NCBI GenBank assembly: GCA_028284885.1 | Contig: JANQQW010000048.1 | Span: 1 to 37,598 of the forward strand | DNA: 37,598 nucleotides | Direction: 5' to 3' | Origin: Planctomycetaceae bacterium | GTDB taxonomy: Bacteria; Planctomycetota; Planctomycetia; Planctomycetales; Planctomycetaceae | Part shown: piece after piece, positions 1-37,598 of the stretch | Numbering within the stretch: the first letter of the stretch is position 1 | How the letters are laid out: each line of letters starts with the position of its first letter | Made by a program: the position numbers and the translations under genes | The notes under the pieces: generated by a model | Database searches by the model: none | Seen by the model: only the letters and a program-made list of their open reading frames with translations | What the model was told of the DNA's origin: nothing

Positions 1-1
1 C

Positions 2-400
2 CCGCCGCGGCTGGCGCTAATGGGGGCGACCGAGAAGCCGACCGAGGCGATACCGGACACGCTGGAGTCGGCCGAGATCGTCCGTCGGCACCGCGAGGAA
101 GGGGTCCTCCCCGACTGCCACGTCGACGGGCCGCTCTCGTTCGACCTCGCCCTCGCCACCGACGCCGGGAGTCGCAAGGGGGTCGCGAGCGAGGTCGTCG
201 GGCAGGTGGACGGGGCGGTCTTCCCGGACCTGCTGTCCGCGAATCTCGTGGTGAAGGCGCTCATGTACCTCGCCGACTGCCGCTTCGGCGGCCTGCTCAG
301 CGGCGTCGCCTGCCCCGTCGTCTTCATGTCGCGAGCCGACAGCACCGAGACCCGGCTGAACTCGCTGGCGTATGCGATTCACGTAGCGCTCGCGGACTGA
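2..400 (+). CDS. Phosphate acetyl/butyryltransferase, C-terminal part (cut by window edge)
   Basis: The reading frame is open to the left edge, so only the last ~132 residues are present. The conserved segment VDGPLSFDLALATDAG, followed by a hydrophobic stretch and LLSGVACPVVFMSRADS, is typical of the C-terminal half of the PTA_PTB family, which interconverts acyl-CoA and acyl-phosphate with release of CoA in the cytoplasm. The missing N-terminal half holds most features that separate acetyl- from butyryl-specific enzymes, so the substrate is not assigned. The stop is TGA at 398-400, and 49 bases separate it from the next gene on the same strand. Confidence 0.85.
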   Translation, partial: PPRLALMGATEKPTEAIPDTLESAEIVRRHREEGVLPDCHVDGPLSFDLALATDAGSRKGVASEVVGQVDGAVFPDLLSANLVVKALMYLADCRFGGLLSGVACPVVFMSRADSTETRLNSLAYAIHVALAD

Positions 401-449
401 ACGCCCCGCTCGCTGTCGATGAGTCCGCGACCGGGGTATCGTGGTCCTT

Positions 450-791
450 ATGCCGGACACGCCCTCCCCCGCCTCCCCGCTCGACGACGACCACGAGTGG
501 GACCCGACCTTCCTCAACTGCCGCCGTGAGGCGCTGACGGCGCTCGGCATCTGGTTCCTCGCCCTCAGCTGGACGGTGCCGTTCTGCTACCTGAACGGCT
601 ACCCCGGCGAGAACTTCGATCCCGAGAACCTCTCGACCGTCTTCGGCATCCCGAGTTGGACGTTCTGGGGCGTCGTCGTCCCGTGGCTCGTCTGCGACGT
701 CGTCACGGTCTGGTTCTGCTTCTTCTACATGCGCGACGACCACCTGGGGGCCGCGCCGGAGGACGCTGCCGACGCGGAGGGCGGCGCGTGA
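450..791 (+). CDS. DUF997/YhdT-like small membrane protein
   Basis: This 113-residue protein has two hydrophobic segments (about residues 33-50 and 70-95) and acidic ends. The segment DPTFLNCRREAL followed by a helix resembles the DUF997 (YhdT) family. In Enterobacteria that family lies directly upstream of the sodium/pantothenate symporter gene panF, and here it again precedes a PanF-like symporter, which supports the call. It is probably an inner-membrane accessory protein, but no activity is established for the family. ATG at 450 was chosen; an in-frame GTG lies at 441. No strong ribosome-binding site is visible before either start. Confidence 0.7.
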   Translation: MPDTPSPASPLDDDHEWDPTFLNCRREALTALGIWFLALSWTVPFCYLNGYPGENFDPENLSTVFGIPSWTFWGVVVPWLVCDVVTVWFCFFYMRDDHLGAAPEDAADAEGGA

Positions 792-799
792 TGGTGGGC

Positions 800-904
800 G
801 ATTTCGGACTTCGGATTGCGGATTGCGGATTCACTCGGGTCGCGCGTGCCCTGCGGATTGAACGTCTCCAATCCGCAATCCGAAATCCACTATCCGCAAT
901 ACCG
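800..904. repeat. Inverted 7-bp-period repeat (GGATTGC family)
   Basis: The left arm contains consecutive seven-base units GGACTTC, GGATTGC, GGATTGC and GGATTCA (806-833). The right arm contains the complementary units AATCCGC, AATCCGA, AATCCAC and TATCCGC (870-897). About 36 bases lie between the arms, so the whole can fold into a long imperfect hairpin. The element fills the gap between the DUF997-like gene and the symporter, and its last unit (898-904) touches the symporter's ribosome-binding site GGAGG (904-908). It could therefore influence how the two genes are co-expressed. Confidence 0.85.
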
Positions 905-915
905 GAGGCCACTTC

Positions 916-3003
916 GTGAGTCTCCCGTTCCCGCTCCTCGCCGTTTCCGCCGGCAGCGCGGCGCTCGTCACGTTTCTCCTCTACATGGTGGGCGTGTTCG
1001 TCCTCGCGGCGCTCTCCAACCGGTTGATGCAGTCGAAGAGCTTCCTCAGCGAGTACTTCCTCGGCAGCCGGGGGCTGGGGGTGTGGGCGTTCGCGCTCAC
1101 GTTCGCGGCGACAGCGGCGTCGGGCGGGAGCTTCACCGGGTTCCCCTCGAAGATCTACACGCACGGCTGGATTCTGGCGCTCTGGATCGGCAGCTACATG
1201 GTCGTTCCGCTGTGCGGGCTCGGCTTCATGGGGAAGCGGATCAACCAGGTCGCTCGGATCTCCGGGGCGATCACCGTGCCTGACGTCATCCGCGACCGCT
1301 TCCGCAGCCCCGCCTTCGCCGGCCTGACGGTTGCGCTCATCGTGTTCTTCATCAGCGTGAACCTGATCGCCCAGTTCAAGAGCGGGGCGCTCATCCTGAA
1401 GACGCTGCTCGCCGACGTCCCGCAGTTCACCGAGCCCGCCGCGTGGTTCGGGCAGGTGACGGCCAACTGGTCGTTTCTCGCAGGCGTCGATCCGCAGTAC
1501 ACGCTCTGCCTGCTGACGTTCGGCATCGCGGTCGTGGTCTACACGACCTACGGCGGCTTCCACGCCGTCGTCTGGACCGACGTGATGCAGGGCGTCGTGA
1601 TGGTCTGCGGCGTGCTGTTGATGGTCCCGCTGACCCTGTGGGCCGTCGGCGGGCTGCCGAACGCCACGGCCGTCGTCGCGCAGCAGACACCGCCGCAGCG
1701 GGGCACGGCCACGCTGAAGCTCGACCCGCTGACGACGGACTTCGAGATCGCCAAGGGTGACTGGGTCCACGCGCTCCGCGTCGACGAGGACGAGCTCAAC
1801 CGCACGGGGCGACTGAAGGTCGTCGAGCTCGAGGTGTATCGCATCCTGGACTCGGTCTTCGTCGCGGCCGGCACGCCCAAGACACCGCCTGCCGAGGCGG
1901 GTGTCGAACTCGATCCCAATTCGCCGGACATGCTGCCGGGCTGGTGGGCCAAGGACGTGCCGGTCCTGAAGATCACGAGCCCGGATGACAAGGTCCGCGC
2001 TTTCGACGGACACCTCGAGCAAACCGACGACGGCCTGTTCCTCGCGGGCTTTCCGGAGCGGTCGCCGAGCGGTGGCGAGTTCGTGGCGAGCGCCGCTGTC
2101 GTTTCGTTCGTGGCCGCTCACGATCCGGTGAAGCCAGGCAGCTACGTCACCGGCCCCGGCTACAAGGCGGGCAGCGACATCGGCTTTCTCCCGTTGTCGC
2201 TGGCCATCTCCTTCTTCTTCATGTGGGCCATTTCGGGAAGCGGGCAGCCGCACTACTGGGTGCGGCTGATGGCGTTCAAGGACGCGAAGACGCTGCGGCG
2301 GTCGATCCTGATGGTCGCCTGCTACTACACGCTGATCTACCTGCCGCTGGTGATCATCTTCGTCTGTGCCCGGGTGCTGCTGCCGGGGATGGAGGCGGAG
2401 TCGGACCGCATCATGCCGGCGATGGCCGTGTTCCTCACGCAGAACGCCGGTGTCGCCTGGTTGGCCGGGCTGCTCGTGGCGGCTCCGTTCGCGGCCGTCA
2501 TGTCGACCGTGGACAGCGTGCTGCTCGTCATCTCGTCCGCCCTCGTGCGGGACGTCTACCAGCGGAACGTGAACCCGGACGCGAGCGAGAAGCGGATCAA
2601 GTGGATGACGTACGTCGTCACGCTCGCCGTCGGGTTCGGGGCGATGCTGGGGGCTCTGAACCCGCCGCGGTTCCTGCAGGATATCATCGTCTACACCGGC
2701 AGCGGCCTCGCCTCGTGCTTCCTGGCCCCCATGATCTACGGGCTGTACTGGCCGCGGGTGAACAAGGCGGGGGCGATGGCCGGCATGCTGGCCGGGTTCG
2801 CCGCCCACCTCTCGATGTACGTCGCCGGCATCTGGGTGAACGACAGCTTCTTCGAGGCGTACAAGCCGTACGACCTCGACCCCGTCCTCGTCGGCCTGTT
2901 CACGTCGTTCGTCACGGTGCCGGTCGTCTCGCTGCTCACGCCGGCCCCGCCCGTCGACCTGGTGCGGCGGTACTTCTGCCGGAAGGTCGAACAAGGAGTC
3001 TGA
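916..3003 (+). CDS. Sodium:solute symporter (SSS family, PanF-like) with extra soluble domain
   Basis: A 695-residue multi-spanning inner-membrane protein. The N-terminal part (SKSFLSEYFLGSRGLG, then a glycine/serine-rich helix) and the later segment AAPFAAVMSTVDSVLLVISS are typical of SSS sodium-coupled symporters, and the overall order resembles PanF. The substrate cannot be read from sequence; pantothenate or another organic acid would fit the DUF997-like neighbour. The start is GTG at 916, eight bases after a GGAGG at 904-908. Residues ~245-415 form a hydrophilic insertion inside what is normally a short loop, making the protein about 200 residues longer than PanF. It is followed by the DUF4259 gene after 4 bases. 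Confidence 0.88.
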   Translation: MSLPFPLLAVSAGSAALVTFLLYMVGVFVLAALSNRLMQSKSFLSEYFLGSRGLGVWAFALTFAATAASGGSFTGFPSKIYTHGWILALWIGSYMVVPLCGLGFMGKRINQVARISGAITVPDVIRDRFRSPAFAGLTVALIVFFISVNLIAQFKSGALILKTLLADVPQFTEPAAWFGQVTANWSFLAGVDPQYTLCLLTFGIAVVVYTTYGGFHAVVWTDVMQGVVMVCGVLLMVPLTLWAVGGLPNATAVVAQQTPPQRGTATLKLDPLTTDFEIAKGDWVHALRVDEDELNRTGRLKVVELEVYRILDSVFVAAGTPKTPPAEAGVELDPNSPDMLPGWWAKDVPVLKITSPDDKVRAFDGHLEQTDDGLFLAGFPERSPSGGEFVASAAVVSFVAAHDPVKPGSYVTGPGYKAGSDIGFLPLSLAISFFFMWAISGSGQPHYWVRLMAFKDAKTLRRSILMVACYYTLIYLPLVIIFVCARVLLPGMEAESDRIMPAMAVFLTQNAGVAWLAGLLVAAPFAAVMSTVDSVLLVISSALVRDVYQRNVNPDASEKRIKWMTYVVTLAVGFGAMLGALNPPRFLQDIIVYTGSGLASCFLAPMIYGLYWPRVNKAGAMAGMLAGFAAHLSMYVAGIWVNDSFFEAYKPYDLDPVLVGLFTSFVTVPVVSLLTPAPPVDLVRRYFCRKVEQGV

Positions 3004-3007
3004 CGCG

Positions 3008-3406
3008 ATGGGCACCTGGGGCATCGGCACGTTCGAGTCCGACGAGGCCCAGGAGTGGGCCGCCGCCCTCGTCGCCGATCCCGATCCGATCGAGGTGCTC
3101 GAGTACGCGGTGGCGGGAGAGCCGGACGGGCTGTCCGAACTCGACGAACTGTTCGTCCTCTGCACGGCGGAGGCGTTGATCGCGATCCTGCAGCGCCCGC
3201 GGCCCGGCGTGCCGATCCACTTCGACGACCCGGTCACGCTCGAGGGGGGCGCTGTTCGCCTTGTTCCAAGGTGTCTCGAGCACTTGCGGGCCATTCGACA
3301 GCGGACGTCCGGCTACCGAGCGCTCTGGTTCGACTCGAGCGGGAACCCGAGCCCCGAGTGGGACGCCCACGTCGACGGACTCGTCGAGGACTTGGAGGCG
3401 GCTTGA
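3008..3406 (+). CDS. DUF4259 family protein
   Basis: A 132-residue soluble protein that begins MGTWGIGTFESDEAQEWAA, the signature of DUF4259 (MGTWG, then G-F-x-x-D-x-A-x-x-W). The middle contains an alpha-helical stretch around LDELFVLCTAEALIAIL. The family has no established biochemical role. Its ATG lies 4 bases after the symporter stop, so the two are probably co-transcribed and translationally coupled. No signal peptide is present. Confidence 0.8.
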   Translation: MGTWGIGTFESDEAQEWAAALVADPDPIEVLEYAVAGEPDGLSELDELFVLCTAEALIAILQRPRPGVPIHFDDPVTLEGGAVRLVPRCLEHLRAIRQRTSGYRALWFDSSGNPSPEWDAHVDGLVEDLEAA

Positions 3407-3499
3407 ACGAGGTCACCGGCCGGCCGGTGCTGCTTGCAACGCCGTCGCGCCTCCGGTCCAATGAAAGTCCCGCCAATCGGCTCCCGCCCGAGGTTTCGC

Positions 3500-3949
3500 G
3501 TGTCTGACGATCTCGTCTTCATGATGGGCAACTACGAGGCCCACGTTCCCGGCGATCGTCGCTACGCCAAGAACCACGTCTGGCTGCTGCCGGAAGGCGA
3601 GGGCTTCCGGGTCGGCTTCACCGCCTACTCCGTCCGGCTGCTGCAGGACGTCTACTTCCTCGACTGGACCATCGACCCCGGCACGACCGTTCGCGAGAAG
3701 CAGGAGATCGGCGAGGTGGAGAGTTCCAAGGCCCTCTCCACGCTGTACGCCCCGTCGGCCGGTACGGTCGTCGGCTTCAACGAGAAACTGCTCGAGGACC
3801 CGACCGCCATCAACACCGACGGCTACGGCGAGGGTTGGTTGTACGAGTTCACGACCGACGAGACGTTCCTGTCGCCGCCCGAGTACGTCGAGGTGCTGGA
3901 CGCCGGCTGGGACGACACGCAGCGACACCTGAAGGGGCAGGTGAACTGA
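3500..3949 (+). CDS. gcvH: GcvH-like lipoyl carrier protein
   Basis: Homologue of glycine cleavage H protein, a small barrel that carries a lipoyl arm. RYAKNHVWLL matches the family's HEW start region. VESSKALSTLYAPSAGTV matches the lipoylation hairpin, with the modified lysine at about residue 77. INTDGYGEGWLYEF matches the conserved C-terminal strand. The GTG at 3500 was chosen because a GAGG lies just upstream; ATG at 3461 or 3521 and TTG at 3434 are in the same frame. No gcvT or gcvP is present in the window. The next gene is a ferredoxin 54 bases downstream, so a role outside glycine cleavage is possible. H-like lipoate carriers also serve sulfur-oxidising Hdr-like systems, but no hdr genes are here. 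Confidence 0.85.
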   Translation: MSDDLVFMMGNYEAHVPGDRRYAKNHVWLLPEGEGFRVGFTAYSVRLLQDVYFLDWTIDPGTTVREKQEIGEVESSKALSTLYAPSAGTVVGFNEKLLEDPTAINTDGYGEGWLYEFTTDETFLSPPEYVEVLDAGWDDTQRHLKGQVN

Positions 3950-4003
3950 TGCCGGAGAGGCCCCAACCCGAACAACGGCACTGAGTCGGCGCGAGGACTG
4001 AAC

Positions 4004-5053
4004 ATGGCAGGACACAAGATCACCGTCGTCATCGCCCAGCACCAGGGCAAGAACCCCGCCAAGCGCGAGCTGGAGGAGGAGTTGGCGGCCCGGCTGCTGA
4101 TGGAGCCGGACTTCGACTGCTCCCTCGTGCCGCACCTGTACGACATGTCGCACGACCACACCGGCATGCTGTTCCTGCGGTCGGTGCCGGGGGACGTCGT
4201 GCTGCTCAGCTGGCTGTACCCGCGGGCCGCGTTCTGGACGCTCGACCGCGCCGGCGTCACCGGCAAGTTCGGCCACACGCTCCTCGTGCCGGAGGACGAC
4301 GACGAGATCGACTCCGAGGACGCCCCGCCCGAGCCGACCGGCCGCGAGTCGAACCGCACCATCACCTGCATCGACCTTCGGAACGAGTCCGACCCGGAGG
4401 CCTACCTCGACGAGATTCGCCGCATCGCCGGCGAGTCGGCCGTCGAGACGGTCGACCTGATGTCCTGGATCGGCGGCGACCCGAAGAAGGAACAGCTCGA
4501 ACGCTACCTCAAGCCGGCGAACAACGGCTCGAACGGCAACGGCCACCAGTCCGTTGACGCGTCGGCCGAGCCGGTGCAGCTGTTCGACGTGACCGACGAG
4601 ATGGCCAAGCGGCGCTGGTACCCGGTCATCGACTACGACCGCTGCACGAACTGCATGGAGTGCATCGACTTCTGCCTGTTCGGCGTCTACGGCGTGGACA
4701 ACGTCGACACGATCCTCGTGGAGCAGCAGGACAACTGCAAGAAGGGCTGCCCCGCCTGCAGCCGCGTCTGCCCCGAGAACGCGATCATCTTCCCGAACCA
4801 CAAGACGGCCGCGATCGCCGGGGCCGACGGCGAGGTGGCGGGGCTGAAGATCGACCTCTCCAAGCTGTTCGGCGGCGAGGAGAAGGACCCGCTCGCGATG
4901 GCGGTCGCCGAGCGGGACGCCGAACTGGTCGCCGACGGCCGCGACGCCGTCGGCATGGCGGTCGGCATCCCCAAACGACAGACCGAGACCGTCACGGCCG
5001 CCCGCGACGAACTCGACGACCTGATCGACGGCTTGGACGACCTCGACCTGTAA
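4004..5053 (+). CDS. Two-cluster [4Fe-4S] ferredoxin-domain protein with unknown N-terminal domain
   Basis: A 349-residue cytoplasmic protein. Residues 1-160 form a domain I do not recognise (starting [12 protein letters not shown], with [20 protein letters not shown] near residue 60-78). A linker rich in N, G and S (172-186) leads to a ferredoxin domain. Cluster 1 ligands are C214, C217, C220 and C224 ([11 protein letters not shown]). Cluster 2 ligands are C245, C249, C252 and C256 ([13 protein letters not shown]), a spacing slightly different from a simple bacterial 2[4Fe-4S] ferredoxin. The tail is acidic. Together with the preceding GcvH-like gene it suggests electron transfer to or from a lipoyl group; that link is inference from position. 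Confidence 0.75.
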
Positions 5054-5093
5054 GGTCGCCGGGGTCATTGCCGTCGGAGACTAAGGAGTTCCC

Positions 5094-5447
5094 TTGCTCG
5101 AAGCCTGGCTCGCCGGTGAAGTGCCGCATGCCGTCTTCGCCGACTGGTGCGAGGAGCAAGGGTTGGTCTGCCCGCCCGTGATTCCGCCGGCCGTGCATCG
5201 TTCTCGGCAGAGGATGATCTGGCCATGGTCCCGGTCGAACGGGGACCACAGTTCCTCCTCGAACTCGGCATCAGGACCTGCGGAGTCGGCCTCAACATGC
5301 CGGGAGATCGAGGACCGACTCCGGTCGCATTCGGGATCGCGCAATTCCGACCCTTGGTACGATGAGGACGACGGGGCGCAGTCGTGCTCCGAGACCATGC
5401 GACAGAAGGGGTCGATCTCCGGTAGTCGCACGACGGCCGACGACTGA
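5094..5447 (+). CDS. Possible small or decayed gene (TTG start)
   Basis: A clear AAGGAG at 5083-5088 precedes a TTG at 5094. The first ~27 residues (LAGEVPHAVFADWCEEQG) resemble the FADW-EE motif of the planctomycete repeat-companion family TIGR02996. The rest of the 117-residue frame is low-complexity (serine-rich) and does not look like a folded protein. A neighbouring frame from about 5195 reads more naturally for some 50 codons, so a frameshifted remnant is plausible. Treat it as a weak gene or pseudogene call. Confidence 0.3.
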   Translation: MLEAWLAGEVPHAVFADWCEEQGLVCPPVIPPAVHRSRQRMIWPWSRSNGDHSSSSNSASGPAESASTCREIEDRLRSHSGSRNSDPWYDEDDGAQSCSETMRQKGSISGSRTTADD

Positions 5448-5629
5448 CGACGGGTCTGGAACGACAACCTCCGGTTACTTGCGAAGCTCGGACGTGGCGT
5501 GGACCGGCCACGGTTCCACCCGGCGACGATGAGTCGCAGATCTTCGCCGCACGAAAGCCGAACGGGGCCCGACGCATTGGCACGTCGAACCCCGCCAGAC
5601 TTCGTTGGTCGTGTCGCCGCGGCCGGCCG
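5448..5629. other. Intergenic stretch with nothing recognised
   Basis: With the doubtful frame before it, the gap between the ferredoxin gene and the minus-strand gene ending at 5630 is 576 bases. I see no convincing gene, terminator or RNA in this last part. Several overlapping frames are open on both strands, as expected for GC-rich DNA. Confidence 0.5.
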
Positions 5630-6313
5630 TCAGTCGTCGATGCCGAGCCGGTAGCAGAGCTGCTCGAACTGTTGGGCGTACTCGTCGCTGGACGAGTGCA
5701 CGTGTTCGGCCTCGGTGATGAACTTCATCTTGTCGTCCCGTTCGAGGCCGTACTGCTCGAACACCTTCTCGTAGATGGCGAGGTTCTGGCCGTAGAGGAC
5801 GATCAGCTTGTGCTCGTCGAGCTGGACCTCGACGGGGCGGTCGGCGTTCATGACGGCGATGCCGGTGCAGCCGTCGTGCAGCAGCAGGTCCTCGAAGTCC
5901 CAGAGGACGCTGGTGAGGACGGGCTGGTCGATCGACTCGCGGACCATGTCCTGGTGGCCGTTGCCGTCGGCGTCGTGGCTGGTCTCCAGGACGACGTCGA
6001 CCTCCTCACCGGTGTACTCGACGAGGTCGAGGAACAGGTCGAGCAGTTGCTCGGCACTGGCGGCCGCCATCAGCACGGGGATGCGGACGCCGGTGTCCGG
6101 GTCGTGGTAGTGGTCGTGGCGGTAGCCGGCGGTGGGCACGACCTGCAGGTCGTACGAAGGACGGACGGCGTCGGTGAGACGGAATCGGCCGTACCGCGAG
6201 ACGCCGAGGTGCGCCTCGATCTGGTCGTCGCTGAGATCTTGGAAGCTGCTCGGCCCGCGATGGCGCGTCTCCTCGCGTTGGCCGCTCTTCGGAATTCGCT
6301 TCAGGAAACCCAT
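5630..6313 (-). CDS. Conserved-looking hypothetical protein, 227 aa
   Basis: A soluble acidic protein without signal peptide or membrane segment. Features seen: a basic N-terminus (MGFLKRIPKSGQREETRHRG); a histidine/aspartate patch GYRHDHYHDPDTG near residue 75; then predicted mixed alpha/beta sequence with EVDVVLETSHDADG and a C-terminal helix rich in acidic residues. I do not recognise the family. ATG at 6313 was chosen because GAGGGG lies about 9 bases upstream; the frame is open further upstream but that part has a non-coding look. It is divergently arranged from the transglutaminase gene, separated by 465 bases. Confidence 0.7.
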   Translation of the reverse strand: MGFLKRIPKSGQREETRHRGPSSFQDLSDDQIEAHLGVSRYGRFRLTDAVRPSYDLQVVPTAGYRHDHYHDPDTGVRIPVLMAAASAEQLLDLFLDLVEYTGEEVDVVLETSHDADGNGHQDMVRESIDQPVLTSVLWDFEDLLLHDGCTGIAVMNADRPVEVQLDEHKLIVLYGQNLAIYEKVFEQYGLERDDKMKFITEAEHVHSSSDEYAQQFEQLCYRLGIDD

Positions 6314-6778
6314 GAAGTAGACCCCTCGAACGCACTCGGCCTGGTCCGTGCCGTCGGGCGTTGACTTGGATTCTTCCCCCTCCCGAAAGCCGACCTTCCC
6401 GTGGCCGAGCCTCTGAACCCGGCCCGCCACGGCGGCGGACCGACAGTTCGCTGGAACCATAGCACGCGTTTTCGGACCGGGTTCGGACGGCCCGTTTCGA
6501 GCAGGCGAAAACCACGCCAAGGGCTGACGGGTCGCCCCCTCACGGAGACTGGGGAGTCCGCGGAAGCGACGGCAGCTCCCCGGTCGTACCGGTTCTGCGG
6601 GCGCACCGCCGTGCGTTCCGGTACGAGTACGCCAAGCCGTCAGAGTTCCGCCGGGCGGCCGTGCCGGTCAAGCCGTGGTCGCGTCCGTGCGGCTGCCGCG
6701 CTCGACGAGCCCTGCAGGCATGACCGGCAGTCCCTAGAATCCGAACGTGTGAGACCAAGCCACTGATCGAGGTGCGCC
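6314..6778. other. Divergent intergenic region with candidate promoters
   Basis: A 465-base gap between divergent genes. On the minus strand an extended -10-like TGCTATGGT lies at 6464-6456, with a poor -35. On the plus strand a good -10-like TAGAAT lies at 6735-6740, also with a poor -35. No open frame here is convincing, and no stem-loop RNA stands out. Confidence 0.4.
6735..6740 (+). promoter_or_regulatory. Candidate -10 box for the transglutaminase gene
   Basis: TAGAAT matches the sigma-70-type -10 consensus at five of six positions and lies 38 bases before the ATG at 6779. The matching -35 region (around 6712) is weak, so this rests on one box only. Confidence 0.35.
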
Positions 6779-8335
6779 ATGGCGTTTCGGACTTCGCTGC
6801 TCGTGCTGTTGACCTTCTTCGCCGCGGGCTGCGACGGACTCACCGTCGGCTGGTTCGGCGACGAGGAGGACGTGATCGCGTGCCCCGCCCCGGTCACTCC
6901 GCCGGACGACCCTCAGGACGCGCCGGCCGCTCCTCACGAGGACGAGGACGTGTGGACCGTCATGCAGATCGACGGCCAGCGGGTCGGCTACGGCCACACG
7001 ACCTCGAAGACGGTCGAACGCGACGGCGAGACGCTGGTCCAGACCGAGGACGAGTCGCAGATGCTGATGAAGCGGTTCGGCCAGGAGATCAAGCAGCGGA
7101 CGGAGATTCGTACGCTCGCCAAGCCGAACGGGGACCTCGTCGAGTTCTGGTCCGTCAGCAAGAACCCGCCGGCGGCTCCCACGCGGACCCACGCCGTCGT
7201 GCAGGGGAACGAACTCGTCCTGACGACCGAGACGGCCGGCAAGTCGAGCGAACGCCGCCTCCCGTGGAAGCCGGGCACCAAGTCGCCGCACTACGACTGG
7301 AACCTGAAGTCGAAGCCGTTGAAGGACGGCGAGAAGCGAACGGTCGAGGTCTTCCTGCCGGAGCTGAACGCCGTTGCCGAGATGTCGCTCGAGAAGGCGG
7401 GCGAACAGGAGATCACGCTGCTCGACGGCGAGAAGCGGACGCTCGAGCGGCTCGTCAGCACGAACTCCGTCATGCCGGGGAAGATCAGCTCGTTCGTCGA
7501 CGACGAGGGGGACGAACTGGTCACCTGCGTCGAGATCCTCGGGATGAAGATCGAGTCCCACGTGGTGCCGGAAGAGACCGCGCTCGAGAAGCTCGAAGGG
7601 GCCGAGCTCGACCTCGCGCTCGAGACGCTCGTTCCCGTCGAGCCGATCGCGAACGCCCACCGCACCAAGCGAGCCGTCTACCGGATTCGGACGCCGGGGG
7701 AGGACCCGGCGAAGTACGTCGTGGACGGCGGCCGGCAGTCGGTGAAGCGGATCGACGACGAGACGATCGAGGTGACCGTGCGTGCGGCCGAGTTCCCCGC
7801 GAAGCCGTCCGACGAGACGACGGACGCGGCGTACGTCGCGGCGACGCAGTTCCTGCAGAGCGGCGACGCGAAGGTGGTCGGCCACGCCGAGCAGGCGACG
7901 GGCGAGTTGACCGACCAGGTCGCGATCGCCAAGGCAATGGAGACGTACGTTCGCGAGAAGATCTCGGAGAAGAACTTCTCGACGGCTCTCGCCTCGGCAG
8001 CGGAGGTGGCAGAGCGGCTGGAGGGGGACTGCACGGAGCACGCCGTGCTGCTGGCCGCCATGCTGCGGGCGAAGAAGATCCCGTCCCGGATCGTCGTCGG
8101 CTTCGTCTACGCGGAGTCGCAGAAGGCGTTCGCCGGGCACATGTGGACGGAGGCGTTCCTCGGCAACGAGTGGGTCCCGCTCGACGCGACCCTGGGCCGG
8201 GCCGGCACGAAGGCCGCCCACCTCAAACTCGCCGACTCCGCCTTCGCCGACGAGGACGGCCACCCGATCACGTCCTTCCTGCCGGTGCTGGAGTGCATCG
8301 GGAAGTTGGAGATCGAGGTGGTCGAAGTGGAGTAG
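6779..8335 (+). CDS. Transglutaminase-domain lipoprotein
   Basis: A 518-residue protein with a lipoprotein signal (LLVLLTFFAAGC; lipidated Cys near residue 19), so it is exported and membrane-anchored. After a proline/aspartate-rich linker come about 300 residues of beta-rich sequence without a name I can give. The C-terminal transglutaminase-like fold has the catalytic triad visible as C418 in GDCTEHA, H454 in FAGHMWTEAF and D469 in PLDATLG. Members of this superfamily in bacteria are usually thiol proteases or amidases rather than cross-linkers; the substrate is unknown. It stands alone and is followed by a 770-base non-coding region. Confidence 0.88.
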   Translation: MAFRTSLLVLLTFFAAGCDGLTVGWFGDEEDVIACPAPVTPPDDPQDAPAAPHEDEDVWTVMQIDGQRVGYGHTTSKTVERDGETLVQTEDESQMLMKRFGQEIKQRTEIRTLAKPNGDLVEFWSVSKNPPAAPTRTHAVVQGNELVLTTETAGKSSERRLPWKPGTKSPHYDWNLKSKPLKDGEKRTVEVFLPELNAVAEMSLEKAGEQEITLLDGEKRTLERLVSTNSVMPGKISSFVDDEGDELVTCVEILGMKIESHVVPEETALEKLEGAELDLALETLVPVEPIANAHRTKRAVYRIRTPGEDPAKYVVDGGRQSVKRIDDETIEVTVRAAEFPAKPSDETTDAAYVAATQFLQSGDAKVVGHAEQATGELTDQVAIAKAMETYVREKISEKNFSTALASAAEVAERLEGDCTEHAVLLAAMLRAKKIPSRIVVGFVYAESQKAFAGHMWTEAFLGNEWVPLDATLGRAGTKAAHLKLADSAFADEDGHPITSFLPVLECIGKLEIEVVEVE

Positions 8336-8347
8336 GAAGCGTTGGGA

Positions 8348-8403
8348 ACCGCGGACAACGCGGATCGGTTTCTGACATCCGCGACATCTGTGCTATCCGC
8401 GGT
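8348..8403. repeat. Imperfect inverted repeat downstream of the transglutaminase gene
   Basis: ACCGCGGACAACGCGGAT (8348-8365) is partly complementary to the segment 8377-8403, which ends in ATCCGCGGT. The two arms contain the same GCGGA/TCCGC words as the heptamer elements elsewhere but without a clear seven-base period. It lies just after the stop of the transglutaminase gene and could end or protect its mRNA. There is no T-run, so it is not a standard terminator. Confidence 0.5.
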
Positions 8404-8612
8404 GCTCCCTTTCGATTCAGGCGAGACTGCGAAGTCCCCGGCGCGCGTCGGCTTGTAACTCCGGGGCTTGTCCCTCTTGTAAGGGCTGCAAGATTCGGGG
8501 TCGAAGCGAACGAACCACGATTTCCGTGACGGCACACCGGCGGTCGCATCGCCCCGCGGTGCCGACACTTACGGCCGCTCACCGAAGATTCTCGCGATTC
8601 CCGCGACCCGTT

Positions 8613-8627
8613 TGGCACCCCGGTTGC
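8613..8627 (+). promoter_or_regulatory. Sigma-54 (RpoN) -24/-12 promoter
   Basis: TGGCAC (8613-8618), five bases, then TTGC (8624-8627) matches the sigma-54 consensus TGGCAC-N5-TTGC exactly. The invariant GG and GC are separated by the required ten bases. A T-rich stretch follows. Transcription would start near 8639. Sigma-54 promoters need an upstream activator; no activator gene is in the window. No protein-coding gene begins soon downstream, only the structured region that ends in the terminator at 8788. Confidence 0.75.
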
Positions 8628-8638
8628 TTTTCTACTTC

Positions 8639-8834
8639 CCCGGAGAGTGAGAGAGGCCCGAGTGAGCCACGGTCGTCTTTTGGGACCGAAATCACTCGTG
8701 TGCGAGGGACCTGAGAGACCCCTCGTACGACCCTTCCGGCCGTTGGAGAGCGGCCAACATCCCACCTATTTGCTTCCCCTCCCTTGACCGGGCCACGAGG
8801 ATCCCCGCATCCTCGTGGCCCGGTTTCCTTTTGT
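8639..8834 (+). ncRNA. Candidate sigma-54-dependent small RNA (~195 nt)
   Basis: The segment lies between a consensus sigma-54 promoter and a perfect intrinsic terminator and carries no credible open frame. It can form stem A (CGAGTGA 8659-8665 with TCACTCG 8692-8698) enclosing an inner stem CGGTC/GACCG (8670-8674, 8684-8688). Stem B is GTGCGAGGG 8700-8708 with CCCTCGTAC 8720-8728, including one G-U pair. Stem C is GGCCG 8738-8742 with CGGCC 8751-8755. A pyrimidine-rich, probably unpaired stretch (8760-8785, including CTTCCCCTCCC) precedes the terminator and would be complementary to Shine-Dalgarno-type sequences. A regulatory RNA that acts on mRNA starts is the natural guess. I do not recognise it as a known RNA family. 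Confidence 0.6.
8788..8834 (+). terminator. Strong rho-independent terminator
   Basis: CCGGGCCACGAGGAT (8788-8802) and its exact complement (8809-8823) form a 15-bp perfect stem with a six-base loop, followed by TTTCCTTTT (8824-8832). It is the best intrinsic terminator in the window. It is more likely to end the sigma-54 transcript than the transglutaminase mRNA, whose stop is 450 bases away. Confidence 0.85.
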
Positions 8835-8849
8835 TGGTTCGCTTCGCTC

Positions 8850-8880
8850 GTGTTCCGCCGTCTTCCTGACGGCCGAACAC
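8850..8880. repeat. Hairpin downstream of the terminator
   Basis: GTGTTC and GCCGTC (8850-8862) pair with GACGGC and GAACAC (8868-8880), giving 12 pairs around one mismatch and a five-base loop. No T-run follows. The flanks contain repeated CGCTCG words. The function is unknown. Confidence 0.5.
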
Positions 8881-8958
8881 GGCTCCGCTCACGAGGCCGC
8901 TCCGCTCGCGGTTTCCCTACCCGCTCGCTGCGCGGGGGCGTGGTCCTTCCCCAACCAA

Positions 8959-9040
8959 CCGAACACCGAAAACCGAAAACCGAAAACGCCTGCCAAGTCC
9001 CCAGTTCCGAACCCCCAGCCCCCAGTTCTCGCCCCCGACC
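8959..9040. repeat. 7-bp-period repeat (CCGAAAA and CCCCAGT families)
   Basis: Consecutive units CCGAACA, CCGAAAA, CCGAAAA and CCGAAAA (8959-8986) are followed, after about 12 bases, by CCCCAGT, TCCGAAC, CCCCAGC, CCCCAGT and TCTCGCC (8999-9033). The units differ in sequence but keep a seven-base step. The array lies about 70 bases upstream of the transporter start at 9108. Confidence 0.8.
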
Positions 9041-9107
9041 CGATTGCCGCGTTCCCCACTCAACGGCTACCGTCTCCCATCAGCGTCCACCTCCACGAGA
9101 ACTCCCC

Positions 9108-10379
9108 GTGTCCGAGCCACGTCGTCGCAATCTGCTGGCCTTGGTCGGGCCGGGGCTGCTGGTGGCGGCGACGGGGGTCGGGGCGGGCGACCTCGCGACC
9201 GGGGCGTTCACCGGGCGGGAACTGGGAACGGCCATCCTGTGGGCCGTCGTCGTCGGGGCGGGGGTCAAGTACGTCCTCAGTGAAGGCCTCACGCGGTGGC
9301 AACTCGCCACGCGGACGACGATCCTCGAGGGCGCGTGCACGAAGCTCGGGCCGGTCGTCCGCCACGGGTTCCTCGTGTACCTGCTCGTCTGGACGTTCGG
9401 CGTGGCGGCCGCGTTGATGAGTGCCTGCGGCGTGGCGGCCCACGCCCTCGTCCCGGTTGGGGACGCCGTCGCCGACAAGCAGCTCTACGGCCTGCTGCAC
9501 AGCCTCGTCGCCGTCGGGCTCGTCTTCCTCGGCGGCTACAAGCTGTTCGAGAAGGTGATGAGCGTCTGCATCGCCGTCATGTTCGTCACGGTGATCTCGA
9601 CCGCGGTCGCCATCGGCCCGGCCTGGGGCGAGATTCTCACCGGTCTGTTCGTGCCGTCGATTCCGAAGTGGAACGGCGGGGGCATCGAGTGGACCGTCGC
9701 CCTGCTGGGCGGCGTGGGCGGAACGCTGACGATCATCTCCTACGGCTACTGGATCCGCGAGGAGCAGCGGGACGGCATCGACGAACTCCCGGCCTGTCGT
9801 TGGGATCTCGCCACGGGCTACGGCATGACGGCCCTGTTCGGCATGGGCATGGTCGTCGTCGGGGCGACCTCCAAGCCGGACAGTTCGGCGAAGGGGGCGG
9901 CCCTCGTGCTCGACATCGCGGAGCACATCGGCCGGAGCCCCGCACTCGGCACGTTCGCCCCGGTCGCCGAGTGGGCCTTCCTGATCGGAGCGTGGTGCGC
10001 CGTCTTCAGCAGCCTGTTCGGCGTCTGGCAGTGCACGCCGTACTTCTTCGCCGACTACTGGCGGATCGCCTCGGGCAACCCGAACGCCCCGCCGGTCGAC
10101 ACGAGGTCCTGGACGTACCGCGGCTACCTGGTCGCGATGGGGACCGTCCCGGCCGTCGGGCTGTTCGTGGACTTCAAGTTCGTCCAGAAGTGGAACGCCA
10201 TCTGGGGGGCGCTCGTCATCCCGCTGCTCGCGGTCTTCCTGCTGGTGCTCAACGGTCGGCGGGAGTGGGTCGGCGAGCGGAACCGCAACTCCGTCGTCAC
10301 GATCGTGTTGCTCGGCCTGGCGGTCGCCTTCTTCGCGGTCTTCCTGACGCTCGGCGTCCAGAAGCGGCTCGTCGGGTGA
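9108..10379 (+). CDS. Nramp-type transporter, divergent
   Basis: A 423-residue inner-membrane protein with about eleven hydrophobic segments and the layout of the Nramp (SLC11) family: NLLALVGPGLLVAATGVGAG at the N-terminus, a long helix around GGTLTIISYGYWIREEQRDG, and a terminal helix pair. In classical Mn/Fe carriers TM1 carries DPGN and TM6 carries an M-P-H motif. Here TM1 reads GVGAGD and the TM6 region reads SYGYWIREE, so both metal-binding motifs are missing and manganese transport should not be assumed. The start is GTG at 9108. Its stop codon directly abuts the stop codon of the minus-strand oxidoreductase (10379/10380), so the two genes converge with no gap. Confidence 0.8.
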   Translation: MSEPRRRNLLALVGPGLLVAATGVGAGDLATGAFTGRELGTAILWAVVVGAGVKYVLSEGLTRWQLATRTTILEGACTKLGPVVRHGFLVYLLVWTFGVAAALMSACGVAAHALVPVGDAVADKQLYGLLHSLVAVGLVFLGGYKLFEKVMSVCIAVMFVTVISTAVAIGPAWGEILTGLFVPSIPKWNGGGIEWTVALLGGVGGTLTIISYGYWIREEQRDGIDELPACRWDLATGYGMTALFGMGMVVVGATSKPDSSAKGAALVLDIAEHIGRSPALGTFAPVAEWAFLIGAWCAVFSSLFGVWQCTPYFFADYWRIASGNPNAPPVDTRSWTYRGYLVAMGTVPAVGLFVDFKFVQKWNAIWGALVIPLLAVFLLVLNGRREWVGERNRNSVVTIVLLGLAVAFFAVFLTLGVQKRLVG

Positions 10380-11453
10380 TCAGCCGGCGGCTCGCAGCAG
10401 ATCCGTGAACACGGCGTGCGGGCCGACCGGGCCGTCGGCTCGGCCGTTCCACGCGTGGTTCTCGACGGAGGCCTGCACCGCCTCGACGACACGCATCGCC
10501 GCGAGGGCGCGTCGCCCGTCGACGGTCGGCTCGGCTCCGGTCCGGATGCAGTGCACGAACTCACCGAGTTCGGCCGTCAACGCGTCCGCCGGCTCGGCGG
10601 TCGTCTCGTGGACCTCGATGAACTCGCCGATGATCCGATCCTTCAGCGAGGCGACGTCGGCTCCCGGCTTCGCGGCGAGGTCGAGCGGACTGGGGCCGTG
10701 GACCAGCTGGGCCGACGGCGAGTGGCGGACCACCTCGCGGGTCGTGAAGTCGACGTTCACGACGCCCGTCGTCGACCAAATCTGCATGGCCCGCTTGGCG
10801 GACGGGTGGCAGCGGCTGCTCGTCACGTCGGCGATGCAGCCGTTCTCGAACTCGATGCGGGCCTGCACCACGTCGTCGCTGCGGCCGAAGACCGAGACGC
10901 CGAACGCCTCGACACGGCAGACGGGCGAGTAGCCGACGAGGTCGAGCACGAGGTCGACGTCGTGGATCATCAGGTCGTGGGTGACGCCGATGTCGGTCGA
11001 CCGGAACGAGTACGGGGCGAGCCGCTCGGCCCGCACGTACTTCGCCTCGCCGACCGCCTGCTTCATCGCCGCGGTCGCCGGGTTGAACCGTTCGACGTGG
11101 CCGACCTGCAGCAACGTGCCGGTCTCGTCGGCCAGTCGGACGAGCCGCTCGGCCTCGGCGACGTTGAGCGCGATCGGCTTCTCGACCATCACCGGCACGC
11201 CGCGGCCGAGGAACACCGAGGCGACGGCGAGGTGGTAGGTGGTCGGGACGGCGATCGAGACGCCGTCGAGGTCCTCCGGCAGGTCGGCGAAGTCGGCGAC
11301 CCACTCGGTACCCTGCTGCTCGGCGACGCGGCGGCCGTTCTCCTCGTGTGGATCGGCGACGGCGACGAGCTCCACGTCGGGCAGACCGTTGAGGATGCGG
11401 GCGTGGTGACGTCCGAGGGCGCCCACGCCGACGACGGCGATGCGGGTGGTCAT
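10380..11453 (-). CDS. Gfo/Idh/MocA oxidoreductase, possible UDP-GlcNAc 3-dehydrogenase (GnnA-like)
   Basis: A 357-residue cytoplasmic NAD(P)-dependent oxidoreductase. The N-terminal Rossmann fold starts IAVVGVGALGRHHARIL. The family's EKP motif is visible in VMVEKPIALNVAEAE near residue 90-105, followed by VGHVERFNPA and the alpha/beta substrate domain. Its ATG overlaps the stop of lpxA by four bases, so it is the last gene of an ompH-lpxC-lpxA operon. GnnA, which oxidises the 3-position of UDP-GlcNAc for amide-linked lipid A, belongs to this family and works just before LpxA; the position suggests that role. No gnnB-type aminotransferase is adjacent, so the assignment is tentative. Confidence 0.85.
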   Translation of the reverse strand: MTTRIAVVGVGALGRHHARILNGLPDVELVAVADPHEENGRRVAEQQGTEWVADFADLPEDLDGVSIAVPTTYHLAVASVFLGRGVPVMVEKPIALNVAEAERLVRLADETGTLLQVGHVERFNPATAAMKQAVGEAKYVRAERLAPYSFRSTDIGVTHDLMIHDVDLVLDLVGYSPVCRVEAFGVSVFGRSDDVVQARIEFENGCIADVTSSRCHPSAKRAMQIWSTTGVVNVDFTTREVVRHSPSAQLVHGPSPLDLAAKPGADVASLKDRIIGEFIEVHETTAEPADALTAELGEFVHCIRTGAEPTVDGRRALAAMRVVEAVQASVENHAWNGRADGPVGPHAVFTDLLRAAG

Positions 11454-12319
11454 GCGGCTCTCCGCTGAGGCGGCTCCGTCTCCTCCGGCGAGGCGGCGGG
11501 CTGCGGCTGGTTGCGAACGGCCTCGCGGGCGCGGCCCTGCGAGCCCTCCCGCTGGCGTTCCAGGAAGTCGAGAAGGGTCGTCAGCTCGGGCGGCACGTCG
11601 CCGTCGATCTCCGCGAGCAGGAGTTCCCGGACGACGTCGAGCGGCTTGCAGTCCCGGTACAGCAGTCGGTGTGCTCGTTTGACGAGCGAGATCGTCTCGT
11701 TCGGAACGCCGCGGCGACGCATGCCGACGACGTTGATCGTCCGGATGGAGGGGTTGTCGCTGCCGGCCGCCAGCATGAACGGGGGGATGTCGTGCGGGAC
11801 GCGGCAGCCGCCGCTGACGAACGACAACGTGCCGAGCGACGAGAAGTGGTGGACGACCGAGTTGCCGGAGATGATCGCCCCGTCGTGCACGTGGACGTGT
11901 CCGCCGAGGAGGACGCCGTTGACGAGGATGGTGTCGTCGTAGACGTGGCAGTTGTGGGCGACGTGGCAGTTCGACATCAGCAGGTTGCGGTTGCCGATGC
12001 GGGTGACGTGGTCCTCCTTCTGGGCCCCGACGTTGACGGTGACCCCCTCGCGGAAGACGTTGGCGTCGCCGATCTCGAGGCTGGTGCCGCCGGGGACGAA
12101 GCTCTTGTCCTGCGGGTCGCCGCCGATGACCGTGCCGGGGTGGAAGACGTTCCGCTCGCCGATCGTCGTGTCGCCGATCAGGGCGACGTGGCTCTCGAGC
12201 CGGCAGCCGTTGCCGAGGCGGACCTCGGGTCCGACGCGGCAGAACGGTCCGATCTCGACGTCGCGGCCGATCTCGGCCCGGCGGTCGACGTCGGCGAATC
12301 GCGAGATGAAGGTGGGCAT
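11450..12319 (-). CDS. lpxA: UDP-N-acetylglucosamine acyltransferase LpxA
   Basis: LpxA transfers a 3-hydroxyacyl chain from acyl carrier protein to UDP-GlcNAc, the first step of lipid A synthesis in the cytoplasm. The N-terminal ~190 residues show hexapeptide repeats of a left-handed beta-helix (DVEIGPFCRVGPEVRLGNGC and similar). The sequence NLLMSNCHVAHNC aligns with the active-site region of E. coli LpxA, putting the catalytic histidine at H122. IRTINVVGMRRRGV is the usual start of the C-terminal helical domain. At 289 residues it is longer than the usual ~262 because of a glutamine/proline-rich tail. It lies 34 bases after lpxC. Confidence 0.93.
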   Translation of the reverse strand: MPTFISRFADVDRRAEIGRDVEIGPFCRVGPEVRLGNGCRLESHVALIGDTTIGERNVFHPGTVIGGDPQDKSFVPGGTSLEIGDANVFREGVTVNVGAQKEDHVTRIGNRNLLMSNCHVAHNCHVYDDTILVNGVLLGGHVHVHDGAIISGNSVVHHFSSLGTLSFVSGGCRVPHDIPPFMLAAGSDNPSIRTINVVGMRRRGVPNETISLVKRAHRLLYRDCKPLDVVRELLLAEIDGDVPPELTTLLDFLERQREGSQGRAREAVRNQPQPAASPEETEPPQRRAA

Positions 12320-12353
12320 GTTCGGTCCTTCGACGGGCGGGACTCGCGACGGC

Positions 12354-13235
12354 TCAGGCCGCTTCGCGGAGCACGCCTCGACAATGGGAGTTGCCGACCC
12401 GCCCGACCATGGCCCGGACGAGGTCGCGGTTGAGTTGGTGACCCGAGCGGCGGGCGACGAATCGGCCCTGCACGTCCGCCCCCAGCAGGGCGAAGTCGCC
12501 GACGCAGTCGAGCAGTTTGTGGCGGACGCACTCGTCCCGCCAGCGAAGTTCGTTGTCGACCGGACGGCCGTCCTCGCCGAAGACGAGCAGGTCGGCCGCG
12601 GTGGTTCGAGCCCCGTAGCCCTGCGAGCGGAGGAACGCGATCTCTTGCTCGAGCACGAACGTCCTCGCGGCCGCGAGACTCGTCGCGAACGACTCGGGCG
12701 TGACCTCGACCGACAGCGACTGCCGCGGGATCGGCCCGGGCCCGTAGTCCAGTTCGTAGACGATCTCGAAGACGTCCGACGGCTCGGCGAGCACGTCGGC
12801 CGTCCCGTCGGGCGAGGTGACGACGACCGGCTCCACGACGGCGAACGTCGTGCGGCTCTGCGGCTGTTTGACGATGCCGGCCTGCTCGAGTGCTTCGACG
12901 ATCGACCTGGCCGACCCGTCGAAGCCCGGACACTCGGGTCCGTCGATCTCGACGAGGCAGTTGTCGATCTCGAGCCCGGCGAGGGCGGCGAGCACGTGCT
13001 CGGTCATCTCGACGACGGCGTCGCCGTTCGCGACGGCCGTACGGCGGTGCCGGTCGACGGCGTACGCGATTGTGGCGGGGATCGCCTCGGAGCCGGGCAG
13101 GTCGGTCCGCCGGAACGCCCGGCCGTGACCGGGCGGCGCGGGGAGGAACCGCAGGACGACGTCGGCCGCGGAGAACAGGGCAACGCCCTGCAGCTCCACG
13201 GCCTGTTCGATCGTTCGTTCTGCTCGACTGCCCAT
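12354..13235 (-). CDS. lpxC: UDP-3-O-acyl-N-acetylglucosamine deacetylase LpxC
   Basis: Zinc-dependent deacetylase, the committed step of lipid A synthesis. The catalytic/metal-binding residues are all present: E79 and H80 in MTEHVLAALAG, H239 and D243 in RHKLLDCVGDFAL, and H266 in SGHQLNRDL. The length of 293 residues is near the usual ~305. The start is ATG at 13235. It lies in an operon with ompH upstream and lpxA downstream; lpxD and fabZ, often found in such clusters, are not in the window. Confidence 0.93.
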   Translation of the reverse strand: MGSRAERTIEQAVELQGVALFSAADVVLRFLPAPPGHGRAFRRTDLPGSEAIPATIAYAVDRHRRTAVANGDAVVEMTEHVLAALAGLEIDNCLVEIDGPECPGFDGSARSIVEALEQAGIVKQPQSRTTFAVVEPVVVTSPDGTADVLAEPSDVFEIVYELDYGPGPIPRQSLSVEVTPESFATSLAAARTFVLEQEIAFLRSQGYGARTTAADLLVFGEDGRPVDNELRWRDECVRHKLLDCVGDFALLGADVQGRFVARRSGHQLNRDLVRAMVGRVGNSHCRGVLREAA

Positions 13236-13266
13236 CGAAGTTCGCCTCGCCCTCTGCGAACGTGCG

Positions 13267-13290
13267 TCACCGGCGAGCGGCCGCCGGTGA
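13267..13290. repeat. Perfect hairpin between ompH and lpxC
   Basis: TCACCGGC (13267-13274) and GCCGGTGA (13283-13290) form an 8-bp perfect stem with an eight-base loop in the 79-base gap between ompH and lpxC. There is no T-run on either strand. It may be an mRNA processing or stability element that uncouples ompH levels from lpxC. Confidence 0.5.
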
Positions 13291-13314
13291 CGCGAACCCT
13301 CGACCTCGCGGCGG

Positions 13315-13941
13315 TCAGTTGCCGCGCGGCGGGGTCGGACGGAACTTCTTGTTGAGGTAGTTGACGATCGGCGTGGTGATGTCGTCTTCCTCGCGGTTGT
13401 AGACGACGAGCTGGTTCAGCTTCTGGATGACGACCTGCGGCGGCTGGCCGTCCTCGCCGAGGTCCTCGCTGCTGTAGCGGAGCACCAGCGTGTACTTGTA
13501 GTAGCTCGCGTACTTGGAGACGGCGTCCTGGACTTCCTCGTAGATCTCGCGGTAGATGGCCGCTTCCTTACGGGCCAGTTCGACCTGCGTCTTCGTGCGG
13601 AGCACCTGGAGCTGGGCGTTGTTGTTGAGGATGTCGGTCTCGAGCTGCTCCCGCTGCGTGGTGCCCGGCTTGTATTCCTTCAGGCTCGCCTGAAGTTCCT
13701 TGGTCTTCTCGGTCAGCGCCTTCATACGCTGCGTGGTCGACTCGACCTCGGCCTTCAGCGACTCGGTCTTCACCTTGAACTTCTCGTAGTTCTTGAAGAC
13801 CTCCGCCATGTCGATCAGGCCGACCTTGTGCGGGACCGGAGCGGCCGCCGGGGCGCCGGACTGGCCACGGGAGGTGCTGGCGAACAGGCCGAGGCCCGCC
13901 ACGAGCGCGACGAGGGACGTCGAGAGGATGGCTTTCTTCAC
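13315..13941 (-). CDS. OmpH/Skp family periplasmic chaperone
   Basis: A 208-residue secreted protein with an N-terminal signal peptide (VKKAILSTSLVALVAGLGLF, ending near SRGQSG). Then VGLIDMAEVFKNYEKF, the typical beta strand at the start of Skp/OmpH, leads into a long charged coiled coil (about residues 55-160). Skp-type chaperones hold unfolded outer-membrane proteins in the periplasm. GTG at 13941 was chosen because AAGGAG lies eight bases upstream and it places the signal peptide at the start; the frame is open further upstream. It is the first gene of the lpxC-lpxA operon. Confidence 0.88.
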   Translation of the reverse strand: MKKAILSTSLVALVAGLGLFASTSRGQSGAPAAAPVPHKVGLIDMAEVFKNYEKFKVKTESLKAEVESTTQRMKALTEKTKELQASLKEYKPGTTQREQLETDILNNNAQLQVLRTKTQVELARKEAAIYREIYEEVQDAVSKYASYYKYTLVLRYSSEDLGEDGQPPQVVIQKLNQLVVYNREEDDITTPIVNYLNKKFRPTPPRGN

Positions 13942-14040
13942 GGCGAGGCACTCCTTTGCGAAGCCGAAGTGAGCCGTTCGGGTGCCCTTCGTGGGCGGAA
14001 CGGCCGTGTGGAGAGGTGAGGATTCTCGGACAGGGGCGGG

Positions 14041-14069
14041 ACTTTGCCAGAGTCGGGCGAACGCGTCAA
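14041..14069 (-). promoter_or_regulatory. Candidate sigma-70-type promoter of the ompH-lpxC-lpxA operon
   Basis: On the minus strand TTGACG (14069-14064) and CAAAGT (14046-14041) are separated by 17 bases. The -35 matches five of six consensus positions; the -10 is weak. The predicted start near 14034 gives a leader of about 90 bases before the ompH start. It lies in the 261-base gap between the methyltransferase stop and ompH, where no gene is seen. Confidence 0.45.
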
Positions 14070-14202
14070 TACGAGTGCGGCCGTCCGGCGCGGTCCACGC
14101 CGGAGACCGGACGTGGACGAAGAGGGTCATCGACCGTCCGAGGCCCGCGGGTGAGTTCGAACTGGGCGAAGTTTGACGATTCTGCGGATTGTCGGGGCGG
14201 GC

Positions 14203-15012
14203 TCAGGGCGTCCACAGTGCCGGGGGCTCGGCGGCCGTCGACGGGGCGGCCCTCGTGCGGCGGGCCTTCATCCGCAGGTACGGCGGAACGTACAGGCCCC
14301 GGTGGTGAAAGTCCCCGGGCGAGGCGTTCGGGTCGCCGCGGTACGGCTCGCTGAGCGCCTCGATCACGAAGCCCGCCTCGCAGAGGCCGCCGACGAGTTC
14401 CTCCCAGCGGTGCAGGTACTCGACGGTCCGGTCCTCGCGGTACGACCGGTCCGGCACGTCGGGCAGCGGACCGTCCCGGTAGTACTCCAGGCCGACGACG
14501 TACCGGTCCCGTTGGTCGCGGTGCGTGACCTGCAGGCTCGTCGGCTGCTTGTGCTGGCTCACGTACACGCCGCCCGGCTTCAGCACCCGGGCGACCTCGC
14601 GGTAGACGGCCAGAACGTCCGGCACGTAGCAGGTGCTCACCGGCTGGTGTACGACGTCGAAGACCGCGTCGCCCAGCACGTCGAGTTGGTCCATCGACGC
14701 CTCGACGACCTCCACGTCGTACCCGCGTCGCTCCGCCTCGCGGACGTCGAGCGCGAGCATGCCCGGGCTGAGGTCGACGACCGTCACCTTCGCCCCGGCA
14801 GCGGCGTACAGGATCGACTGCCACCCCCCGCCCGCCGCGAGGCAGAGCACCTTCAGCCCGTGCACGCTCTTCGGCAGCCAGCCCCGCCCGTCCAGCACCT
14901 CCAGCGGCCGGGCGCACTCGTCGTCGGAGGCGACCTTCGCGAAGTTGCTGCCGGACGCGACGAGCCGGTTCCAGGCCGCACGGTTGCGGCCACGATACGA
15001 AGGTTGGGTCAC
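14203..15012 (-). CDS. Class I SAM-dependent methyltransferase
   Basis: A 269-residue cytoplasmic protein. Motif I is KVLCLAAGGGWQ followed by the acidic VTVVDLSPGML. The post-motif segments FDVVHQP and VARVLKPGGVYVSQHKQP are typical of class I methyltransferases of the Methyltransf_11/25 type. The substrate is unknown. The best start is GTG at 15012, which lies inside the heptamer repeat 15009-15071; no good ribosome-binding site precedes it. It follows the SSS symporter on the same strand and may be co-transcribed with it. Confidence 0.8.
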   Translation of the reverse strand: MTQPSYRGRNRAAWNRLVASGSNFAKVASDDECARPLEVLDGRGWLPKSVHGLKVLCLAAGGGWQSILYAAAGAKVTVVDLSPGMLALDVREAERRGYDVEVVEASMDQLDVLGDAVFDVVHQPVSTCYVPDVLAVYREVARVLKPGGVYVSQHKQPTSLQVTHRDQRDRYVVGLEYYRDGPLPDVPDRSYREDRTVEYLHRWEELVGGLCEAGFVIEALSEPYRGDPNASPGDFHHRGLYVPPYLRMKARRTRAAPSTAAEPPALWTP

Positions 15013-15071
15013 AGCGGAGAGCCGAGAGCGGAAAGCCGGAGACTGAATGCTGACCGCTGACGGCCGATCGC
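15009..15071. repeat. Perfectly phased 7-bp repeat array filling an intergenic gap
   Basis: Nine consecutive seven-base units with no break: TCACAGC, GGAGAGC, CGAGAGC, GGAAAGC, CGGAGAC, TGAATGC, TGACCGC, TGACGGC and CGATCGC. Every unit ends in C and most end in GC. The array fills the whole gap between the symporter stop (TGA, complement of 15072-15074) and the methyltransferase start (GTG at 15012-15010), and the start codon is inside the first unit. Confidence 0.85.
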
Positions 15072-17048
15072 TCAACTCACGCCGGCCAGCCACCGCACGA
15101 ACACGATGATCAGGCCGACGAGAACCCATGCGGCGACGAAGCCGACCACGTCGAGTCTCGTCGGTTTCGGGAGTTCCCAGTCCTTCGAACCGGGGAACAT
15201 CTTCGGCTCCGGCGGGCCGGCGTTCTCGGGGAGCGTGCAGGGGGCCGGGACCACCTCGTCCGCCTGCACCGGGGTGTGCAGCACGCGGTAGAACCGGTCG
15301 AGCTTCTCCTCGTCCCCGCGGGGCGTGAGGAGACTCGTCACCATCCCGACGAGCACGCCGGCCGAGACGTAGGCGAACATCTGCCACGCGTCCGACATGC
15401 TGCCGTTCGACTTGAACATGAACTCGTTGAACGAGAACGAAAGAGCGTCCGGCCGGTAGGCGACGAGGGCCCACGTGCCGGCCGCGGCAAGCGTGCTCGT
15501 CCAGACGGCCGCCGTCGTCCAGCGTCGCCACGCGATGCCGAACCACAGGCTGATGCCGATGGCGGCGGGCGTCTTGATGATGACCTTGAGCGCGTGGATC
15601 ACGTCGGTGAACGTGCTCTGCAGGATCAGCGCAAGCAGCACGATGCCGAGGGCCGCCACCCGGCCGACCCACAGGTAGTGGGCGTCGGACGCGTCCTTCA
15701 CGAGGAACCGCTTGTACAAGTTCTCCGTGAACAGGCCGCTGCCGACGACCATCTGGGCGTCGCTGGTGCTCATCACGGCGGCCAGCAGCGAGGCGAGCAG
15801 CAGGCCGACCAGGCCGGGCAGGATCGTCGGCAGGATCTCGTACGCGGCCCGCCCGAAGAGCTCGTCCGCGAAGGCGTTGTCCACCGAAGCGATCCGGTCG
15901 CGTTCCTCCTGCGGCAGGTTCTCCAGGTTGCCCAGCGTCGCCTGCAGGTCGGCGTGCAGCTGCTGGTCGGCGGGGTCGGGCGACGTGACGAGCGGGCTGT
16001 CCGCCCCGAGGTACCAGACGATGCACGCGAGCCCGGTGAACGTCCACGCGATGGTGCAGAACCGCTTGAGGAAGTTGCCGACCGTGAAGCCGAAGCGGCC
16101 CTCGAACTCGGTCTTGCCGGCCCCGCAGACCCCCATGATGTGCGGCTGCACGACGATGCCGGCGAGCGCGGTCAGCGACAGCATCACCACGTAGAAGACG
16201 GTGATCGGCTCCTTGTTCAGCCGTTCCGCTGCCGCGGCCATCGCCTCGCCGCTGGCGAACAGGTCGAGCATGCCGGGCTTCACGTCGCCGGCCGCGTTCA
16301 ACCCGCCGAACCCGCCGATCTGCTGGAAGACGAACGGCAGCAGCAGGAACGAGAACGTGATCGTCAGCACGCCCTGGATGAAGTCCGTGACGACCGCCGC
16401 CCCGAGCCCCCCGGCGAGGCCGTACGAGACGAACAGCACCGTCATCGCGAGGATGGCGAACTCGTACCCGACGACCGGGCGGGACGTCACCGCGAACGAG
16501 CCGGCCTCCGCACTCCACTGCACCGAGGGAACGCTCCAGTTCAGCTGCTGGGCGACGAGATCCAACTCGCCGCCGGTCAGGGCGTTGACCATCTTGCCGC
16601 TGCTGTAGAGTCCGCCGGCGATGAACACGACCGCCATCACGATGCCGTACACGGAGTACAGGGCCGCGGTGCTCTTGTCGTAGCGAGCCTCGAAGAAGTC
16701 GGCCGTCGTCAGGGCCCGCATGCGTCGCATCACGGGGGCGACGATCCAGTAGAACGGCGTGGCGAACAGCCACAGGAACTGCCACCAGATGCCGGCCAGC
16801 CCGACCCGCCAGGTCCCGGCCACCACGGAGATCGCCTGCTCGCTGCTCGTGCCCGAGCCGAAGGCGAAGAACATCATGAAGACCTTGCCGAACCGGCGGC
16901 CTCCCATGAAGAAGTCCGTGATGTCGTGGACCTTCCCGCTCGACCAGATGCCGACGGCCAGCACCACCACGAAGTACAAGGCGAGAACGCCCCAGTCGGC
17001 CCAGTGCAGACCGAGCCACCCGGTGGCCAGAAGTGGAGAAACAGGCAT
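15072..17048 (-). CDS. Sodium:solute symporter (SSS family)
   Basis: A 658-residue inner-membrane protein with about 13-14 hydrophobic segments. DITDFFMGGRRFGK followed by FFAFGSGTSSEQAISV is the usual N-terminal region of SSS carriers, and LLASLLAAVMSTSDAQMVV is the conserved sodium-site helix. A hydrophilic loop (PADQQLHADLQATLGNLENL, about residues 365-405) and a cytoplasmic C-terminal tail precede a last helix. It is a different branch from the PanF-like symporter at 916. The substrate is unknown. The start is ATG at 17048; murD is divergent 183 bases away. Confidence 0.88.
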   Translation of the reverse strand: MPVSPLLATGWLGLHWADWGVLALYFVVVLAVGIWSSGKVHDITDFFMGGRRFGKVFMMFFAFGSGTSSEQAISVVAGTWRVGLAGIWWQFLWLFATPFYWIVAPVMRRMRALTTADFFEARYDKSTAALYSVYGIVMAVVFIAGGLYSSGKMVNALTGGELDLVAQQLNWSVPSVQWSAEAGSFAVTSRPVVGYEFAILAMTVLFVSYGLAGGLGAAVVTDFIQGVLTITFSFLLLPFVFQQIGGFGGLNAAGDVKPGMLDLFASGEAMAAAAERLNKEPITVFYVVMLSLTALAGIVVQPHIMGVCGAGKTEFEGRFGFTVGNFLKRFCTIAWTFTGLACIVWYLGADSPLVTSPDPADQQLHADLQATLGNLENLPQEERDRIASVDNAFADELFGRAAYEILPTILPGLVGLLLASLLAAVMSTSDAQMVVGSGLFTENLYKRFLVKDASDAHYLWVGRVAALGIVLLALILQSTFTDVIHALKVIIKTPAAIGISLWFGIAWRRWTTAAVWTSTLAAAGTWALVAYRPDALSFSFNEFMFKSNGSMSDAWQMFAYVSAGVLVGMVTSLLTPRGDEEKLDRFYRVLHTPVQADEVVPAPCTLPENAGPPEPKMFPGSKDWELPKPTRLDVVGFVAAWVLVGLIIVFVRWLAGVS

Positions 17049-17119
17049 GTACGGCTCCCGATACGTCGGTCAGGCTACCGCAGGCACCGACCGGGCGAAA
17101 CCACCACGGGCGATCCCGG

Positions 17120-17148
17120 TTCGCGCCGTTCGCGAGAACTGCTAGGTT
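17120..17148 (+). promoter_or_regulatory. Candidate extended -10 promoter for murD
   Basis: TGCTAGGTT (17140-17148) is an extended -10-like box. A weak -35-like TTCGCG (17120-17125) lies 17 bases upstream. The predicted start is about 75 bases before the murD GTG. Confidence 0.3.
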
Positions 17149-17231
17149 CGAGGATCCCGAACGATCCTTGGTTTCGTTGTTCAGTGCTCGGAACACCGAA
17201 GGCCGATCCCCGAACACGCCCCGAACGCGAC

Positions 17232-18689
17232 GTGGCACGACCGACCGCCGACTACCGTGGCAAGCGAGTGACCGTGTTGGGGTTGGGTCACTTCGGCGGC
17301 GGTCTGGGCGTCTGTCGCTTTCTCGCCGACCGCGGGGCCCGTCTGACGGTCACCGACCTCCGCACCGAGGTCGAGCTCGCCGACTCGCTGGCCGCACTCG
17401 ACGACGTTCCGGTGGACCGGTTTCGCCTCGGCGGCCACGACGAACGGGACTTTCGCGACGTCGACCTCGTCGTGGTGAACCCGGCCGTTCGACCGCGGAA
17501 CGAGTTCGTCCGCGTGGCCCGCTCCTCCGGCGTGCCGACGACGACCGAGGTCGCCCTCTTCGTCCGTCACCAGCGAGGCCACCTCGTCGGGATCACCGGG
17601 ACGAACGGCAAGTCGACCACCGCCACGATGACGCACGCCATGCTGAACGCCGGCGGCCACGCGGCACGGCTCGGCGGCAACATCGGCGGCAGCCTGCTCG
17701 ACCGACTCGACGAGATCGGCCCCGACGACTGGACCGTCTTGGAACTCAGCAGCTTTCAGCTCGAACACCTCGACCGCGAACGGTTCTCGCCCGAGATCGC
17801 CGTCGTCACCAACTTCCAGCCGAACCACCTCGACTGGCACGGCACGCTCGAGGACTACCGCCGGGCGAAACAGGGTCTGCTCCGCTGGCAGACCGCCGAG
17901 GACGTGGCCGTGCTGAACCGCGACGACATCGACGTCGCGCACTGGCCGACCCGTGGACGGCGGCTCGTGTTCGGCTCCGCGGAGGACGCCGGCGACGGGC
18001 TCGACGGTGCCTTCGTCCGCGAGGACGGCTCGTGCTTCGTCAGCGACTCCGGCCGCGTGACCGAACTCCCGGTCGACGAGTCCTTGACGACTCCCGGCCA
18101 ACACGTCCGCCGGAACGCGCTCGCGGCCGCCGCGGTCGCGACGAGGGTGGGCGTCGACGCGGAGGCGATCGGGGAGGCCCTGCAGGCGTTCCGCCCGCTG
18201 CCGCACCGCATTCAACCGGTCGGCGAAGTGGCCGGGCGGCGGTTCTTCGACGACTCGAACGCCACCACCCCGGAGTCGGTCCGGGCGGCTCTCGACTGCT
18301 TCGACGGCAACGTCGTCCTGTTGGCCGGCGGTTACGACAAGGGCGTCGACCTGGCCCCGCTCGCCGAGGCGATTCGCACCGGGGCGAAGGCGGTCGCGTT
18401 GATGGGACAGACCGGCCCGCGGCTCGCCAGCCTGCTGCGGGATCCCTCGCGAGGCCGCGCCGTGCCGTTGAAGGTCTCGCGGTCGTGGGAGCACGCGTGG
18501 TCGTGGGCCGTCGAGCACTCGGCCCCCGGCGACGTCGTGCTGCTCTCCCCCGGCTGCGGGAGCTTCGACTGGTTCCGTGACTACGTCGACCGGGGGAAGC
18601 GGTTCCAGGCCTCCGTCCGCGAGTACGAGCGACGTGTTCGCCTCGCCTGCGACGGCGAGTCCGCCGCCGGGTCGCTCCGAACGGCCTGA
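17232..18689 (+). CDS. murD: UDP-N-acetylmuramoylalanine--D-glutamate ligase MurD
   Basis: Cytoplasmic ATP-dependent ligase that adds D-glutamate to UDP-MurNAc-L-Ala in peptidoglycan synthesis. The N-terminal Rossmann domain starts KRVTVLGLGHFGGGLG. The ATP loop GITGTNGKSTT has K127. HLDWHGTLEDYRRAKQG carries the lysine (K213) that is carbamylated in the family. The C-terminal domain shows DDSNATTPESV, GGYDKGVDL and LSPGCGSFDWF. The length of 485 residues is slightly above the usual ~440. The start is GTG at 17232; the frame is open far upstream, antisense to the symporter, but homology begins here. It is not next to other mur or fts genes, so it lies outside any dcw cluster. Confidence 0.92.
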   Translation: MARPTADYRGKRVTVLGLGHFGGGLGVCRFLADRGARLTVTDLRTEVELADSLAALDDVPVDRFRLGGHDERDFRDVDLVVVNPAVRPRNEFVRVARSSGVPTTTEVALFVRHQRGHLVGITGTNGKSTTATMTHAMLNAGGHAARLGGNIGGSLLDRLDEIGPDDWTVLELSSFQLEHLDRERFSPEIAVVTNFQPNHLDWHGTLEDYRRAKQGLLRWQTAEDVAVLNRDDIDVAHWPTRGRRLVFGSAEDAGDGLDGAFVREDGSCFVSDSGRVTELPVDESLTTPGQHVRRNALAAAAVATRVGVDAEAIGEALQAFRPLPHRIQPVGEVAGRRFFDDSNATTPESVRAALDCFDGNVVLLAGGYDKGVDLAPLAEAIRTGAKAVALMGQTGPRLASLLRDPSRGRAVPLKVSRSWEHAWSWAVEHSAPGDVVLLSPGCGSFDWFRDYVDRGKRFQASVREYERRVRLACDGESAAGSLRTA

Positions 18690-18772
18690 GCCGACGGCGA
18701 ATCTGGCCTTGCCGCGAAACGGGCCCGCGGGCACACTACGCGCCCCGTCCGTCGCCCCACTCGGCACGTTCC

Positions 18773-19339
18773 GTGTCCACCCTTCGCTCGACGATCCTCG
18801 TACTGCTGCTAGCCGCCCTGCCGGGATGTGCGATGTGGTCGCGTGCGCCGGTCATGCGGGCGAACAACCCGGTCTTCGTGCCGAGCGGCAGCCACGACGC
18901 CGTGTGGGAGCGGGCGGTCGACGTGGTGCACCGGTTCCGCTTCGAGATCGAGCGGGAGAGCCGAATCGACGGCGTCATCGAGACGCGGTACAAGACCGGC
19001 TCCAACGTCCTCGAACCGTGGCATCCGGAGTCGGTCGGGCTGTACGAACGGCTGGAGAGCACGTTCCAGCCGATTCGCCGCCGCGTCTTCGTCCGGGTGA
19101 TCCCGGCGGACGGCGGGCACCTCGTCAGCGTCGAGGCGTTCAAGGAGATCGAGGACCTCGACGGCGTGGCGGCCACCTCCATCGGCGGAGCCACGTTCCA
19201 GCACGACCGGCCGTTGCAGCGGGACCTGAATCTCGTCGTCGGCCAGTCCCGCCCGTCCGGCTGGATCCCGATCGGCCGTGATCTTCGGCTCGAGCAGAAG
19301 ATGAGCGAGTGCATGACGAAGGCCCTCGACGGCCGCTGA
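18773..19339 (+). CDS. Putative lipoprotein, 188 aa
   Basis: The protein begins with a lipoprotein signal (STILVLLLAALPGC; lipidated Cys near residue 19) and is therefore exported and membrane-anchored. The rest is one globular domain: AVWERAVDVVHRFRFEIERE followed by DGVIETRY and RRRVFVRVIPADGGHLVSVE, an alpha-beta pattern like small outer-membrane-associated domains, then a polar tail. I do not recognise the family. The start is GTG at 18773, 83 bases after murD. A weak promoter-like pair (TTGCCG 18709, CACACT 18732) lies in that gap. Confidence 0.72.
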   Translation: MSTLRSTILVLLLAALPGCAMWSRAPVMRANNPVFVPSGSHDAVWERAVDVVHRFRFEIERESRIDGVIETRYKTGSNVLEPWHPESVGLYERLESTFQPIRRRVFVRVIPADGGHLVSVEAFKEIEDLDGVAATSIGGATFQHDRPLQRDLNLVVGQSRPSGWIPIGRDLRLEQKMSECMTKALDGR

Positions 19340-19385
19340 GTCCTTGAAGACTTGGCGAATTTCGGGTTGGCCCCGAACTGGACGG

Positions 19386-19413
19386 TTGAAACGACCCGTT
19401 TCGTGGGTAGCTT
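19386..19413 (+). promoter_or_regulatory. Candidate promoter for the 96-aa gene
   Basis: TTGAAA (19386-19391) and TAGCTT (19408-19413) are separated by 16 bases. The -35 matches five of six positions and the -10 is weak. It lies in the 171-base gap between the lipoprotein gene and the ATG at 19511. Confidence 0.35.
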
Positions 19414-19510
19414 GAGGCCCTGCCGAGATGGTGCCTCGCCACTCCCCGCCCAGCCAGCCCGCCGCCAGCCAGGCCTCCTCTCCCTCTCCCTCGCTTGGCA
19501 AGGAAGGTCG

Positions 19511-19801
19511 ATGAATCCCGTTGCCGAACCGTCTGCCGTTGCGCCCACGACCGAGGCGCCCATTCGTGTCTGGCTGCGTCCGGTGGGGGCGAGTTGCAAG
19601 GTGCGACTCGAGCACGCCGATGCCGCCCGCCACCTGACCGGGCTGCTGCCCGACCAACTGGGAGATGCCGTCGAACTACAACCGACCCGTCCGCCCGGCC
19701 GCATCCTGCTCGTCCCGCTGCACACGCGGAACTGCCTCGCGCGGTTGGAACACGTCCTCAAGTCCACCCCCGGCGTCGAGCTCATGCTCGACCCGGCCTG
19801 A
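19511..19801 (+). CDS. Hypothetical protein, 96 aa
   Basis: A small soluble protein with no signal peptide. After a low-complexity start, APIRVWLRPVGASCKVRLEH begins a compact alpha-beta sequence that ends LEHVLKSTPGVELMLDP. The ATG at 19511 is preceded by AAGGAAGG at a good distance, which argues that it is real. The family is not recognised. Confidence 0.6.
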   Translation: MNPVAEPSAVAPTTEAPIRVWLRPVGASCKVRLEHADAARHLTGLLPDQLGDAVELQPTRPPGRILLVPLHTRNCLARLEHVLKSTPGVELMLDPA

Positions 19802-19904
19802 ACGGCGTTCGCACGTCCGTTCGCCAGTACGAACCCGGCCCCTCTGGCTCACCGGCCGTGCTCGTCGTCCACCAGCGTGCGAAGAGGGGTCGTGGCCCAG
19901 GGCA

Positions 19905-19933
19905 TTGACTTGGGGGCATCGACAGGGTTACGG
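19905..19933 (+). promoter_or_regulatory. Candidate promoter and leader hairpin for the DUF1559 gene
   Basis: TTGACT (19905-19910) and TTACGG (19928-19933) are 17 bases apart. An 8-bp perfect hairpin (CGACAGGG 19920-19927 with CCCTGTCG 19940-19947) overlaps and follows the -10 region. It lies about 75-100 bases before the ATG at 20009. It may be an operator or the start of a structured leader. Confidence 0.4.
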
Positions 19934-20008
19934 TCTCGCCCCTGTCGAGATTGAGTCTCAGCATCGACTGGGTCCGGTCTCAGCCCCAGCAACCACAGGC
20001 AGCCCCCC

Positions 20009-20986
20009 ATGAGCACACGTCGTAATGCGTTCACACTGATCGAACTTCTGGTCGTGATCGCGATCATCGCCATTCTCATCGCCCTGCTGCTACCGGCCGT
20101 GCAGCAGGCCCGGGAGGCCGCACGCCGGACGAGCTGCAAGAGCAACCTGAAGCAGATCGGCATCGCCCTCCACAACTACCTCGACCAGCACTCCGTCTTC
20201 CCGCTCGCGTTCGCCGTCGAGGACGACGGAGCGGGGGGATTCCAGGCCGGAGGCCAGTGGTCGATCCAGGCCCGGATCCTGCCGTTCGTCGAGCAGGGGA
20301 ACGTGTACGACGACATCAACTTCAGCCAGGAGTACCAGTCCGGCGTGGCCCCGGCGACGCTGCGAATCGCCTTGTACATGTGCCCCAGCGATCCGAACGA
20401 CCGGCCGCGGGGGACCGACTACTACCCGCTCTGCTACGGGTACAACGCCGGGACGTGGAACGTCTTCGACAACGCGAGCAAGGCACAGGGCAACGGAGCG
20501 TTCGCCCCGAACTCCGACTACAGCGACGCCGACTTCACCGACGGACTCAGCAACACCCTCGCCTTCGCCGAGGTGAAGGCGTTCACGCCGTACCTTCGTG
20601 ACGGCGACGGCGCCGGCGCGGCGCTCCCCGGGACAGGGGACGTCTCCGGCTACGGCGGCACCTTCAAGTCGGAGACCGGCCACACGGAGTGGGTGGACGG
20701 ACGAGTCCACCAGACGGGGTTCACCACGACGTTCACGCCCAACACGACCGTCCCCCACGTCGACGGCGGCGCGACGTACGACGTCGACTTCACGAACTGC
20801 CGTGAGGCGAAGACCAGCTGCACGGGGACGACCTACGCCGCAGTCACGTCACGCAGCTGGCACACGGGGATCGTCAACGCGTGCATGATGGACGGGTCGG
20901 TCCGCTCCGTCAGCGAGAACGTCAACCTCGTCATCTGGCGAGAAGCCTCCACTCGTGGCGGCGGCGAGGCCTCGCAGCTGCCGTAG
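20009..20986 (+). CDS. DUF1559 domain protein (type II pseudopilin-like, H-X9-DG)
   Basis: A 325-residue protein with a prepilin-type N-terminus ([20 protein letters not shown], followed by [18 protein letters not shown]), which prepilin peptidase would cleave before the phenylalanine. The DUF1559 body follows. Near the C-terminus [12 protein letters not shown] fits the H-X9-DG motif. This family is greatly expanded in Planctomycetes and is one of the best taxonomic markers in the window. It is presumably an exported pilus- or secretion-related protein; the exact role is not known. It converges with the DUF58 gene, 11 bases away. Confidence 0.92.
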
Positions 20987-20997
20987 ACGACGGCGAG

Positions 20998-21897
20998 TCA
21001 GAACCGGGCCTGTCGCTGCGACAGGTACTCGACGAGGGCCTTGTCGAACGGCATGCTCGTGTCGAGCGGGACGTAGTCCGCTCCGACGCGTAGGCAGGCG
21101 GTCTTGTACTGGTCGCGGAGCGCCTCCAGCGTTTCGACGTAGTCGGACCGCATGCCGTCCGCGTCGACCACCATCGACTCGCCGCTCTCCGGGTCCTTCA
21201 GGTCCACCATCCCCTCGAACGGGAACCGGACCTCCGCCTCGTCGAGGACGTGGAACAGGATCACGTCGTGCCCGGCGTGCCGCAGCAGGTGCAGGCTCTC
21301 GATGATCGGCTCCGGGTCGGCGAGGAGGTCCGAGAACAGCATCAGCAGCCCCTTGTGGCGGATCATCGCGGCGATCCGCTTCAGGTTGCCGGCCACGTCC
21401 GTCGCACCGACCGGCTTCGCCTTCGCCAGCATGGCCAGCATGTTGCCCAGCTGCGTCCGCTTGCTCCGCGCGGGCAGGCTGCTCTCCAGCTTGTCGCCGA
21501 AGGTCATCAGCCCGACCGGGTCCTGCTGGTGGATCATCATGTAGGCGAGCGCGGCCGCCAGGCAGATGCAGTAGTCGAACTTCGTCAGCTGCTGCCGGTA
21601 CGTGTAGGCCATGCTCTCCGAGAGGTCCATCAGCAGGTAGCCCGTGATGTTCGTCTCGGCCTGGTACTTCTTGACGTAGAAGCGGTCGGTCTTCGCGTAG
21701 ACGAGCCAGTCGATGTCCTTCGGGTCGTCTCCCTGCGTGTACCGCCGGTGCTCGCTGAACTCGACCGAGAACCCGTGGAACGGCGACGCGTGCAGCCCGG
21801 ACAGGAACCCCTCCACGATGAACCGCGCCCGCAAGTCGAGCCGGGCAACGGTCTGGATGACCTCGGGCTTCAGATAGGACTCGGCGGTGTTGGCCAT
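20998..21897 (-). CDS. DUF58 domain protein (MoxR partner)
   Basis: A 299-residue soluble protein. The N-terminal DUF58 motif region FHGFSVEFSEHRRYTQGDDPKDIDW is complete. It is followed by a von Willebrand A-like domain with the metal-site-like DLSESM and LLMLFSDLLADPE. DUF58 proteins normally sit directly downstream of a MoxR AAA+ ATPase, which is thought to remodel them. Here the moxR gene is upstream on the same strand but the four-helix-bundle gene and heptamer repeats have come between. The ATG at 21897 has no good ribosome-binding site because the repeat array (from 21904) lies immediately before it. Confidence 0.9.
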   Translation of the reverse strand: MANTAESYLKPEVIQTVARLDLRARFIVEGFLSGLHASPFHGFSVEFSEHRRYTQGDDPKDIDWLVYAKTDRFYVKKYQAETNITGYLLMDLSESMAYTYRQQLTKFDYCICLAAALAYMMIHQQDPVGLMTFGDKLESSLPARSKRTQLGNMLAMLAKAKPVGATDVAGNLKRIAAMIRHKGLLMLFSDLLADPEPIIESLHLLRHAGHDVILFHVLDEAEVRFPFEGMVDLKDPESGESMVVDADGMRSDYVETLEALRDQYKTACLRVGADYVPLDTSMPFDKALVEYLSQRQARF

Positions 21898-21903
21898 GGT
21901 GGG

Positions 21904-21938
21904 GAGTGACGAGTTGCGAGTTACGAGTGACGAGAGGG
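21904..21938. repeat. Heptamer array, arm 1 (GAGTGAC family)
   Basis: Units GAGTGAC, GAGTTGC, GAGTTAC, GAGTGAC and GAGAGGG in unbroken seven-base phase. It is the inverted partner of the array at 22299-22347. The stop codon TAA of the four-helix-bundle gene (complement of 21921-21923) lies in the third unit. Confidence 0.9.
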
Positions 21939-22310
21939 GGACTTGGCGGTGACAAGGCCGCTGAGCATGCGTTTGATCACGTCGAGTTGTGCGAGCATGG
22001 TGCTGCCTTCCTTCTCGCCGCAGAAGCCGAGTCGGAGGGAAATGAGCAACTGGGTTCGCACTTCATTGACCGAGCCGCGAGCCATGACGAGGAACCGAAC
22101 GAAGTCGGAGTCGGTCGAACGCCACTGCCCCTCGGCAATGTTTGACGGAATGGAGACCGCCGCGCGACGAAGTTGCTGGACGAGGCCGAACCGCTCGTCT
22201 GCCGGAAAACGAGCCGTGAGAGTGTAGACCGCCGCCACGAAGTCCATCGACTTCTGCCAAACGATGAGATCCTCGAAAGTCCGACTCAACGCCGCCTCCC
22301 GACTCGTCAC
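21921..22310 (-). CDS. Four-helix-bundle protein (23S rRNA intervening-sequence/S23 type)
   Basis: A 129-residue protein with the family's hallmarks: [20 protein letters not shown], then [23 protein letters not shown], then [20 protein letters not shown]. Proteins of this type were first found inside intervening sequences of spirochaete 23S rRNA and are related to the accessory protein of diversity-generating retroelements; their biochemical role is uncertain. The start GTG (22310-22308) and the stop TAA (21923-21921) both lie inside the flanking inverted heptamer repeats. An alternative TTG start at 22289 would be free of the repeat. It separates moxR from its usual partner DUF58. Confidence 0.88.
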
Positions 22311-22347
22311 CCGTCACCCGCAACTCGCCACTCGTCACTCGTACTTC
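22299..22347. repeat. Heptamer array, arm 2 (GTCACTC family)
   Basis: Units CCGACTC, GTCACCC, GTCACCC, GCAACTC, GCCACTC, GTCACTC and GTACTTC in continuous phase. It is complementary in type to the array at 21904-21938. The stop codon of moxR (complement of 22335-22337) is in the sixth unit, and the start codon of the four-helix-bundle gene is in the second. Confidence 0.9.
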
Positions 22348-23351
22348 TCGATCTTCGGCTCCGGCACCGTCTCCACCAGGCGGCGGATGACGTCCTCGGT
22401 GCTGATCCCCTCGGCCTGGGCCTGGAAGTTGCACGACACGCGGTGCCGCAGGACGGGGACGGCGACCTTGCGGATGTCGGCCAGCGTGACCGACGGGCGG
22501 CCGTCCATCGCGGCGGCCGCCTTCCCACCGGCGATGAGGTACTGCCCCGCCCGCGGACCGGCTCCCCAGTCGACCATCGTCTTCACGAGGTCCGGGGCCG
22601 ACGGGTCGGACGGCCGCGTCGCCCGCACGAGCCGGGCCACGTAGTTCACCGTCAACGGCGTCGCCTCGATCATCCGCACCTGCTTCTGCAGGAACAGGAT
22701 CGCCTTCGCCGAGAGCACCTTCCGCACCTCCTGCCGTTCCCCCTTCGTCGTCGCCTCAAGGATCTGCTCCTCCTCCTCGAGGCTCGGGTAGTCGACCTTC
22801 ACGTTGAACATGAACCGGTCGAGCTGGGCCTCCGGCAGCGGGTACGTCCCCTCCTGCTCGATCGGGTTCTGCGTGGCGATGCAGAAGAACGGGTCCGGCA
22901 GGTCGTACGTCGTCTGCCCGACCGACACCTCGCGTTCCTGCATCGCCTGCAGTAATGCCGCCTGCGTCTTCGGCGGCGTCCGGTTGATCTCGTCCGCCAG
23001 CAGCACGTTCGTGAAGACCGGCCCCTGCACGAACCGGAACTCCCGGCGACCCGACTCCTCGTTCTCGTCCAACACGTTCGTCCCGGTGATGTCCGAGGGC
23101 ATCAGGTCCGGCGTGAACTGGATCCGCTTGAACTCGCAGTCGAGGATTCGCGCCAGCGTGCTGACGAGCAGCGTCTTCGCCAGCCCCGGCACGCCGACGA
23201 GCAGGCAGTGCCCGCCGGTGAAGATGGCCGCCAGCAACTGGTCGATCACCTCGTCCTGCCCGATGACGACCTTGTGCAGTTCGTCCAGCATCACGTCGTG
23301 ATGCGACTTGAACTTCTCGAGGAACTCGTCGAAGTCACGCTTCTCGGCCAC
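22335..23351 (-). CDS. MoxR family AAA+ ATPase
   Basis: A 338-residue cytoplasmic ATPase. Walker A is GVPGLAKT (53-60) and Walker B is LLADE (117-121) followed by [18 protein letters not shown], the MoxR signature. [27 protein letters not shown] is the sensor/arginine region and is complete. MoxR proteins act as chaperones for DUF58/von Willebrand A partners. The last residues EKYE and the stop come from the heptamer repeat, so the original C-terminus may have been altered. Confidence 0.93.
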
Positions 23352-23401
23352 GGGCGGCTCCGGGGTGGTGCGGGGAGGTCTCGGTCTTCGGGGGATTCTA
23401 G

Positions 23402-25795
<2,394 letters not shown>

Positions 25796-25816
25796 CGAAT
25801 CCGCCTTGTCTGAGCC

Positions 25817-26969
25817 TCAGAACAATTGACGGGCCGAAAACCGCAGTCGAATCGAGTCCAACTCATCGTCCTTGTACGTGTTCGGCCGTCGTCCGTCAGG
25901 TGCCTCGATGCAACTGACGCCCGAGTCGTGGTCCGATTCCAAGCTCTTCAGGGCCTGTTTGAAGAGGTAGCAGGGCGTGTGAGTCAGGACGTAGTCACGA
26001 ATCTCGGAAACGGTTGGCTCTTCTCCAGCGAAGGCACGAAGCAGGTCTTCAGCAAGCCACGTTTGGTCATAGGTCGCGTTCAGCAGTCGCAGTTGATCTG
26101 GCGCGTCCTTATCTGAGAATCGACACTCGCCCGTGTTGTCTACTTTCCACATGGCCCTCTTCATCACTTCGAGTCCGCGAATGCTGTTCGTGCAGAAAAT
26201 CAAGCGGTAGAGGAGCCGCCCGGTATCGCCGAACATGCTGAACGAAGTCACGTAGTCGGCACCGCCGCGCTCGCGAAGAGCTTCGACGTAAGCATTCAGG
26301 AGATGTGACTCCTGTTGCTGCCCTTCCATGGCTCTCGCTGCTTTCCACTCGCCGCCACCGAACGCTCTCTCGAAGCTCACTGCTTTATCGGAATCACCAA
26401 TCCAGCGGTTCATGCCACGAAAATCGAGCAACAGGAACACCTCGCAACATGATTCTTCGTACGGTTTCCATCGGGACCGCCGAGAACCCGAACTGGTCCA
26501 GAAACACAAGTGCTGGGCCGAACACGCGGCCATGCGACTCAGCGCGTTCCAACAGTAAAGAGACCACGTCATTGCTGTCGTCGTTGTGAACAGGTTCTAG
26601 CACGACATTCGACGTGTCGAGCAGTGTGGACTCCTCTCGCGCGATCACTCCTTGGAGGTGCTCGTAGCGATCAACTCGAAATTCGTTGAACACCAAACGA
26701 ACAGGGATCGGAAATCGCACAAGGTGATTGGCTGCCGAGCGGAGCGCGATGACAGGACTTCCGGGTTGGCCGCCCGAGTACTCCCCAGGGCCTGCAAACG
26801 CATCCACGAACAACACTTCTTCCCAGCGGTTGCCACCCCGACCCCGTTCGAAACGCTGTGACTGTCGAGCGAGGATTGGCATCCACCCGTTGAGGTACGA
26901 CTCAAGGATCGCGTGTTTCGCGATCGTGTGAGCATCTGCGGGCCAAACAGTGGGAAGATTGTCAGCCAT
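25817..26969 (-). pseudogene. tcmP: Three-Cys-motif partner protein TcmP, frameshifted
   Basis: Two overlapping frames together encode one TcmP-type protein of about 383 residues. The N-terminal part (26969 to ~26448) has VLFVDAFAGPGEYSGGQPGS and LVFLDQFGFSAVPMETV. The C-terminal part (~26446 to 25817) continues with CEVFLLLDFRGMNRWIG. The join needs a shift at about 26447, where one base appears to be extra (or two are missing). It may be a real inactivation, a sequencing error, or less likely a recoding site; no slippery heptamer is obvious. It starts 4 bases after the three-Cys protein gene, its usual partner. The GC content is visibly lower than in the neighbouring genes. Confidence 0.82.
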
Positions 26970-26973
26970 TCCG

Positions 26974-27699
26974 TCAAACTAGCTCCTGCTGAATACGCGG
27001 CATCTCGTCCCAAGTCCGCCCGTCCAACTCCCGCCCCGTCCGCTTCTTGTTCACGCCGCCCCACTGCTTGAAGAAGAAGGGAACGTCGGCTGCGCGGCAT
27101 TGATCGCGGATTGACAGCACCCAATCCTCTTCCATCGGCCGGGCACCGGGGCCGGACTCGCCGCCGACGATGACCCAGTGGATGCCGTCGAGCGGTAGGT
27201 CCTCGATTGGGCCGATCAGCGGCTCGACGGAGAGGAAGCGGACGGCCGCCGGGACGGTGCGAAGTTCGTCGATCCGCGAGACGTAGTCAGCGTTCTCGAC
27301 GCTGACCCCCATCCAGACGTTGTCCGGCCACTCCAGCACCGGGGCGAGCTGGGCGAGTCGTGTGGCCCGCTTGGTGAGCACCCGGAACGTGTGCTGCGGA
27401 CAGCGCTTCATCACGTCGAAGCACTGCGTGATGAAGTCGGGCGGGACGCTCTGGTGGAACAGGTCACTCATCGAGTTGACGAAGATGACCCGCGGCTTCC
27501 GCCAGCGGAGGGGGGCCTCGACGACGTCCGGTTGCAACGTGACGCGGAAGCCGTCGCGGTACCGCTCCTGTCCCATCGCCTTGAGGCGTTTCGCCATCCT
27601 CTCGGCGTAGCAGAACTTGCAACCGGGGCTGATCTTCGTGCAGCCGGTCACCGGGTTCCAGGTTGCCTCGGTCCACTCGATCGACGAGTTCTGTGCCAT
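26974..27699 (-). CDS. Three-Cys-motif protein, phage Gp37/Gp68 (DUF5131) family
   Basis: A 241-residue protein beginning [20 protein letters not shown] with cysteines C20, C27 and C30 (C-x6-C-x2-C), the family signature, followed by [39 protein letters not shown] and [14 protein letters not shown] are further conserved blocks. The fold is related to radical SAM proteins, although the cysteine spacing differs from the usual Cx3Cx2C. It is paired with tcmP, as commonly found in phages and mobile islands. The activity is not established; a nucleic-acid or nucleotide modification role has been suggested from context. ATG at 27699 matches the family start. Confidence 0.85.
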
Positions 27700-27853
27700 G
27701 TCGCGATTCCCTTCGTTGGAGACCATCCGTGGTCCGTGCGAGGCCGCGGCTCGTTCGGGGCGAACGACAACCAGAAGTGTACTTGCGTATCGTCGGCTTC
27801 GCAAAGGGAATCTAGCAGAGATCACAGGCGGCGCTGAGTCCGCCTCGCGGCGA

Positions 27854-29965
27854 TCAGTGGTCCTCCTCCGCCTCCTGCTTCGCGGCGGCGACGATCTTCT
27901 GTTGTTCGTTGGGCGGGACCATGTCGTAGTGGCTGAACTCCATGGTGAAGGAGCCGGTGCCGCCGGAGAGACTGGAGAGGCTGCGGTTGTAGGTCATCAC
28001 CTCGGCGAGCGGGGCCTTCGCGCGGACGATGGTGAAGCCGCCGGGGGCCTCGTCCATCCCCTCCATGCGGCCGCGGCGGGTGTTGAGGTCGCTCGTCACG
28101 TCGCCGATGTGGTCGGCCGGAACCGTGATCAGCATGTCGACGACGGGCTCCAGCAGCGTCGGCTTGCACGACTGGGCGACGTCCCGGAAGCAGATGCTGG
28201 CCGCCATCTTGAAGGCGGTCTCGTTCGAGTCGACCGGGTGGTCCTTCCCGAAGAAGAGCGCGACGGCGACGTCCTGCACCTGGTACCCGGCCAGCACGCC
28301 CCGCTCCATCCGCTCGCGAACGCCCTTCTCCACGGCCGGGATGAACTGGTTGGGGACCGACCCGCCGGAGACGCAGTCGAGGAAGGCGAAGTTCAGGTCC
28401 GAGTCGTAGTGGTACTCGCGGAGCCCCTCGAAGTTGTCGCGGGTGAAGTACTCCTCGGGGTGGATGTCGTGCGGGAGCGGGAACAGCCGGAGGTGAACCT
28501 CGGCGAACTGCCCGCTGCCGCCGGACTGCTTCTTGTGCCGGTAGCTCCCCTCGCCGTTCGCGTTGACCGTCTCTCGGTACGGGACCTTTGGCTGGTGGGT
28601 GACGACCTCGACATGGTCCCGGTCGGCGAGCTTCTCCTGCACGATCTTGAGGTGCAGCTCGCTCATGCCCTGCATGACCATCTCCTTGGTCTGCGGGTCG
28701 CGGTAGACCGTGAAGGTGGGGTCCTCCTCGACGACCTTCTGCAGGGCGCCGGAGATCTTCGTCTGGTCCGCCCGGCTCTTCGGCTCGACGGCGAGCCCCA
28801 CCATCGGCGTCGGGAAGTCGATCGTCGAGAGCGTGAGGTCGGTCCCGCTGCGGAGCGTGTTGCCGGTGTGCAGTTCCTCCATCTTGACGAGCGCGACGAT
28901 GTCGCCCGGCCCGGCCTCGTCCACCTGCTCCTGCTCGCCCCCTTGCACGTCGAGCAGTTGGCCGATCTTGACCGGCTTGTCGGAGCCCGTGCTCTCGACC
29001 TGCGAGTCCTTCTTCAGCGTGCCGGAGTAGACGCGGACGTAGCTCATCTTGGCGACGAACGGGTCGATGCGGGTCTTGAAGACCTGGGCGACGAGCGGGC
29101 CGCTCGGGTCGGGGTCGATCGTCGTCTCCTCGCCGCTATCCGTGGAGGCGGTCCGGGTGACGGCGGTCGGCGGCGGGGCGTAGTCGGCGAGGGCCTGGGC
29201 GAACTCCTCGACGCCCCCACCCGTCTTCGCGCTGGCGAACAGGATGGGGATCAGCGTGCCGGCCGCGATCGCCTTGCAGGCCCCGGCCCGCAGTTCCTCG
29301 GCGGAGAGCTCCTCCCCCTCGAGGTACTTCATCATGAGCTGCTCGTCGGACTCGGCGATGGCGTCGAGCAGGGCGGAGTTGGCGTCGGCGACACTGGTGG
29401 GAACGCCCGAGGGGAGCTTGCTCGGTACGGTCAGCGTGCTGACGACGCCGTCGAAGGCGGGGCCGATGCCGATCGGGAGGTTCAGTGGCACGCAGCCCTG
29501 TCCGAAGGTCTCCTGCAGATAGCCCAGCAGCCGCTCGAACTCGATGTTCTCCTGGTCGACCTTGTCGACGAGGACGATGCGGGCGAGGCCCCGTTCGCCG
29601 GCGAGCTGGAAGGTGCGGTGCGTGTTGACCTCGATGCCGGCGGCCGCGTTGATGACGACGACGGCCGTCTCGACGGCGCGGAGGGCGCCGATGACCTGGC
29701 CGATGAAGTCGGGGTAGCCGGGCGTGTCGACGAGGTTGATCCGTTTGCCGTCGTGGACGAAGTGGCAGACGTGTGCGGTGAGGGTGTGCTTGTGGTGCTT
29801 CTCCTCCTCGTCGACGTCGAGGAGGCTGGTGCCGTCCTCGACGGAGCCGGCCCGCTTGGCGACTCCCTCCTTGTAGAGCACGTAGTCGGCGAGGGAGGTC
29901 TTCCCGCTGGCCCCGTGCCCGACGAGTGCCACGTTGCGGATGTCCGAGACGGCGTGCTTGGCCAT
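27854..29965 (-). CDS. Elongation factor G-like GTPase (EF-G2/FusA2 type)
   Basis: A 703-residue protein with the full EF-G domain order. The P-loop is GHGASGKT (16-23), G3 is DTPGY (80-84), and then come domains II-V, with [21 protein letters not shown] and [18 protein letters not shown] near the C-terminus. Three positions differ from canonical EF-G: the P-loop lacks the HxDAGKT form, the catalytic histidine after DTPG is tyrosine (Y84), and G4 reads DKVD (134-137) instead of NKxD. These changes match the EF-G-like paralogue group rather than the housekeeping translocase, so a ribosome-related but non-essential role is likely. The ATG at 29965 is preceded by CAGGAG. Confidence 0.88.
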
Positions 29966-30171
29966 GCTTGCTCCTGATGTCGATCGTCGTCGTCGACGCG
30001 ACGTGACGGGAGCCGGCCAAGTGAGCCGGGGCCCGCCGCGAGGCGCGACCCGTGGACCGCCGCGAACGGGCGGGGATGTTGAGAACATCCGATCGTATTC
30101 GAAACCCCTCGCACCCGCCACCGGCGCGGGTTCAGCGCGGTCGTCCGAACTCCGGTGTCGATCTCAGTCGG

Positions 30172-30222
30172 CCCCAGAGGTCCCCTCGCCCCCTCTGGGG
30201 GAGAGGGTTAGGGAGAGGGGGC
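30172..30222. repeat. REP-like dispersed repeat with two exclusive hairpins
   Basis: CCCCAGAGG (30172-30180) can pair with CCTCTGGGG (30192-30200), or GCCCCCTCT (30188-30196) can pair with AGAGGGGGC (30214-30222); the two cannot form together. The CCCTCTCCC/GGGAGAGGG words are of a type often scattered in intergenic regions of GC-rich bacteria. It lies in the 387-base gap between the EF-G-like and VanZ genes, where no other feature is seen. Confidence 0.6.
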
Positions 30223-30352
30223 CGCAGTCTGGCGGCCTTCCCACTTCGACACGCAACCAGCCGCTCAACCCCGCTCCGCCGTGGAGAAGGAGCAGCCGCC
30301 CGTCTGGTTCACTCCTCGTGACTTCGCCGCACCACTGCGAATACTCCCGGCG

Positions 30353-30784
30353 TCAGCGTTCGGCGTCCGGTTGGAGCGGCAGGATTGCGTTCCCGACCGT
30401 GGCGACGCCGAGTCCGAGACCGCTGCCCAACACGTCCGCCACCCAGTCCCAGAAGTCGGCCGTGCGGCCGACGCCGATCTGCAGGAGTTCGTCGGCGACG
30501 GCGTACGTCACGAGTATCGTCAGCACGACGGCCGCCGTACGGGCCGTGGACCAGTTGCAGGTGAACAGCCACGTGCTCAACAGGAACGCGAGGCCCGCGT
30601 ACGCGAGGAAGTGGACCACCTTGTCGAGGTGGTTCGGCCCGAGGTCCGGTACGTCCTTCGGCGGCAGGTGCGTCCCGATGAAGAGGGCGATCCAGTAGAC
30701 GATCAGCACGCCCAGCAGCACGCGACGAACGAACGTCGTCCGCCGCGAGATCGCCTCGTCGTCGGTCTCGCCGCCGGCGTTCAT
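30353..30784 (-). CDS. VanZ family membrane protein
   Basis: A 143-residue inner-membrane protein with four hydrophobic segments. GTHLPPKDVPDLGPNHLDKVVHFLAYAGLAF is the region that marks VanZ proteins (an extracellular loop with DK-HF-Y). DELLQIGVGRTADFWDWVADVLGSGLG matches the E-x-x-Q...R..D..D motif. The first family member raises teicoplanin resistance in enterococci, but most relatives, including this one, have no known role and should not be called resistance genes. Its start overlaps the stop of the aminotransferase gene by four bases (ATGA), so it is translationally coupled to it. Confidence 0.87.
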   Translation of the reverse strand: MNAGGETDDEAISRRTTFVRRVLLGVLIVYWIALFIGTHLPPKDVPDLGPNHLDKVVHFLAYAGLAFLLSTWLFTCNWSTARTAAVVLTILVTYAVADELLQIGVGRTADFWDWVADVLGSGLGLGVATVGNAILPLQPDAER

Positions 30785-32049
30785 GCTTCCACCGGGTAGG
30801 GCTGCTCGAGCCGGTACTGGGGGTGCGAGTCGAGGTACGCGGCGATGCGGTCGGTGCGGTCGATGGCGACCGGCAGGAAGTCGAGGGCCTGCTGCAGCCG
30901 GTCGTTCGGCTCGGCACAGCTGAACCGCAGGAAGCCGTGGCCGGCGTCGCCGAAGCACTCGCCCCCCAGGCAGGCGACGCCGAACTCGTCGTCCGCCCCT
31001 TCCAGCAGGTAGAGCGCGAGGCCGTGGCTGGTGATGCCGAGCCGGTTGCAGACCGGGGCGACGTTGGGGAAGACGTAGAACGTGGCCGTCGGGTCGAGGG
31101 TCTGGAAGCCGTCGATCGCGTTGAGGCCCGCCGTCAGGAGCTCGACCTTCTCGCGGAACTTCTGCATCGTCTCGTTCCGCTCGGTGTCGTCCCGTTCGAG
31201 GGCGGCCGCCCCGGCGAGTTGGACGAGCGTGGGCGTGCAGCTGAGGGTCGTGTTGATCATCTTGCCGATGGCGTCGGCGATCGGCTCGGCCGTCACCGCG
31301 AACCCGAGCCGCCAGCCGCTCATGCTGTACGACTTGCTGAAGGTGTAGGCGGCGACCGCCTGGTCCATCATGCCGGGCTGGGCGAGGATGCTGTGGTGCC
31401 GACCCCGCCAGACCATGTGACAGTACGGCTCGTCGCTGAAGACGGCGACGTTCTTGCCGCGGACGAGGTCGGCGATGCCGGCGAGGTCCTCCTCCGTCGT
31501 CACGCCGCCGGTCGGGTTCTGCGGCGAGTTCAGGAAGATCGCCCGCGGGCTGTCGTCCTCGGCGAGGAACGTCTCGATCTCGGCGAGGTCCGGCCGGAAC
31601 TGGTTCTCGAACCGCAGCGGCGAGAAGACCGGTCGGGCACTCCGCCGCAGGATGTTCGGCACGTACGTGGGGAAGTACGGGCTGAAGACGAGGACGCCGT
31701 CGCCCGGGTTCAGGAAGGCCTCGCAGAAGAACTGTTCGAAGATCTTCGCTCCCGGCCCGGCGACCACGTTCGCTGCCTCGGCCGGGATGCCGAACTCCCG
31801 CTTCACGAAGCTCGCGGCCGCCTCGCGGAACGGCGGGATGCCGGGCGAGGGGCAGTAGTGCGACTGGTTCTCCTCGATCGCCTGAATGCCGGTCGCCTTG
31901 GCGGAGGCGGTGCTGTCGAAGGGGCTGTCGCCGATCTCGAGCTCGACGACGTCCTTCCCGGCCGCCTTGAGCTTCTTCGCGACCGCGAGCACCGTGAAAG
32001 CGGTCTCGACGGTGAGGGACTGGGCGAACTCACTGAGCGTGGCGGACAC
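30781..32049 (-). CDS. Class I/II pyridoxal-phosphate aminotransferase
   Basis: A 422-residue cytoplasmic fold-type I PLP enzyme. NSPQNPTGG, VFSDEPYCHMVW and FSKSYSMSGWRLGF (which holds the lysine that binds PLP) are the standard motifs, and FLRFSCAEPN contains the arginine that binds the substrate carboxylate. It is similar to aspartate/aromatic aminotransferases; the amino donor cannot be decided. The start is GTG at 32049, about eight bases after GAGG. It forms an operon with vanZ. Confidence 0.9.
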   Translation of the reverse strand: MSATLSEFAQSLTVETAFTVLAVAKKLKAAGKDVVELEIGDSPFDSTASAKATGIQAIEENQSHYCPSPGIPPFREAAASFVKREFGIPAEAANVVAGPGAKIFEQFFCEAFLNPGDGVLVFSPYFPTYVPNILRRSARPVFSPLRFENQFRPDLAEIETFLAEDDSPRAIFLNSPQNPTGGVTTEEDLAGIADLVRGKNVAVFSDEPYCHMVWRGRHHSILAQPGMMDQAVAAYTFSKSYSMSGWRLGFAVTAEPIADAIGKMINTTLSCTPTLVQLAGAAALERDDTERNETMQKFREKVELLTAGLNAIDGFQTLDPTATFYVFPNVAPVCNRLGITSHGLALYLLEGADDEFGVACLGGECFGDAGHGFLRFSCAEPNDRLQQALDFLPVAIDRTDRIAAYLDSHPQYRLEQPYPVEA

Positions 32050-32176
32050 GGCGGAACCTCGGCGTCGGGAGGGTCTTGGGGCGAGCGGACAGTATGGGAA
32101 CGGGGCGTGGGGATGGCAACGTTCGCCACGGTTTCCAACCAACCGAGAAACCCGTTGATCGGTGGACGGGTGCTTG

Positions 32177-32413
32177 CTACTTTCGGTAAATCGTCCACAA
32201 CGCCGCCAGCACAGTGGAGTCCAAATAGGTGAAGTCAGTGTCACGATGCGGTGAGTCAATCGCCAACGGGTCGGCACAAGTTGCAACGTCACTGAAGAAG
32301 ACGCTCTCTTGCCGCGACGCTCTGCGAAATGCCAAGAAGGTCGCCGGCCCCTGACACTTCTCAAGCGAACGGCTAGGAAACACTAGCCAAGCAGGTTGAC
32401 TAGCCACGAGCAC
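32177..32413 (-). CDS. Possible hypothetical protein, 78 aa
   Basis: An open frame with a mixed, protein-like composition (SLEKCQGPATFLAFRRASRQ, ending LDSTVLAALWTIYRK) at the left end of the low-GC island. It has no recognisable domain, membrane segment or signal peptide. It may be a fragment of a larger gene or chance. The 379-base gap between the aminotransferase and the next gene holds nothing else I can support. Confidence 0.3.
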   Translation of the reverse strand: MLVASQPAWLVFPSRSLEKCQGPATFLAFRRASRQESVFFSDVATCADPLAIDSPHRDTDFTYLDSTVLAALWTIYRK

Positions 32414-32428
32414 ATTCCGGACTACCCG

Positions 32429-33286
32429 ATGAACTCAGGTGAACATGACGGCCAACCGCAGACACTGTTCACCGAAGTCGAATCGGCATCGGACGACAGA
32501 CGGCCCGACACGTCTGAATCGAGCGATGACAAACTGCGGACGCTCTCCAAAGTCTGGGACGCTCTTTCAACGTATGAACGTTTCAAGATTCTAGCGCACC
32601 TGTGTGTTCTAAGTGCCGCGGTAGCTGGCGGAGCGTACTGGCTCGCCCAGCTGACGACCGATATGCCTGACCTTTCGGGGCTGCAGCAGGGACTGGACTC
32701 CGTGAAGTCGAGTGGATTGGCCAATACCAAGAGCATCGGCGAGAACAAGAGGAGTGCAGAGTCGCTTAGCAAGAGGGTAACACTGTTGGAAGAGAGGCTA
32801 GAACAAGCCACAACGCTCTACCCCGAGACTGTAGCGACGCATGAGGATGCGGTTACCGACAGAATGACGGTTTCCGAGTATCGCAAGGAGATGGACGACT
32901 TAATTGGTGGGCGCGACGCATCTGATCTGACGCGACAAGAGCAAGTTGAGTTCAACAAGAGGTTTGCCAACCACAAAATCGAATGGACAGCATTTGTAAT
33001 GTCGGCTTCAAAGAATGAGTTTTCCTTGGGGCGCCAGAACTATGTGATCCAGGTGTCGGATGCAAGACCTGACGTTTCAAAACCCACTCGAGCGATCCAC
33101 GCGACAGTTGACTGGGCCTACTTTCAGAGGGGCGGCTGGCTGCAGCAGGTGCAGTCAGAACCTCGTCCTGACGATGACCGCTCTATAGAGCAGCTCCTTG
33201 TGGGGCAACGAATACGGTTCGCGGCAGTGTTTGACGGGCGTGGAGTCCTTTACCGGTTCAAGTTGCTAGAAGTCAATCCCCGATGA
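32429..33286 (+). CDS. Membrane-anchored coiled-coil protein of unknown function
   Basis: A 285-residue protein. Its polar N-terminus (~50 residues, many S, D and E) is followed by one membrane segment (FKILAHLCVLSAAVAGGAYW, about residues 55-77). A coiled coil comes next (about 95-130, ending KRVTLLEERLEQAT). The C-terminal domain with YVIQVSDARPDV and GQRIRFAAVFDGRGVLYRFK reads like a small beta-barrel. It is not recognised as a named family. GC content and codon use (AAA, TTG, GTA, CTA more frequent) differ from the neighbours, pointing to transfer. ATG at 32429 was chosen; a TTG at 32396 is in frame. Confidence 0.65.
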   Translation: MNSGEHDGQPQTLFTEVESASDDRRPDTSESSDDKLRTLSKVWDALSTYERFKILAHLCVLSAAVAGGAYWLAQLTTDMPDLSGLQQGLDSVKSSGLANTKSIGENKRSAESLSKRVTLLEERLEQATTLYPETVATHEDAVTDRMTVSEYRKEMDDLIGGRDASDLTRQEQVEFNKRFANHKIEWTAFVMSASKNEFSLGRQNYVIQVSDARPDVSKPTRAIHATVDWAYFQRGGWLQQVQSEPRPDDDRSIEQLLVGQRIRFAAVFDGRGVLYRFKLLEVNPR

Positions 33287-33486
33287 GCTAGGGGATGGCA
33301 GTTGTTGGCCAGCAGTTGCGTGAACGGAGTGACGATTCGCGCCGAGTGCGAGTCCGTTGTCACCCGTCGCCAGCCGGGGCGCTCGGAGGTATGTGCAGAG
33401 TAAGCACTAGAGCCCCCCGACTGAGTCCGACGCACATGGTTCGCGGGAGATGCCGGCTTCGCTGAGCCGTAGTCGGCAAGAGCGTA

Positions 33487-33560
33487 CTAATCCTCGAACA
33501 CAGGCAGTCCCGTGAAGCGGACGACGCGGCCGGCGAACTCGCGGGCGGATGTGGCGTATT
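33487..33560 (-). pseudogene. Remnant of a paralogue of the 34182 membrane protein (C-terminus only)
   Basis: The minus strand encodes TSAREFAGRVVRFTGLPVFE then D and a stop, which is nearly the C-terminus of the gene at 34182-34688 (TSAREFAGSVVRFTGLPVVQ, then E). Upstream of this tail the similarity ends abruptly at the low-GC gene that starts at 33549. It is best explained as the surviving 3' end of a former neighbouring paralogue. Confidence 0.75.
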
Positions 33561-34070
33561 GTTCACGATGACTTTCGGACGCTATTCGGAAGAGATCCGA
33601 ATGGACACTGGTTTGGGCACAAGACTATCCGCTTGCTCCACATGACTCCCCGCCGATTCGCCACTGCAATGAAGGAAGCCGGATTCGAGAAGGAGTCTGT
33701 TTCGTCAGAGCCCCGTTTTCGCATCGAGTACGACGGGCTCTTCCGATACGTTGCGCGAACCTCTGTTCGTGGCGCTGCATGGCGACTGCACATGGCAATC
33801 GGCGATGTTCCGGCAGAATGGCCAACGCTCGACCTGAATCCAACATCTGCTTGGGTCGAAGCAGAGTCACCGTGGTTTGAGTACGTTACTGACCTCGATC
33901 CAAGTGATCCCGAAGATGCTCAATTCGATTCACGCGAGACGGCTTTGCAGAAGTGCCACGACTGGTTGCTCTCAACTGGAATGCTCTGGCTGATTGGCGA
34001 TGCAGATCTCACCGATCACGAGTGGCGAACAGAGCACAGCATTGTGGTCAAGCGCTGTGGTTCCCGCTGA
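33549..34070 (+). CDS. Hypothetical protein in the low-GC island, possibly truncated
   Basis: A 173-residue soluble protein with no signal peptide. HMTPRRFATAMKEAGFEKES and WVEAESPWFEYVTDLDP with a helical C-terminus (KCHDWLLSTGMLWLIG) are reminiscent of DUF4304-type proteins, but I cannot confirm this. The ATG at 33549 lies inside the paralogue remnant on the other strand, so the true N-terminus may have been lost in the rearrangement. Codon use is unlike the GC-rich neighbours. Confidence 0.5.
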   Translation: MWRIVHDDFRTLFGRDPNGHWFGHKTIRLLHMTPRRFATAMKEAGFEKESVSSEPRFRIEYDGLFRYVARTSVRGAAWRLHMAIGDVPAEWPTLDLNPTSAWVEAESPWFEYVTDLDPSDPEDAQFDSRETALQKCHDWLLSTGMLWLIGDADLTDHEWRTEHSIVVKRCGSR

Positions 34071-34181
34071 ACCCCGCCGTCGTCCGGGGTGGATTCCACT
34101 CGTGCCCGCAGTCGCTGAACACGCTGCGATGGACTGGGGCGAGGGCCAAGTCTCTGCGAGACCGAGTCGATCGGCGGGGCA

Positions 34182-34688
34182 CTACTCCTGCACAACCGGC
34201 AGGCCCGTGAAGCGGACGACGCTGCCGGCGAACTCGCGGGCGGACGTGGCGTCGCCGTACTCGCCCAGGTAGGCGACGCGGACGCGTTCGTTCGTCATGC
34301 CGACGAGGTGGACGGAGTACCGGGGCACGTGGCTCCCCGACGAGGAGGTCGGCGTCGAGCCCGCACGCACGGCGACGGCTTGGAACGCGTCGAGCGGGGT
34401 GGACGTCGATCGCCAGAGGCCGAAGACGGACCAGCCGGTCCGCACGCGGTTCGACTTCCGGTCGATCAGGGCCGTGTAGCCCATTGAGAAGACGGCCGCG
34501 CCCAGGACGACGGAACCGACGCCCAGCACTCCGAGCACGGCCGCCGGCTCTCCCTCGACGACGGTCGCGCCGTACAGCGCCAACCCGCCGAGACCGCCGC
34601 AGAGCACGAGACAGAACCAGCCCAGCCACGAGGAACCGTGGACCACGGCGAACGTGTCGTCCCCCTCGATGACGCGGGTGAAGCTCAC
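34182..34688 (-). CDS. Two-helix membrane protein of unknown function
   Basis: A 168-residue protein with two membrane segments close together (about residues 20-42 and 50-70, FCLVLCGGLGGLALYG and VLGVGSVVLGAAVFSM), followed by a soluble domain with ALIDRKSNRVRTGWSVFGLW and a polar tail. Family not recognised. The GTG at 34688 overlaps the TGA of the sulfatase gene (GTGA), which indicates coupling; an ATG at 34715 is in the same frame. A paralogue tail survives at 33487-33560. Confidence 0.68.
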   Translation of the reverse strand: MSFTRVIEGDDTFAVVHGSSWLGWFCLVLCGGLGGLALYGATVVEGEPAAVLGVLGVGSVVLGAAVFSMGYTALIDRKSNRVRTGWSVFGLWRSTSTPLDAFQAVAVRAGSTPTSSSGSHVPRYSVHLVGMTNERVRVAYLGEYGDATSAREFAGSVVRFTGLPVVQE

Positions 34689-36004
34689 GACTCGGCCGCG
34701 ACCGGGGTCCACCACGCGTCGAGCTTCTTCCGCAGCTTCTCGACCGCCTCGGGATGCTCCTCGGCGAGGTCCTTCGTCTCGTGCGGGTCGTCGGCGAGGT
34801 TGAAGAGTTCGACGGCCGCCTTCGGCTCACGCCCCGGGTGCGGCACGATCAGCTTCCAGTCGCCGTCGATCACCCAGCGGAACCGCAGGCTGGCGACCGG
34901 GTCGGTCATGTGCTGGATGTCGTGCTCGAGGATCTCGCCGAAGGTCGCCTCGCGGGCAGCGACCGCCTTCGCGTCGAGCAGGTCGATGCCCGTCATCCGA
35001 TCGGGGACTGGCAGGCCGACGGCCGACAGCACGGTCGGGGCGATGTCGATCGAGTTGGCGAGGTGCGTGGTGTCCATCTTCGGTTCCACGTGCCCTGGCC
35101 AGCGGACCATGATGGGCGTGCGGATGCCCCCCTCGTACTGCGACCGCTTCGACCGCGGGGCGTACCGCGACGCGTTCGGCTGGTTGATCCAGCCGTTGTC
35201 GGTCACGTAGACGACGATCGTGTTCTCGGTCAGCTTCCGCTCGTCGAGCAGATCGAGCAGTTCACCGCAGGTCTCGTCGAACCACTCGCACATGGCCCAG
35301 TACTTGGCCATCGGCAGGCTGTCCGTCTTCTTCCGGTACTTGTCGAGCAGCCGCTTCGGCGGGGTGTGCGGCGTGTGCGGGAGGAACGGCGCGTACCACA
35401 GCAGGAACGGCTTCTCCTCTTCGAGGGCGTGGTCCACGAACTCCTCGATCGGCTGCAGCCCCTGCCGGCCGATGACGAGCCCCTTGTCGCCGTGCCGGCC
35501 CCCCTTGGTGCGGTCGCCGTGCGTCATGCCGTGGGTGAAGCCGCCGCGGGTGAAGTTCCCCTCCCACCACTTGCCGGACTGGTGGCTGAGGTAGCCCTTC
35601 GCCTTCAGGAGTTCGGGCAGCCGGGGGTCGTCGTCGATCTGCTTCAGGTACTCGATCCGCCTAGGAAGGTACTTCGGCGACCGTTTGCCCCCTTCGAGGT
35701 CGTGGTGCGGCGGGTCGTTGCCGACGACGCCGTGCTCGTGCGGGTAGAGGCCGGTGAGGATCGTCACCAGCGACGGCCGGCAGAGGCTGTCCGGCACGTA
35801 GCCGCGGGTGAAGGTGAGCGACTCCTTGGCGAGTCGGTCGAGCCGGGGCGTCTCGATCTGCTCGTGCCCCATGAACGAGTAGTCGCCCCACGCCTGGTCG
35901 TCCGAGATGATGAGGACGACGTTCGGCGGAGCGTCGGCGGCGTTGGCGAGGGGGGCGGCAACGAGCGGGAGGAGCAGGATCGCCGAGGAGAAGACGGACT
36001 TCAC
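34685..36004 (-). CDS. Secreted sulfatase
   Basis: A 439-residue exported enzyme of the arylsulfatase/alkaline phosphatase superfamily that removes sulfate esters, probably from polysaccharides. The signal peptide is FSSAILLLPLVAAPLANA. The metal site is ISDDQAWGD (residues 33-41). The active-site segment SLCRPSLVTILTGLYPHEHG puts the formylglycine precursor at C75, but residue 79 is leucine where the consensus C-x-P-S-R has arginine. PFLLWYAPFLPHTPH and IVVYVTDNGW are further sulfatase blocks. It lies 49 bases after the second sulfatase, in the same operon, and a formylglycine-generating enzyme is not in the window. Confidence 0.92.
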   Translation of the reverse strand: MKSVFSSAILLLPLVAAPLANAADAPPNVVLIISDDQAWGDYSFMGHEQIETPRLDRLAKESLTFTRGYVPDSLCRPSLVTILTGLYPHEHGVVGNDPPHHDLEGGKRSPKYLPRRIEYLKQIDDDPRLPELLKAKGYLSHQSGKWWEGNFTRGGFTHGMTHGDRTKGGRHGDKGLVIGRQGLQPIEEFVDHALEEEKPFLLWYAPFLPHTPHTPPKRLLDKYRKKTDSLPMAKYWAMCEWFDETCGELLDLLDERKLTENTIVVYVTDNGWINQPNASRYAPRSKRSQYEGGIRTPIMVRWPGHVEPKMDTTHLANSIDIAPTVLSAVGLPVPDRMTGIDLLDAKAVAAREATFGEILEHDIQHMTDPVASLRFRWVIDGDWKLIVPHPGREPKAAVELFNLADDPHETKDLAEEHPEAVEKLRKKLDAWWTPVAAES

Positions 36005-36053
36005 TGGGGACTCCGTGGTGAGGTTCTACTGGTGAGTTCTCAATGATGGCGGA

Positions 36054-37598
36054 TCAGCGGGGGACGACGCCAACGTGCAGGGAGTGCATCTTCCCCGCGA
36101 ACCCGACGAGGCGGTTGTCTTCGACGACGTCGGTGGACAGGCCGACGGTGAGGCCGCGGTTCGGCTGCTTCGTGAACGGGCCGACGTTTCCGGTGCCCGC
36201 AGGCTTCCCGTCGATCGTGAACCTCGTCTCGCCGGCCGGCGAGACCCGCACCTCGATCGTCGCCGACTCGTGAACGGGTTCGTCGGCGACGACACGCTTC
36301 TCCTTGCCGTCCTGGCGGACAACGAAGACGGGACGGTTCGAGTCGAGCAGCAGGGCCCAGCCGTTCTGGTCGGCCCCTTGAGACACGATCACCCCGTCCG
36401 GAAACCAAGGTGTCACGCGTGTACTGACTCGCAAGGAGTGGTCGACGAGGCGTGGCGACTGCTCGGGGGGCAGCTCGTCCCCGTCGCGGAGCGCGAGGAT
36501 CGACTCCCCACGGATCATCGCCCCCCGAATCTCCGCTGGAGATCGCGAGGCTCTGGTGAACTCGGCGGGGATGGACGAGGCGAGCATCGACTTCAACTCG
36601 GCCATCTCCGGTCGGGCGGCGAGGTTCGTCCACTCGTTCGGGTCGGTCTCGTGGTCGTACAGTTCCTCGCTGCCGTCGTGGTAACGGACGTAGCGGTGGC
36701 GTTCGGTGCGGACGGCGTAGCTGGCCTTCTCGTTGCCGCCGTGGACGGTGATCGCCGGGCGGTTCCACTTGGCCGTTGGTTCTTCGAGGAGCGGCCGGAG
36801 GCTGACCCCGTCGAGATCGTCCCGTTCGTCGAGGCCGCAGAGGTCGAGCAGCGTGGGGTAGAGGTCGACGAGGCTGACTGGGCGGACCGACTCGCTGCCG
36901 GGCTTCGTGACGCCGGGGGCGACGACGAGGAACGGGACCCGCGTCGCCTCCTCCCAGAGGCCCCCCTTGTGCCACCGCTGCTTCTCGCCGAGGTACCAGC
37001 CGTGGTCGGACCAGAGGACGACGATCGTGTTCTCCGCGTACTCGCTCGCGTCGAGCACGTCGAGCACGCTGCCGATGGTGGCGTCGGCGAACGTGATCTG
37101 GGCGAGGTAGGCCTGCACGGCCTCCTGCCAGAGTCCCGCCCGCACGACCTCGCCGTGCAGTCCGCCGTTGTTGCGGACGTGCCCCTTCGCGACGGCCGGC
37201 ACGTCGTCGAGGTCTTGTGGATCGACGGTCGGGATCTTCACGCCCTGCACCGGGTGCCGCTCGAAGTACTCGCGTGGGGCGTACCACGGGCCGTGCGGGG
37301 CGTAGACGCCGAGGGCGAGGAAGAACGGACGGTCGTGCTTCCGCTTGAGTTGCTCGTTGACCCAGCCGGCACAGCGGCCGTCGGCGGTCGCGGCGTCGGC
37401 GTGGTCCAGCGGACCCCAGTCCCAGTGCCAGATGTCGAGCCCGTTCCAGTTCTGCCCGGTGCGGACGACGAGGTCCGGAATCTGCACCTGATGCGACGGG
37501 TACCGCTCCGTCCAACTCGGCGGGTGGTGGAATCCGGTTCGGCCGCCGTGCCCGCCGGTGAGTCCGCCCTCCGGTCCGCCGTGGTTGGCGTGGAAGAT
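36054..37598 (-). CDS. Sulfatase, cut by window edge
   Basis: The frame is open to the right edge, so the signal peptide and formylglycine site are missing. The remaining ~514 residues include PFFLALGVYAPHGPWYAP, IVVLWSDHGWYLGEKQRWHKGGLWEEATRVP in pieces typical of iduronate/choline-sulfatase-type enzymes, and PVSLVDLYPTLLDLCGL. After the catalytic domain (from about 36480 downwards) there is an extra ~140-residue beta-rich C-terminal domain (VRVSPAGETRFTIDGKPAGT near its end) that many sulfatases lack. It would desulfate polysaccharide fragments outside the cytoplasm. Confidence 0.92.
   Translation of the reverse strand: MFHANHGGPEGGLTGGHGGRTGFHHPPSWTERYPSHQVQIPDLVVRTGQNWNGLDIWHWDWGPLDHADAATADGRCAGWVNEQLKRKHDRPFFLALGVYAPHGPWYAPREYFERHPVQGVKIPTVDPQDLDDVPAVAKGHVRNNGGLHGEVVRAGLWQEAVQAYLAQITFADATIGSVLDVLDASEYAENTIVVLWSDHGWYLGEKQRWHKGGLWEEATRVPFLVVAPGVTKPGSESVRPVSLVDLYPTLLDLCGLDERDDLDGVSLRPLLEEPTAKWNRPAITVHGGNEKASYAVRTERHRYVRYHDGSEELYDHETDPNEWTNLAARPEMAELKSMLASSIPAEFTRASRSPAEIRGAMIRGESILALRDGDELPPEQSPRLVDHSLRVSTRVTPWFPDGVIVSQGADQNGWALLLDSNRPVFVVRQDGKEKRVVADEPVHESATIEVRVSPAGETRFTIDGKPAGTGNVGPFTKQPNRGLTVGLSTDVVEDNRLVGFAGKMHSLHVGVVPR

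Follow-up and report, generated by a model that had tools for sequence, protein, structure and literature searches.

The intergenic region between the transglutaminase gene and the Nramp-type transporter gene in the window, which is the whole 37,598-nt contig analysed here and belongs to a 6.47-Mb genome of a Planctomycetaceae bacterium, very probably contains a gene for a small RNA transcribed from a sigma-54 promoter. As shown in Table 1, a sigma-54 consensus, a structured stretch and an intrinsic terminator follow one another in that order. Judged from sequence comparison, the promoter, hairpin P3 with its C-rich flanks, and the terminator including its C-rich loop form one conserved unit in about 24 genera, and the RNA belongs to a previously undescribed family within one planctomycete family. 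The first-pass annotation had read the locus as a sigma-54-driven stand-alone regulatory RNA and had named a covariance search among planctomycete genomes as one of its tests; the promoter, stems and terminator were found to be conserved in relatives, so that this reading is strongly supported.

Table 1. Features of the RNA locus and its neighbouring genes, in positions of the window.
Feature	Position	Strand	Basis or remark
Transglutaminase gene	6779-8335	+	upstream neighbour of the RNA
Sigma-54 (-24/-12) promoter TGGCAC-CCCGG-TTGC, exact TGGCACCCCGGTTGC	8613-8627	+	exact consensus
Predicted transcript, about 195 nt	8639-8834	+	start inferred 12 nt past the -12 GC; end inferred from the terminator
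Purine-rich 5' leader GGAGAGTGAGAGAGG	8642-8656	+	GAGUGAGAGA-type leader common to the closest homologs
Hairpin P1	8659-8698	+	MFE structure; no counterpart seen in homologs
Hairpin P2, 11-nt loop ACCTGAGAGAC at 8709-8719	8699-8729	+	MFE structure
Conserved core: CCTTCC 8732-8737, hairpin P3 8738-8755 (loop TGGAGA 8744-8749), CCCACC 8761-8766	8732-8767	+	R3 match, E = 2.5e-8, the window being one of the 10 R3 training sequences
CU stretch CTTCCCCTCCC	8773-8783	+	predicted paired with the leader; not conserved in homologs
Intrinsic terminator, 16 perfect pairs and one G-U, loop CCCCGC 8803-8808	8786-8825	+	loop CCCG kept in 38 of 53 homologs
U-rich terminator tail TCCTTTTGTT	8826-8835	+	adjoins the terminator stem
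Nramp-type transporter gene	9108-10379	+	downstream neighbour, same strand as the RNA

The exact TGGCAC-N5-TTGC promoter reported in the first-pass annotation was confirmed, and it is the sole match in the window even when one mismatch is allowed, a tolerance at which 1.83 matches are expected by chance. Over the genome, the exact pattern occurs at 10 sites compared with 22 for a reversed control pattern, which indicates that the motif by itself is not above chance. Unlike the motif count, however, the position of the promoter exceeds chance, because ORF inspection shows that the majority of the remaining exact sites in the genome precede gene starts by 50–250 nt and are correctly oriented. 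The genes downstream of these sites include groEL, hsp20, htpG and spoVG, each with an exact consensus just upstream (L005, L007, L011 and L012, on contigs C97, C184, C347 and C361 of the same genome), which suggests that sigma-54 may control a chaperone and stress regulon in this planctomycete. The genome carries one copy of rpoN (Sigma54_DBD, E = 1.6e-61).

The predicted fold of positions 8639–8840 has an energy of −94 kcal/mol with z = −5.0, and none of 200 shuffled sequences folded as well. Much of this z-score is ascribed to the terminator, because the value drops to only about −2.3 when the terminator is removed. The terminator itself had been recognised in the first-pass annotation, but its stem is longer than the 15 perfect base pairs given there. 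For the stretch CTTCCCCTCCC, assumed to be single-stranded in the first-pass annotation, folding predicts pairing with the purine-rich leader, with an unpaired probability of 0.02–0.35. Hairpin P1 is private to this genome. The C-rich elements CCTTCC, CCCACC and the terminator loop are conserved.

BLASTN searches with the locus against 99 relatives and then against 170 family genomes returned its own genome only, with no relative in the 169 others; a 20-base match to the promoter in L044 was judged to be due to chance. Relatives were detected with three covariance models, R1 to R3, whose E-values are rough. R1 was built from the window sequence alone (8642–8787), without the promoter or the terminator, and gave matches in other genera with E down to 3e-7. 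On reading, the closest of these matches contained the purine leader of the window RNA, a UGGAGA-loop hairpin, CCCACC segments and a strong terminator, together with a sigma-54-like element in the expected spacing, such as TGGCACGCGGGGTGC and TGGCACGGGTACTGC. R2 is a compact model in which P1 was omitted from the window row, and R3 is a core model of 36 positions and six pairs that was trained on 10 sequences and contains neither promoter nor terminator; both were built from trimmed segments, with short linkers N-padded in R3.

Searches with R2 and R3 placed the RNA, usually in a single copy, in about 24 of 58 genera and about 61 of 170 family genomes, the latter being a lower bound because stricter filters were applied to the large genome sets. 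At E ≤ 0.02, 52 genomes match R3, and the remainder were accepted on promoter plus terminator. Genome G200 of genus g34 holds two copies, L205 and L206, each with a promoter and a terminator. Seven R3 matches within the family (L224, L225, L228–L231 and L233) and L220 were rejected, as they have neither promoter nor terminator. Outside the family there was no credible match; the R2 and R3 matches read there likewise contain neither element and were rejected. At the curated threshold of Rfam 15, which covered any families held there for CrcZ, GlmY/GlmZ, Qrr, CsrB/RsmZ and 6S, neither the window nor 10 homolog loci gave a match, and only chance-level matches appeared below it. This agrees with the first-pass annotation, in which the RNA had been assigned to no recognised family. 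No earlier description of the RNA was found in the open-access literature, a scope outside which most subscription papers fall.

The promoter is conserved with the core. A strict TGGCAC-N5-NTGC element occurs within 300 nt upstream in 44 of the 53 accepted homolog loci, and in all 53 when single departures are allowed, compared with a background rate of 0.0006 per 300 nt for the strict pattern. When one locus was taken per genus, the −24/−12 element was present in all 23 genera examined (strict in 18), while none of the seven rejected R3 matches had it. G follows TGGCAC in 19 of these 23 genera and A or T follows TGC in 21, at positions outside the promoter search pattern. This evidence for conservation is independent, since both promoter and terminator were left out of R3 and the accepted loci nevertheless carry the promoter. 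The predicted transcripts of homologs with a near promoter are 140–215 nt long. In genera g23 and g30 the promoter lies farther upstream, at about 220–290 nt, which gives predicted lengths of about 300–490 nt, and the RNAs there may be longer or different.

The stem of P3 shows covariation. Among the 52 matches, representing 40 distinct sequences, 99.2% of cells are paired, and four of the six pairs vary on both sides, in 29 cells compared with 6.9 in shuffles. The signal collapses in slid controls, and the small training set gives a similar picture. The alignment was fitted to the model and leans towards its structure; yet only six pairs are concerned, and the slid controls fail. The terminator stem is uninterrupted over at least 10 pairs in 42 of the 53 homologs, and these stems diverge widely with compensatory changes, while CCCG is kept in the loop in 38 of the 53. 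None of the other hairpins with 10 or more perfect pairs in the homolog loci (5 in 230 kb) has such a loop. The terminator loops are not C-rich throughout: in genera g55 and g10 (L240, L241 and L242), GUGAGAA, which resembles the P2 loop of those RNAs, replaces CCCGC.

In the best explanation, sigma-54 RNA polymerase would produce a stand-alone small RNA starting at about 8639 and ending at about 8834 at its own intrinsic terminator, and the RNA would be switched on through some enhancer-binding protein. Its action in trans would rest on exposed single-stranded segments rich in C and poor in G, namely the CCCACC-type motifs flanking P3, a CACCU-enriched tail and the CCCGC terminator loop, which would pair with G-rich ribosome-binding sites and so prevent translation, with no need for Hfq. 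The purine loops (UGGAGA, and GAGAG-type loops and leader in subclades) would probably be a dock for a protein or a second RNA. We hold this explanation as a whole to be somewhat more probable than its negation; for the blocking of G-rich ribosome-binding sites in trans, the chances are about even.

Several observations bear on this mechanism. In the predicted ensembles, the C-rich flanks are mostly unpaired, with mean probabilities of 0.74 and 0.77; the enrichment of CCCACC in them is partly circular, because the flanks belong to R3. The tail after P3, which lies outside the model, consists of 47% C and 8% G. CACCT, which belongs to the core anti-Shine-Dalgarno sequence of 16S rRNA, occurs 10 times in the post-P3 tails, compared with 2.7 times in shuffles, none of 500 shuffles being as high; the tail of the window copy has no CACCUC. 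No Hfq was found in 120 family genomes, including this one, in a search that was positive for control genomes. Antisense pairing does not explain why the purine loop of P3 is so strongly conserved. Pairing with ribosome-binding sites had been proposed in the first-pass annotation and is plausible as an idea; the stretch named for it, CTTCCCCTCCC, is neither predicted to be unpaired nor conserved, whereas the other C-rich elements are.

CsrB and RsmZ are sponges of CsrA and consist of hairpins with purine loops, often containing GGA. A test of a similar role, in which the hairpin loops and the purine leader of the present RNA would capture an RNA-binding protein such as a CsrA paralog, was prompted by the striking expansion of CsrA (found in all 170 family genomes with 3–17 copies each, and 10 here) and by the GGA that P3 loops usually contain. 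GAGAG is also enriched, with 51 occurrences compared with 12 in shuffles, and in some copies one and the same loop is repeated along a series of hairpins, UUGGAGAG for L166 and the CUGAGA type for L182. However, the RNAs taken together show no excess of GGA (59 occurrences compared with 77 in shuffles; 15 and 17 for ANGGA), typically only about one unpaired GGA is found per RNA, and GAGAG is absent from several genera, such as g34, g41 and g2. Since GGA is not enriched and GAGAG is enriched only in subclades, these counts do not support a CsrA sponge of the usual kind. The C-rich segments and the terminator loop are conserved instead, unlike in CsrB/RsmZ. A protein sponge of some kind is possible but doubtful, and some protein may dock on the purine loops.

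A broader proposal combines these elements: the RNA would be the non-coding arm of a sigma-54 proteostasis and stress regulon in bacteria without detectable Hfq, co-induced with groEL, hsp20 and htpG, and would join anti-Shine-Dalgarno mimicry to purine-loop docking of a new RNA-binding partner, which may be SpoVG or a CsrA paralog whose specificity has changed. We give this proposal a small chance of being correct; if true, it would be a design unlike the known RNA chaperone systems.

The gene order bears on whether the RNA is instead a cis-acting leader or attenuator, whose conditional terminator would sense a signal and control the downstream gene. In 10 genera, that of the window among them, a transglutaminase homolog precedes the RNA on its own strand. 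In 8 genera (for example, at L241) the RNA is followed in the same orientation by hflX, the gene for an HflX-type GTPase, and in the window the Nramp gene takes this place, as a leader would have it. However, the downstream gene varies by genus, with Nramp, malate dehydrogenase, murC-like and other genes besides hflX. Two well-sampled genera, g38 and g34, usually have an oppositely oriented gene next downstream of the RNA: an RNase III gene in g38 and, in most g34 members, a rhamnulokinase-like gene named by inspection. No conserved alternative antiterminator pairing was seen. The upstream synteny in 10 genera and the varied downstream genes on either strand indicate one orthologous stand-alone locus; a cis-acting leader is improbable, and its role as a leader of hflX in particular is unlikely. 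In relatives where the downstream Nramp synteny was checked, the RNA is absent, and a search of GTDB contigs for Nramp relatives gave no close genome.

A chance assembly of a fortuitous sigma-54 match, GC-rich hairpins and the terminator of the upstream gene would accord with the lack of a genome-wide excess of the exact promoter pattern and with the modest structure once the terminator is excluded; it is very improbable and in practice refuted by conservation, as all elements occur together, in order, in about 24 genera. Hardly credible at all is a small protein-coding gene with incidental structure, for although the end of the longest plus-strand ORF inside the RNA (GTG 8647–8787, 46 aa) coincides with the terminator, its GC3 is 0.61, compared with 0.94–0.95 in the neighbouring genes, neither this ORF nor any frame over P3 is kept in the homologs, and the stems covary, which bears out the first-pass view that no credible gene is present.

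GlmY and Qrr are sigma-54-dependent small RNAs. So are CrcZ, CrcX and CrcY, and those of the CrcZ type antagonise Hfq-Crc (PMC8657755). In the present locus, as in all of these, a −24/−12 promoter drives a short terminated non-coding RNA; unlike the CrcZ type, it lies in a family in whose 120 searched genomes Hfq was not found, and it has no Rfam match.

The C-rich small RNAs of Staphylococcus aureus have exposed UCCC motifs that pair with Shine-Dalgarno sequences. The exposed C-rich motifs proposed here for such pairing resemble them, but there is no homology, the promoter class and the phylum differ, and the pairing is predicted only. The RNA NfeR1 of the alpha-r14 or cuckoo family in Alphaproteobacteria carries CCUCCUCCC anti-Shine-Dalgarno-like motifs in three hairpins, which pair with ribosome-binding sites (PMC10746234). 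Three hairpins, repeated C-rich motifs resembling anti-Shine-Dalgarno sequences in parts predicted to be unpaired, and freely varying stems are shared with the present RNA. However, in place of one CCUCCUCCC per hairpin, CCCACC is found here beside one hairpin, CACCU in the tail and CCCGC in the terminator loop; the CCUCCUCCC motif is absent from the window RNA and was not seen in the homologs read. The sigma-54 promoter, the planctomycete host and the lack of a sequence or Rfam match also set it apart. By analogy, the present RNA would work like the cuckoo RNAs and not be a member of their family.

One review puts the number of distinct small RNAs in the entire Planctomycetes-Verrucomicrobia-Chlamydiae group at just eight (PMC9029176). 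A mostly single-copy RNA in about 24 genera offers a defined entry to RNA regulation in a lineage without detectable Hfq and with 3–17 CsrA paralogs per genome. Because the RNA is short, its predicted regulator is RpoN and the predictions are sharp, the way in which this lineage achieves post-transcriptional control without Hfq becomes directly testable.

Some minor features were also observed. The P2 loop ACCTGAGAGAC recurs in L145/L146, in L182 and in L147, where three tandem hairpins on the plus strand at about 1471–1565 have near-identical loops (ACCUGAGAGAC or close to it) that equal the P2 loop of the window, the rest of the RNA being missing. In L166 (1501–1574, minus strand, and downstream) and L182 (1501–1576, plus strand, and downstream), a sigma-54-like promoter is followed by the repeated-loop hairpins described above, in a sponge-like arrangement, and these arrays are possible variants of the RNA. 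In the window, the gap between the terminator and the Nramp gene contains imperfect palindromic repeats at 8835–8960 (CGCTTCGCTCGTG, CGGCTCCGCTCACGAG and others).
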